Shown here: positions 1 to 43,955 of the stretch, piece after piece
Numbering within the stretch: the first letter of the stretch is position 1
How the letters are laid out: every line of letters starts with the position of its first letter
Origin: Candidatus Aenigmatarchaeota archaeon
Lineage (GTDB): Archaea > Aenigmatarchaeota > Aenigmatarchaeia > GW2011-AR5 > JACRAC01
Assembly: GCA_016187395.1 (NCBI GenBank)
Contig: JACPJV010000021.1
Location: 1 to 43,955 of the forward strand
Reading direction: 5' to 3'
DNA: 43,955 nt
Notes under the pieces: model-generated
The model's database searches: none
Seen by the model: only the letters and a program-made list of their open reading frames with translations
Told to the model about the DNA's origin: nothing
Position numbers and translations under genes: made by a program

Positions 1-245
1 AAATAAACAGGATATCATACCTGTGGTTTCACATACCTTCAAAGAACTTTGTTCTTTGAGGTCTCGAAGAACCATAGGTTCTTCGAAGATAGTGAGCAAG
101 GAAGTATTGTATACTGATTTACAAGCAGGAACGAAGTTCCTGCTGTACATGGAAAACTGAAAGTTTTCCAGTACATGATGAACCTTCGGTTCATCATGTA
201 CAGAATGAGCTTTGCTCATTCTTGTATTCCTTGCATCACTATAAG
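1..245 (+). repeat. Composite multi-hairpin (dumbbell) element, cut by the window edge
   Basis: Positions 1-34 look like the right half of a first arm, with an AATAAACAGGATATCAT core and a TTTCACAT end. Two perfect hairpins follow: 39-59 (stem TCAAAGAAC) and 65-85 (stem CGAAGAACC). A second arm opens at 89-103 (ATAGTGAGCAAGGAA) and closes at 227-242 (TTCCTTGCATCACTAT). Inside it four hairpins (124-144, 151-169, 174-198, 203-221) are joined by TGTACAT-type linkers. The same plan occurs at 11174-11318, 29370-29460 and 36708-36865. There is no ORF. Whether it is a non-autonomous mobile element, a structured RNA or a terminator cluster cannot be decided here. Confidence 0.7.
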
Positions 246-284
246 CTTAATAGGTTGCGTAGTAAAAATTGACAGGGTTTTCGT

Positions 285-947
285 ATGCGAAGAAAGGTTG
301 AAAAAGTAAAGGATGTCAAGGCTGCACCTGTTGCTAAGGAGACGAGAGCGCGGACACAGATACCTGTAAAGCTCTTTGGAAGGTGGGAACCTTCTGCTGA
401 AGTGAAGGATCCTGGCTTGAAATCGTATGTAAATACCGACCCGACGTTAATACCCAGAAACGCCGGCAGGCTTCGGAATCCGTTTCACAAATCAAAGGCT
501 CATATAGCTGAAAGGCTTGCCTTGCACATTATTGTTCCCGGTCACAGCGGGAAAAAACATAAAATAACATCAGGTCCTATGGGCGGTTCTTTCTACAACG
601 CACTTAAGACCGTAGAGAAGGCATTTGAAATAATAGAAAAGAAAGAGGGCAAGAATCCTGTTGAGATTTTGGTCAGGGCAATCGAGAGTGCGGCACCAAG
701 GGAGGAGATAATCACGTATCAAATGGGATCTATAGTTGCACGTGAAGCTGTGGTCACAGCTCCCCAGAGGCGTGTGGATAAGACGCTGAGATTACTTTGC
801 CAGGGCACGTACAGGCGAAGCTTCAGGAGCAGGATGAAGGCTGCGCAAGCGTTAGCTGAAGAAATTATGGCATCATATCACGGAAAGGAGTCCTTTGCAA
901 TAAAAGAAAGGGAACGCATCGAGAGGGAAGCGGCGGGGGCGCGGTGA
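285..947 (+). CDS. rps7: 30S ribosomal protein uS7 (S7/S5e family)
   Basis: This 220-aa protein nucleates assembly of the small-subunit head by binding the 3' domain of 16S rRNA next to the exit site. The S7 fold is recognisable from the NAGRLRNPFHKSKAHIAERL segment (about 59-78), the central GGSFYNALKTVEKAFEIIE stretch (about 100-118), and the basic C-terminal QRRVDKTLRLLCQGTYRRSF region (about 160-179). The first 25 residues are a lysine-rich archaeal extension. In many archaea rps7 follows nusA and rps12, but here nusA lies about 20 kb away and no rps12 is seen, so the classical operon is broken. A repeat element ends 40 bp upstream. Confidence 0.95.
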   Translation: MRRKVEKVKDVKAAPVAKETRARTQIPVKLFGRWEPSAEVKDPGLKSYVNTDPTLIPRNAGRLRNPFHKSKAHIAERLALHIIVPGHSGKKHKITSGPMGGSFYNALKTVEKAFEIIEKKEGKNPVEILVRAIESAAPREEIITYQMGSIVAREAVVTAPQRRVDKTLRLLCQGTYRRSFRSRMKAAQALAEEIMASYHGKESFAIKERERIEREAAGAR

Positions 948-1003
948 CGCTAACCATAGTTAACTTTAAATGCTTCTGTTAGCAATAGTTAACAGTGATC
1001 ATT
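948..1003 (+). promoter_or_regulatory. Promoter with two copies of a TAACNATAGTTAAC-like operator
   Basis: A TATA-like TTTAAATG (965-972) lies about 35 bp before the regulator's ATG. Near-identical boxes TAACCATAGTTAAC (950-963) and TAGCAATAGTTAAC (980-993) flank it, about 30 bp (three helical turns) apart. Each is roughly palindromic, as expected for ribbon-helix-helix proteins. Since the next gene encodes such a protein, autorepression is the simplest inference. Confidence 0.5.
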
Positions 1004-1312
1004 ATGGCAAGCCAGATGCTCGGAGTTCGTTTGGCCGAAAGGGAGGAAGCTGAGGTGCAAAGGTTGGTCGAAGAAGGTTATTTTATTTCTGCCTCCGAGC
1101 TTATACGCGAAGCGGTGAGAGAAAAACTGCAGAGCATCAGGATTGTAGCTATAAGAAAGGCTGATTATAAACAAGCAAGAAAGGAAATACTGGGGTGGCT
1201 GAAGAAAAACAAAGAGGGGTTTCCTTCACAGATTTCCAGCGATTTGAACCTGGACTGGGATTTAGTTACGCGGATAATGCGTGATCTGGAGAAGGAAGGT
1301 GTTGTAGGATGA
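1004..1312 (+). CDS. Ribbon-helix-helix / winged-helix fusion regulator
   Basis: The protein has 102 aa from the ATG at 1004; a GTG at 995 would add three residues but sits within the second operator. Residues 1-45 match a CopG/Arc-type ribbon-helix-helix domain: a short strand (MLGVRLAERE), helix A (EEAEVQRLVEEG) and helix B with the ASELIREAVREKL signature. Residues 58-102 look like a helix-turn-helix with a putative recognition helix SQISSDLNLDWDLVTRIMRDLEKEG. It is probably a DNA-binding repressor of its own operon. Its stop overlaps the next gene by four bases (ATGA), indicating translational coupling and perhaps an antitoxin-like role. Confidence 0.7.
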   Translation: MASQMLGVRLAEREEAEVQRLVEEGYFISASELIREAVREKLQSIRIVAIRKADYKQARKEILGWLKKNKEGFPSQISSDLNLDWDLVTRIMRDLEKEGVVG

Positions 1313-1494
1313 CTGTACTGACCGATACCGGAGATGAAATCAGGGGAGAAACTATAGTATGCGTCTGCAGGAAATCCGGAAGGCCTGAACTTATACACGC
1401 GACAGGCGGCCATAAAGGAATAAGGCTTGCAATAAAAGGCCTTCCTGCTGTTGCGAGGATAGAAAAATCTTACAGGCTATTGGTGAGTCTGTAA
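1309..1494 (+). CDS. Hypothetical 61-aa protein coupled to the RHH regulator
   Basis: It is translated from the ATG overlapping the TGA of the upstream regulator. I do not recognise the family. The 61 residues contain a CVCRKSGRPELIHATGGHKG segment that might be a small metal- or nucleic-acid-binding loop, then a basic, probably beta-rich end. The four-base overlap with an RHH gene and the small size fit a toxin-antitoxin or regulator-target pair, but no toxin active-site motif is visible. Confidence 0.5.
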   Translation: MTVLTDTGDEIRGETIVCVCRKSGRPELIHATGGHKGIRLAIKGLPAVARIEKSYRLLVSL

Positions 1495-1537
1495 ATGAAA
1501 TCTTAATCATAACAGCCTACTTTGTGGTGAAAATATC

Positions 1538-1789
1538 ATGAAAGGACAAATGCAGATATACTATGATGAAGAAGGCGACTTCCTGGAGATAAACATAGGT
1601 GAATACACAGAAGGCTATTTTAGGGATGTGAATGAAGGGATATCAGAACGAATTGATGAAAAAACAGGTGAAATAACAGGGATAGCAATATTGAACTTCA
1701 GGAAAAGAACACAAGAAATAAAGGATCTGAAAATCAATCTGCCGGTTACACTGGAAATAACAGGCAATCTCCCAAAATCTGCTAAATGA
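1538..1789 (+). CDS. DUF2283 family protein
   Basis: The 83-aa protein has the pattern of DUF2283: an N-terminal YYDEEGDFLEINIG hairpin, an acidic middle (RDVNEGISERIDEKTGEITG) and a closing IAILNFRKR strand followed by a short amphipathic tail. Members are very small beta-rich proteins of unknown function, frequent in archaea and often near toxin-antitoxin genes. A GTGGTGAAA ribosome-binding candidate lies about 10 bases before the ATG. It follows the RHH operon by 43 bp in the same direction. Confidence 0.75.
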   Translation: MKGQMQIYYDEEGDFLEINIGEYTEGYFRDVNEGISERIDEKTGEITGIAILNFRKRTQEIKDLKINLPVTLEITGNLPKSAK

Positions 1790-1839
1790 TTTGCCTGTGG
1801 TGAATGGAATCTTAAATCCATTCACTGCGTTTTAATTTC

Positions 1840-3216
1840 ATGCATAAAGGGATAGATACAAAGGGTCTTGCAGAGCCCGACCTTCTCAAGATGCTTGACA
1901 GCCTTGAGCCTGGCGGAAGCATAGCGTGCGTGCCTTTTGTGGATGATAAAAACATCTATTTCGGCGCGTCTGATTCATACATTTATTCTATCGACAAGAA
2001 GCTCGCGTCAGTGAACTGGAAATTCCGCTGTCGCGGAATTGTTGGGATAAGCTCGCCGGTGATTTTCAATGGCATTCTTTATACAGGCTCTCTTGACGGA
2101 TATTGCTACGCCCTGGACCCGAAGGATGGCAGGCTTATCTGGGAGTTCCGCACAAGCGGCAAAATCCTCAACACGCCCCGCCTTTTTGATAACAAATTGT
2201 TCATAAGCTCGACTGATGGAAATCTATACTGTCTTGAGAACACGAGTGGAAAATTGTTGTGGCAGAAACACCTTGGAAGTCTTGCCGTTGTTCTTTCCAG
2301 CATCGTCAACGGCAACGTTTTCGTAGGTTCCTGGGTCGAAAGAAATTACCAGTGCATCTCGCCTGAAGGCAAAGTCTTGTGGAAAGTCAATATTGACCAC
2401 TGGCCTGACGAAGCTGCCTTCGCCACGCCTGACGGGGAATTTCTTTCCAACGGATGCACATTTGTCAATGCCGTAGACGTCGATGAGTTTGTCTTTATCA
2501 TACCTTCGTGGAGCAGCAGGCTCTATCTCTGCGATGACAAAGGCAAGATTCTGTGGAAGGAAAGCATCGAATCCTCGCTTGTTGTTCCAACAATAGAAAA
2601 GGGAAACATCTACGCAGGCTCGCTCAACGGGAACATTTATTCACTGTCCCTCAAAGACGCCTCGCAAAACTGGAAATACACGACTGGTGACACTGTGATA
2701 TCAAACACCCCGGTAATTCACAATGGAGTAGCATACACGGGCTCCTGCGATGGAAACATATATGCACTGAATCCGGAAGATGGAAGGCTTATCTGGAGAT
2801 TCCAGACAGCAGGCCCTGTCATATCACCTGCTGTGTTTTCCGGGAATATCATGTACATAGGATCGTGGGACGCCCATCTCTATGCCTTCGACATCAGCGA
2901 CCCGAAGAGTCCGAGGCTGCTCTGGAAATTCGCAACAGGCATCCCTCCCTCTGCACCCAAGTTCATAAACTGGATCGGCGACTTCGAGAAATTCAAGGAG
3001 AAATATTTGAATTTACAGTGGAAGCCTGAGACGTTTTCTGCTCTGCAAGAGCAAGGCAAGAAAAGCCCGTACGCAGGTCCGGCAGGCATAGGGGATGAAG
3101 CTGCATTCTCGCGTTCAGCTTATGCAGGGTTCCGTGGAGCCGAAGCCTATCAAAAGCAGGACTCGCCCTATGCAGGAAAGAGGGGTGACAAGAAAAAAGA
3201 TGCATATTCGCGATAG
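1840..3216 (+). CDS. Cytoplasmic PQQ-type beta-propeller protein with C-terminal YAG repeats
   Basis: The 458-aa protein is built from repeats of the PQQ propeller blade (patterns such as YTGSLDGYCYALDPKDGRLI and YTGSCDGNIYALNPEDGRLI), filling about residues 25-385 with seven to eight blades. There is no signal peptide or membrane segment, so it should be intracellular, unlike BamB-type secreted members. The last ~60 residues are low complexity with recurring S/AYAG motifs separated by charged stretches, perhaps a docking tail. A scaffold or ligand-sensing role is inference; no catalytic motif is seen. A TTTTAA box about 12 bp before the ATG is too close to serve as a usual TATA box. Confidence 0.75.
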   Translation: MHKGIDTKGLAEPDLLKMLDSLEPGGSIACVPFVDDKNIYFGASDSYIYSIDKKLASVNWKFRCRGIVGISSPVIFNGILYTGSLDGYCYALDPKDGRLIWEFRTSGKILNTPRLFDNKLFISSTDGNLYCLENTSGKLLWQKHLGSLAVVLSSIVNGNVFVGSWVERNYQCISPEGKVLWKVNIDHWPDEAAFATPDGEFLSNGCTFVNAVDVDEFVFIIPSWSSRLYLCDDKGKILWKESIESSLVVPTIEKGNIYAGSLNGNIYSLSLKDASQNWKYTTGDTVISNTPVIHNGVAYTGSCDGNIYALNPEDGRLIWRFQTAGPVISPAVFSGNIMYIGSWDAHLYAFDISDPKSPRLLWKFATGIPPSAPKFINWIGDFEKFKEKYLNLQWKPETFSALQEQGKKSPYAGPAGIGDEAAFSRSAYAGFRGAEAYQKQDSPYAGKRGDKKKDAYSR

Positions 3217-3217
3217 C

Positions 3218-3442
3218 CTAATTTTCGCTGTAAACTTTTAGAAACTCTTCTCGTGATATTCCGCAATCTTCTAGAATTCCTTGCAATGTTCCGACGTCAA
3301 GCTCATTGTGAAGCGGAACTGTAGCAAAGCGCCTATCATTTGTTATAGTTACGTGGCTTCCCTTCTGCCTTATAGGACGAAATCCAAAATGCTTGTACAG
3401 AATTTTAATCAGTTCTCTTCCAGAAATAACAGGAAGCTTCAT
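3218..3442 (-). CDS. hicA: HicA-family mRNA interferase toxin
   Basis: The 74-aa protein matches HicA (YcfA) throughout: N-terminal SGRELIKILYKHFGF helix, the RQKGSHVTI strand with the catalytic-type histidine (about residue 30), the VPLHNELDVGTLQGIL segment and a final helix. HicA folds like a dsRNA-binding domain and cleaves mRNA until bound by HicB. It lies 18 bp downstream of hicB on the same strand; antitoxin-first order is less common than hicAB but well known. Its 3' end abuts that of the convergent propeller gene. Confidence 0.9.
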   Translation of the reverse strand: MKLPVISGRELIKILYKHFGFRPIRQKGSHVTITNDRRFATVPLHNELDVGTLQGILEDCGISREEFLKVYSEN

Positions 3443-3460
3443 TAAAGCACCAGACCGTTA

Positions 3461-3667
3461 TTAGGCTTCGATTATTTTCCCTCTTTCAATGCGCACCTTG
3501 CCGTGCTCAATCATATAGTTAACCATGGCTTCCAGATGCAATTCCACCGCCTCCTTCAGATTTCTCTTAGCATCTTCCTCTGTCTTTCCCTGCGTTGTCA
3601 CGCCTAACTCAGGGCATCTCGCTACATAATATTTTTCGCCTTTTTTTATTTGTGCTGTAAGCTTCAT
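3461..3667 (-). CDS. hicB: HicB-family antitoxin
   Basis: The 68-aa protein carries the HicB core: a beta hairpin (LTAQIKKGEKYYVARCPELG), the TQGKTEEDAKRNLKEAVEL signature (about 24-43) and a C-terminal helix. It lacks the DNA-binding domain of longer HicBs, so autoregulation may need a partner or be absent. It binds and neutralises HicA encoded 18 bp downstream. Its promoter lies in the 62-bp divergent region shared with aIF2-beta. Confidence 0.9.
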   Translation of the reverse strand: MKLTAQIKKGEKYYVARCPELGVTTQGKTEEDAKRNLKEAVELHLEAMVNYMIEHGKVRIERGKIIEA

Positions 3668-3729
3668 ACAATTCGCCTTAAACTAAGTATCTGATTATGT
3701 ATTTAAATTAATCGCAATTAAAACTCTTT
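3668..3729. promoter_or_regulatory. Divergent promoter region hicB / aIF2-beta
   Basis: The 62-bp AT-rich gap contains ATTTAAATTAAT (about 3700-3711), which reads as a TATA box on both strands: about 25 bp before the aIF2-beta ATG on the plus strand and about 35 bp before hicB on the minus strand. One shared box could couple the essential initiation factor gene and the TA module. Confidence 0.5.
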
Positions 3730-4134
3730 ATGCAATCCTATGAAGAGCTTCTCAAGCGGGCTCTGGACAGGCTTCCAAAGACAGAGGAGAAGGGCAGATG
3801 GGAGCTTCCAGAGCCTGCCGTGCAGATAGCAGGCAAGCGAACTACTGTAAAGAATTTTGCAGACCTGTGCAAATACATGCGGCGCGACCAGAACAGCGTT
3901 GCAAAATATCTTTACCGCGAATTGGCAGTTCCTGGAAGCGTGGACAAGGGCCAGCTGTTTCTGCAGGGAAAATTCTCCGCTGACGCAATAAGGAAAAGGA
4001 TGGGATATTACGTGAAAGAATTTGTTTTATGCGCCGAATGCGGCAAGCCTGATACAGATATTGTTAAAGTGGGGCGCATTCACATGCTCAAGTGCCAGGC
4101 CTGCGGAGTGATGAGATCTGTGGAGGGTAAATGA
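3730..4134 (+). CDS. eif2b: Translation initiation factor aIF2 subunit beta
   Basis: The 134-aa protein is the full-length archaeal beta subunit of the aIF2 heterotrimer that delivers initiator Met-tRNA to the 30S subunit. It has the N-terminal gamma-binding helix (SYEELLKRALDRLP), the central alpha-beta domain with the KNFADLCKYMRRD motif (about 41-53) and the C-terminal zinc ribbon with cysteines at 101, 104, 122 and 125. It begins an apparent operon with a small protein and DUF424, a partner seen beside this gene in other archaea. A TATA-like box about 25 bp upstream supports a leaderless start. Confidence 0.95.
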   Translation: MQSYEELLKRALDRLPKTEEKGRWELPEPAVQIAGKRTTVKNFADLCKYMRRDQNSVAKYLYRELAVPGSVDKGQLFLQGKFSADAIRKRMGYYVKEFVLCAECGKPDTDIVKVGRIHMLKCQACGVMRSVEGK

Positions 4135-4138
4135 TTTT

Positions 4139-4360
4139 ATGGATAAAGGAATTTTATACGTTTCAAGGGCATGGAATGGAAACATGTATGTTCTCAGGTT
4201 TGTTAGGGATGGCGAGGAAGTAGAGACCACCTCCCCGCTTAAAGAATGTGAAGTCCTGAGGCGTGTAGGTAAGTACCGCGGATGCGAGACTTCTTTTGAA
4301 GGAAAAGTTCCTGCAGAGTTCTCCATGAAAGTCAGAAGGGCTGTGGATGTTTTACCTTAA
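4139..4360 (+). CDS. Hypothetical small beta-rich protein
   Basis: The 73-aa protein starts four bases after the aIF2-beta stop; a GAGGGTAAATGAT stretch provides the ribosome-binding site, so the two are co-translated. Sequences such as ILYVSRAWNGNMYVLRFVRDG suggest a small beta barrel with a charged tail. I do not recognise a family. Its position between aIF2-beta and DUF424 suggests, but does not show, a translation-related role. Confidence 0.65.
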   Translation: MDKGILYVSRAWNGNMYVLRFVRDGEEVETTSPLKECEVLRRVGKYRGCETSFEGKVPAEFSMKVRRAVDVLP

Positions 4361-4383
4361 ATAAATTCGCCCAAACATAAGTT

Positions 4384-4692
4384 ATGTTCTGCTATAAAAT
4401 CCATGAGAGCGGCGGTATGCGCATACTCGCGATAGCTGACAAAGATGCCGTAGGAAAGAAAGTCATGCACAAAGGTGTCGAGATATCTGTGGAAAAAGAT
4501 TTCTATTTTGAGCGCGAATCCAGCAGAAAGGAAATTCTACAAATAGTTAAAAAATTTATAAGAGGAAATTCTCACATCAACGCAATTGGCAATGAGATAG
4601 TGCAATTGCTCGTAAAAGAAAAAATCGTAGACGAGGATTCTGTAGTGGACCTTTCAGGAGTGAAGCACGTCCAGATATACAGCATGGATTAG
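4384..4692 (+). CDS. DUF424 family archaeal protein
   Basis: The 102-aa protein fits DUF424: an N-terminal MFCYKIHESGGMRILAIAD stretch, the KDAVGKKVMHKGVEISV core and a C-terminal half ending in GVKHVQIYSM. The family is restricted to archaea and commonly neighbours aIF2-beta, suggesting a link to translation; biochemical function is not established. A TTAAATAAA box about 25 bp before the ATG suggests its own leaderless promoter inside the operon. Confidence 0.8.
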   Translation: MFCYKIHESGGMRILAIADKDAVGKKVMHKGVEISVEKDFYFERESSRKEILQIVKKFIRGNSHINAIGNEIVQLLVKEKIVDEDSVVDLSGVKHVQIYSMD

Positions 4693-4726
4693 CAATTCAA
4701 TTTATAATCCCAAAACACATATAGTC

Positions 4727-7594
4727 ATGCAAGAAAGTAGCATGCACAGAAAAGACGAGATCGTAAGGCATTACGTAGCTATACTTGCCCTGATCATTAT
4801 CCTGGTGTTTGCTATTTCCATTCTGCCTGATCAAAGAGAAACAGGATTTGCCATACCGCCGCCTCCCGTTCTTCCGCCCCCGCCTGACCAGGGATGCAAT
4901 GCACCTCCAAACCAGCCGCAGTGCGCTTATGGAAACGCACAACCGCAGTATGACGATAATAACTGCGTTATTGGTTACGTATGTCCGCAACCGCCATGTA
5001 TCGTAGTAGACCGCGATACAACGCTAAATTCGAACCAGAACGGAAAGTGCTATGAAATAAGAAGCGGGGTGACATTTGATGGGGGGAAATATATCCTCGC
5101 AGGAAACAGCAGTATTGGAATAAAGGCTGATAACGCAGTGGGATTTACGATCAGAAATGTAAAACTAAGAGGATACAACACAGGAATAAGGGTGGAAAAC
5201 TCCTCTTCGTTCCTGATTGCAAGCAACGATGTTAATGCAAGCGGTTCCGGATCCGTTGTTGATCCAAAAGCAGGCATTAAATTGTACAAATCAAGCAGCG
5301 GCACGATTACTGCAAATGCAATTGAAACAAACGGTGTGAGGATTTACGGAATTCTTGCATCTGATTCTCAGTCAACCTTGTCTTCAAATGTTATAACCAC
5401 GAAAGGGGAAGATTCGCATGGAATATCTGTCGTTGGAAGAGGATCCAACGTAGAGAGAAACTATGTGAAAGCAGAGCAGAAAGGAAGCCATGGAATAAAA
5501 ATCTCCGGGGCTAGCCAGTCCGTAGTAAGCAGGAATTTCATACTCACTCTTTCGTCGAATTCGCCTGCCCTGGTTATAGACCAGAGCTCTTCTGTTTCAA
5601 TAAGCAGAAATGAAGCAAACACAAGCGGCTCAAGTTCGCCTGCTATAAGAATAGCTCTTTCTTCTTCGTATACGGAAACAGACGACAAGGCAAACTCAAA
5701 GGGAAGTTTCTCTGACGGTGTTTCGATAATAAGCTCGAATGGAATTATTCAAGGGGGTGTTTTTTCATCTTCTGGATTCAAGTCTGATGGAATAGCACTT
5801 TCAAACTCAGACATCGATATCACAGGAGCAACCATAACCGCTGCTGAAAACGCACTAAATCTTGTCGGATCAAAAGCGCTTGCAAACACTATAGAGGCAA
5901 GGTCTCCGCTTTTCGCAATATACGCTGACAGTGCTTCTGAGCTCAATGCATCTTCCTTTGTAACAGGAAACTCTTTGGTAGATTTGCAGGGAAAATCCTT
6001 TGCCTTAAAGGATGCTTCGTCTCCGCAGCCGCCACTGGGCTATGTAGCTTTGGATTCTGTGGAAGCTGTTTCTACAGGCACATTCTCAAAACTTCTCCTG
6101 CACATCCGCTACCCTGAATCTGCACTTGCAGGACTTTCAGAAGAATCCATAAAGATATGGAAATATTCGTCAGGCCAGTGGCTTCAAAGCGGATTTTATA
6201 CCACAGCTGGGATTGATGTTAATTTGAATAAGGTTTCTGCCGATATAAACAATTTCTCAAGTGTTTTCGCTGCTTTAGCTGCTGTTAAACAGGCTCAATG
6301 TCCTGCACCGCCCGGCCAGCCGCAATGTACAGGTCCTCTGCTTCCTGTTTACGACAGTAACGGATGTGTAAAAAGCTACGAATGTGTTTCGTGCAGTGTA
6401 TCGTCAAAGAGGGGTGATGTTAATAGTGATGGCAGAATTACATCCGGGGATAAGGATATTGCACTGCAGATAGTTTCCGGTCTGATGAACACCCCCGAAA
6501 ACATTTGCTGTATAGATATAAGCCCTCACGAAGGTGACGGTATCGTAAATGTAAATGACGTGGGTGCTATAGAAAAAATAATTTCAGAAAATGCAACCGC
6601 AGGCACCTGCAGCAACCCCGCAGATCCAGAAATTGCAAATGTGGTGTCATGTTTTTCAGGCTCGCTGAGGGGCGATGTCAACAATGATGATGATGTAACA
6701 GAAGAAGACGTGCAGCTTGCAAAGGATGTAATTGCCGGAAGAGTTCCGATAGATAATTTATGCGGCATAGACCTTTACCCGCTGCCTTCCGGAGATGCTG
6801 TTGCAACCGATGAAGACTCCTACATAATATCGCTTATTTCCAATGGTAGCATCGGCAGTGCTGGAACGTGCGCCAATCCTAAAGATCCTCGTGTACAGGA
6901 AGGATGTTCACTTCCAGGTCCGTGGTCTGAATGTGCGCAAGCAGGCGATAACTGGAAAAGAAATAGATTAGAGTATGTTGGTGAAAGTTGTAAGCAGACT
7001 GTTGTTGAAGAGGTATGTTGTCCGTCTGATTGTGGAGAAGATGGTCAATGGAGCGTATGCCAGAGCAGCATTCAGAGCCGCTTTGTCTACAGGTGCGGTG
7101 CAGAAACCAGCTTTGCGTGTATTCAGCAGGCAGAAACACGTGAATGTGCGACATTCGCAGATGCCTCTGCTTTGATATCGCAGCTTGAAAGACTTATAAG
7201 GGAAGCACTAGCAAGCGGAGAGGACGCTACAGCTGCACAGAGAAAGCTGGAGGAGGCGCAGAAAGCCCTGATAGAAGGTGATTACCAGTCTGCCGCAGCT
7301 GCTGCCAAGGAAGGCTCGCAATCTATAAGCAGTAAGGTGCAGCCGCAGAGTGATTCGACTATAGTCCTCGCTGTTCTTGCTGCTGCCGTTGCTGTCGTGC
7401 TTGTCGGCATTTTAACTGCATTCAGGAAAAGGTCCGGAATGATGAAGAAAGAAGAGTCTCCTGCGAACCTGTGTGCAGTCTGCAGAGAATATACCACCAG
7501 CGGGTTAAAATGTGCGAAATGCGGAGGGCATGTCTGCCTCAGGCATGCAGTTAAGAGAGGGGGAAAGGTCTATTGTACAAACCATGCCGGGTGA
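4727..7594 (+). CDS. Large surface protein: beta-helix, dockerin-like repeats, membrane anchor and cytosolic zinc finger
   Basis: This 955-aa protein opens with a hydrophobic signal segment (about 15-33) and a proline-rich linker (44-53). A Cys-rich module (about 57-90, C-PP-QPQC) recurs near 525-553. Residues 95-400 form a right-handed parallel beta-helix with Ser/Asn-rich NosD/PbH1-like turns. Two dockerin-like calcium repeats follow (RGDVNSDGRITSGD and RGDVNNDDDVTEED). A short Cys-rich part and coiled coil (about 815-860) precede a transmembrane helix (about 872-892). The last ~45 residues form a Cys/His-rich zinc finger (CAVC..CAKC..CLRH..C..H). Topology implies an extracellular adhesin or carbohydrate-binding face and a cytoplasmic zinc finger, an uncommon pairing. 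A TTTATAAT box is 26 bp before the ATG. Confidence 0.75.
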   Translation: MQESSMHRKDEIVRHYVAILALIIILVFAISILPDQRETGFAIPPPPVLPPPPDQGCNAPPNQPQCAYGNAQPQYDDNNCVIGYVCPQPPCIVVDRDTTLNSNQNGKCYEIRSGVTFDGGKYILAGNSSIGIKADNAVGFTIRNVKLRGYNTGIRVENSSSFLIASNDVNASGSGSVVDPKAGIKLYKSSSGTITANAIETNGVRIYGILASDSQSTLSSNVITTKGEDSHGISVVGRGSNVERNYVKAEQKGSHGIKISGASQSVVSRNFILTLSSNSPALVIDQSSSVSISRNEANTSGSSSPAIRIALSSSYTETDDKANSKGSFSDGVSIISSNGIIQGGVFSSSGFKSDGIALSNSDIDITGATITAAENALNLVGSKALANTIEARSPLFAIYADSASELNASSFVTGNSLVDLQGKSFALKDASSPQPPLGYVALDSVEAVSTGTFSKLLLHIRYPESALAGLSEESIKIWKYSSGQWLQSGFYTTAGIDVNLNKVSADINNFSSVFAALAAVKQAQCPAPPGQPQCTGPLLPVYDSNGCVKSYECVSCSVSSKRGDVNSDGRITSGDKDIALQIVSGLMNTPENICCIDISPHEGDGIVNVNDVGAIEKIISENATAGTCSNPADPEIANVVSCFSGSLRGDVNNDDDVTEEDVQLAKDVIAGRVPIDNLCGIDLYPLPSGDAVATDEDSYIISLISNGSIGSAGTCANPKDPRVQEGCSLPGPWSECAQAGDNWKRNRLEYVGESCKQTVVEEVCCPSDCGEDGQWSVCQSSIQSRFVYRCGAETSFACIQQAETRECATFADASALISQLERLIREALASGEDATAAQRKLEEAQKALIEGDYQSAAAAAKEGSQSISSKVQPQSDSTIVLAVLAAAVAVVLVGILTAFRKRSGMMKKEESPANLCAVCREYTTSGLKCAKCGGHVCLRHAVKRGGKVYCTNHAG

Positions 7595-7637
7595 CTACGC
7601 AAAAATTCTTTATTTGCTGTTTGGTCATAATTATTCT

Positions 7638-8327
7638 ATGCAATACGTAAAACAATACGTAAAAGGACTTTTGATTTTTGCAACAATCGTCATCATAGCG
7701 GTTCTTTTTGCGATATTTGTTCTTGGTTTTATTGCAGAGAAAGGATTTACTGAAAGTTTTTCAGTAAGCCTTCTGAAAAGCCACTACCAGCCCGTCACGC
7801 TGGAGAATTTTGAAAGCAGCGTAGTGGATGGAAATGTTGTAAAAGAAGCCGGATATGTTTTTAGCGGGGAAGAGGTTACAGCAGGTGGTTTTCCTGCGCT
7901 AAGCTATCTTGGCTTCGCCGAAGCAACCATCGCATATGATGATTTTGGAAAAGTTGTTTATGCGCATCTGGTTCTTGTGAACAGAACCGTCCCAAAATTC
8001 ACCCCTACAAGGACCTTTTTATGCGGCGATAAAAAAATTACCATGTTCACAGAAGAAACGGAAGATTACAGCGTTCTTGCCTTTGGCGGCAGCAAGCTTT
8101 TTGATATCATCGAAGAAAGCATAATTGAAGACATATCCAATCCTTCAGATATTCTTATCCACAATCTTACAGACGAAGTAAAGCATGCTGTTGATCAATC
8201 CATAGACCTTACAGAAATTATTACAGAAGTTTTTCTTGTCTGGTACTATAACCCTGAGAAAAAGGAAGAATACCAAGTTCATCTCGCGCAATCGCTGGAC
8301 GAAATAAAAAATCTCGGATGCGTGTAA
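7638..8327 (+). CDS. Single-pass membrane protein, unknown function
   Basis: From the ATG at 7638 the protein has 229 aa: a basic N-terminus (MQYVKQYVKG), one long hydrophobic helix (about 11-35), then a soluble mixed alpha/beta domain, presumably extracytoplasmic, with CG and C at residues conserved only in the sense that they are the sole cysteines. A TTTATTT box at 7609-7615 sits the leaderless distance upstream, so I prefer this start to the in-frame ATG at 7584 or the one at 7512 inside the preceding gene. I do not recognise the family. It may act with the surface protein encoded just upstream. Confidence 0.65.
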   Translation: MQYVKQYVKGLLIFATIVIIAVLFAIFVLGFIAEKGFTESFSVSLLKSHYQPVTLENFESSVVDGNVVKEAGYVFSGEEVTAGGFPALSYLGFAEATIAYDDFGKVVYAHLVLVNRTVPKFTPTRTFLCGDKKITMFTEETEDYSVLAFGGSKLFDIIEESIIEDISNPSDILIHNLTDEVKHAVDQSIDLTEIITEVFLVWYYNPEKKEEYQVHLAQSLDEIKNLGCV

Positions 8328-8452
8328 TTTTTGGTTCAGGAGACCATAATTTTGGACTTGAAATATCTACAAAAGATTTAGATAAAGTAATGGGTTTTGA
8401 AACCGTTGATGTTGCACAAGAATAAGCTGGTGTAATTGATTGCACTTAGCAT

Positions 8453-8529
8453 ATGCGATTAAAAGAAGTTTTAGCGAAATCAAAAATTTGGACGGAGCAA
8501 CCTACAAGGTTGCGCAGTCTTTTAATCGC
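8453..8529. repeat. Long nested hairpin between convergent genes
   Basis: The segment begins and ends with complementary arms GCGATTAAAAGA and TCTTTTAATCGC and contains an inner hairpin GCAACC-tacaa-GGTTGC near the right arm. It overlaps the last codons of the hydrolase gene on the minus strand. It may act as a terminator for both converging transcripts or be a degenerate copy of the multi-hairpin elements seen elsewhere in the window. Confidence 0.5.
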
Positions 8530-9085
8530 TGTTATTTTTATCTAACATCTTCTTAAGAGCATCTAAAAGCTCTGGAAATTCGTTCTTGCCAACGTCAGAA
8601 CTGAAATGTCCTTGATCTTGATATTCATGATATTCCGTATTCAATTTTTCCGCTACATATCGTGCCTCTTCAATAGGAATATAAGGATCATTCAAAGAGT
8701 GAAATTGAATTATCCATTTTACATTTTGTTTTATTTTGTCCCATTGCCAAGGTTCGTCAAAATAATGGCTTGCTTTTTCATGTTCATCTCCAAGGTCAGT
8801 ATGATAGGCACTAATAAGGATAATACCCTGAAGTTTATGATTTTCTGCATATCTTAACGCAGCAACTGTACCAGAAGAATGTCCGATTAGAATAGAATCT
8901 TCATCTCCAGCTAACTGTTCTTCAATAAAAGGAAGCCAATACTCTTTTCTTGCCAAATCAGCATCTGGCATATTCTTGGCAATGGGTTTTAATCCTAAAT
9001 CTTCTAATTGTTTTCTTATCCAAGGATACCAGATTTCAGAATGGACATCTGCATTTTGATTTCCAGGAACTAACATTATACGCAT
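8522..9085 (-). CDS. RBBP9/YdeN-type alpha/beta serine hydrolase
   Basis: The 187-aa protein is a compact alpha/beta hydrolase. The first strand and oxyanion loop are MRIMLVPGNQN (1-11), the nucleophile elbow is GHSSG (68-72, Ser70), the acid is probably Asp133 in SLNDPYIP and the histidine is His160 in DQGHFSS. Length and motif spacing match the RBBP9/YdeN group, whose natural substrates are poorly known. Translation further upstream is open, but the ATG at 9085 gives the family's usual N-terminus and lies about 30 bp after a TTTATAAT box. Its promoter region overlaps the end of rpoK. Confidence 0.85.
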   Translation of the reverse strand: MRIMLVPGNQNADVHSEIWYPWIRKQLEDLGLKPIAKNMPDADLARKEYWLPFIEEQLAGDEDSILIGHSSGTVAALRYAENHKLQGIILISAYHTDLGDEHEKASHYFDEPWQWDKIKQNVKWIIQFHSLNDPYIPIEEARYVAEKLNTEYHEYQDQGHFSSDVGKNEFPELLDALKKMLDKNNSD

Positions 9086-9162
9086 AGTATTTAGTATTGA
9101 AGAACAGATTATAAAAGTTTCTGTGAGCCGACCCCTTAATAACATCCATTCATATGCAGGCA

Positions 9163-9342
9163 CTATATATGTTCCTTCTCCGGTCTCTTGACAACTATCG
9201 GCAGCACGCCTGCCGCAAACTCCTCCCTTGCTATCTGCTTCGGATCGTTGTTTTTTGTGCTCACAAGAACAGGCGCTCCCATGACTATCTGAAGAGCGCG
9301 TGCAGATATTATCCTTGTATATTCAAATCTCGTAGGCTTCAC
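9163..9342 (-). CDS. rpoK: DNA-directed RNA polymerase subunit K (Rpb6/omega)
   Basis: This 59-aa gene starts with GTG at 9342, behind GAGGGTGAT (Shine-Dalgarno), and ends at TAG 9163-9165. The product has the RpoK/Rpb6/omega core: [18 protein letters not shown], then MGAPVLV and the [10 protein letters not shown] motif, and a short VLPIVVKRP tail. RpoK clamps the C-terminus of the largest subunit and assists assembly. An in-frame stop just upstream rules out a longer form. It lies downstream of L10e on the same strand rather than beside rpoN and ribosomal genes as in many archaea. Confidence 0.9.
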
Positions 9343-9457
9343 CTTATCACCCTCTCAAAAGATAAAACAGTACTGCACCTTACGAAACAAGCTATCTTAA
9401 AGCTTTATGTTAACGAACTGCAGTGAGCTATTGCTTTATAAATCTTTATCAGTCTCA

Positions 9458-9985
9458 TCAGAGCGTTTGCGCCGCTGCAACTTTGCATTTTACAGGAAGT
9501 TTGTATCTGGCTCCGTTCAATGATTTTCTTGCGAATTGCGCATGGTTTTTTGCCACACGCACCTCCATTATCGTCTGCCCTTTCTTCACCTGTGCTGCTA
9601 CTCCAATGGGTTTTCCAAAACTCTGGCGCATCCCTTGCTGAAATCTGTCCGCGCCTGCGCCCGTTGCCAGCGGGTTCTCGCGCAGAACGTGGTGCGGATA
9701 AACGCGCAATCTGAAGAAAAATCCTGCAGGCCCTATGTTCTTTTCCAGGGATCTTACGACCAGCATCCTGGCAGCCTCAAGTGAATTCTCCCTGATCTGG
9801 ACATTAGCCTGGGAAACAAGATGGTAAACTTCTGGGAAATTTTCAGGCCTTACTCCCCTTGACTGATATTGCTGAACCTTCGGCTTTGCCACGCCCTTCA
9901 CATAGCTTTTTCTGGGCTTTGTCGTGCTCATGCGCGTGTAGGGCCTGTGGACAGTCCTGTAGCAGCGGGCTGGTCTCAGCGACAT
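9458..9985 (-). CDS. rpl10e: 50S ribosomal protein L10e (uL16)
   Basis: The 175-aa protein is the archaeal uL16 homologue. The N-terminus MSLRPARCYRTVHRPYTR is diagnostic, followed by the SLEAARMLVVRSL helix, the GFFFRLRVYPHHVLRENP strand and the loop AGADRFQQGMRQSFGKP that reaches the peptidyl-transferase region. I chose the ATG at 9985 over an in-frame GTG 12 bp upstream because family members begin close to that point. An AT-rich TTAATATT box lies about 25 bp upstream. Confidence 0.95.
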   Translation of the reverse strand: MSLRPARCYRTVHRPYTRMSTTKPRKSYVKGVAKPKVQQYQSRGVRPENFPEVYHLVSQANVQIRENSLEAARMLVVRSLEKNIGPAGFFFRLRVYPHHVLRENPLATGAGADRFQQGMRQSFGKPIGVAAQVKKGQTIMEVRVAKNHAQFARKSLNGARYKLPVKCKVAAAQTL

Positions 9986-10062
9986 AACATCACTCACAGA
10001 ATATTAATAAGCAAGGTATTTAACTTTGGTGCCCATGAAGGGTTATGATTTGCTCGCCGTTT

Positions 10063-10344
10063 CTACCGCGCTGCTATTAATTCACGATATGAGTCCAATT
10101 GCTCCTCGACAGACGACAACACTTTTCTGAAGGATTTCAGACTGTCCTTATTGGGAAAACCGGAGTTATCAAGACTGTCCAGAAGGTAACGGATATGGGC
10201 ACATTCTTCACTCACCTTTCTGCGGTATTCCTCCATCGGGCCGCTGTCCCCCGCTATGCCCGCGCCCAAAAACGCGAATGAATACACTTTCATTCCTTCC
10301 AGTCTTCTCTCTATCTCTCTAGGATCAACATGCATTCTTTCCAT
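10063..10344 (-). CDS. Small helical hypothetical protein divergent from 5S rRNA
   Basis: From the ATG at 10344 the protein has 93 aa: MERMHVDPREIERRLEGMK, a glycine-rich loop (FLGAGIAGDSG) and two long charged helices, possibly coiled-coil. I do not recognise it. An in-frame ATG at 10407 would place the start inside the 5S rRNA gene; the chosen start is 26 bp from a TATA box centred at 10370, the normal leaderless geometry. Confidence 0.6.
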   Translation of the reverse strand: MERMHVDPREIERRLEGMKVYSFAFLGAGIAGDSGPMEEYRRKVSEECAHIRYLLDSLDNSGFPNKDSLKSFRKVLSSVEEQLDSYRELIAAR

Positions 10345-10363
10345 TGATTGTACTCTGCCAGAA

Positions 10364-10376
10364 ACCTTAAATCCTT
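10364..10376. promoter_or_regulatory. Single near-palindromic TATA box serving both 5S rRNA and a divergent gene
   Basis: The sequence CCTTAAATCC (about 10365-10374) reads GGATTTAAGG on the other strand. Its centre is 26 bp from the predicted 5S rRNA 5' end (10396) and 26 bp from the ATG of the minus-strand gene (10344). No second TATA candidate is seen in the 51-bp gap, so one element probably directs both transcripts. Confidence 0.5.
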
Positions 10377-10395
10377 TTGTCGCATTCTTTTTGTG

Positions 10396-10607
10396 GTTGG
10401 CGGCCATAGCGGAGGGGCTAGACCTGTTCCCATAGGCCTTTTCTTTCGCGAAAGAAAACCCCTGGGAAAAGAAAGGCTTCCAAACTGCTATCGCAGTTGT
10501 TATACAGAATGAAGGAAATGGCCGGGAAATCCGAACACAGAAGTGAATCCCTCCAGCGATGTGGGCTTTACTTGCGAACAGCAGGGAACCTCACGGCGCT
10601 GCCAACC
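10396..10607 (+). rRNA. rrf: 5S ribosomal RNA, interrupted by a 96-nt intron-like insertion
   Basis: The ends pair as helix I (GTTGGCGGC at 10396-10404 with GCTGCCAAC at 10598-10606). Helix II is seen in AGCGGAGGGGC and CCCTCCAGCG. The 5S signature is split: CCTGTTCCCAT stops at 10433 and TCCGAACACAGAAGT resumes at 10530. Without 10434-10529 the RNA is about 116 nt, normal for 5S, and loop C reads CCCATTCCGAAC, the same length as in ordinary 5S rRNA. It is transcribed away from the small gene at 10344 from a shared TATA box. No 16S or 23S is nearby, so the gene is unlinked. Confidence 0.93.
10434..10529 (+). other. Predicted BHB-type archaeal intron in 5S rRNA
   Basis: The 5' exon TCCC (10428-10431) pairs perfectly with intron GGGA (10524-10527), making a 4-bp helix. 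It is bounded by 3-nt bulges ATA (10432-10434) and AAT (10528-10530). The inner helix starts at once: GGCC (10435-10438) with GGCC (10520-10523), one T-T mismatch, then eight more pairs (10440-10447 with 10511-10518). Cutting after the second bulge nucleotide on each side, as archaeal tRNA endonuclease does, rebuilds a normal loop C. A perfect inverted repeat at 10439-10458 offers an alternative fold. No protein is encoded. Retention as an expansion, as in Halococcus 5S rRNA, is the alternative. Confidence 0.75.
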
Positions 10608-10629
10608 ACTTTATAATTGAGGTTTTGAC

Positions 10630-11169
10630 ATGAGAGGCATTGCATCTGTATTCGCTTCGCTTCTGGCTCTATTGCCAGGCAAGACAGAAGAAATCAGAAC
10701 CATCCTTCCATCTGGATTTGCCATGAACGCATATACAGGAGAGCTCTGCGCAGCAGAAAGTAATCTAAGCGGATATGCAAAAGAAGTAAACCTGTCGGGT
10801 GGTCAAGAACCTTATAAACTTCGAACAGGCGGATCTGATTGTCATATTGTTCATTTTAGAATCATAGGAGATGCCTATCTTACTACTGCAGATGGAAGTA
10901 ATATGGAATTACGATATCCATCCGCTTGTTCAACTCCTAGAGGGCCCCTGGGCCCTCTGAAGGTCGGAGATACTATCAATATATTGCCTGAAGAAAGGCA
11001 AAATTACCAAAGAGACCCGTTCTGGGGAGGAAGCCGCGATCTTCGAGTTCCTTTGCCTGAAGAAGAGTGTGAAATTCAATTGCGGGTAGATGGTTTCTTG
11101 CTGACAGGAAATCCTCCTTCATACCAGATGTTTGCAACATTGTTTATCCCTGAAAACTGCGGACAATAG
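10630..11169 (+). CDS. Hypothetical, possibly secreted, cysteine-containing protein
   Basis: The 179-aa protein begins with a short hydrophobic segment (MRGIASVFASLLALLPG) that could be a weak signal sequence, then a globular, probably beta-rich part with five cysteines (near 50, 71, 99, 147 and 177), compatible with disulfides outside the cell. I do not recognise a family. It lies 20 bp after the 5S rRNA in the same direction with a GAGGTTTTG ribosome-binding candidate, so it may be read through from the rRNA promoter. Confidence 0.55.
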   Translation: MRGIASVFASLLALLPGKTEEIRTILPSGFAMNAYTGELCAAESNLSGYAKEVNLSGGQEPYKLRTGGSDCHIVHFRIIGDAYLTTADGSNMELRYPSACSTPRGPLGPLKVGDTINILPEERQNYQRDPFWGGSRDLRVPLPEEECEIQLRVDGFLLTGNPPSYQMFATLFIPENCGQ

Positions 11170-11173
11170 ATTC

Positions 11174-11318
11174 TATGGTGAAACAAGTTAATAATCCCGA
11201 TATCATAAACTTGTTTCCCATACAAGCAGAAGCATGGCTTCTGCTGTACATGAGGAACTTCGTTCCTCATTGTATTGCAAACAACAAATATATTATCGGT
11301 ATTTATTTGTTGTTTGAC
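11174..11318 (+). repeat. Composite dumbbell element, complete copy
   Basis: Arm 1 begins CTATGGTGAAACAAGTT, has the core AATAATCCCGATATCAT and closes with AACTTGTTTCCCAT. Two hairpins follow (AGCAGAAGC-atg-GCTTCTGCT and GAGGAAC-ttc-GTTCCTC) joined by TGTACAT. Arm 2 (about 11278-11318) is an inverted arm-1 copy: reversed it reads GTCAAACAACAAATAAATAC then CGAT. The region to 11398 has no gene. Confidence 0.65.
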
Positions 11319-11397
11319 AATAAATCCAGTCGTCTTGGTAGAAAAGTCTTTATTTAATCATTTCTGCCATGTCGTGTCGCCAGAATCGAGATGAATG

Positions 11398-11525
11398 TGA
11401 TAAGCTTTCTGTATAAACCACATGCTAAAGCATGTGTTTTCTTGAAGCTTATCATACCGGAGAACAAACCTGTATTACCTCTACCTGAAGGTAGAGGTTT
11501 GTTCTCCTTGTATCGGTATTGAGGT
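11398..11525 (+). repeat. Tandem nested hairpins (two units)
   Basis: Unit 1 has outer arms GATAAGCTT and AAGCTTATC enclosing ACATGC-taaa-GCATGT. Unit 2 has outer arms ATACCG and CGGTAT, a second layer GGAGAACAAACC/GGTTTGTTCTCC and an inner hairpin CCTCTACCT-ga-AGGTAGAGG. The inner hairpin recurs at about 26626-26644. Together with 11526-11726 this is non-coding apart from the tRNA-Asp promoter. Confidence 0.6.
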
Positions 11526-11676
11526 GCCTCTCCCCAAGCAGTATTTTTCGTTGTACCAAAAGGTTAAACTGCTTTCAAAGCCCTTGAATGAAGCTTAAAT
11601 ATTTGAGTAATCAATGAAAAAGGTCGTCTTGCCTCCGGTGGTTGCTTGAAGTGGTCATTTTCTAACTCGAATAAAA

Positions 11677-11684
11677 TTTTAAAT
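11677..11684 (+). promoter_or_regulatory. TATA box of tRNA-Asp
   Basis: TTTTAAAT sits about 45 bp before the mature tRNA-Asp 5' end, predicting a start near 11708 and a leader of about 19 nt for RNase P removal. Confidence 0.45.
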
Positions 11685-11726
11685 CCAGATGTAGCTATCT
11701 CTACCGAGCGCGTCATTTTGCCTCGT

Positions 11727-11898
11727 GCCTCGGTGGTGTAGCGGTCTAGCATGTGGCCCTGTCACGGCCACGACCCGGGTTCGAAACAAATCCCTTTCTT
11801 TTCCCGAAAAGAAAGGTCTTTGTATGTCCCAAAGAAAAGGGAGCGTTCCTTTGGAACGCATAATACGAAAGGGATCTGCGAAATTCCCGGCCGAGGCG
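11727..11898 (+). tRNA. tRNA-Asp (GTC) with a 99-nt T-loop intron
   Basis: The acceptor stem pairs GCCTCGG (11727-11733) with CCGAGGC (11891-11897), and G73 is at 11898. The anticodon arm is TGGCC-CTGTCAC-GGCCA with anticodon GTC. The T stem CCGGG pairs with CCCGG (11886-11890). The T loop is split after A59: TTCGAA at 11780-11785, then position 60 (T) at 11885. Removing 11786-11884 leaves a canonical 73-nt tRNA with loop TTCGAAT. CCA is not encoded. Confidence 0.95.
11786..11884 (+). other. BHB intron at position 59/60 of tRNA-Asp
   Basis: T-loop TTCG (11780-11783) pairs perfectly with intron CGAA (11879-11882), flanked by 3-nt bulges AAA (11784-11786) and ATT (11883-11885): the strict archaeal splicing motif. 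The inner helix starts at 11787/11878 and runs 12 positions with one A-C mismatch (11787-11798 with 11867-11878). The interior holds hairpins TTCTTTTC-cc-GAAAAGAA and GCGTTCC-ttt-GGAACGC. Confidence 0.9.
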
Positions 11899-11951
11899 CT
11901 TTCATACTTACCGGAATTAACAAAGGTCGGTGTTCTGGGCTGGCGTGCTTG

Positions 11952-11961
11952 TTTTTAATAT
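11952..11961 (+). promoter_or_regulatory. TATA box of tRNA-Lys
   Basis: TTTTTAATAT lies about 30 bp before the mature tRNA-Lys 5' end (11987), implying an independent promoter and almost no 5' leader. Confidence 0.45.
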
Positions 11962-12024
11962 GATATTTGCACATAAACCTACAAACGGGCCCGTAGCTCA
12001 GCCTGGCAGAGCGCCGGCCTTTTA

Positions 12025-12075
12025 TCGGAAGATAAAAGATCTGAGGCGAAAGCCGCTGATGACGAAAGGAAAGCA
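12025..12075 (+). other. BHB intron 1 of tRNA-Lys (37/38) with K-turn and anticodon-complementary segment
   Basis: Exon CTTT (12019-12022) pairs with intron AAAG (12070-12073) between bulges TAT (12023-12025) and CAA (12074-12076). Inside, CTGA (12041-12044) and TGATGA (12057-12062) form a K-turn: tandem G-A pairs 58/44 and 59/43, a U-U pair, then G-C and A-U. The other arm is GGC/GCC capped by GAAA. Immediately upstream, GATAAAAG (12031-12038) is complementary to CTTTTATC (12019-12026). The inner helix next to the 5' bulge is weak. Confidence 0.85.
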
Positions 12076-12097
12076 AGCCGGGCGTCGCGGGTTCAAA

Positions 12098-12134
12098 GGC
12101 GTGTGAAGTTGCGAAGCAACTTCTATGCGGGACA
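12098..12134 (+). other. BHB-like intron 2 of tRNA-Lys (59/60)
   Basis: The 37-nt insertion lies at the same position as in tRNA-Asp. Bulges are AAG (12096-12098) and CAT (12133-12135). The central helix 12092-12095 with 12129-12132 has two Watson-Crick pairs, one U-G and one mismatch. The inner helix starts exactly at 12099/12128 (five pairs), then GAAGTTGC/GCAACTTC closed by GAA. It is a relaxed BHB but correctly phased. Confidence 0.8.
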
Positions 12135-12255
12135 TCCCGTCGGGCCCATCAAGCGCAGCGTGCGAGTGAACTTTTGCAAAAACGATGCGAGCTAGCTGCG
12201 CGCGATAGATTCCAGCGAGCTAGCAGTTCACGATAGAGTTATAGCGGTGAAAAGT

Positions 12256-12296
12256 GAATGCACATTTCGCTGCAGCGAAATGTGAGGTGTGTTTCG
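12256..12296 (+). promoter_or_regulatory. Palindromic 5' leader and Shine-Dalgarno of rpoH
   Basis: A perfect 24-nt palindrome centred on CTGCAG (12261-12284, arms CACATTTCG/CGAAATGTG) directly abuts the GAGGTG Shine-Dalgarno (12284-12289) and the ATG at 12297. The palindrome would place the ribosome-binding site at the hairpin foot. The same arrangement is at 35908-35942 and, diverged, before rpoA2. Confidence 0.6.
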
Positions 12297-12533
12297 ATGC
12301 AGGAAGAAATCAATATTTTTACAAGCAGGCTTGTGCCAAAGCACGAACTTCTTCCAGAAGACGAGAAGATACAACTGCTGGAAAATTTTGGCATCAAGTC
12401 AAAGCAGCTGCCAAAGATAATGGAAGAAGATCCTGCTGCAAAGGCGCTTGGAGCGAAGAGGGGAGACGTCATAAGAATAACGAGAAATTCGCCGACAGCC
12501 GGAGAATATTATTATTATAGAATTGTCGCCTGA
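12297..12533 (+). CDS. rpoH: DNA-directed RNA polymerase subunit H (Rpb5 C-terminal domain)
   Basis: The 78-aa protein is archaeal RpoH, the jaw subunit equivalent to the C-terminal half of Rpb5. Diagnostic stretches are LVPKHELLPEDEK, the IKSKQLPKI segment, DPAAKALGAKRGDVIRI and the terminal YYYYRIV. The ATG at 12297 follows a GAGGTG site; an in-frame ATG at 12258 would translate the leader palindrome and is less likely. It heads the rpoH-rpoB-rpoA1-rpoA2 cluster, the standard archaeal order. Confidence 0.95.
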   Translation: MQEEINIFTSRLVPKHELLPEDEKIQLLENFGIKSKQLPKIMEEDPAAKALGAKRGDVIRITRNSPTAGEYYYYRIVA

Positions 12534-12564
12534 ACGTGATTTGTGTTTTGGTGAAAGGAGTGAG

Positions 12565-12687
12565 GTACGTGAGTGTATGCGCGTTAAAGGCGAATGGCTC
12601 GTGCAAGTGAATGGCAAGTTGCTGCTGCAACTTGCATTTTGCATTCGCACGAGCAGTTTGCACTAAGCACGCGCGATGTGATTTTCG
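12565..12687 (+). promoter_or_regulatory. Structured leader before rpoB
   Basis: The 154-nt gap after rpoH contains an outer stem CTCGTGC/GCACGAG (12598-12604 with 12646-12652) enclosing a hairpin GCAAGTTGC-tgct-GCAACTTGC (12614-12635). The preceding GAGGTACGTGAGTGTATGCG resembles the rpoH and rpoA2 leaders, and the CGATGCAGG start context is shared. The long spacer within an operon suggests an attenuator or processing site. Confidence 0.5.
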
Positions 12688-15600
12688 ATGCAGGAAATGG
12701 TTAAGGCTTTTTTGCAATCTGTCAGCACGTCAGATCACCAGATAAAGTCATTTAATGACTTCGTTGAAAACCGGTTGCAGAAGATTATTGATGAAGTTGG
12801 CGAAATAGAATTAGAGATTCCGGACATCGCAGAATTCAAAATCAAGCTCGGTAAGGTCAGGCTCTTAAAACCCTTTGTCATAGAGGCAGACGGCGCAAAA
12901 AGAGAGATAACTCCAAGCGAGGCAAGGCTGAGAAACCTGACCTACGCCTCCCCGATTTTCGTTGAAATGATACCGAGCATTAACGGTGTTGATCAGGAGG
13001 CACACGAAGTGCCTATAGGCGAACTGCCTATAATGGTAAGGAGCAAGTATTGCACCATTAATGGACTGAACAGAGAAGAGTTGATAGCAGCTGGTGAAGA
13101 TCCGGACGATACAGGAGGGTACTTTATCATAAACGGCACAGAGCGCGTGATAGTTCTGATGGAAGAGGTTATAACTAACAGGCCCATTATTGAGATAAGA
13201 GGCGGCATCGAAAAAGCAAGGATTAACAGCGAAGTGTCAGGCTTTGTCCAAAAACATACGGTTGAAAGAAGAGATTCAGCTATAACAGTTTCTTATGCCA
13301 GCGTAAAAAAGATGCAACTGGTTATTCTTCTTCGCGCCTTAGGGCTTGAGACAGACGAAGATATCATAAACGCCATATCAAAGAAAAGAAGGGAAATGGA
13401 AGAAATATTCTTCAACATCGTTGAAAGCGATGTGCGCACAAAGGAAGAAGCCTATGAATACATAGCAACAAGGATGAAAGTAACCCAAAAACAATACAAG
13501 AAGCAGAGAGTGGACGACATTCTTGACAAATACCTGCTTCCGCACATAGGGCAGGTTCCTGGCGTGCGGCTGGAAAAGGCGCATTATCTTGCAAAAGTTG
13601 CCCGCAAACTCCTTCGCGTATCGATCGAGGGGCTTGGAGAGCAGGATATAGACCATTATGCATTCAAGCGCATAAAGAGCGTCGGGGATTTCATGGAGAT
13701 TTTGCTGCGATCACTTCTTTTGGGAAAATACGGCCTTGTGTCGCGCATAGTATATTCGTATCAGAAACTCGTACGAAGGGGAAAGATGCCGAATATAAAA
13801 TCTATTGTAGAGAGCGAGTACATAACAAAGCGTATCAGTTCACATATGGCAACTGGCCAGTGGATAGGAGGGCGTACAGGAGTCTGCCAGAGGCTGGAGA
13901 GAACAAATATCATCAGAACAATAAGCCATTTGAGAAACGTTATATCACCCCTAAGCTCGACCCAGGAACATTTCCGCGCCCGTGCTCTTCATCCTACGCA
14001 ATGGGGCAGGCTCTGCGCAAGCGAAACTCCTGAAGGGATAAACATAGGTCTTAGAAAATACCTTGCTATGATGGCAACCCTTTCAGACCCTGCCCAAGTG
14101 GCCGACCAGAATGAGATTGTCAATATTGTAAAAAAGGAGCCTGAAGGCGGATGGGCAGTATTCCTTGACGGAATATTTGTTGCCGAAGTTTCTTCCCCTG
14201 AAAAACTGGCAGAGAAGATAATTGGGAAGCGCCGTTCAGGCGCTTTGCATAAACATATATCGATTGGAATTGACAAAATTTTTGAGGAAGTTAATATAAA
14301 TACCGATCCTGGAAGGCTGCTCAGACCTCTTATAGTTGTGGAAGAAGGAAAGTCTAAGCTTACAAAAAAGCATCTCGCTGATCTTAAGGAAGGAAAAATA
14401 AATTGGAATGACCTTGTTGAAGAAGGTATTATAGAATACATAGATGCGGAAGAAGAAAACAATGCAATGGTTGCACTTTATGAGAAAGATATAAGCGGAA
14501 AGGTGAAGTACCTTGAAGTAAGTCCTGTTGCAATATTGGGAATATCTGCTTCTCTCGTGCCGTTTGCCCCTCATAACAGAGGAGACCGGGTAAATTTCGG
14601 GGCAAAAATGAGCGGGCAAAGCCTGGGAATATACAGCGGTGATTTTTTTAGCAGAGCAGAAACAAAATGCGATGTGCTTGTATACCCGCAAGTGCCGTTG
14701 GTAACAACAACAACCGCACATCACATGGGAATATTACAAGGGCAAAACATCATCATAGCAGTAACGAGTTATTTTGGCTACAACATGGAAGACGCAGTTA
14801 TATTCAATCGCGCAAGCATAGAGCGTGGTTTTGGAAGGTCTATGTTCTTCAGAACTTATACAACAGAAGAAAAGAGGTACTTTGGAATAGAGCGTGATGA
14901 AATAAAGATCCCGGACAAGTCTGTGTCCGGATATAGAACAGAAGAATCCTATGGAAATCTGGCAGAAGATGGAATAATCAACAGGGAAGTCGAGGTAAAG
15001 GCTGGAGACGTTATTGTAGGGAGAATATCACCGCTGAGATTCTTCGGCCCGCAGGAATCCAGCTTCATGATGGGCATTGAAAACAGAAGAGAAACTTCAA
15101 CGGTAGTCAGATACGGCGAGGAAGGTATAGTAGATAATGTTATTCTTACAGAAACGATATCAGGCGAGCGCATAGTGAAGGTTGTGGTCAGGAATGACCG
15201 TGTTCCAGAACTAGGAGACAAATTTGCATCGCGTCACGGGCAGAAGGGAATAATTGGACTCATCGTACCTGAGGAAGACATGCCATTTACATCCGATGGC
15301 ATAGTGCCGGACGTAATTCTGAATACACACGCAATCCCGTCTAGAATGACCATAGGACAGCTGATTGAGATTATTGCCGGAAAGGTCGGGGCGTTGACTG
15401 GCAGTTTTGTTGATGTGACTCCGTTTGTAGCGAGTACCAGTGAATCTGCTTTAAGAAAAACCCTGGAAAATCTTGGCTTTTCGGATGATGGAAAAGAAAC
15501 GATGTATGACGGTATAACAGGCCAGCAGTTCGAAGCGCAGATACTCGTGGGACCCTGCTACTTCCAGAAATTACATCACATGGTCGCAGACAAGATCCAT

Positions 15601-15975
15601 GCAAGAGCACGTGGTCCTGTCACTCTTCTTACAAAACAGCCTACAGCAGGAAGAAGCAAGCAGGGTGGTTTGAGATTAGGGGAAATGGAGAAAGACTGCC
15701 TTATAGCTCACGGCACCGCTTTGCTTTTGAAGGAAAGATTCAGCTCTGACTCTTCAAAGCTTCCTGTGTGCAACAGCTGCGGGCTTATTGCTGTAGATGA
15801 CAAAATACGCGGCAGGGTGCACTGTCCTGTATGCAAGAAGACTTCCGTGTCATACGTCCAGATGTCCTACGCGTTCAAGCTTATGCTGGACGAATTAAAG
15901 TGCATGGGTGTCTTGCCAAGAATAGTAACTGAAGAGACAGAAAGCGAGGAGGAAGCCAAAGTTGCAGCTAAGTAG
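12688..15975 (+). CDS. rpoB: DNA-directed RNA polymerase subunit B (unsplit)
   Basis: The 1095-aa protein is the one-piece second-largest subunit. Recognisable parts are the protrusion/lobe (IPSINGVDQEAHEVPIGELP, GGYFIINGTERVIVLMEE), the fork region (RALHPTQWGRLCASETPEG, about 431-449), the hybrid-binding stretch with GYNMEDAVIFNRAS (about 698-711) and ELGDKFASRHGQKGI (about 846-860), and a C-terminal zinc motif CNSCG...CPVC (about 1028-1050). Many euryarchaea split this gene into B'' and B'; here it is intact. It ends nine bases before rpoA1. Confidence 0.98.
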   Translation: MQEMVKAFLQSVSTSDHQIKSFNDFVENRLQKIIDEVGEIELEIPDIAEFKIKLGKVRLLKPFVIEADGAKREITPSEARLRNLTYASPIFVEMIPSINGVDQEAHEVPIGELPIMVRSKYCTINGLNREELIAAGEDPDDTGGYFIINGTERVIVLMEEVITNRPIIEIRGGIEKARINSEVSGFVQKHTVERRDSAITVSYASVKKMQLVILLRALGLETDEDIINAISKKRREMEEIFFNIVESDVRTKEEAYEYIATRMKVTQKQYKKQRVDDILDKYLLPHIGQVPGVRLEKAHYLAKVARKLLRVSIEGLGEQDIDHYAFKRIKSVGDFMEILLRSLLLGKYGLVSRIVYSYQKLVRRGKMPNIKSIVESEYITKRISSHMATGQWIGGRTGVCQRLERTNIIRTISHLRNVISPLSSTQEHFRARALHPTQWGRLCASETPEGINIGLRKYLAMMATLSDPAQVADQNEIVNIVKKEPEGGWAVFLDGIFVAEVSSPEKLAEKIIGKRRSGALHKHISIGIDKIFEEVNINTDPGRLLRPLIVVEEGKSKLTKKHLADLKEGKINWNDLVEEGIIEYIDAEEENNAMVALYEKDISGKVKYLEVSPVAILGISASLVPFAPHNRGDRVNFGAKMSGQSLGIYSGDFFSRAETKCDVLVYPQVPLVTTTTAHHMGILQGQNIIIAVTSYFGYNMEDAVIFNRASIERGFGRSMFFRTYTTEEKRYFGIERDEIKIPDKSVSGYRTEESYGNLAEDGIINREVEVKAGDVIVGRISPLRFFGPQESSFMMGIENRRETSTVVRYGEEGIVDNVILTETISGERIVKVVVRNDRVPELGDKFASRHGQKGIIGLIVPEEDMPFTSDGIVPDVILNTHAIPSRMTIGQLIEIIAGKVGALTGSFVDVTPFVASTSESALRKTLENLGFSDDGKETMYDGITGQQFEAQILVGPCYFQKLHHMVADKIHARARGPVTLLTKQPTAGRSKQGGLRLGEMEKDCLIAHGTALLLKERFSSDSSKLPVCNSCGLIAVDDKIRGRVHCPVCKKTSVSYVQMSYAFKLMLDELKCMGVLPRIVTEETESEEEAKVAAK

Positions 15976-15983
15976 GTGTTAAA

Positions 15984-18497
15984 ATGACGTTGAAAGGAAT
16001 TTCCTTCGGCATACTTTCGCCGAAGATGATAAAGGAAATGTCAGCCATGAAGATTGAGCAGGCTGAGCTTTATGATCCGGACGGATTCCCGATAGAGGGA
16101 GGTATTTCAGATCTGCGCCTGGGCGTTGTGTCTCCTGGAGTCAGGTGCAAAACCTGCGGCAATAGTGTAGGTTCATGCCTCGGCCATTTCGGCCATCTTG
16201 AGCTTACCAAGCCTGTGATTAACCCGCTGTATGGAAAGAAAATTTACATAATCTTGAGGTCCATATGCTGGAAATGCTCCAGAATTCTCGCAAGAGACGA
16301 AGATTTGCAGCAAACACGCTCGCCTCTTGTGGATTTGTCAAAGAAAAAAATAAACAAGTGCCCTCATTGCGGCACAAAGCAAAAAGAGCTTTCATTCAGC
16401 AAGCCGACAACATTCAGGGAAGGTGCAAACACGGAACTGAGCCCCGAGCAGGTAAGGCAACGGCTTGAGAACATAACAGACGAGGATGTAACAACGCTGA
16501 AAATAAAAGGAGGCAGGCCGGAATGGCTTATCATTACGCTTCTTCCCGTGCCGCCTGTGACTGTGAGGCCCTCCATTACTCTTGAAACTGGCGAGAGAAG
16601 CGAAGACGACCTTACACATAAGCTTGTCGATATTATACGGATAAACGAAAGGCTGAAGAAAAATCTTGAATTGGGTGCCCCGGACTTTATCATTGCAGAT
16701 ATATGGGAATTGCTGCAGTATCATGTTTCTACATACATGGACAATGAAATTTCCACACTGCCTCCGGCAAGACACCGGTCAGGAAGGTCATTAAGAACTC
16801 TCGTCCAGAGGCTCGGCAAAAAAGACGGGAGATTCAGAGGGAACCTTAGCGGAAAGCGCGTTAATTTCTCTGCAAGAACAGTCATATCTCCTGACCCAAG
16901 GATATCCCTGAATGAGGTTGGTATCCCGCAAGAAATAGCCCAGGAGCTTACAGTTCCCGTGCGTGTAAACAAAAACAACAAGGCTCATTTGAAAAAAATT
17001 GTTGAAGCAGGAAGTACAAAATACCCCGGGGCAAACTATGTAATTCGTCCGGACGGCGTGAGAAAGAAGATTACAGAAGAAAATAAGAAAGAAATTGAGT
17101 CCGAGATAGACGAAGGATATTTAATTGAGAGGCACCTGGTGGACGGTGATATCGTCCTTTTCAACCGGCAGCCGTCGCTGCACAGGATGAGCATGATGGC
17201 GCATAGAGCGAAGATAATGCCTTATCGCACAATGCGCCTTAACATAACGGTCACGACTCCGTACAACGCGGACTTTGACGGAGACGAAATGAATTTGCAC
17301 GTCCCCCAGTCAGAAGAGTCGCAGGTCGAGGCAGAAATGCTCATGTTAGTGGAAAACCACATCCGCTCGCCGAGATATGGGTATCCTATTATATGCGGCA
17401 AGCAGGATCATATAACAGGTTCTTACCTCCTTACAAGAAGCGGTACGAGGCTTGACAGGAAAACAGCTGCAATGCTTCTCATGGACATAGGAATGGAGGA
17501 TAAAATTGAAGAGGTTGGAGATACGATAAGCGGAAAGGAATTGTTTTCATTTATACTTCCAAAAGGTTTGAACATATCATACAGGTCGTCCTTTGCAAGC
17601 TGCAAATGTGACCCGGAAGAATGCACGCACGATGGATGGGTTGTCATAAAGAACGGCAGGCTTATGAAGGGTGTCATAGACGAAAATTCTCTTGGCGAGA
17701 TGAACGGGAAGCTGATTAATGTTATAGAACATATGGGGACGGAAACTGCCCGTGATTTTATAGACAAGATGGCGCGCCTCTCATTGGCATACCTGTACAA
17801 ACATGGATTTAGCCTGTCTGTTTCTGACCAGGACCTGAGCACAAGGGCGCAAAACAAGATAAGGGAAATTATCGAAGAATGCGAGAAGAAAGCAGATGCA
17901 ATGATAAAGAAACTGCAGGAGGGCAGGATAAAGCCGCTTCCCGGGCTTACGCCCAGAGAAGTCCTGGAAGGCGATCTCCAGAGGCTGACAAATGAAACAT
18001 CTAAGATGGCTGCGGAGATCGTGAAGGCTGACCTTCCTTTGAACAATGCAGTAGTAATGGCGCGTACAGGCGCAAGAGGTTCTTACGTGAACTTGACGCA
18101 AATGTGCGGTTTTGTAGGACAAGAATCCCTAGAAGGCGAGAGGATAAACAGAGGGTTCACAAACAGAACTCTCTCTCATTTCGAGGAAGGTGAGATTGCA
18201 TTAAAGGCAAGGGGATTCGTCGATCATAGTTACAAGGAAGGTCTTGATCCATTTGACTTCTTTTTCGATGCCATGAACTCGCGTGAGAATCTGATGGACA
18301 AGTCTCTGCACACGCGTCACAGCGGTTACATGGAACGCAGGCTTGTGAATGCATTGCAAGATCTGCACGTGGAATACGATCTCACTGTAAGGGATAGCCA
18401 TAACTTCATCGTTCAGTTTGTTGCAGGTGAGGATGGGATAGACCCGTCAAAGAGCGACGGAGGGGGTATCCCTCTGGTGCTGCTTGACTCCGAGTGA
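15984..18497 (+). CDS. rpoA1: DNA-directed RNA polymerase subunit A' (A1)
   Basis: The 837-aa protein is the N-terminal two thirds of the largest subunit. The clamp zinc motif CKTCGNSVGSCLGHFGH is near 53-69 and a second CWKC/CPHC pair follows. The catalytic NADFDGDEMN with the three magnesium-binding aspartates is near 427-436. RHSGRSLRTLVQRLGKKDGR and GKRVNFSARTVISPDP lie in the clamp/switch region. The C-terminus RRLVNALQDLHVEYD...VRDS is the usual split point. It starts eight bases after the rpoB stop and continues toward rpoA2 after about 97 bp. Confidence 0.98.
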   Translation: MTLKGISFGILSPKMIKEMSAMKIEQAELYDPDGFPIEGGISDLRLGVVSPGVRCKTCGNSVGSCLGHFGHLELTKPVINPLYGKKIYIILRSICWKCSRILARDEDLQQTRSPLVDLSKKKINKCPHCGTKQKELSFSKPTTFREGANTELSPEQVRQRLENITDEDVTTLKIKGGRPEWLIITLLPVPPVTVRPSITLETGERSEDDLTHKLVDIIRINERLKKNLELGAPDFIIADIWELLQYHVSTYMDNEISTLPPARHRSGRSLRTLVQRLGKKDGRFRGNLSGKRVNFSARTVISPDPRISLNEVGIPQEIAQELTVPVRVNKNNKAHLKKIVEAGSTKYPGANYVIRPDGVRKKITEENKKEIESEIDEGYLIERHLVDGDIVLFNRQPSLHRMSMMAHRAKIMPYRTMRLNITVTTPYNADFDGDEMNLHVPQSEESQVEAEMLMLVENHIRSPRYGYPIICGKQDHITGSYLLTRSGTRLDRKTAAMLLMDIGMEDKIEEVGDTISGKELFSFILPKGLNISYRSSFASCKCDPEECTHDGWVVIKNGRLMKGVIDENSLGEMNGKLINVIEHMGTETARDFIDKMARLSLAYLYKHGFSLSVSDQDLSTRAQNKIREIIEECEKKADAMIKKLQEGRIKPLPGLTPREVLEGDLQRLTNETSKMAAEIVKADLPLNNAVVMARTGARGSYVNLTQMCGFVGQESLEGERINRGFTNRTLSHFEEGEIALKARGFVDHSYKEGLDPFDFFFDAMNSRENLMDKSLHTRHSGYMERRLVNALQDLHVEYDLTVRDSHNFIVQFVAGEDGIDPSKSDGGGIPLVLLDSE

Positions 18498-18499
18498 CG

Positions 18500-18594
18500 C
18501 GCGATGCGAAGGTGTATGCACGTGTGAATGAATGGACACTTTCTACAGAAAGTGTCATTTGCTTCCGCTACAGAGAAATGTGAGGTGTGTAACG
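18500..18594 (+). promoter_or_regulatory. Structured leader before rpoA2
   Basis: This spacer has GGTGTATGCACG like the leader at 35900, a hairpin GACACTTTCT-ac-AGAAAGTGTC (18535-18556), then GAAATGTGAGGTGTGTAACG just before ATG 18595. The last 20 bases closely match the rpoH leader end. Part is translatable in frame with rpoA2, giving a peptide LQRNVRCVTMQ like the rpoH upstream reading LQRNVRCVSMQ; I think this reflects the shared RNA element. Confidence 0.5.
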
Positions 18595-21132
18595 ATGCAG
18601 GATGGAATTTCGAGGAAAGCTTTGGAGGCTTTTGAGAAGTGGTGCGAAGAGAAAGGAATAAGCGGATCCAAGAAAGAGGCGGCTTTGAAAAGGTTCCATG
18701 AAATCGTCGCAGAGACGAAGTACGAGCCAGGAGAGTCCATAGGCGTCGTGGCTGCGCAGAGCATCTCTGAGCCGGCGACGCAGATGAGTTGCTCGCCACA
18801 TGAAAAAATTATTCTGAAAAAGGAGGGAAAAGTTGGCGTTGTTGAAATAGGGAAATTTACCGACAGCATAGTAGAAAAGGTGGGGGATAATATTGATGGC
18901 TGGGGTGTCTGCGACATATCTTCAGAGGGAATATATGTTCCGAGCATCACAGACAAAGAAAAGATAGGATGGCGTCTTGTAAAGGCATGCAGCCGCCACA
19001 AATCTCCTGAAAATATGCTTAGGCTGACTACGTTTTCGGGGAGGCAAATAGTTGCAACACCTTCTCATTCCTTTGTAATCAGGAAAAATAATCAGATAGT
19101 TCCTATCGCAGGCTCCGGGCTGAGCGTGGGTGATAGAATACCGGTAATGAAATTCCTGCCGGAGAATTGCATATCAGAAATAAAGGTAGCAGACCATATG
19201 AATTCAAGATTGCTTCATGAAAAATCAGGACTTCTCTACACAACAAAACAATCAAAACCGATGCCAAATAGGATGAATCTTGATTTTCTCTTTGGATGGT
19301 TCATAGGAGCCTATCTATCGGAAGGCAACGCAGAGAGAAGCCATATCGGAATTTCGAATATCGATGAAAAATTTGTCTCAAACGTAAAGGCGTTTGCTGG
19401 AAAAATTGGCATGGATTTTGTGGATAGGATTTATGATGGCGAATTTGGCCCCGGGAGAACAATTAGAATAAATTCAAGTCTTCTCTCAAATTTCATAATA
19501 TCAACCTGTGGCAAGGGCTCCAATAATAAGAAAGTTCCTTTGTTCGCATACAGCGCAAAAGAGGGATTTATATCAGGCCTGCTTCGCGGTTATTTTGACG
19601 GGGATGGAAATGTTTCTGTCAAAAGAAAAATGATAAGGGCATCTTCAAATTCAAAAGAACTTCTCGACGGGATATGCATTCTTCTTGCACGCTTTGGAAT
19701 TTTTGCGTACAAGGTCGATGCAAAAACAAAAGTAACAACTCAGCACGGGCTCATAATTCCATATAAGTACGCGCCAGCGTTCTTGGAGAAAATAGGCTCT
19801 GACATTCCAAAGAAAAAGAAACGATTGGAACTTTTATCCGGGCTGTCAAAAATATTCTGGGATGAAAAATCACAGGATTTCACGGACGTAATAGGCGGTT
19901 TCGGGGATTTATTTTACAATACTGCCAGAAAGCTGGGATACCCGACAAGATATACAAATAGTTTTACAAAACGGCAGAAGATAGGAAGGACCGTCCTCGG
20001 GAGGCATATAAAACTATTTGAAAAGCTGTCTGCAGAAAAGGGTATCGATATAACTCCAGAACTCGGGATAATGAAAACTATGCTGAATTCCGACATTGTC
20101 TGGGATGAGATAGCTGGCATTGAAAGTATCGTTCCTGATTTTGACTATGTTTACGACCTCACAGTTGAAGGCACTGAAACCTTCACGACCTTTGATGGCA
20201 TAATAACGCACAACACAATGCGTTCCTATACCCTCGCAACGCAGCGCGACCGTCTTAGCAAAGTTACGCAGGGATTGCCGCGTCTCATCGAAATATTTGA
20301 TGCGCGCAAGACCTTCGAGAAGAATATGCGCATATACTTGAAGCGCGAGCACAACGACAAGGAAACAGCCGCTGCCCTTGCAGAGAAAATAAAGATGAGA
20401 ACCATATCAGATACGATAAAAAGCGATTCTCTTGATGTAACGAACATGCGCATTGAATTAGAACTGCAAAATGCTGGTGATGCTGACAAGATAAAGGAAG
20501 TGTTTGCAAAAAGCAAGCTGGATGTCTCGATAAGGGCGGATAAAATATTCATGCAGCCAAAGAAGGGTGACCTGAGGCTTCTCAGAAGATGGCGCAACAA
20601 AGTTCTATCGACGCAAATATCCGGAATAAAAGGCATCAAAGCCGTGGTCGTGTCGAAAGATGGCGAAGATTGGTTCCTTCAGACATCAGGCACAAATCTG
20701 AAAAAAATAATGCAGGTTGAAGAGGTTGATCCTGCAAGAATATTCACCAACGATGTTTATCAGGTTTATGAAGTTCTTGGAATCGAAGCAGCGCGCCAGT
20801 CAATACTTGAAGATGCCAAAAACGCGCTGGATGAGCAGGGACTGGAAGTGGATGTACGCCACCTGCTTCTTCTTGCCGATATCATGACACTGGATGGAAC
20901 TGTAAAATCCATAGGCCGGTATGGAATTTCTGGGTCCAAGGCATCTGTGCTTGCACGCGCAAATTTCGAGGAGACAAAAAAGCACGTGGTGAATGCAAGC
21001 TTCTATGGGGAAGAGGACAGGCTTCAGGGAGTTGTAGAGAACGTCCTTATAGGAGGAATAGTTCCCATTGGTACAGGAATGGTAAAGATAGGAATTGATC
21101 TGAACAAGCTGATGGGTGCGAAGAAGGGCTGA
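18595..21132 (+). CDS. rpoA2: DNA-directed RNA polymerase subunit A'' (A2) with intein
   Basis: The 845-aa precursor consists of an N-extein (1-64, ending GVVAAQSISEPATQM), an intein (65-540) and a C-extein (541-845, from TMRSYTL). After splicing it is 369 aa, normal for A''. The insertion point is in the highly conserved QM/TMR junction beside the trigger-loop region; LPRLIEIFDARK follows in the C-extein. I chose ATG 18595 with its GAGGTG site; an ORF start at 18532 would translate the leader. The subunit supplies the C-terminal part of the largest subunit, including jaw and clamp foot. Confidence 0.97.
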   Translation: MQDGISRKALEAFEKWCEEKGISGSKKEAALKRFHEIVAETKYEPGESIGVVAAQSISEPATQMSCSPHEKIILKKEGKVGVVEIGKFTDSIVEKVGDNIDGWGVCDISSEGIYVPSITDKEKIGWRLVKACSRHKSPENMLRLTTFSGRQIVATPSHSFVIRKNNQIVPIAGSGLSVGDRIPVMKFLPENCISEIKVADHMNSRLLHEKSGLLYTTKQSKPMPNRMNLDFLFGWFIGAYLSEGNAERSHIGISNIDEKFVSNVKAFAGKIGMDFVDRIYDGEFGPGRTIRINSSLLSNFIISTCGKGSNNKKVPLFAYSAKEGFISGLLRGYFDGDGNVSVKRKMIRASSNSKELLDGICILLARFGIFAYKVDAKTKVTTQHGLIIPYKYAPAFLEKIGSDIPKKKKRLELLSGLSKIFWDEKSQDFTDVIGGFGDLFYNTARKLGYPTRYTNSFTKRQKIGRTVLGRHIKLFEKLSAEKGIDITPELGIMKTMLNSDIVWDEIAGIESIVPDFDYVYDLTVEGTETFTTFDGIITHNTMRSYTLATQRDRLSKVTQGLPRLIEIFDARKTFEKNMRIYLKREHNDKETAAALAEKIKMRTISDTIKSDSLDVTNMRIELELQNAGDADKIKEVFAKSKLDVSIRADKIFMQPKKGDLRLLRRWRNKVLSTQISGIKGIKAVVVSKDGEDWFLQTSGTNLKKIMQVEEVDPARIFTNDVYQVYEVLGIEAARQSILEDAKNALDEQGLEVDVRHLLLLADIMTLDGTVKSIGRYGISGSKASVLARANFEETKKHVVNASFYGEEDRLQGVVENVLIGGIVPIGTGMVKIGIDLNKLMGAKKG
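18787..20214 (+). other. Intein with LAGLIDADG homing endonuclease within rpoA2
   Basis: The 476-aa insertion starts with Ser (SCSPHEKIIL) and ends with the C-terminal block VYDLTVEGTETF...IITHN. The terminal His-Asn and +1 Thr are intact. Two LAGLIDADG motifs are present: FLFGWFIGAYLSEG (precursor residues 231-244) and GLLRGYFDGDG (328-338), each with its acidic residue (Glu, Asp), so both splicing and nuclease activity look preserved. The block-B-like segment LTTFSGRQIVATPSHSFVI has the TxxH. The nucleophile could be argued as Cys2, but the usual QM-TMR extein joins favour Ser1. Confidence 0.92.
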
Positions 21133-21174
21133 TTTGCGTATATATAGTCGTCCGGGAATAAAATTGTGATCGTC

Positions 21175-21414
21175 ATGGAACAAACAGACAGGTTGCCAAA
21201 AGGGGAATTCATGATCGGAGCGCGCGAAATAGCAAAGGCTCTGAAGAACGGCGTGATAGAAAAAGTCTTTGTGGCATCCAACTGTCCTGATAATCTGCTT
21301 TCGCATGTGTCTGGCGCCGAGGTAATAAAATTTACAGGGGATCAACGGGAGTTGGCAGCAAGACTTGGAAAGCCGTTTCCCGTAGCAATGGCTGCAATGA
21401 AAAAAACGGTGTGA
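21175..21414 (+). CDS. rpl30e: 50S ribosomal protein L30e
   Basis: The 79-aa protein belongs to the L7Ae/L30e family: GEFMIGAREIAKALKNGVIEKVFVASNCP, then a short central part and VAMAAMKKTV. It is short for L30e (about 95-100 aa), lacking part of the end. The rpo-L30e-nusA order is the archaeal standard, which supports the call over L7Ae. The ATG at 21175 is preceded nine bases upstream by an in-frame GTG; either could be used. L30e binds a kink-turn in 23S rRNA. Confidence 0.88.
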   Translation: MEQTDRLPKGEFMIGAREIAKALKNGVIEKVFVASNCPDNLLSHVSGAEVIKFTGDQRELAARLGKPFPVAMAAMKKTV

Positions 21415-21471
21415 ACCAGAAGTCTATAAGAGCTGGTTAGGCACTATATGGTCAGACAAGCAAGTGATTGA

Positions 21472-21876
21472 ATGAAAGTAACGTTGGACATGTCAGCAAT
21501 AAAAACTATAGCGCTGTTTCAGGAGGTAACTCAGGCGAATGTTCTCGACTACTATGAAAACGATGACGAAATATTTTTCGTTGTTCCCGAAGGTCAGGTA
21601 GGATTTGTTCTTGGGAAAGACGGATCCAAAATTAAGCGGGCAGAGAACAGGTTCAAAAAAAGAATCAAAATATTTGAATACAGCGACGACATGGAACAAT
21701 TTATCCGCAACATGATTCCTGAAACTCAGGACATTTCAATAAATGATGGCAACGTGCGCGTCAGAATCAAGCCTGCAGACCGCTCGCGGATTATCGGCAA
21801 AGGCGGCATCCGCGCCCGCGCCATGGAATATTTCATAAAAAGGTTGCATAAAGCAGAGAGCCTTAAGGTTGTGTGA
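21472..21876 (+). CDS. nusA: Archaeal NusA-like transcription factor (two KH domains)
   Basis: The 134-aa protein has the short archaeal NusA layout without the N-terminal and S1 domains. KH1 contains GFVLGKDGSKIKRAENRFKK (about 43-62) and KH2 contains RIIGKGGIRARAMEYFIKRL (about 104-123), each with an intact GxxG loop. Its role in archaea is inferred to be RNA binding during elongation or termination. It lies 57 bp after L30e; rps12 and rps7, which usually follow, are absent and convergent yyaL comes next. Confidence 0.92.
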   Translation: MKVTLDMSAIKTIALFQEVTQANVLDYYENDDEIFFVVPEGQVGFVLGKDGSKIKRAENRFKKRIKIFEYSDDMEQFIRNMIPETQDISINDGNVRVRIKPADRSRIIGKGGIRARAMEYFIKRLHKAESLKVV

Positions 21877-21931
21877 ATTTTAAGGTGATGCAAGAAAATG
21901 TATAGGATTACATCACACTTTCTTTCCTGCT

Positions 21932-23710
21932 TCACTGTATTGCCCCAACCAGTTCTTCTTCGCTCCTGAAAATTTTGCAAGTAGTGCCAAAACAATCCTG
22001 CATTTTTTCTCCGCGCAGCTGCATTGCATTGTACGGAAGCAAAAACCATTCTATTTTTTCCGGGCTTTCTATAATATGAAAATTGCCTCTTGTGATGAAC
22101 GCAAAGAGATTGTAGAAATCTCTCTCCAGAGAATGCCTGTATTCTTCCTGCGCATAACTTTCCCGCAGGATTATCTTTGCCCTCAGCAATGCAAGCTCTG
22201 CCAGAGAAACAGATGAAGGAACAGGATGATCAAGTGTCCGGGCAGGTATTGCAGAAAAATCCCTTGTTTTGTTCTCAATCCAACGTGAATTTTTAAACTC
22301 CATGGTTTTTTTCAAGAGTTTTTTTATTATATCTTCTCTGCTTGCATCTTCTTCATGGAGATATGTTGCGAATAAAAGAAGAGAAGCGTAATCCTCTAAA
22401 AATTCTTCGTTTTGTTTTCTTTCATCCAGCGAGCTATGCATTAATTTTTCATCCAAATAGTGCCTCTCCATAATTTTTTCAAAAATCCTTTCAGCCTTTT
22501 CCTTTCCTTTAATTATTCCAGCGTAGCGATGCGCGAGAAGCAGCGCAATGCCAGCAAGACAATTCCAGCTCGTGATAATTTTTCTGTCTGTGAAAGGCTG
22601 CTTTCTTTTCTTTCTTGCCTGCAATAGCCTTTCTTCTGTCTGTGGCAAAAAAGAAAGTCTCTTCTTTATCAGGTGCATTTTCCCTTCAAAATTCTCCTCC
22701 ATTAAATACAGATCCTTGAAACTTTCCATCTCTATCCTATCAATGATTTTTTCCAATTCCTCTTTCGTCCACAAATACGTCTTTCCTTCCTCATGCTCCG
22801 TATCCGCATCATGCGCAGAATAAAATAATCCTTCACCGTTATCAAATGTTTCCTCCAGGCATTTGATAATCCTCTCAGCAATAAATTTGTACTCTTCTTT
22901 TCCCAGAACTTTATAGGCAGCAGAATAGCTCCAAAGGCACAAAGCCTGATCGTAGAGCATCTTCTCGAAGTGCGGAATTGTCCATTCTGCATCCGTGCAG
23001 TAGCGGAAGAAGCCGCCCTGAAGGTGGTCGTGAAGACCGCGTGTTGCCATTGCGTCCAGTGTTTTTTCCAAAATCTTCCTTACTGTCTTTAATTTTGTCT
23101 TTTCATAATAGCTCAGCAGGAATAGCAGCGTGTTGTGCGGCGGGAACTTTTGCGAAAAGCCAAAGCCGCCGTAAGTAGCATCAAAAGAAGAAAGGATTTT
23201 ATCTATGAGAACTTCCTCTTCGGTTGATTCATCTTTGGAAACAATAAGAGTGAAAGGCGCAATCCTATCCTTGTTTTCCCTGTAATGATTTTCTGCTTGT
23301 TGAAGTACATCAAGAAGCGCGGCAGGCGGCAGATATGTGAATGCGGTTATCGGCTTCAGGTCTGGAGTCAGAACAGCATTCAGAGGCCATCCGCCCTGCC
23401 CTGTACTTTTCACGAGAAAAGACATCAAAAAATGGTCTATATCTGGTCGCTGCTCCCTGTCTATTTTTATCGAAACAAAGTCTTTATTGAGCGTTTTTGC
23501 AACGTTTTCATCTTCAAAACAATCAGAAGCCATCACATGACACCAGTGGCATGTTGCATAGCCTACAGAGACGAAAAGAAGCTTTTTTTCGCTCTTTGCA
23601 TAGCTTAAAGCATCAGCAGACCACTCCTGCCACCATACTGGATTTTGCTTGTGCTGCTGCAAATAAGGCGAAGTTGCCTTGTCAAGGCTGTTTCTGCGGA
23701 AGTCCGTCAT
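21932..23710 (-). CDS. YyaL/SPATA20-family thioredoxin-fold protein (DUF255)
   Basis: The 592-aa protein starts with the family signature TSPYLQQHKQNPVWWQEWS, then a thioredoxin-like domain with CHWC (Cys54, Cys57) in YATCHWCHVM. A long alpha/alpha-barrel region resembles N-acylglucosamine epimerases (GGFFRYCTDAEWTIPHFEKMLYDQA, about 228-252). It is slightly short at the C-terminus compared with typical members (about 650-700 aa). The function is unsettled. The ATG at 23710 lies within one copy of a 22-bp direct repeat; a PIN/UPF0175 cassette now occupies what should be its promoter. Confidence 0.88.
   Translation of the reverse strand: MTDFRRNSLDKATSPYLQQHKQNPVWWQEWSADALSYAKSEKKLLFVSVGYATCHWCHVMASDCFEDENVAKTLNKDFVSIKIDREQRPDIDHFLMSFLVKSTGQGGWPLNAVLTPDLKPITAFTYLPPAALLDVLQQAENHYRENKDRIAPFTLIVSKDESTEEEVLIDKILSSFDATYGGFGFSQKFPPHNTLLFLLSYYEKTKLKTVRKILEKTLDAMATRGLHDHLQGGFFRYCTDAEWTIPHFEKMLYDQALCLWSYSAAYKVLGKEEYKFIAERIIKCLEETFDNGEGLFYSAHDADTEHEEGKTYLWTKEELEKIIDRIEMESFKDLYLMEENFEGKMHLIKKRLSFLPQTEERLLQARKKRKQPFTDRKIITSWNCLAGIALLLAHRYAGIIKGKEKAERIFEKIMERHYLDEKLMHSSLDERKQNEEFLEDYASLLLFATYLHEEDASREDIIKKLLKKTMEFKNSRWIENKTRDFSAIPARTLDHPVPSSVSLAELALLRAKIILRESYAQEEYRHSLERDFYNLFAFITRGNFHIIESPEKIEWFLLPYNAMQLRGEKMQDCFGTTCKIFRSEEELVGAIQ
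23689..23710. repeat. 22-bp direct repeat, copy 1 (yyaL start)
   Basis: TGTTTCTGCGGAAGTCCGTC plus AT recurs exactly at 24569-24590. Copy 1 contains the first seven codons of the yyaL-type gene on the minus strand; copy 2 is the same coding start left in non-coding DNA. The 858 bp between hold the PIN/UPF0175 genes and promoter. Confidence 0.85.
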
Positions 23711-23715
23711 GATAA

Positions 23716-24207
23716 TCACTCTTCAAAGATCGCTTCTTTATCTGAAAATATTATGTTGTCCTTTTCCTCTATCTCTGAAGTCATATCTCTTGCAGATTGT
23801 TTTGATACTACCCTATGCCTCCATAGCTGCCTTATGACAGAAGGCAAATCCATTACATCAATATTTTCTTTTATTGCTTCCCGAACAGCGATCCTGTCGT
23901 TGGTAAGTAAAAACATTTGTCTGGCTTTGGCTATGACTATTGACTCTGCCTCGCCTTTGCCCAAAGTTCTATGCAGCAGAAGCCGCACAACTTCTTCCTC
24001 TTCTTTTTGTGTTGGCGCAATCACATCAGTGCTCCTGAGAACTTCGTCTACGAATCCATAACCTCTTTCTTTGGCATTTGAAAGCTCTTCACCAACCGCT
24101 GCAGAAACAAATGTCCTTGAATCAGGAAACAATTTCCTAAGAAGATCGAATTTTCCTATCTTTCCGAACGTGCTCGCAATGTCTGCGTCAATGATAACAT
24201 CTCTCAT
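23716..24207 (-). CDS. PIN-domain toxin (DUF3368-like)
   Basis: The 163-aa protein has a PIN-like layout: VIIDADIAS near the start (first acidic residues), a central helix with GEAESIVIAKAR (about 93-104), the ...LLTNDRIAVREA motif (about 110-121) and a C-terminal helix. Length and order resemble DUF3368 PIN proteins that accompany UPF0175 antitoxins; the expected activity is magnesium-dependent RNase. It begins in a four-base overlap with the antitoxin and stops six bases before the yyaL ATG, so translation may be coupled across all three genes. Confidence 0.8.
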   Translation of the reverse strand: MRDVIIDADIASTFGKIGKFDLLRKLFPDSRTFVSAAVGEELSNAKERGYGFVDEVLRSTDVIAPTQKEEEEVVRLLLHRTLGKGEAESIVIAKARQMFLLTNDRIAVREAIKENIDVMDLPSVIRQLWRHRVVSKQSARDMTSEIEEKDNIIFSDKEAIFEE

Positions 24208-24524
24208 CTAATCCTTTTCATTACTTTATCAGAGCTTTTAATTGCTTCCCTGTCCACGCCAGCAGGGATCTTCACACCTCTGTCCCTGAGAACCTCCTTG
24301 AATTCCACAATGTTCATATCCGCGATTTCAGCCGCCCTCCCAAGGGAAACATTCCCCTTTTTGTACATCTCCACAGCAGCCGCTGTCCGCAGGTTCCGGT
24401 TTTTCTCCAGAAGCTCCCTTATCGCGTCTTTCACCACGTCAGACTTGCTGGAGTAGTATCCTGCCTCTATGAGAGCTTCAATCTCCTCTTCCATTATTGT
24501 TGGAAGGCTGTAGCTGCTAGGCAT
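24204..24524 (-). CDS. UPF0175-family antitoxin / DNA-binding protein
   Basis: The 106-aa protein combines an N-terminal RHH-like segment (LPTIMEEEIEALIEAGYYSS, KSDVVKDAIREL) with a UPF0175 helix-turn-helix (AAAVEMYKKGNVSLGRAAEIADMNIVEF). It should bind the PIN toxin and repress the operon. I chose ATG 24524, seven bases after GGTGA; a GTG nine bases upstream is an alternative. A strong inverted repeat lies just upstream. Confidence 0.82.
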   Translation of the reverse strand: MPSSYSLPTIMEEEIEALIEAGYYSSKSDVVKDAIRELLEKNRNLRTAAAVEMYKKGNVSLGRAAEIADMNIVEFKEVLRDRGVKIPAGVDREAIKSSDKVMKRIR

Positions 24525-24534
24525 CAGATTCACC

Positions 24535-24562
24535 GATAACTATTATCAATAGTTATCTATTA
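24535..24562 (-). promoter_or_regulatory. Operator/promoter of the PIN/UPF0175 module
   Basis: A perfect inverted repeat ATAACTATT-atc-AATAGTTAT lies between a TTTAATAG TATA-like box and the antitoxin start. Its ATAGTTA half site matches the boxes before the RHH gene at 1004. Repression by the antitoxin complex is the natural inference. Confidence 0.6.
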
Positions 24563-24568
24563 AAAGGT

Positions 24569-24590
24569 TGTTTCTGCGGAAGTCCGTCAT
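24569..24590. repeat. 22-bp direct repeat, copy 2
   Basis: Exact duplicate of 23689-23710, outside the PIN/UPF0175 cassette. It reads as the first seven yyaL codons on the minus strand, then differs. The adjacent 24591-24758 is non-coding, AT-rich, and probably holds the old yyaL promoter and that of the M48 gene. Confidence 0.85.
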
Positions 24591-24758
24591 AGAAGTAATT
24601 AAGACCAAGAACTTTATAGCCTGATTACAGCAGGTTCCCCGTAAAACCTTAGAATTCCTCTATAAGCCTGCATTCCTTGAAATTCTACGATTTTCGTATA
24701 ATGGGTGTTATGCTCAATTTTCGTGCAGATATTAAAGTACTTCACAAATAATAATCGT

Positions 24759-26405
24759 ATGAGATTGTTCATTGCTTCATTATTTACATTAATTTTATTA
24801 TCGGGATTCTTAATTGCGATTTTGCTTTCTTTACTATATTTCACAGGTTTAATAGATATTTACCTCTTATTTGGATTGACTATTCTCATTAATTTTGTTT
24901 TATGGCTTGTATGTCCAACAATCTCAGACTGGATTTACAGATTTTTCTACAAGTTAAGATGGGTAACTATTGATGAACTTAGAAAAACAAGCCCTGCTTC
25001 TGCTGATTTTCTTGTAAAGACTTGCAGAAAATATAATTTTAATGTTCCTAAACTCGGTATAATTCCTGACAAAAATCCTAATGCCTTTACTTATGGTTCT
25101 GGAAGATGGAATGGAAGAACTGTTGTTACTGAAGGAATATTCAAATATCTTGATGAAAATGAAAGAGTTTCTGTTTATGCACACGAACTAGGCCACATCA
25201 AAAATAGAGATTTTATGATAATGACTATTGCTTCTACACTATTACAACTTCTTTATGAAGTGTATGTTGTTTCGAGGCGCGTAGCAGTATCGTCCAAAGG
25301 CGGTGGGAAAAAGAAAGGTGGTGGATTGCCTTTTTTGGTTATAATGGTTGCCGCATACATATTCGATTGGATAGGGCAATATGTTGTATTGTACCTTAGC
25401 CGAGTAAGAGAGTATTATGCCGATGAATTTTCAGCAAAGGAAACGAATCCAAATTACTTATCTTCAGCATTAATAAAAATTTCTTATGGCATTCTTGTCA
25501 ATCCAGACGACGTAAGATTGGTTAAATCTACAAAATACATCGGGCTGACAGATTTCAAATTATCAGAGAATATAGGTCTAGTTTATTACAATTGTCAAAA
25601 ACTTAAAAACTTTGAGCCTCTGAATAGAGTGCTTTTATATGACATTAAAAACCCTTGGGCCTTTGTCACAGAATTAAAGTCCACTCATCCCTTAACAGGC
25701 AAGAGATTGAGAAGACTGTCTCAATTTTCAACCAAACCATTATTTAATTTTGATACAATTGAACAACGCAATCCGATTGATAAAGGAAGGATGTACTCCA
25801 TTTTCTTTAAAGATGTGGGTATTCTTATACTGCCTACATTGTTGGCAATAGGATTTCCTGTACTTTATCTACTTTCAGTATATTTAGGTTACCTTGCATT
25901 ATCGTTTCAGTTCTTTATTGGAGTTTGGTTCGCTATTATAGGTATTGGTGTTATTTTGGCTACACTCTATCGATACCCCGAAAAAACACCCGAAAATTCA
26001 ACCGTAATAGACCTTATGTCCGACTTGTATGCCTCGCCTGTAAGAGGAAGAGCTGTCAAACTCAATGGGAAATTGATTGGAAGAGGCGTTCCAGGTCTTA
26101 TTTTCTCGGAAGATATGGTTATACAGGATAGAACAGGATTAATGTTTTTGAATTATGAAAGCTGGCTTCCATTGATAGGAAATCTTATTTTCGGATTAAG
26201 AAAAGTGCCTAAACTAGTGAATAAAGATGCTAAAATTAGTGGGTGGTTCTTGCGAGGAGTTTCTCCACTAGTTGGATTAAAAATGTTGGAAACAACAGAA
26301 GAAAAAATAAGAGGTTTCGTAAAACTTGGCGGATTAATTGGCGGCTTGCTTTTAATCATCATTGGTTCTATATTCTTTTTTGTGATAGGATTTGCTTCCA
26401 TATGA
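24759..26405 (+). CDS. M48-family (HtpX/Ste24-like) membrane zinc metalloprotease
   Basis: The 548-aa protein has two N-terminal membrane helices (about 4-28 and 31-53), the zinc motif HELGH at 142-146 (in VYAHELGHIKNRD), a further helix pair, and the YYADEFSAKETNP motif with the third-ligand glutamate near residue 220. After the protease domain come two helices and a ~150-residue soluble domain (VIDLMSDLYASPVRGRAVKLNGKLIG...) that is not part of usual HtpX, then a last helix. An ATG 54 bp upstream is possible, but ATG 24759 starts the first hydrophobic segment. GC content is lower than that of neighbours, perhaps a sign of acquisition. Confidence 0.85.
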   Translation: MRLFIASLFTLILLSGFLIAILLSLLYFTGLIDIYLLFGLTILINFVLWLVCPTISDWIYRFFYKLRWVTIDELRKTSPASADFLVKTCRKYNFNVPKLGIIPDKNPNAFTYGSGRWNGRTVVTEGIFKYLDENERVSVYAHELGHIKNRDFMIMTIASTLLQLLYEVYVVSRRVAVSSKGGGKKKGGGLPFLVIMVAAYIFDWIGQYVVLYLSRVREYYADEFSAKETNPNYLSSALIKISYGILVNPDDVRLVKSTKYIGLTDFKLSENIGLVYYNCQKLKNFEPLNRVLLYDIKNPWAFVTELKSTHPLTGKRLRRLSQFSTKPLFNFDTIEQRNPIDKGRMYSIFFKDVGILILPTLLAIGFPVLYLLSVYLGYLALSFQFFIGVWFAIIGIGVILATLYRYPEKTPENSTVIDLMSDLYASPVRGRAVKLNGKLIGRGVPGLIFSEDMVIQDRTGLMFLNYESWLPLIGNLIFGLRKVPKLVNKDAKISGWFLRGVSPLVGLKMLETTEEKIRGFVKLGGLIGGLLLIIIGSIFFFVIGFASI

Positions 26406-26817
26406 CCGCAGGCTACAAGCAAGAGCAAAGCTCTTGCGGTACAGGTGAACCTTTGGTTCACATTGTAAAGCCTGCGGTTTCTTGAAGCAAAGCATCTCGA
26501 AAGAACTCAGTATTTTACAAGAAGGAGCTAAGCTCCTTCTGTACATGATGAACCGAAGGTTCATCAGTACTGGAAAACTTTCAGTTTTCCATGTACAGGA
26601 GAACTCTTCGAGTTCTCCTTGTATCCTCTACCTGAAGGTAGAGGTTTTAATTGGAGTTCTTTCGACGATAAAATACAGTCTTTCATGATTTGCTCCGTAT
26701 ATTACCCACACCTAAAGGTGTGGGTTTCTCAGAGCAAAGCATCCCGGAAGCCTTCCGTATCTTATCCTCCACCTAAAGGTGGAGGTTTTAAGAGGAGGCT
26801 TCCGCGGATAATATATT
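26401..26817 (+). repeat. Dense array of nested perfect hairpins
   Basis: Unit 1 (about 26403-26480) has arms ACCGCAGGCT/AGCCTGCGGT around hairpins AGCAAGAGC and GTGAACC. Unit 2 (about 26497-26668) has arms TCGAAAGAACTC/GAGTTCTTTCGA around five hairpins joined by TGTAC/TGTAT linkers. Then comes a single CCCACACCT/AGGTGTGGG hairpin (about 26706-26726), and unit 4 (about 26748-26810) with arms CGGAAGCCTTC/GAGGCTTCCG around CCTCCACCT/AGGTGGAGG. Hairpin sequences recur at the window start and at 11480. No reading frame of note is present. Confidence 0.7.
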
Positions 26818-26937
26818 CCAGCTAGATTCTGATAATGATTCTGCCATAAATCGCTATTGGAAAGGAATTACGCACTTTCATCATATAAAATGCAATTGAT
26901 TCTTCTAAATAGATAGGTTGAAGATTGAGAATGCTTA

Positions 26938-27067
26938 TATATAGATAAAGGGTTATAATTAGCCTGTGGGGGGTGCCTGAAGAACTGCTATTCTTCGGCA
27001 CAAGCATGGACGGGTTTCGTGCTGCTTTATCGTAAGCTATCTAGTCCGATTCGTGGGGTGTAGGTCT
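26938..27067 (+). promoter_or_regulatory. Promoter and structured leader of a zinc-ribbon gene
   Basis: TTATATAT (about 26937-26945) predicts transcription from about 26966 and a leader of about 100 nt. It contains GTGCC-t-GAAGAA hairpin (closing TTCTTC-GGCAC) and a second hairpin AGCA..ACG/CGT..TGCT, and ends with GGGGTG before the ATG. Such a long structured leader is unusual here, where most genes look leaderless. It could be an independent small RNA; no known class is recognised. Confidence 0.4.
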
Positions 27068-27226
27068 ATGGCGAAAATGAAAACCGCTAAACGACTCTTT
27101 GGTCTAAAAGGCTTCAGGGGCATAAGGCATTGCTCCAAGTGCCGGGAAGGCAGGCTTATCGAGCTCAAGGCCAGAAGCGTTATTTTCTGCGGCTTCTGCG
27201 GCTATGAATATGCACTAAAACGATAG
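27068..27226 (+). CDS. Small zinc-ribbon protein
   Basis: The 52-aa protein has a basic N-terminal half (MAKMKTAKRLFGLKGFRGIR) and two CxxC knuckles: CSKC, 15 residues, then CGFCGYEY. The knuckle spacing resembles RNA polymerase subunit P and several ribosomal zinc ribbons, but the conserved RCPYCG of RpoP is not matched, so I do not assign it. A GGGGTG Shine-Dalgarno lies 6-7 bases before the ATG. A role in RNA binding is plausible from charge and fold. Confidence 0.7.
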   Translation: MAKMKTAKRLFGLKGFRGIRHCSKCREGRLIELKARSVIFCGFCGYEYALKR

Positions 27227-27271
27227 AAATAGGCTTAAATATGATCATGCCTAATAAGAGTAGGTGTTTCT

Positions 27272-27514
27272 ATGGGACTTTTGAAAAAACTTGGCAGTTA
27301 TCTCAGAGAAGTGACGTTTGTTGGAAGCAGGGATAGAGCCAGGGATGCGCGGGAAAGCGGGGGCTCTAGGGGCGGTGTTTGGGAAGACCCGGCTATATAT
27401 GATGACGGTAGAGAGCAGCCTTCATTAACACACTGCTGCTCCTATGCGAGCGGGCACCTGCCGGAATCGACGACAAGACGACCTAGAAGACCAGAGGCAG
27501 CCAGAGAATTGTAA
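27272..27514 (+). CDS. Small basic/disordered hypothetical protein
   Basis: The 80-aa frame starts with an amphipathic stretch (MGLLKKLGSYLREVTFVG) then an Arg/Gly-rich, probably disordered part. Support comes from an AGGTG Shine-Dalgarno eight bases before the ATG and a TTAAATATG TATA candidate about 37 bp upstream. I do not recognise a family. Confidence 0.45.
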   Translation: MGLLKKLGSYLREVTFVGSRDRARDARESGGSRGGVWEDPAIYDDGREQPSLTHCCSYASGHLPESTTRRPRRPEAAREL

Positions 27515-27550
27515 GTGGGATAATCTGCCATTCAAAAAAGGAAGGTCGTA

Positions 27551-28909
27551 TCATTCTTCTTTTTCCAGAAGTTTGTCCACCTGGACGGTTATTTCCGGGT
27601 TTTTACTGTATCTTTCCCGCATGGACTCAAGAAGCGCCCTTACATCCTGCTCCCCGCTATATGGCGCGAGCATCTCCAGCACCTTTGGTATCTGTTTCTC
27701 GTCTTTCAGAGCCCTAAGCAGTTCTTTTATCGAATCCTTTGGCCTGAAGCAGTCAGGAGAATCTATAGAATAGCTGACATCGCCTGGCGGGTCATATTCC
27801 AGGCGTAATGCTCTGCACCCAGGCTCCATGTCCCTAATGTCTGTGTCCCATTCTGCCACAAAGGCGCTTCTGAGATATCCGAGAATCCTCTCTCCAGCCT
27901 CACCAGCACTCGCAGGCGTCAGCCTGTCATAGACTGGATAAGCTGAAGAGCCTTGCTGCGTATAACCTACCTGGAAGAAGAACGGCACCATCAACAGGAC
28001 TTCCTGATAAGGGGAAAGAGGAACCGCCCTGTCCTCTCTTCCAAAGCGTAAGTCTGTTGCCATGATAACCGCCTTTGGCATAACCCTGTCTATACCCAGG
28101 AAAGCATCCAGCGCTCCCTGGAGAGCCTGATTGTGATACGTGTCCCCTTCAGTGGGCGTTATCTGCGTTGCCAGAAAATAATCCAGGGAATCATGCAGAA
28201 GTTCCTGCGCAAGCCTCGTTGAAGAGCCGTTGCCTCGGTCCCCGTCGTCAAGGATTCTTTTCATGAGCTTCCTTCCTGCCCTTGTGTTTTGGGCATACTC
28301 ACGCATGACAGCGTCCACGAATTCCTCTGTGTTCACGAATGGTGCGTGTTCAGGATCTGCATTTAAGAATGTGACTGGGTAGTGGCCGCTTTCAAAGGTT
28401 GTGACGTATAGAAGATCGCCTTCATGCAACCCTTTGCGACAACTGCGGTCTTTTGCGGTTCGCGCCTCGCCGCATACTATGCTATATAGTAGTTCCCGCT
28501 GTGCCTCTATAGCGCCTCCTGCCCTTGACACGCTGGCGCTGTTGTCCAGCACAACTGAAATCGCCACAGGGCCTTCGTATTTATACACTTCAACGTTGTT
28601 TTCTTCGCCGTTCTGTTGCAGCCATTTCCCGTCATTCTTCTCATAAATCCGCAGATAGACGGGTTTTATCTGCTCAAGTGGAACTCCGTCATGCCCTCTC
28701 ACAACAAAAGGAATTCTCCTGTGATACGGCCTCTCGCCAGTGACTTCGACCACCTCTTCCCCTGCCCTTGGCATCTGCGGCTGCCCGACGCTTGCTGGTT
28801 CCTGGGCAGTTGCAGCTGAAGAAAGATAAAGCGCAAGCCCTGCTGCCAGACTTGTCAGCATGCCAGACCTTTGGCGAGGTTCTTCCATCCTTTCCCGTAG
28901 GTTATACAT
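27551..28909 (-). CDS. Secreted von Willebrand factor A domain protein
   Basis: The 452-aa protein has a signal peptide (hydrophobic 17-35, cleavage likely after TA/Q at 35). A VWA domain begins at about 115 with the MIDAS motif DNSAS (122-126) in VAISVVLDNSASVSRA; the middle strand VMPKAVIMATDLRFGRED (about 277-294) supplies later metal-site residues. A helical C-terminal region ends in a charged tail. It probably binds a protein ligand through a metal ion at the cell surface. GGGTGACC lies six bases before the ATG. It may share a transcript with the small secreted protein upstream at 28930-29217. Confidence 0.8.
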   Translation of the reverse strand: MYNLRERMEEPRQRSGMLTSLAAGLALYLSSAATAQEPASVGQPQMPRAGEEVVEVTGERPYHRRIPFVVRGHDGVPLEQIKPVYLRIYEKNDGKWLQQNGEENNVEVYKYEGPVAISVVLDNSASVSRAGGAIEAQRELLYSIVCGEARTAKDRSCRKGLHEGDLLYVTTFESGHYPVTFLNADPEHAPFVNTEEFVDAVMREYAQNTRAGRKLMKRILDDGDRGNGSSTRLAQELLHDSLDYFLATQITPTEGDTYHNQALQGALDAFLGIDRVMPKAVIMATDLRFGREDRAVPLSPYQEVLLMVPFFFQVGYTQQGSSAYPVYDRLTPASAGEAGERILGYLRSAFVAEWDTDIRDMEPGCRALRLEYDPPGDVSYSIDSPDCFRPKDSIKELLRALKDEKQIPKVLEMLAPYSGEQDVRALLESMRERYSKNPEITVQVDKLLEKEE

Positions 28910-28929
28910 GCACGGTCACCCATGTACTG

Positions 28930-29217
28930 TTAAAATAAAGATAAGGAAAAGAATAAAAAGAATTCATCAAACTCCAAGCCTTGCAAAATCAACGTATACC
29001 TGATAACTGTAGTACGAACCCCGCCACCGGTATGGCACCAGTAGAACGTATCCCAGCTTGACCAGATAGGGTCAAGCTCCGCACAGTTGATGAACGGGTC
29101 CACGCCGATTGGAGGAAGTTCGTCTGCAAATGCTGCGCCTGCAGCGAATGCCAGCGTGCCTCCGAAGATGACGGCAAGCAAGGCTAGTTTTCCTACGTCC
29201 ATGAAAAGCCTGTCCAT
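28930..29217 (-). CDS. Small secreted hypothetical protein
   Basis: The 95-aa protein has an N-terminal signal sequence (KLALLAVIFGGTLAFAAGAAFA, cleavage about residue 31) and a short mature part with two cysteines (C45, C61) that could form a disulfide. The last ~15 residues are very hydrophobic (FDEFFLFFSLSLF). It lies 20 bp upstream of the VWA gene on the same strand, so the two may form an operon and interact outside the cell. I do not recognise a family. Confidence 0.55.
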   Translation of the reverse strand: MDRLFMDVGKLALLAVIFGGTLAFAAGAAFADELPPIGVDPFINCAELDPIWSSWDTFYWCHTGGGVRTTVIRYTLILQGLEFDEFFLFFSLSLF

Positions 29218-29369
29218 CGAATCACTGCCATTATTACGCAGGAAAATAATTTAAACCAATATTCCCACTCTGTTCCCATTCTCAGACTAGCGGAGTATCC
29301 CGAGAAGAATCGATTGAAAACATAAAAATTAGTTGTTCAGGCATAATGAATTCGCGTTAAGGTGTTAAT

Positions 29370-29460
29370 GTGAAACAAGAAAATAATACCGATTAGTTCT
29401 TGTTTCACTTATAGTGCGCAAGGAATTATTTTATCCTGATTTATTCCTTGCAGCACTATA
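29370..29460 (+). repeat. Composite dumbbell element, compact copy
   Basis: Arm 1 is GTGAAACAAGA, core AATAATACCGATTAG, closing TTCTTGTTTCAC. Two bases later arm 2 is TAGTGCGCAAGGAAT, core ATTTTATCCTGATTTA, closing TTCCTTGCAGCACTATA. There are no hairpins between the arms. It is the minimal form of the element at 1-245, 11174-11318 and 36708-36865. The surrounding 29218-29587 shows no gene. Confidence 0.65.
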
Positions 29461-29587
29461 GATAAATCTCATGTCTGTGTGAAAAAACTCTAATTCAGAA
29501 ATCAATTTGAAAAAAGAAAAAAATGAAAGAAGGCAGGGGCAACCAGCAACAGCTTCATGTATGAATACGTTGCCAGCTGCCCATGCT

Positions 29588-29711
29588 TCTTGTGGGGTGT
29601 GGTCAGCGTGATATTATCGGTTGCGTCAGCAACCGTTCCTTTCTTTGGGGTTCTCCAAGACCTTTCTTTGGAAAGAAAGGGATTGGAGTGGGGTGTGGTC
29701 AGCGTGATGGT
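29588..29711. repeat. Direct repeat GGGGTGTGGTCAGCGTGAT, two copies
   Basis: GGGGTGTGGTCAGCGTGAT occurs near 29595 and again near 29691, about 97 bp apart. Between them lie hairpins GGTTGCG-tca-GCAACC and CTTTCTTTGG/AGAAAG. An open frame spans it (29557-29757) but has low-complexity composition and no start signals. Its nature is unknown. Confidence 0.45.
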
Positions 29712-29860
29712 TAATTTGCCGATGGTAATGGCTCATAGCGACTTCTGCCGTGTATAGCGTTGATTTCACGTATTTTGTTAAACATCTGCAGTTCTTCATG
29801 CCGTATCCAGAATTCTCTGCCAGCTCTTTCCGTATTCAGCTTCCATTTTCCTGCTGTCAT
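29711..29860 (-). CDS. Small basic hypothetical protein (49 aa)
   Basis: The frame encodes MTAGKWKLNTERAGREFWIR followed by a helix (HEELQMFNKIREINAIHG) and a short tail. Support: an AGAGGTTAT ribosome-binding site about 4-10 bases before the ATG and a TTTATTTTAG box about 50 bp upstream. It is read in the same direction as ftsZ, about 90 bp downstream. No family recognised. Confidence 0.5.
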   Translation of the reverse strand: MTAGKWKLNTERAGREFWIRHEELQMFNKIREINAIHGRSRYEPLPSAN

Positions 29861-29950
29861 ATCAATAACCTCTCTATAGCTCTATAGAGCCTTTTCATTA
29901 TTATTCTAATCTAAAATAAAACAAAACTGCCTTTTCTTTGGGATTGATTT

Positions 29951-31030
29951 TTAATCTCCGATGACTTCGATTCCGAGGTCTTTACTGACATTTGCGTGTG
30001 GAGTGTCCTGCGTATCTTTGCCGAAGACATACTGCGATTTAACGCCTGTCATAATGGAAATCACCTGCAATTTTCCGTCAAATTCAGGCAAGGTGCGAGC
30101 TCCCCATATGACCTGAGCCCTCGGGTCCAGATAGTTCTGGACGACTTCGCCTATTCGGCTCACCTCGTCTAGAGTCATGTCGTTTCCGCCGATTATCTGT
30201 ATCAGCGCACCTGTCGCTCCCTGGTAATCCGCCTCAAGCAATGGGTGATTCAATGCACGCTGTATCGCCTCCTCGGCCCGGATTCCTACCTCACTTTCGC
30301 TTACGCCAACTCCTATCAGTGCAACGCCTCCTTCGCGCATCACTGCACGAACGTCTGCGTAGTCAAGATTCACCAGCGATGGCACGGTTATCGTCTCTGT
30401 TATGCCCTTTATCATCGTGGCTATAAGGTCGTCAGCTACTGCGAAAGCAGCCTTTAGAGGCATATCACCGGCAAGTTTCAGCAAACGCTGGTTTTCTATT
30501 ACGATTACCGTATCGCATAACTTTCTCAGCGATTGCAATCCCTCTTCTGCCTTTCCAATGCGTGCGCCCTCGAGCTTGAACGGCATCGTCACCGTTGCAA
30601 TCACGATGGCGCCGGATTCCTTGGCAATCTTTGCAGCGACAGGAAGTGATCCTGTACCTGTTCCTCCACCAAGCCCGCACGTAAGGAAAACCAGGTCTGC
30701 TCCGTTCATGATTCTTTTCAGTTCGTCCTTTGACTCGTTGGCAGCCTGCTTTCCAACCTCTGGATATCCTCCTGCGCCGAGTCCCTTTGTAACGCCCTTT
30801 CCTATAAGGATGCGTCTCTCAGCCTTGGTTATTCCCAGATGCTTCGCGTCCGTGTTTATGGCTACGGTAGTGGCTCCTTGTACCCCGATCTCGGCCAGCC
30901 TTGTTATTGTATTGGAACCGGCTCCGCCTGCACCGAGAACGACGATTCTAGCCTGGTGTGCATCGAAATCTTGCACGTTGTCGAAAAAAAGCCTCGAATT
31001 CTGTCCCTGCACAGCACTTACTACGTCCAT
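29951..31030 (-). CDS. ftsZ: Cell division protein FtsZ
   Basis: The 359-aa tubulin-like GTPase polymerises into the division ring. It has the nucleotide-binding VVLGAGGAGSNTITRL (30-45), the tubulin signature GGGTGTG at 121-127, the NLDYADVRAVM T7 loop (about 220-230) for inter-subunit GTP hydrolysis, and a short linker ending DLGIEVIGD, a plausible anchor-binding tail. N-terminal residues 1-26 are a short extension. Signals: AAATATATATC TATA box and GAGGTAAT Shine-Dalgarno before the ATG. No sepF or second ftsZ is in the window. Confidence 0.97.
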   Translation of the reverse strand: MDVVSAVQGQNSRLFFDNVQDFDAHQARIVVLGAGGAGSNTITRLAEIGVQGATTVAINTDAKHLGITKAERRILIGKGVTKGLGAGGYPEVGKQAANESKDELKRIMNGADLVFLTCGLGGGTGTGSLPVAAKIAKESGAIVIATVTMPFKLEGARIGKAEEGLQSLRKLCDTVIVIENQRLLKLAGDMPLKAAFAVADDLIATMIKGITETITVPSLVNLDYADVRAVMREGGVALIGVGVSESEVGIRAEEAIQRALNHPLLEADYQGATGALIQIIGGNDMTLDEVSRIGEVVQNYLDPRAQVIWGARTLPEFDGKLQVISIMTGVKSQYVFGKDTQDTPHANVSKDLGIEVIGD

Positions 31031-31119
31031 TTTATTACCTCTACGATATATATTTTCTGCCAGCGAAAAGCTTTTTTAAGCCCCGCCGGCATAGTTTCTT
31101 AGCTAAACACGAAGAACAA

Positions 31120-31200
31120 TTGCCAATTGCCAATTTTCTCAACAACGTTGCCCGCGTTGTTGTTACACATCTAAAACGTTGCCCGCGTTTTAATGTGCTT
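31120..31200. repeat. Two related hairpins upstream of ftsZ
   Basis: CAACAACG-ttgcc-CGCGTTGTTG and AAAACG-ttgcc-CGCGTTTT share the ACGTTGCCCGCGT loop but have different stems. CAATTGCCAATTGCCAAT precedes them. They lie in the 349-bp divergent gap between ftsZ and the rhomboid gene, otherwise empty except for promoters. Confidence 0.5.
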
Positions 31201-31379
31201 ATTGCTTTTCTTCTGTTTATACCTGTATAAAAAGATTTCTGCGATTGAGAATAGCTTTTTGCATTGCAGATCTGAGTTGCTTTTCAATGATTTTGGGGTT
31301 TCATGCGGCAGAAAAAGAAAAATTTTTCGGAATTTTGCCCGGCAGAAATCCTTTTAATCCATGAAACCAAAGAATCCTC

Positions 31380-32021
31380 ATGAAATTAACCTACTGGCTT
31401 ATCCTGCTTATGTTTGTTGTGTTTTTCCTGCAGATTTTTTTCATTCAAAGCGCTGAATCTTTTGCATTTTCTTCTATCTCTATGATCGAAAGGCCCTGGA
31501 CAATCCTTACATCTGTATTCATGCACGCGAATTTGCTGCACCTGTTATCAAATGTGTTCGTGTTTTTCTTTTTCGGCCTGGCTGTGGAGGAAGAGATGGG
31601 TAAAGGGAAAATGCTGTTAGTATTCCTGCTTGGAGCGGTCTTGGGGAACATTGCCTCTATCGCAGTATATCCTGCAGGCGTGCTCTTCCTGGGGGCAAGC
31701 GCCGGCATCTTCGCCTTAGTAGGCACAGGCATGCTTGTAAGGCCTTTGGACTGGAGCGTGGCGCCATTTTTGCTCCCCCTTCCTCTCATCTTTCTAGGTA
31801 TAATATACGCTGTATTGAACATCTACGCCTTCACGTCAGGCGTAGACGAAGGCATTTCTTATGCCGGTCACCTTGCCGGACTCGTAATCGGGCTTGCCTT
31901 TGGCTTCAGATATACAGGATTCAGGAAAGGGGCAAAGAGAATAGTTTTAGGCGCAATCGCGCTGATAATATTGCTGATGGCAATAATCTTTGCGCTGTCT
32001 TATTTTGGAGCTGGAGTGTAG
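31380..32021 (+). CDS. Rhomboid-family intramembrane serine protease
   Basis: The 213-aa protein has six predicted membrane helices. Catalytic serine is Ser107 in GASAG, in the fourth helix, and the partner is His164 in YAGHLAGLVIG of the sixth. The HANLLHLLSNVF motif (49-60) supplies the oxyanion-side residues. Length fits the minimal prokaryotic rhomboid. It cleaves transmembrane segments of substrate proteins, unknown here. A TTTAAT box about 25 bp before the ATG supports a leaderless start. Confidence 0.95.
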   Translation: MKLTYWLILLMFVVFFLQIFFIQSAESFAFSSISMIERPWTILTSVFMHANLLHLLSNVFVFFFFGLAVEEEMGKGKMLLVFLLGAVLGNIASIAVYPAGVLFLGASAGIFALVGTGMLVRPLDWSVAPFLLPLPLIFLGIIYAVLNIYAFTSGVDEGISYAGHLAGLVIGLAFGFRYTGFRKGAKRIVLGAIALIILLMAIIFALSYFGAGV

Positions 32022-32083
32022 GCATTTTCTCATTTATGAGATTACGCAGAATTCAATCCCTTCTCTTGCTTCTCTTTCATATC

Positions 32084-33166
32084 CTATGCCGCATCCTCGT
32101 GCCCTCTCCAGAACTCCTCGCGCCTTGGCAGCCCCTCACTTTTCCATTCTTCAAGAGCCTCGTTATAAACCTGAAATGCCACTCCTGTCGTCCGGTTCAT
32201 CGGGATTCTGAACCTCTTCCTCCTGCTGTCCGCCTCCTCTATTGCGCTCATTCCGATTCCCATGAAAAATCTTCTCTCGTTGTCCTGGGCGTGTCTCGCC
32301 TTCCTTATCATAAGCTCGCCGTATAGCGCAAGGTCAAATGCAACGTTCTTCTGGCTTCCTGCCTTGTCAAAGCATCTTACAGCGTGCCTTCTCATCTCGA
32401 GGTTTGTTCCCCTGCCATTCATGTGGAGTGCCATCTGCGCAGCCCTGCTGTAGTTGAACCCCGCATCTTTGCAATTGCCTGTCTCCTCAAAAAGCTCTGC
32501 CGCCCCTCTTCGCAGGCTGAGTATTTCCGCCTCCTTTTCCCTCACCTCTTCCAGAGGACTGGCGTGGAGCATTTCTCTCCATTCCTGTTCGACCTTGCCT
32601 GCTGCGTGGTCCATCCTGAGCGCCCATTCCCGGGAATCCCTGCGTGGAATGCTGCCCGCAGCTCTCGGGTAAATGTCTTCAAAAATGAATCTTGCCGGTT
32701 CGCGCAGCGGAATGCCGTATTCTCTGAATTTTCTCTGCGCCTCCTCTACAGCGCTGATACCGAGATATATAAGGGACTCTCTCACGCTTCCCTTCCTCGT
32801 TTCTCCGGTCTTTATGAGCATCTCGCCGTATAGTGCAAGGTCTTTTGCAGCTTCGCCGTGCATGCCCGCCCTGTCAAAGCACCTTGCTGCGCGCCTGCGA
32901 TAGCCACGGTTTGCCGCGTTATCGCGAAGGTGAAAAGCCATATCCGCGGCCCTTCTGTAGCTGAACCCTGCATTTCCGTAGTTTCCCAGATGCTTGTAAA
33001 GCCGCGCTGCTTCTTCTCGCAGTTTCATCGCTTTCCGCACTGCATCGTGATTTTTGAATCCTTCTCTTGCCGCATCTTCGGCCAGGTCTTTCGCCTCAAA
33101 ATCTATCTGGTCAGCCATTTCCCTGGACGCTTCCAGGCTTCCGGATGCAGTAGATGCAGCACGCAT
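32084..33166 (-). CDS. Helical-repeat (TPR/SEL1-like) protein, paralogue 1
   Basis: The 360-aa protein has two homologous halves of alpha-helical repeats. Each contains a DAGFNYSRAAQMALHM-type unit, an RRxAxRCFDKAG unit, a DLALYGE(L/M)(L/M)I unit, and a SAIEEA(D/Q) unit. It is probably a scaffold with a right-handed helical superstructure. It ends EEFWRGHE. The 33233-33820 protein is a single-half paralogue. A TAAATATC box lies about 26 bp before the ATG. There is no catalytic motif. Confidence 0.65.
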   Translation of the reverse strand: MRAASTASGSLEASREMADQIDFEAKDLAEDAAREGFKNHDAVRKAMKLREEAARLYKHLGNYGNAGFSYRRAADMAFHLRDNAANRGYRRRAARCFDRAGMHGEAAKDLALYGEMLIKTGETRKGSVRESLIYLGISAVEEAQRKFREYGIPLREPARFIFEDIYPRAAGSIPRRDSREWALRMDHAAGKVEQEWREMLHASPLEEVREKEAEILSLRRGAAELFEETGNCKDAGFNYSRAAQMALHMNGRGTNLEMRRHAVRCFDKAGSQKNVAFDLALYGELMIRKARHAQDNERRFFMGIGMSAIEEADSRRKRFRIPMNRTTGVAFQVYNEALEEWKSEGLPRREEFWRGHEDAA

Positions 33167-33190
33167 GTCTAACTAATGGCAGAAAGATAT

Positions 33191-33232
33191 TTATGGTGAA
33201 ACAAGTTAATGATTCCGATAGCATAATGAATG
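33191..33232 (+). repeat. Truncated arm of the dumbbell element
   Basis: TTATGGTGAAACAAGTTAAT, then GATTCCGATAGCATAAT matches arm 1 of the copy at 11174, but the closing stem is missing: the end of the 33233 gene follows. It separates two paralogous genes, suggesting the element was broken by duplication or recombination there. Confidence 0.5.
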
Positions 33233-33820
33233 TCAATAACCATCGTGCCCTCTCCAGAACTCCTCGCGGGGAACAAGGCTTTGATCGCCGTCCCACCTTT
33301 GCTTCTCCTCGCCATACATATCCAGAAGCACCCATCTTCCCCTGCCTATCTGCAGCCTGTGGCGTATTATCCTTTTCCCTGCCTCCTCGATCGCACTCAT
33401 GCCCGTTCCTGTATAAAAATCTCTTTCACGTTTTTCTTTCGCCTTCCTTCCCAGCCTGATTGCCATTTCGCCGTAGAAGATAAGGCTAAACGCGGCGTTT
33501 TCCTGCGAGTCTATCTTGTCGAAGCACTTTAACGCCTTCCGTCTGTTCTCCAGCGACCTTCTGCGTTCAAAAAGGATGTACGCGTCCTTGGCAGCCTTGC
33601 TGTAATTGAACCCGGCACTCATAAGAAATCCTGCGCTCTCGTATCCGCGGGCAGCCTCTTCCCGCAGGCGCATAGCCTCCCTTCCCCTTTCTGCATCCAT
33701 TCTTCCCCGGGATTCCAGCTCCTCTGCGCGAAGCTCTGTTATGCTTGCAGAATCCCGGATTGCGTTGATGTCACTCTGCCCGACTTCAATGGCAAAGCCT
33801 CTTCGAATCCCTGCCGGCAT
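33233..33820 (-). CDS. Helical-repeat protein, paralogue 2
   Basis: The 195-aa protein matches half of the 360-aa neighbour: LREEAARGYESAGFLMSAGF, NYSKAAKDAYILFERR, RKALKCFDKIDSQENAAFSL, IFYGEMAIRLGRKAK and GTGMSAIEEAGK, ending EEFWRGHDGY versus EEFWRGHEDAA. It is likely a tandem duplicate. An ATTAATAAAG box lies the leaderless distance before the ATG. Function is unknown. Confidence 0.6.
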   Translation of the reverse strand: MPAGIRRGFAIEVGQSDINAIRDSASITELRAEELESRGRMDAERGREAMRLREEAARGYESAGFLMSAGFNYSKAAKDAYILFERRRSLENRRKALKCFDKIDSQENAAFSLIFYGEMAIRLGRKAKEKRERDFYTGTGMSAIEEAGKRIIRHRLQIGRGRWVLLDMYGEEKQRWDGDQSLVPREEFWRGHDGY

Positions 33821-33904
33821 GTCATACCAAAGAAATGAAACTTTATTAATGGAAATACTTAACTTCGCTGGCGCGCGCAGCTTGCTCGCTCACGCTGCGC
33901 TTGC

Positions 33905-35377
33905 CTATTTCCCTATCCCGAATTTCTGCTTGAGAAACCCTACAACAGGCACGTACATGCCTGTGGCCATTTCCTTGAGGTAAAACTTTGTTATGCGGTT
34001 TTCAAAGTCACGCTCATAAGGCCCTGACTTGAAGAATTTCAGCCATGATCCGGAGCTCTTTCTTGGCTTTATAAGAGGCTGCTTTCCAGGGCCTGGTTCC
34101 GGTGCAATTCCCAGAAGTTCGCTTATATAGCGCTCTAATTCCTGTTCCTTTGCCTTTAGCTCCAGCATCTTCACTAACAATGCGTTCTGGCTCATCAGCA
34201 CTGCATTCACCTCAAATGTTCCGTCTTCGATCATCTGGCCATCCGCTGTCCTCGTGTCTCCGCGTATGAATTTTATTTCCATAAACCCGTAGTAATGGAC
34301 CCATGCATCCATCATGTTTTTTCTTATATCCTCTGCCGTTGCACCGACCCATTCCTCTGTAAGCCAGGGAAATTTCCTTACAAGCCCGTATTTCGTGTTC
34401 CAGATAAGCTCTTTTCTGACAAATTTATCGTAAGGATTTACGATATTTTTTGGCATCGCGTCAGGCGATGGCCTTCTCAGCCCGGGAACCTCAAGGCCTT
34501 TCCACGTCCATAGCGTAACCTTTGAAAGAGATGTTGCCTGTCCGCCTGCTGCTATGTAATCTGACATAGCTGATCTTCTTTCATCCGGATTTTCAAACGC
34601 CTGCTTTATGAGCTTGAATCTGGTGATGTATGGCTTCAGCCATTCCCTGTACTCGTCTATGCTCTTCTTCCTGCCCTGCACAAGGCTGGTGATGCGCGTC
34701 AGGCGGTCCTGCACCTCGGACATGAACAAATTTTTCCACTCCTGGTACAGCTTGTTCTTTGTCACGAGCACTATCGCCTCTGCTTTTGATATGTCCAGAT
34801 TTTTCTTGACCTTGTCCGCGTCCAGGTCTTCGTCAGTCAGCCTGAGAAAGTCCGCTATCAACGTAGGCCACCTTTGTACGATGTTGCGCATCGCAATATC
34901 CCCTGTATGCACGTCAACCTGGTCTATGAACACAGAACGGAGCGAATGCTCGTCCTTTTTCTGGAAATAGTCCAGGAATTCCCTGTATTTGCGCTCGTCA
35001 TGCTTCACAAGTTCGTAGTCTGCTACGGATCTTGCAACGTCCGCGAGCCCTGCTTTTATCCTTGCCTCAAGCTGTTCTTTCTGCTGCATCGTCAGCTGGT
35101 AGTATTGCGCGTGCACAGGGCTCACTTCTATGCTTTCGTCAAATTTCGTCACCCTGAACCTCCACTTTGGCAGCTGAAAAACAAGCGAATAGTAAACCTC
35201 AGAGGTCTTTCCTGCAGTTGACGTGAAATTAAGCTCCGTGTGGCTCTCGAAAGGGCCGAGGACGAGTATCTTGCCTACGTTCTTACGCGACCACGTTCCC
35301 AGGCTTGTGCCTTCAACAGCATGCTTAAATATGTCTGTCTCGTGGTCTCTGCTGAAGTCGTTCAGAAGCCATGTCAT
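33905..35377 (-). CDS. Conserved-looking hypothetical protein, 490 aa
   Basis: No signal peptide or membrane helix is seen. The protein has an N-terminal beta-rich part (to about 90), long charged helices (90-260), and a mixed domain (260-400) with aromatic-rich stretches such as KYGLVRKFPWLTEEWVGATAED, then a coiled-coil and proline-rich link (PEPGPGKQPLIKPRKSSG) to a basic tail. I do not recognise a family. Its size suggests a structural or nucleoprotein role, but nothing catalytic is visible. Confidence 0.6.
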   Translation of the reverse strand: MTWLLNDFSRDHETDIFKHAVEGTSLGTWSRKNVGKILVLGPFESHTELNFTSTAGKTSEVYYSLVFQLPKWRFRVTKFDESIEVSPVHAQYYQLTMQQKEQLEARIKAGLADVARSVADYELVKHDERKYREFLDYFQKKDEHSLRSVFIDQVDVHTGDIAMRNIVQRWPTLIADFLRLTDEDLDADKVKKNLDISKAEAIVLVTKNKLYQEWKNLFMSEVQDRLTRITSLVQGRKKSIDEYREWLKPYITRFKLIKQAFENPDERRSAMSDYIAAGGQATSLSKVTLWTWKGLEVPGLRRPSPDAMPKNIVNPYDKFVRKELIWNTKYGLVRKFPWLTEEWVGATAEDIRKNMMDAWVHYYGFMEIKFIRGDTRTADGQMIEDGTFEVNAVLMSQNALLVKMLELKAKEQELERYISELLGIAPEPGPGKQPLIKPRKSSGSWLKFFKSGPYERDFENRITKFYLKEMATGMYVPVVGFLKQKFGIGK

Positions 35378-35427
35378 AGCTAAATAGAGCAGAGTGATGA
35401 TATAAAATTTTTGGAAGTATCATTACG

Positions 35428-35514
35428 AGCTGTAGCGAGCTATTTATAATGACGGGGCATTGCGCAACAATTTCGAGCTATTTGTCATGACGAGCCGGAG
35501 CGAGCTATTTGTTG
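35428..35514. repeat. Short direct repeats ACGAGCNGNAGCGAGCTATTT
   Basis: Three partly matching copies of CGAGCTATTT(A/G)T follow one another (about 35435, 35477 and 35500), two preceded by ACGAGCYGNAG. They occupy the gap between two minus-strand genes. The function is unknown; they may be slippage products. Confidence 0.4.
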
Positions 35515-35766
35515 TCAGATGAAGAAGATCAGAAATATTCCTATAAGGAACATCGCTATTCCTATGATGATTCCTGTTTTGCCCAGGATCGGCTCCTGAA
35601 TCTCCGTTGCTCCGGGAAAATACGCTATCAGAAAAACCGCTATGATTATGAGCAATATCCCAAGCATCTTTGCTGCCAGTGAATAAGCTCCGAAAAGCAG
35701 AAATGCAACCATAAGAATGACAACGAGTATCGTGATTCCTATCGCGATCTCCGCCCCTTTCTCCAT
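35515..35766 (-). CDS. Small membrane protein (three helices)
   Basis: The 83-aa protein is almost entirely hydrophobic: helices at about 6-26, 29-48 and 60-82 separated by short loops (PGATEIQEPILGKTG). It has no known motif. A TTAATTTGG stretch just upstream may serve as a promoter. It could be a small membrane-subunit or stress protein; unknown. Confidence 0.55.
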   Translation of the reverse strand: MEKGAEIAIGITILVVILMVAFLLFGAYSLAAKMLGILLIIIAVFLIAYFPGATEIQEPILGKTGIIIGIAMFLIGIFLIFFI

Positions 35767-35897
35767 GAATTAATTTGGCTTCAGCCTAATTAAGCCTTTT
35801 TTGTACAATTCCGAATACGAGATCGAAACAATAATTCTATCCACAATCATCACCAATAGTGCCTTAGCGATAATTATATATTGCGAAGAAACAGCAA

Positions 35898-35942
35898 TAG
35901 GTGTATGCACGTTTTCCTGCAGGAAAACGTGAGGTGTATTCG
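35898..35942 (+). promoter_or_regulatory. Palindromic leader and Shine-Dalgarno shared with rpoH
   Basis: A perfect 24-nt palindrome centred on CTGCAG (35908-35931, arms CACGTTTTC/GAAAACGTG) abuts GAGGTG (35931-35936) and TATTCG before the ATG. GTGTATGCACG upstream is also in the rpoA2 leader. Arms differ from rpoH by paired substitutions, which supports an RNA stem. TAATTATATA (about 35871-35880) may be the TATA box. Confidence 0.6.
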
Positions 35943-36470
35943 ATGGTCTGGGCAAGAACGCGCCTGCTTATATGGGATTATGTCTTCGAGCCTGTCAAGC
36001 AGATTACCGTTAGTTATTCCGGCAAGAATCCGAATCTGCTCTACAAAAAACTGCACGAGCTGATAAGGGTCACTTTCAACATCCCTGAAGGATACATCCA
36101 GGAAAAGGAATACCGCTGGGAAAAGCACAAGGACAGCGAGCACTTCGAGGTGGGATGGGAGCTGACGAAAATCTTTGACGTCTTCTCTTACCTGAATGTG
36201 GAAATAGATCTGAGCGGGTTTGTAATGGCCGAGGGCGACGGCAAAGCCTCTATAAAGATAAAGCCGCGAATGATAACAGAATACCCGCAGGATACGGTGT
36301 GGCAGCAGTCAATTCTCTACGAAATGTTCAGAAGGTTCTGGCACCGCGTCTATTACCACAACAAGCGCATGCAATACCTCTATTATTCCAAGCAGCTCAT
36401 AGTTGAGTTTGAGAGAACCCTGAAGAAGTTCATGGACGAACTCAGGGAGAATAAGCATGTTACTGCGTAG
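35943..36470 (+). CDS. Orphan-family protein A
   Basis: The 175-aa protein is soluble with a beta-rich first half (FEPVKQITVSYSGKNPNLLYKKLHELIRVTFNIPEGY) and a C-terminal long helix rich in aromatic and basic residues (FRRFWHRVYYHNKRMQYLYY). It is related to the protein at 36915: both have the (I)(S/T)(V/I)x(F/Y)(N/S)GKNP motif near the start and the ...F/Y YH(N)K R/Q ... helix at the end. It may bind nucleic acid or a membrane surface. It carries the leader shared with RNA polymerase genes. Family not recognised. Confidence 0.65.
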   Translation: MVWARTRLLIWDYVFEPVKQITVSYSGKNPNLLYKKLHELIRVTFNIPEGYIQEKEYRWEKHKDSEHFEVGWELTKIFDVFSYLNVEIDLSGFVMAEGDGKASIKIKPRMITEYPQDTVWQQSILYEMFRRFWHRVYYHNKRMQYLYYSKQLIVEFERTLKKFMDELRENKHVTA

Positions 36471-36511
36471 TTAGTTTCTGTTACTTAGCGCGTGATTGTG
36501 AATCAAGGAAG

Positions 36512-36590
36512 TAGGGGGCATTTTGTAAATGCCACCTCACGGTGCAGAATGACTGATGAGTGAATTTATAAGATTGCTCATCAGTCCAGC
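36512..36590 (+). repeat. Two hairpins after orphan gene A
   Basis: GGCATTT-tgt-AAATGCC (about 36517-36533), then a larger ACTGATGAG...CTCATCAGT (about 36550-36587). They may terminate the orphan A transcript. The remainder of 36591-36707 shows no gene. Confidence 0.45.
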
Positions 36591-36707
36591 TGCTCCTTTG
36601 GCTGTTTCCTTTTGCGAATGCAATTTCAAGATCTGAAATAGTCCGTTCTCAAGCCCGCTAATTTCACAAAAGACTTCCTATCCATCATCCCTTAAGTGAA
36701 CGCAATC

Positions 36708-36865
36708 TATAGTGAAACAACAAAATAAACCCGATTACATTTTGTTGTTTCCCATTTCCCAAAGAAGCTTTGCTTCTTTGGGACCTCGAAGAACTTTGCT
36801 TTGCAAAGTTCTTCCAAGGTAGTGAACCAAGTTTCTAGCTGGTATTTTTAACTTGGTTCACTATA
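36708..36865 (+). repeat. Composite dumbbell element, complete copy with terminal inverted repeat
   Basis: The ends are CTATAGTGAA and TTCACTATAAG, inverted repeats. Arm 1 is GTGAAACAACAAAATAAACC, CGATTACAT, TTTGTTGTTTCCCAT. Two hairpins follow (CCAAAGAAG-ctt-type and CGAAGAACTTTG...CAAAGTTCTT) in the same order as at 39-85. Arm 2 is AGTGAACCAAGTT, CTGGTATTTTT, AACTTGGTTCACT. The compensated stems and kept cores argue for a real family. Confidence 0.7.
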
Positions 36866-36914
36866 AGCAAAGGTTTCCAGCAATCTTTAAGACTTTCGGC
36901 GGAAAATAGATTCT

Positions 36915-37400
36915 ATGCCGAAGATCGAGATGCGTGAAGACCTTTTTGCCCCGGGCCGTGAAATTTCCATACAGTTTAACGGGAAAAATCCCTTATGGAT
37001 AGTAGGCAATGCGATGCGCCTGCTTAGGGATACCCTGAAGGTATCTGCCGTCAATCTTCGCGAAGACAAGATCAAGTGGGACGTGCTCGGCGACCCCGCC
37101 TCCTTCTATGGCGAGTGGCGCGGACTCCGGACAGAAGACCAGTGGACAAGGACCCTCCTGAAAATACGCTGCCAGGGAAAGCACGGAAAAGACGGGTATG
37201 GCTCTGTCACAGTCTGGCTGCGTGGATTTATCCTTACCACATACGAACACAATAACCCTATATCGTTGCTTCTGTGGAAGATATACAATTATTCGTTTTA
37301 CCACAAGCAACGCAGGGCGTATTTGGAAGGCTCAAAGGGCGACCTCCTTTCCATCCGCACCCAGATCCAGGAAGCTTATGGAATATTGCAGGAGGCGTGA
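36915..37400 (+). CDS. Orphan-family protein B
   Basis: The 161-aa protein resembles orphan A (35943): EISIQFNGKNPLWIVGNAMR corresponds to QITVSYSGKNPNLLYKKLHE, and the C-terminal YNYSFYHKQRRAYLEGSKGD to RVYYHNKRMQYLYYSKQL. The middle contains VTVWLRGFILTTYEHNNP, a beta hairpin. It lies 50 bp after a dumbbell element; the ATG has no clear Shine-Dalgarno. Function unknown. Confidence 0.65.
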   Translation: MPKIEMREDLFAPGREISIQFNGKNPLWIVGNAMRLLRDTLKVSAVNLREDKIKWDVLGDPASFYGEWRGLRTEDQWTRTLLKIRCQGKHGKDGYGSVTVWLRGFILTTYEHNNPISLLLWKIYNYSFYHKQRRAYLEGSKGDLLSIRTQIQEAYGILQEA

Positions 37401-37415
37401 GCAAGAAAGAAGGTA

Positions 37416-37757
37416 TCATGGACCGAGAGGTTCAGGAGAAGGCTCGGGATTGCCCACCTCATCTTCCAACTCTTCGCATAGGTATTTTCTTACCTCATCT
37501 GAAATATCACCTATGCTGGTTACGTGTTCTGGTGCAATTTCGACATTAGTAGAGAAGTCAACTTCCTCACCTCTTCGCTTGTCTGCTATGTCTGCTAAAT
37601 AAGAATCCAGATCGCCACCTTCATATACACTGAATAAATGTCCCTCATCTATGAAGTACCGACCTCTGTCTCCCCTCAATCTTCCGAAAAAACATGTTCC
37701 ACAGGAAAGTGATAAATCAACATACCTGCCGTCGTATCTTGATAGTTCGATAGCCAT
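37416..37757 (-). CDS. Hypothetical acidic protein
   Basis: From ATG 37757 the protein has 113 aa: a small beta-rich module with SCGTCFFGRLRGDRGRYF (a CxxC) and an acidic C-terminal half (DKRRGEEVDFSTNVEIAPEH, YLCEELEDEVGNPEPSPEP). TTTATAAAG lies about 30 bp before this ATG and GTGGTAAT just before it; I therefore reject the longer in-frame start at 37826, which overlaps the divergent gene. Family not recognised. Confidence 0.6.
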   Translation of the reverse strand: MAIELSRYDGRYVDLSLSCGTCFFGRLRGDRGRYFIDEGHLFSVYEGGDLDSYLADIADKRRGEEVDFSTNVEIAPEHVTSIGDISDEVRKYLCEELEDEVGNPEPSPEPLGP

Positions 37758-37824
37758 ATTACCACAGTGTTTTGGGGGTAAAACTTTATAAACCTTTTTA
37801 TATCGCATAGCCAAAATATACATC

Positions 37825-38166
37825 ATGGGGCTTTTCTCGAAGATATTCGGTTCCTTTTCAAAGAAAAAGGAAAGCGGAATTCCTGACGAAGAAATCAGAA
37901 GCCACGTCCTTGGCGAGTATCCGCCTGCGCCGCCTGAAGAATTTCAGGGGGGACCTCCGCTGCCTCCGGAAATGCCGTGGCAGGAAACGTATGCAAAAAC
38001 AGCTCCTAACTTTCCCATGCCTAGGGAAGAGATGGGCGACGTACAGGAATCGCTGAGAATAATAGAGAACCAGCTCGCAACCATAAGAGCGCAGACAGAG
38101 ACCATTAATGAAAGGCTAAAGAACATGGAATTCCTGCTGAAGAACAGGCAGGCTGTGCGGTATTGA
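37825..38166 (+). CDS. Small coiled-coil hypothetical protein
   Basis: The 113-aa protein has a basic amphipathic start (MGLFSKIFGSFSKKKE), which may contact membrane or partner, a proline-rich linker (YPPAPPEEFQGGPPLPPEMP) and a C-terminal coiled coil (ESLRIIENQLATIRAQTETINERLKNM, about 75-102). TTTTTATA about 30 bp upstream is the TATA candidate in the region shared with the divergent gene. Such layouts are frequent in archaeal adaptor proteins; function unknown. Confidence 0.65.
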   Translation: MGLFSKIFGSFSKKKESGIPDEEIRSHVLGEYPPAPPEEFQGGPPLPPEMPWQETYAKTAPNFPMPREEMGDVQESLRIIENQLATIRAQTETINERLKNMEFLLKNRQAVRY

Positions 38167-38211
38167 ATTCACTTCTCAAAGCTATTTAAGTTTTCATTAT
38201 ATTGCAAAGGC

Positions 38212-38742
38212 ATGGAGTATGAAACCACACTGACATTTAACCTCTCAGATAGCTATGAGAAATTAACAGGACCTCTATCGGAACTGAGGCAAAAAGTAAC
38301 CGAGCTCAAAGAAAGAGCAGGACGCGAAAGAAAAGAACATTATTCTCTTGACGAGCTAAGGCAGGGACTTTACGATTTCAAGGAGCGTAATCGCGGCAAT
38401 GTTTTCGAATTCACCTCAGACTGGAAGTTCGATATCCTTGACGGCTCTTTCACATATTTTATCGGGGTGGACACTGGATCAAAGACCCTGACATTCGAGA
38501 CGGAATCTGATACTATCTCTTATGAAATTAATTTAGGGAATGACGACAAACTGGGAGAATATGAACGGATTTTGGATGAAATAGCTGCGATAGAAAAAGA
38601 GCTTCGTGAAGTTGTAGACCGGCGTGATGAGATAGATATGCACCTGCGCAGATGGGCATTCACGTACAGATACACGTACGACAGCCCGATAAGCTTCGTT
38701 CCTGAAGGCCAGCGTGAACTTCCTTTTGAAGAAGCAGCGTGA
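38212..38742 (+). CDS. Coiled-coil hypothetical protein
   Basis: The 176-aa protein is soluble: an N-terminal helix pair (SYEKLTGPLSELRQKVTELKERAGRE), a beta meander (VFEFTSDWKFDILDGSFTYF) and a second helix with heptads (RILDEIAAIEKELREVVDRRDEIDMHLR). It follows the previous gene by 45 bp in the same direction. No family recognised. Confidence 0.6.
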   Translation: MEYETTLTFNLSDSYEKLTGPLSELRQKVTELKERAGRERKEHYSLDELRQGLYDFKERNRGNVFEFTSDWKFDILDGSFTYFIGVDTGSKTLTFETESDTISYEINLGNDDKLGEYERILDEIAAIEKELREVVDRRDEIDMHLRRWAFTYRYTYDSPISFVPEGQRELPFEEAA

Positions 38743-38790
38743 TTTCTGTTATTTCATTTGGAAATGCCGATGATCGCAGAGCCTGTATAA

Positions 38791-38832
38791 AGTTGCATTA
38801 CTTGGTTCGTAAGTCCTGGTTCTACAGGACTT
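38791..38832 (+). repeat. Dispersed repeat TTGCATTACTTGGTTCGTAA, copy A
   Basis: The core GTTCGTAAGTCCTGGTTCTA carries a hairpin AGTCCT-ggttct(ac)-AGGACT. Related copies occur at 39504-39592 (with a hairpin insert) and 40181-40206, so copies A, B and C sit on the edges of two TA modules. Confidence 0.55.
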
Positions 38833-38845
38833 CCTTACCGCTATT

Positions 38846-39208
38846 TTACCTCTTATGAATTACAATTTCCCTTTCCGAGACGACAACTATATTGTTTTCC
38901 AGCTTGTCTGCTGCCTCTGATTTGAAAAGGGCTTCCAGTACATTTATCACGTTTTGTGGTCTCTGGTCAGCACACCTGATTAGAATGATGCCAAACCTCT
39001 CTATGGGTATCTTGCCTAGAATATCACCGAAGTTTTTGTCATGTGTCAGAACTATCCTGCTTTCCTGCCGGGCAATACCAACCAGCTTTTCATCTGCCGT
39101 TCCTTGAAGACCTTCTTCTCTCACGTCTTTAACATTATGACCTTTTTTTCTCAGGTAGTTGACGACAGAGGGAGCTATATTCTCATCCGCAAGAATATTA
39201 ACCATCAT
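38846..39208 (-). CDS. PIN-like toxin (DUF5615/Mut7-C type)
   Basis: The 120-aa protein has the DUF5615 order: ILADENIAPSVVNYLRKKGHNVKDV (acidic DEN), a helix ADEKLVGIARQESRIVLTHDKNFGD (the THDKDFG-like motif) and the strand FGIILIRCADQRP. These are predicted Mg-dependent RNases of PIN-like fold. It overlaps the DUF433 gene by four bases, forming a TA pair. Its 3' end is 14 bp from repeat copy A. Confidence 0.9.
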   Translation of the reverse strand: MMVNILADENIAPSVVNYLRKKGHNVKDVREEGLQGTADEKLVGIARQESRIVLTHDKNFGDILGKIPIERFGIILIRCADQRPQNVINVLEALFKSEAADKLENNIVVVSEREIVIHKR

Positions 39209-39441
39209 GAAACACCGAGCGGATACACTTCTTCATGCCTCAGGGCGCGGGTCGCATATTCAATAGCGGCAAGAACATCCTCTCTCTTGAGGTGAGGGTA
39301 CTCCTTGACTATCTCTTCAACGCTCATGCCTGAAGAGAGAAGTTCCATAATAAATTCCACTGAAATGCGTGTCCCTTTTATGATGGGCTTCCCTGCCAGT
39401 ATTTTTGGGTCTGTCACTATTCTCTCGCTTACTCTTTCCAT
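39205..39441 (-). CDS. DUF433 antitoxin
   Basis: The 78-aa protein matches DUF433: RIVTDPKILAGKPIIKGTRISVEFIMELLSSGMSVEEI, then EYPHLKREDVLAAIEYA. It folds as a helix-turn-helix; with DUF5615 it forms a very common prokaryotic TA pair in which it supplies neutralisation and autoregulation. The ATG at 39441 follows AGGTG; an in-frame GTG nine bases upstream is less likely. Confidence 0.92.
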   Translation of the reverse strand: MERVSERIVTDPKILAGKPIIKGTRISVEFIMELLSSGMSVEEIVKEYPHLKREDVLAAIEYATRALRHEEVYPLGVS

Positions 39442-39503
39442 TATAAACACCTGTGTTAATCGTGCATGCTTATGTATTTAAAAGCTGACTTCTTGCGCAG
39501 CTG

Positions 39504-39592
39504 TTGCATTCCTTAGTTCGTATCTACAAAGAAGCGAAGCTTCTTTGGGACTTTGAACTTGCACATTCACAAGAGTTCTGGTTCTGCAAGAC
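39504..39592 (+). repeat. Dispersed repeat, copy B, with hairpin insert
   Basis: TTGCATTCCTTAGTTCGTA matches the first half of copy A, then about 48 bp including hairpin AAAGAAGC-gaa-GCTTCTTTG is inserted, then AGTTCTGGTTCTGCAAGAC completes the repeat. Located between the two TA modules. Confidence 0.5.
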
Positions 39593-39654
39593 ATACGCAT
39601 AGCTTTTAATACTTTAATAGTAATTTAATAGTAAAATGATATCAGGTTTTAGGG

Positions 39655-39891
39655 ATGAAAGCAAGAGGAAAGGAAGTAGTGTACACTTTGCATGTGCTGG
39701 ACAAGCTATTCCGAGAGGATCATTTAGACATAATTAATAACATACTTAGGACAGGAAAATGGGCGGCAAAGCGTAAAGGAATCTATAAGGTCACGTCCCG
39801 TAACGGAGTAGTGCTTGTAGTGAAGGAGTTGCCAGACAGATTCAAGGTGATAACAATAGGTGGGAAATATGAAGAAATATATAAAATGTGA
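39655..39891 (+). CDS. Putative toxin (DUF4258/BECR-like), unconfirmed
   Basis: The 78-aa protein has an N-terminal helix with HVLDKLFREDHLDIINNILR, a beta part GIYKVTSRNGVVLVVKELP and RFKVITIGGKYEEIYK. This order (helix, then three strands) resembles small RNase toxins such as DUF4258 or BrnT. The next gene, an antitoxin-type protein, overlaps it by 23 bp. The assignment rests on architecture and neighbourhood only. Confidence 0.6.
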   Translation: MKARGKEVVYTLHVLDKLFREDHLDIINNILRTGKWAAKRKGIYKVTSRNGVVLVVKELPDRFKVITIGGKYEEIYKM

Positions 39892-40183
39892 TTGCAGCGG
39901 ATATATGAAGCCTTCAAATGTGGAAATAATGCACGGCTTGTTTAGCGAAGGCTATAAGTGTGAAAAATGCGGCGAAGTAGAATTTAACGGGGAGCAGATG
40001 CGCAAGGCTCTAAGAAAAAAAGAAGAAGCCATAAAGATGGTTGTTACGAGAAGACTTGGCATGGTAGGAGGATCTCTTATCCTGAGAATACCCAAACATG
40101 TTGAAAGCGAAATGAAATTCAAGGATGGTGAAGAAGTGAGGGTTATAGTGGAAAAAAACAAGATGATTATAGAACCTGTATAG
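39869..40183 (+). CDS. Zinc-finger / SpoVT-AbrB antitoxin
   Basis: The 104-aa protein has an N-terminal zinc module (Cys7, Cys9, Cys31, Cys34; CDC...CEKC) and a C-terminal SpoVT-AbrB DNA-binding domain (RLGMVGGSLILRIPKHVESEMKFKDGEEV, about 59-87). This is the toxin-then-zinc-finger-antitoxin layout of MqsRA but with AbrB in place of the HTH. It likely represses its own promoter. I chose ATG 39869, within the upstream gene; a GTG nine bases earlier is in frame. Confidence 0.75.
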   Translation: MKKYIKCDCSGYMKPSNVEIMHGLFSEGYKCEKCGEVEFNGEQMRKALRKKEEAIKMVVTRRLGMVGGSLILRIPKHVESEMKFKDGEEVRVIVEKNKMIIEPV

Positions 40184-40206
40184 TTCGTAAGTTCTGGTTC
40201 TGCAAA
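40181..40206 (+). repeat. Dispersed repeat, copy C
   Basis: TAGTTCGTAAGTTCTGGTTC then TGCA overlaps the stop codon of the zinc-finger antitoxin and matches copies A and B. 40207-40330 otherwise has no gene. Confidence 0.5.
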
Positions 40207-40330
40207 AAGAAATACGGAATTCATGAATAGAACTCATATACCTCCATGATTTCCGCTTTTCTATTTTTGGTTTTGTCTTGAGCAAATATTATTTCCTGCG
40301 TTTTTATCCCTTCCTTTCTTCCTTTATCCT

Positions 40331-41497
40331 ATGCATGAATTGGCATTAGTCGGCTGCCCGTCTGCGGGCAAAAGCACCTTTTTCAAAGCTGCAACACTGA
40401 AGGACGCGAAAATTGCGCCATATCCTTTTACAACCGTGCAGCCTGACAAGGGCACTGCATTTGTGACAACAAAATGCCCCTGCGCCGAGTTTGGAAAAAG
40501 CTGCAATAATTGCATTGAAGGCACAAGATTTGTTCCCATACTTCTCTGGGACATCGTCGGCCTTGTGCCGGATGCGCACAAAGGCAGGGGGCGGGGCATA
40601 GCGTTTTTAGATGACATCAGGCAGGCGCAGGCGCTCCTGCACATTATTGACGCTTCAGGAAAGACAAATCTGGAAGGCAACCCTTCAGAAGGATTTGACC
40701 CGTTTCTGGCAGTCCAGATGCTTGAGAAAGAAATAAGCTGGTGGCTTGTGAATATATTCAAGAAGCTTCATGCGCGGAAGCACGCAAAGGAGCCTTTTAT
40801 TATGGCGGTGGAGAGGCAGTTTTCCGGCTTGGGCATCAGCACAGATACAATAAAAAAAGCTGCAGAAATCTCGAATTTGGATGAAGACGGTTATATGAGC
40901 TGGAGTGACGGGCAAATATTTTCCTTTGTCAATGAACTGCGCAGACTATCAAAGCCCTCATTAATAGTCGCAAACAAGGCGGATATTCCGGAAGCAGAAG
41001 AAAACATCCGCCATATGCAGGAGATTGAAGGAAGTGTTGTCATCCCGGCATCCGCAGATTACGAATTAGCATTGCGCGAAGCTGCGAAGGCGGGGATTAT
41101 AAAATATCTGCCAGGCTCCCCTTCCTTTGAAATCCTCAAAGAAAATTCATTGACAGCCAAGCAGAAGTCTGCGCTGAAAAGAATATCTGATTTTTTGCGA
41201 GAACACAAGAGCACCGGGGTTCAGCCTGCCCTCAATAAGGCTGCCTTCGGCCTTCTCAACCTGATTGTCGTATATCCGGTCGCCGATGCTCACAAGCTGT
41301 CTGATTCGAAAGGGAGAATTTTGCCTGACGCCTTTCTGCTCAGGCGCGGCGCAACTGCAAAAGACCTTGCCTTCGCCGTGCACGAAGACATAGGAAAGAA
41401 ATTCATAAGCGCAATAGATGCGCGCACTGGATTGGCGTTGAGCAGCCATGAGCCGCTGAAGGATGGATCAATAGTCTCGATAAAGGCGGGAAGATAA
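40331..41497 (+). CDS. YchF/Obg-type GTPase with TGS domain
   Basis: The 388-aa protein is a TRAFAC-class GTPase of the archaeal YchF-like group. G1 is GCPSAGKS (8-15), switch I region has YPFTTVQPDKGTAFV, G3 is DIVGL (about 74-78) and G4 is NKAD (about 213-216). A helical insert lies between G3 and G4 (MLEKEISWWLVNIFKKLHAR). The TGS domain fills the last ~75 residues (GLLNLIVVYPV...ARTGLALSSHEPLKDGSIVSI). The family binds ribosomes or tRNA. Its 3' end touches the next, convergent gene. Confidence 0.92.
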   Translation: MHELALVGCPSAGKSTFFKAATLKDAKIAPYPFTTVQPDKGTAFVTTKCPCAEFGKSCNNCIEGTRFVPILLWDIVGLVPDAHKGRGRGIAFLDDIRQAQALLHIIDASGKTNLEGNPSEGFDPFLAVQMLEKEISWWLVNIFKKLHARKHAKEPFIMAVERQFSGLGISTDTIKKAAEISNLDEDGYMSWSDGQIFSFVNELRRLSKPSLIVANKADIPEAEENIRHMQEIEGSVVIPASADYELALREAAKAGIIKYLPGSPSFEILKENSLTAKQKSALKRISDFLREHKSTGVQPALNKAAFGLLNLIVVYPVADAHKLSDSKGRILPDAFLLRRGATAKDLAFAVHEDIGKKFISAIDARTGLALSSHEPLKDGSIVSIKAGR

Positions 41498-42985
41498 CTA
41501 TACAACCGCATGCTCTGCCCTGTAACCCGGCCTCCACGAAATAAAATTCTCCCGCCAGTATTCCTCGAGGCGGCGGTTGAATGAATCTTCCATTTCTTCC
41601 ATGCGGTTCCCATCTATTCCGTAACAGCCTCTTTTTCTCTTAAGACCAAGAAGCTTTGGGGTATCTTCTTGTGTGACCACGAATATTCTGCATGTTCTAT
41701 CCCCGTCAATGGCGTATCCGTCGCCTCTGAAATCAATAAAACCGTAAACCGCTCCTTCGCTGATTCCCTGCACCTCAGGCTCCTGGAGAAGCGTGGTGAC
41801 TGTATAAATCCTGAATGGCCTTCCTGCTATTTCTGTGAATCTGCTGTTCCTTATGCGCTTCAGAATTTCCTCAAACTCCTCTGTTCTTCCATGGAAAAGG
41901 AGCGCCGCATTCGCAGGAGTGAGATAAACGAGATGATGTTTCCTGAATGTTTCATGATGAAATGCCTTTCCTTCCAACAATCTGTGCAGGGTTTTAAGGC
42001 TCTTTGCACCAGGCAATCGGACAACAGCTGATATCAGCATCGGCAGAACACCACCTTCGTACCATCTGTTTTCTTCAGCTTCAGTGCCTGCAAAACTTAT
42101 GGGTGATTTTTTATATGGACTGCGGAAAATGCTGGGCATTCCTGCCCTTCGCGCGGCTTCGCTATTGACCTTTATGTCCTCGATTCCCAGCAAGCCGCCC
42201 TGTTTAAGCACAAATCCCCTCTCAATCATGTTCCTGAGTTCCCTGGCATTTCCAGGCAATTCATATTCTCGAAGCCATGCAAGCGCTTCCGGTGTCACTC
42301 CTGCAACATTTGCATGATACGCCTCATTGAATTTTCCTACGAAGTGTTCAATCAGCGGCTCTACATCCTCCCGCCTTTCCCTCAATGGCGGTATTTGCAG
42401 CGGAAACACGTTCAGCCTGTAAAACAAATCCTCCCTGAACCGACCTTTTTCCACTTCAGTTTCCAAGTCTTTGTTCGTTGCAGCCACGATTCTTACATCT
42501 GTTTCTATCGGTTCGTTTCTTCCGATAGGCGTTATCCCTCCTTCCTCAATTGCCCTGAGGATCTTTGCCTGCATGTATAGTGGCATATCTCCGATTTCGT
42601 CAAAAAATATCGTCCCCCCGTTTGCGGCAAGGAATTTTCCGTCCCTGTTCCAGCGCGCATCTGTGAAAGCGCCTCTCCTGTACCCGAACAGCTCTGATTC
42701 AAGCAATTCGCTCGGTATCCCTCCGCAATTCACCGCAACGAATCTTCCGCCTTTCCGCGAACCGTTGTGGTGCAAAGCCCTTGCAAAAAGCTCCTTTCCT
42801 GTTCCTGTTTCTCCGTAAAGAAGAACGCTTGTCGGTCTGCTTGCCAGGACGTCAAGATAATCGAAAAGCCTGCGCATCTGGGAAGAAACGCCGACAATGC
42901 CATGCTCGTATTCTTTAATTTCGTATGGGGGTGGCATGTCGTGCCTTTTTTCAGGCGCCGGCTGCATCGCTCCTGCTCCATCCAT
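41498..42985 (-). CDS. NtrC-type AAA+ ATPase fused to an orphan C-terminal domain
   Basis: The 495-aa protein has a sigma54-activator-type AAA+ core: IVGVSSQMRRL (30-40), Walker A GETGTGKE (58-65), the L1 loop GAFTDA (105-110) in place of GAFTGA, Walker B FFDEIG (127-132), RFREDLFYRLNVFPL (182-196) and sensor II ELPGNARELRN (242-252). Archaea have no sigma54, and the loop's last Gly is Asp, so the target must be different. Instead of a Fis-type HTH, residues about 305-495 form a domain also encoded alone at 43022-43585. There is no receiver or GAF domain. TATTTATTT lies the leaderless distance before the ATG. Confidence 0.85.
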   Translation of the reverse strand: MDGAGAMQPAPEKRHDMPPPYEIKEYEHGIVGVSSQMRRLFDYLDVLASRPTSVLLYGETGTGKELFARALHHNGSRKGGRFVAVNCGGIPSELLESELFGYRRGAFTDARWNRDGKFLAANGGTIFFDEIGDMPLYMQAKILRAIEEGGITPIGRNEPIETDVRIVAATNKDLETEVEKGRFREDLFYRLNVFPLQIPPLRERREDVEPLIEHFVGKFNEAYHANVAGVTPEALAWLREYELPGNARELRNMIERGFVLKQGGLLGIEDIKVNSEAARRAGMPSIFRSPYKKSPISFAGTEAEENRWYEGGVLPMLISAVVRLPGAKSLKTLHRLLEGKAFHHETFRKHHLVYLTPANAALLFHGRTEEFEEILKRIRNSRFTEIAGRPFRIYTVTTLLQEPEVQGISEGAVYGFIDFRGDGYAIDGDRTCRIFVVTQEDTPKLLGLKRKRGCYGIDGNRMEEMEDSFNRRLEEYWRENFISWRPGYRAEHAVV

Positions 42986-43021
42986 TGCAATGTATATTGG
43001 ATTCCCAGAAATAAATATCTG

Positions 43022-43585
43022 CTATAGCTCTCTGTGAGGCTTCCACGAAACAAAATTTTCTTCCCAGTGTTCCCTCAGCCTTCGGTTGAATGGCTCTGCA
43101 TTAAGGCCGAAAAACATCGGGGAATTGACCTCAGTCACGGCAAACATCATGGAAGGGTGGTATCCTGTCTCTATCTTGTAAATGCCTGCATTTCTGCGGG
43201 CAGTTTCTGCGAAATGGTCTCTGGCCATTTCCTCTGCCTCAGGCTCGCGGGAGAGCGTCTCCGGGTAGTATATTCTGAAAGGCCTTCTTGCAATCATTGA
43301 GAAAGTTCCGTGCCTGATCCTGTCTACAAGCCTGTCAAATTCCCTCGTCCTGCGTTTGAAGAAGAATGCCGCGCTTTCAGGCGTCAGATATATTAGCGGG
43401 AATTTCCTGCTCCTTTCCAGGCCGACCCTTTCTACATATGCCGCCCCTTGTCCGAGAAGGTACCTGAAAAACGTATAGTAATCGTAAGTCCCGTCCATTC
43501 TGCTCAGCACAAGCGGCGTTATCGGAAGAACGCCGTGCTCGTACCATCTTCCGCTAGGCATTTCCCGCCTTTCCGGTTCTGCCAT
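43022..43585 (-). CDS. Stand-alone paralogue of the AAA+ protein's C-terminal domain
   Basis: The 187-aa protein aligns with residues about 305-495 of the AAA+ neighbour: RWYEHGVLPI versus RWYEGGVLPM, PLIYLTPESAAFFFKRRTRE versus HLVYLTPANAALLFHGRTEE, ARRPFRIYYPETLSREPE versus AGRPFRIYTVTTLLQEPE, and EPFNRRLREHWEENFVSWKP versus DSFNRRLEEYWRENFISWRP. The domain is not one I recognise. It is encoded directly upstream of the AAA+ gene, 36 bp apart, implying joint function. Confidence 0.8.
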   Translation of the reverse strand: MAEPERREMPSGRWYEHGVLPITPLVLSRMDGTYDYYTFFRYLLGQGAAYVERVGLERSRKFPLIYLTPESAAFFFKRRTREFDRLVDRIRHGTFSMIARRPFRIYYPETLSREPEAEEMARDHFAETARRNAGIYKIETGYHPSMMFAVTEVNSPMFFGLNAEPFNRRLREHWEENFVSWKPHREL

Positions 43586-43650
43586 GAAACATTAGTATGG
43601 ATAAAATTATAAATCCTGATTCACATCCTCTCAGGCGCAGTTTGCATTCG

Positions 43651-43944
43651 CTAGCCAATCTCAGGGTAGAATTTCTTCAGGATTTCCCTGATCTTTCCTA
43701 TGTTTGCAAGATTCAGCTGATATACATGTTCCTTTCCGTGAGGAAATTTTCTCAGTAACCCTTTTCTTGCCAGGTCATCGGCAGCATCAAGAATAAGTTT
43801 ATGCAGATTAGGAGGGAATCCCTTCGGAACATCAGATCTGTATATGTGATATTTGACACCAGCACGCATATACCAGAATTTGTAAAGCACCGCTGCCGCC
43901 AGCTCTTCATCTGTTAAATCCCGCTTCTTGATGTCAACAGCCAT
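43651..43944 (-). CDS. Small winged-helix-like hypothetical protein
   Basis: The 97-aa protein starts MAVDIKKRDLTDEELAAAVL and has three helices and a hairpin end: KLILDAADDLARKGLLRKFP, then HGKEHVYQLNL, the pattern of a winged helix, then IGKIREILKKFYPEIG. It probably binds DNA or protein. It is read in the same direction as the AAA+ pair. Only 11 bases of upstream sequence are in the window. Confidence 0.6.
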   Translation of the reverse strand: MAVDIKKRDLTDEELAAAVLYKFWYMRAGVKYHIYRSDVPKGFPPNLHKLILDAADDLARKGLLRKFPHGKEHVYQLNLANIGKIREILKKFYPEIG

Positions 43945-43955
43945 GCAAATTATCG

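Follow-up and report, generated by a model that had tools for sequence, protein, structure and literature searches.

Is the intron in the anticodon loop of an archaeal tRNA-Lys(UUU) gene also a guide RNA for the precursor from which it is removed? The gene lies in a 43,955-nucleotide stretch of a Candidatus Aenigmatarchaeota contig (JACPJV010000021.1), the whole of which is referred to here as the window. A preliminary description had proposed that the intron carries a K-turn and a segment that could guide methylation of its own U34. We consider it likely that the module is a self-targeting box C/D guide for its own anticodon loop, with a single K-turn and with box D ahead of box C (i.e., a circularly permuted order), most probably directing 2'-O-methylation of U34, although methylation itself is inferred from sequence rules. 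What the sequences establish is that the pairing and the K-turn are conserved and covary, and that the guide duplex excludes the splice motif.

ARAGORN and Rfam, run on the window, returned no match for tRNA-Lys(UUU), because the gene holds two introns, the second of them in the T loop. Despite this miss, the gene is a real tRNA gene (Table 1). RNA polymerase subunit genes lie downstream of it in the window, and the genome is that of a small archaeon (42 contigs totalling about 0.98 Mb, at 80% completeness). The named loci nearest to its RpoB belong almost without exception to Candidatus Aenigmatarchaeota. The boundaries of intron 1 are well defined by sequence, since AAAG-CA/A (the slash marks the intron end) pairs with C32-U35 in a relaxed bulge-helix-bulge motif. 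The form expected of an archaeal 37/38 intron, with 3-nt bulges and a 4-bp helix, is met in 37 of 39 guide-bearing introns, where intron positions -6 to -3 pair with C32-U35; the window has only a weak inner helix.

Table 1. Features of the tRNA-Lys(UUU) gene and of the guide module in its first intron (window coordinates).
Feature	Position	Strand	Basis or remark
tRNA-Lys(UUU) gene	11987-12148	+	sequence; same gene adjoins rpoH/rpoB in relatives
Exon 1	11987-12024	+	
Intron 1 (position 37/38, 51 nt)	12025-12075	+	
Exon 2	12076-12097	+	
Intron 2 (T loop, 59/60), unrelated to guide	12098-12134	+	similar introns elsewhere in genome
Exon 3	12135-12148	+	
Target strand CTTTTATC = C32 U33 U34 U35 U36 A37 i1(U) i2(C)	12019-12026	+	8-bp complement
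Guide GATAAAAG	12031-12038	+	perfect 8-nt complement of 12019-12026
Box D (D' in linear order) CTGA	12041-12044	+	two bases past guide
K-turn stem I GGC/GCC (12045-47/12052-54), GAAA loop	12045-12054	+	relatives' stems/loops at same place
Box C (C') TGATGA	12057-12062	+	RTGR core after D in relatives, 39/39
U34, predicted 2'-O-methylation site	12021	+	+5 rule (PMC8413462) applied to sequence
Splice-motif 3' side: AAAG pairs C32-U35, bulge CA/A	12070-12076	+	such pairing in 37/39 relatives

Kin of the T-loop intron were observed elsewhere in the same genome (L012, L013, L014 at C29:9261, and L015), in two tRNA-Arg T arms, a tRNA-like locus and the 16S rRNA gene, at about 73-89% over the matched stretches, and these copies appear to reflect recent intron spreading. 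The 16S rRNA gene (L014, contig C29 of the window genome) has several insertions relative to an archaeal model, one of about 900 nt. The tRNA-Asp(GUC) gene that adjoins tRNA-Lys(UUU) (window 11727-11898) is likewise interrupted in its T loop, by an intron of about 100 nt, and the C-terminal half of the RNA polymerase A subunit gene (window 18532-21132) is apparently split by an in-frame intein in which we read a homing-endonuclease-like domain. Another tRNA of this genome (L006, contig C2, 3325-3452), whose anticodon is unresolved, has a 70-nt insertion in its anticodon arm that holds ATGATGATG and two CTGA strings and may be another C/D-bearing intron.

The elements listed in the preliminary description, namely the CTGA, the TGATGA, the GAAA-capped stem and the eight-nucleotide complement, are all present where it had placed them. 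The tandem G-A pairs of its K-turn held as a possible pairing, in which G12043/A12044 could form sheared pairs with G12058/A12059 past a 3-nt bulge (GCU), and this arrangement is conserved and covaries in relatives. An archaeal box C/D guide should have a box C (RUGAUGA) and a box D (CUGA) that can form a K-turn or K-loop with tandem sheared G-A pairs, and both the window and 39 relatives meet this requirement. Box C can also be read in an alternative register as ATGACGA (12059-12065), which matches L023, L048 and L069, because the homologous box C in relatives is ATGANNN. Box C/D complexes methylate the base that faces the fifth position before box D (PMC8413462). That position is 12036, opposite 12021, and the base there is U34, as had been claimed; the further claim that six pairs remain after splicing also held, in that the guide could still pair with C32-A37 of the spliced loop. 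Archaeal guides normally need a second C/D motif (PMC8413462), and no second C'/D' motif was found on reading the window intron and its flanking exons. The lack of a second pair of boxes, which the preliminary description had remarked on, is thus real, and the module is a variant with one motif, not an archaeal guide of the canonical kind.

How readily might such features arise by chance? When the window intron was shuffled 200,000 times, a 6-nt complement appeared in 4.6%, a complement with YTGA at +2 in about 1e-4, and both of these followed by an RTGA in about 1e-5. The anticodon region of the pre-tRNA also folds more stably than its shuffles do (z -2.8). By themselves these odds are no more than suggestive, the features having been chosen after they were seen, and it is the relatives that decide.

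The tRNA-Lys(UUU) genes of the phylum were sought by D-arm and anticodon sequence only, with the intron ignored, and the sample is limited to tRNA-Lys genes with a consensus D arm in draft genomes, some of them metagenome-assembled. Among 58 parsed genes, 11 have no 37/38 intron, 8 have an intron without a guide, and 39 carry the guide, which is therefore present in 39 of 47 introns and in about 13 families of Candidatus Aenigmatarchaeota. The preliminary description would have been refuted by related introns lacking both the boxes and the complement, and the opposite was found, as those 39 introns carry both in the same register and with compensatory changes. This result must be qualified, as the guide is often lost in close relatives within the window's own order, where all of the guide-less tRNA-Lys(UUU) introns fall. 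The guide occurs there in the window, in L023 and in L027, and L023 has an identical GATAAAAG and, in an unchanged register, boxes that are degenerate (CTTA and ATGACGA). Guide-less introns number ten if L094 and L096 are counted, and intronless genes 12 with L095, while a looser search pattern added three genes of this order, none with a guide. Outside clade f17, all 32 guide-bearing introns contain TAAAAG (shuffle mean 1.8). From this distribution we infer, without having built a tree, that the module is ancestral to much of the phylum and was repeatedly lost; guide-less introns and intronless genes exist, so the guide is dispensable.

Two other arrangements were seen among these genes. L094 and L096 have an extra D-loop insertion, apparently a D-arm intron, and in L018 and L019 the anticodon intron is about 250 nt long, contains several hairpins and has lost the guide, while tRNA-Lys in these genomes retains a T-loop intron as well.

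Beyond the phylum, 30 tRNA-Lys(UUU) genes from 66 archaeal genomes were mostly intronless, and none of their few introns contained TAAAAG. The guide-bearing pattern matched only once in 138 other archaeal genomes (G232), and that match lacks the A37 pair and is unconvincing. A search of the phylum for a free-standing guide (TGATGA-N-TTAAAAG-N-YTGA) gave 11 matches, none of them convincing; most fall within long reading frames or overlap them, and two are not clearly coding, namely L165, at the end of a reading frame, and L170.

Evidence for the pairing comes from intron bases i1 and i2, which continue the target strand beyond C32-A37, a segment that has little freedom to vary in a Lys anticodon loop. 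Position i1 forms a Watson-Crick pair with the guide in 36 of 37 cases (A-U, G-C and U-A) and i2 in 32 of 37 (C-G, G-C, A-U and U-A). When guides and introns were re-paired at random, none of 20,000 permutations reached the observed i1 plus i2 pairing, whether all genes, one per genus (47/50 paired versus 23.6 expected) or one per family (25/26 versus 12.7 expected) were used. The permutation models the tree incompletely, and taking one gene per family removes most of the kinship; the result is unchanged when clade f17, which had been registered by hand, is left out. Guide-target pairing is thus kept by compensating mutations, and since i1 and i2 are absent from the mature tRNA, it is pairing with the precursor that has been selected. 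Extending the pairing to position 31 as a rule was rejected, as it fits G31 and A31 but not the C31 of the window. In clade f17 (L043-L049), all seven introns have a 1x2 internal loop in which A37 faces GA, TA or AA, while i1 and i2 pair. A37 is normally hypermodified in tRNA-Lys, and it is possible that this explains the loop.

One rival explanation is that the resemblance to a guide arose by chance, or is inherited without function. The window intron alone is a single case, and its nearest relatives often lack the module, but a shuffling frequency of about 1e-5 and covariation over about 13 families all but exclude this explanation.

The spacing of box D bears on what the pairing is for. A strict YYGA box D lies at +2 in 23 of the 39 guide-bearing introns and at +4 in 10, the other six being degenerate, and no register other than +2 or +4 was seen among the 39. 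Shuffles place a strict box D at +2 or +4 in a mean of 1.1 introns and a maximum of 6, against 33 observed. Assigned by target, the +2 register places the fifth base on U34 in 27 of 39 introns, which supports the U34 reading of the preliminary description, and the +4 register places it on C32 in 12. Both are known sites of 2'-O-methylation, as a guide of this class requires: Um34 and s2Um34 occur in Sulfolobus tRNA-Gln and tRNA-Leu (PMC7668247), and archaeal C32 is 2'-O-methylated by TrmJ (PMC5372725). An RTGR core follows box D in every one of the 39. The first pair of the K-turn, D1-C5, is C-G or U-A in 29 of 39 versus 16 expected (per genus 20/26, p=0.00045), and these figures are conservative, because the rule of taking the first RTGR mispicks box C in L061, L063 and L067. 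In L030/L031 (f13), where box D is CTAA and box C is ATGG, the second sheared A-G pair is swapped to G-A. Between the boxes the relatives have a stem of 0-8 bp or a short loop, differing in sequence with complementarity kept, as in archaeal K-turns and K-loops (PMC8413462).

The tRNA-Lys(CUU) genes of the same phylum were read as a control. About half are intronless, and a guide is absent from most of the 31 introns that were parsed. Five of these introns (L102, L104, L105, L125 and L151) have AAGAG followed by CC, which is complementary to their own G30-U36, with a D-like box at +4 that is often degenerate and with i1 and i2 unpaired; L150 resembles them, with one pair being G-U. Because these CUU introns carry a CUU-matched guide, the guide base opposite position 34 tracks the anticodon. 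In three further CUU introns (L153, L154 and L155), a box D/box C pair surrounds a stem without an anticodon-loop guide, and these boxes might be relics or a K-turn with another role.

An alternative to a methylation guide is that the hairpin is structural only, closing the anticodon loop and the 5' splice site until splicing, with the D- and C-like bases serving the fold. In support of this possibility, pairing in the precursor is demonstrable (i1 and i2 covary), the loops are often only 3-8 nt, and in the window this hairpin is the fold of lowest energy. It leaves unexplained, however, the +2/+4 position of box D (strict in 33 of 39), the RTGR core, the swapped sheared pair and the D1-C5 covariation. 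Moreover, introns without the hairpin in the same order and in CUU genes indicate that splicing does not need it, and the CUU guides pair with the anticodon-stem bases G30 and G31. We therefore regard a purely structural role as unlikely.

A second alternative is that the K-turn is an L7Ae site for regulating splicing or stabilizing the intron, with the complement secondary and acting as a switch against the splice motif. The persistence of K-turn-like boxes in the guide-less L153-L155 fits this idea, as does the mutual exclusion of the guide duplex and the splice motif over C32-U35 in 37 of 39 introns. An L7Ae site does not predict, however, a fixed spacing of +2/+4, by which the fifth base always falls on 34 or on 32 but not on 33, and we hold this alternative to be very unlikely. 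The box C/D guide remains the preferred reading, with several points against it: the missing second motif, the varying register, the f17 loop, the guide losses and the guide-less K-turns of L153-L155.

The proteins that a C/D guide requires are encoded in the window genome, with fibrillarin and an adjacent Nop5 on contig C38 and L7Ae on contig C6, and fibrillarin was found in 29 of 31 genomes of the window's order (28 above the cut-off). Binding of these proteins, methylation, and methylation before refolding and splicing are all inferred. In the proposed mechanism, the gene has the order guide, box D, closed stem or loop, box C. Boxes D and C would form the K-turn to which L7Ae binds, and 2'-O-methylation by Nop5-fibrillarin would fall on the nucleotide opposite the fifth position ahead of box D. 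For the window and roughly two thirds of the relatives with a guide this nucleotide would be U34; where box D is at +4 it would be C32. Because the guide duplex includes the first two intron bases, the favored substrate would be the precursor before splicing, either the same molecule (cis) or another one (trans). Archaeal tRNA introns are circularized (PMC7994747), and in a circular spliced intron the order would become the normal one of C, guide and D, with stem I as the terminal stem. Action in trans, which the preliminary description had suggested for the spliced intron, could not be separated here from action in cis on the precursor; the short closing loops make cis action plausible, though unproven.

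The 3' end of intron 1 (AAAG, 12070-12073) pairs with the same bases, C32-U35, as the guide does, and in naked RNA the guide duplex is more stable than the splice motif in 30 of 39 introns, by 4.3 kcal/mol in the window. Such a conflict between guide and splice folds has been noted for tRNA-Trp, for which action in trans was proposed to avoid refolding (PMC5372725). A bolder reading is that the pre-tRNA constitutes its own cis-acting methylation RNP, in which the intron, with its single K-turn, folds back on the anticodon loop to direct methylation of U34 (or C32) and the guide fold blocks the splice motif until the duplex is released, but on present evidence we lean against it.

The closest precedent is the tRNA-Trp intron guide of euryarchaea (Haloferax volcanii, PMC11408192 and PMC7994747; sR50 in Pyrococcus), which also sits in the intron of the tRNA it targets. 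Like it, the Lys module has competing guide and splice folds and, by inference, targets position 34 and acts on the precursor. The tRNA-Trp intron has the box order C-D'-C'-D, and the Lys intron D-C. The Trp guide has two C/D motifs directed at C34 and U39, whereas the Lys intron has one motif and one target and belongs to another lineage; as its host is tRNA-Lys(UUU) and its guide single, it does not qualify as a double guide of the Trp type. A C/D RNA in the elongator tRNA-Met intron of Nanoarchaeum equitans (PMC3491384) is similar in that a reduced DPANN archaeon carries it within a short tRNA intron and in that it has one box D and one box C, but it concerns another tRNA in one species, its target is unproven and no covariation has been shown. 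In N. equitans, a permuted C/D RNA gains the correct box order only when it is circular (PMC3491384); such permuted sRNAs (sRNA24 and sRNA26, and the Pyrococcus circles) likewise have D before C in the gene, but they are free-standing genes rather than tRNA introns. Single-domain box C/D guides were described by Deryusheva and Gall in 2019 (PMC6770171). The minimal form, like the Lys module, has one C, one D, one K-turn and one guide, but it is engineered and eukaryotic, with a 14-nt antisense element directly between C and D.

In the open-access literature that was searched (subscription papers were not covered), we found no guide intron in tRNA-Lys and no tRNA introns in this phylum, and the tRNA introns found to hold C/D guides are those of euryarchaeal tRNA-Trp and the one proposed for N. 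equitans tRNA-Met. The Lys module would thus be the third tRNA with such an intron, in a separate phylum and with a much smaller layout of one K-turn in permuted order. With it one can ask, in a natural system, whether guided methylation in archaea can proceed with one K-turn and in what order methylation and splicing occur, and as species with the +2 and +4 registers are predicted to methylate different bases, the reading can be tested by comparing them. If the bolder reading is true, wobble methylation would be a checkpoint that precedes splicing, and the excised circle could act again in trans.
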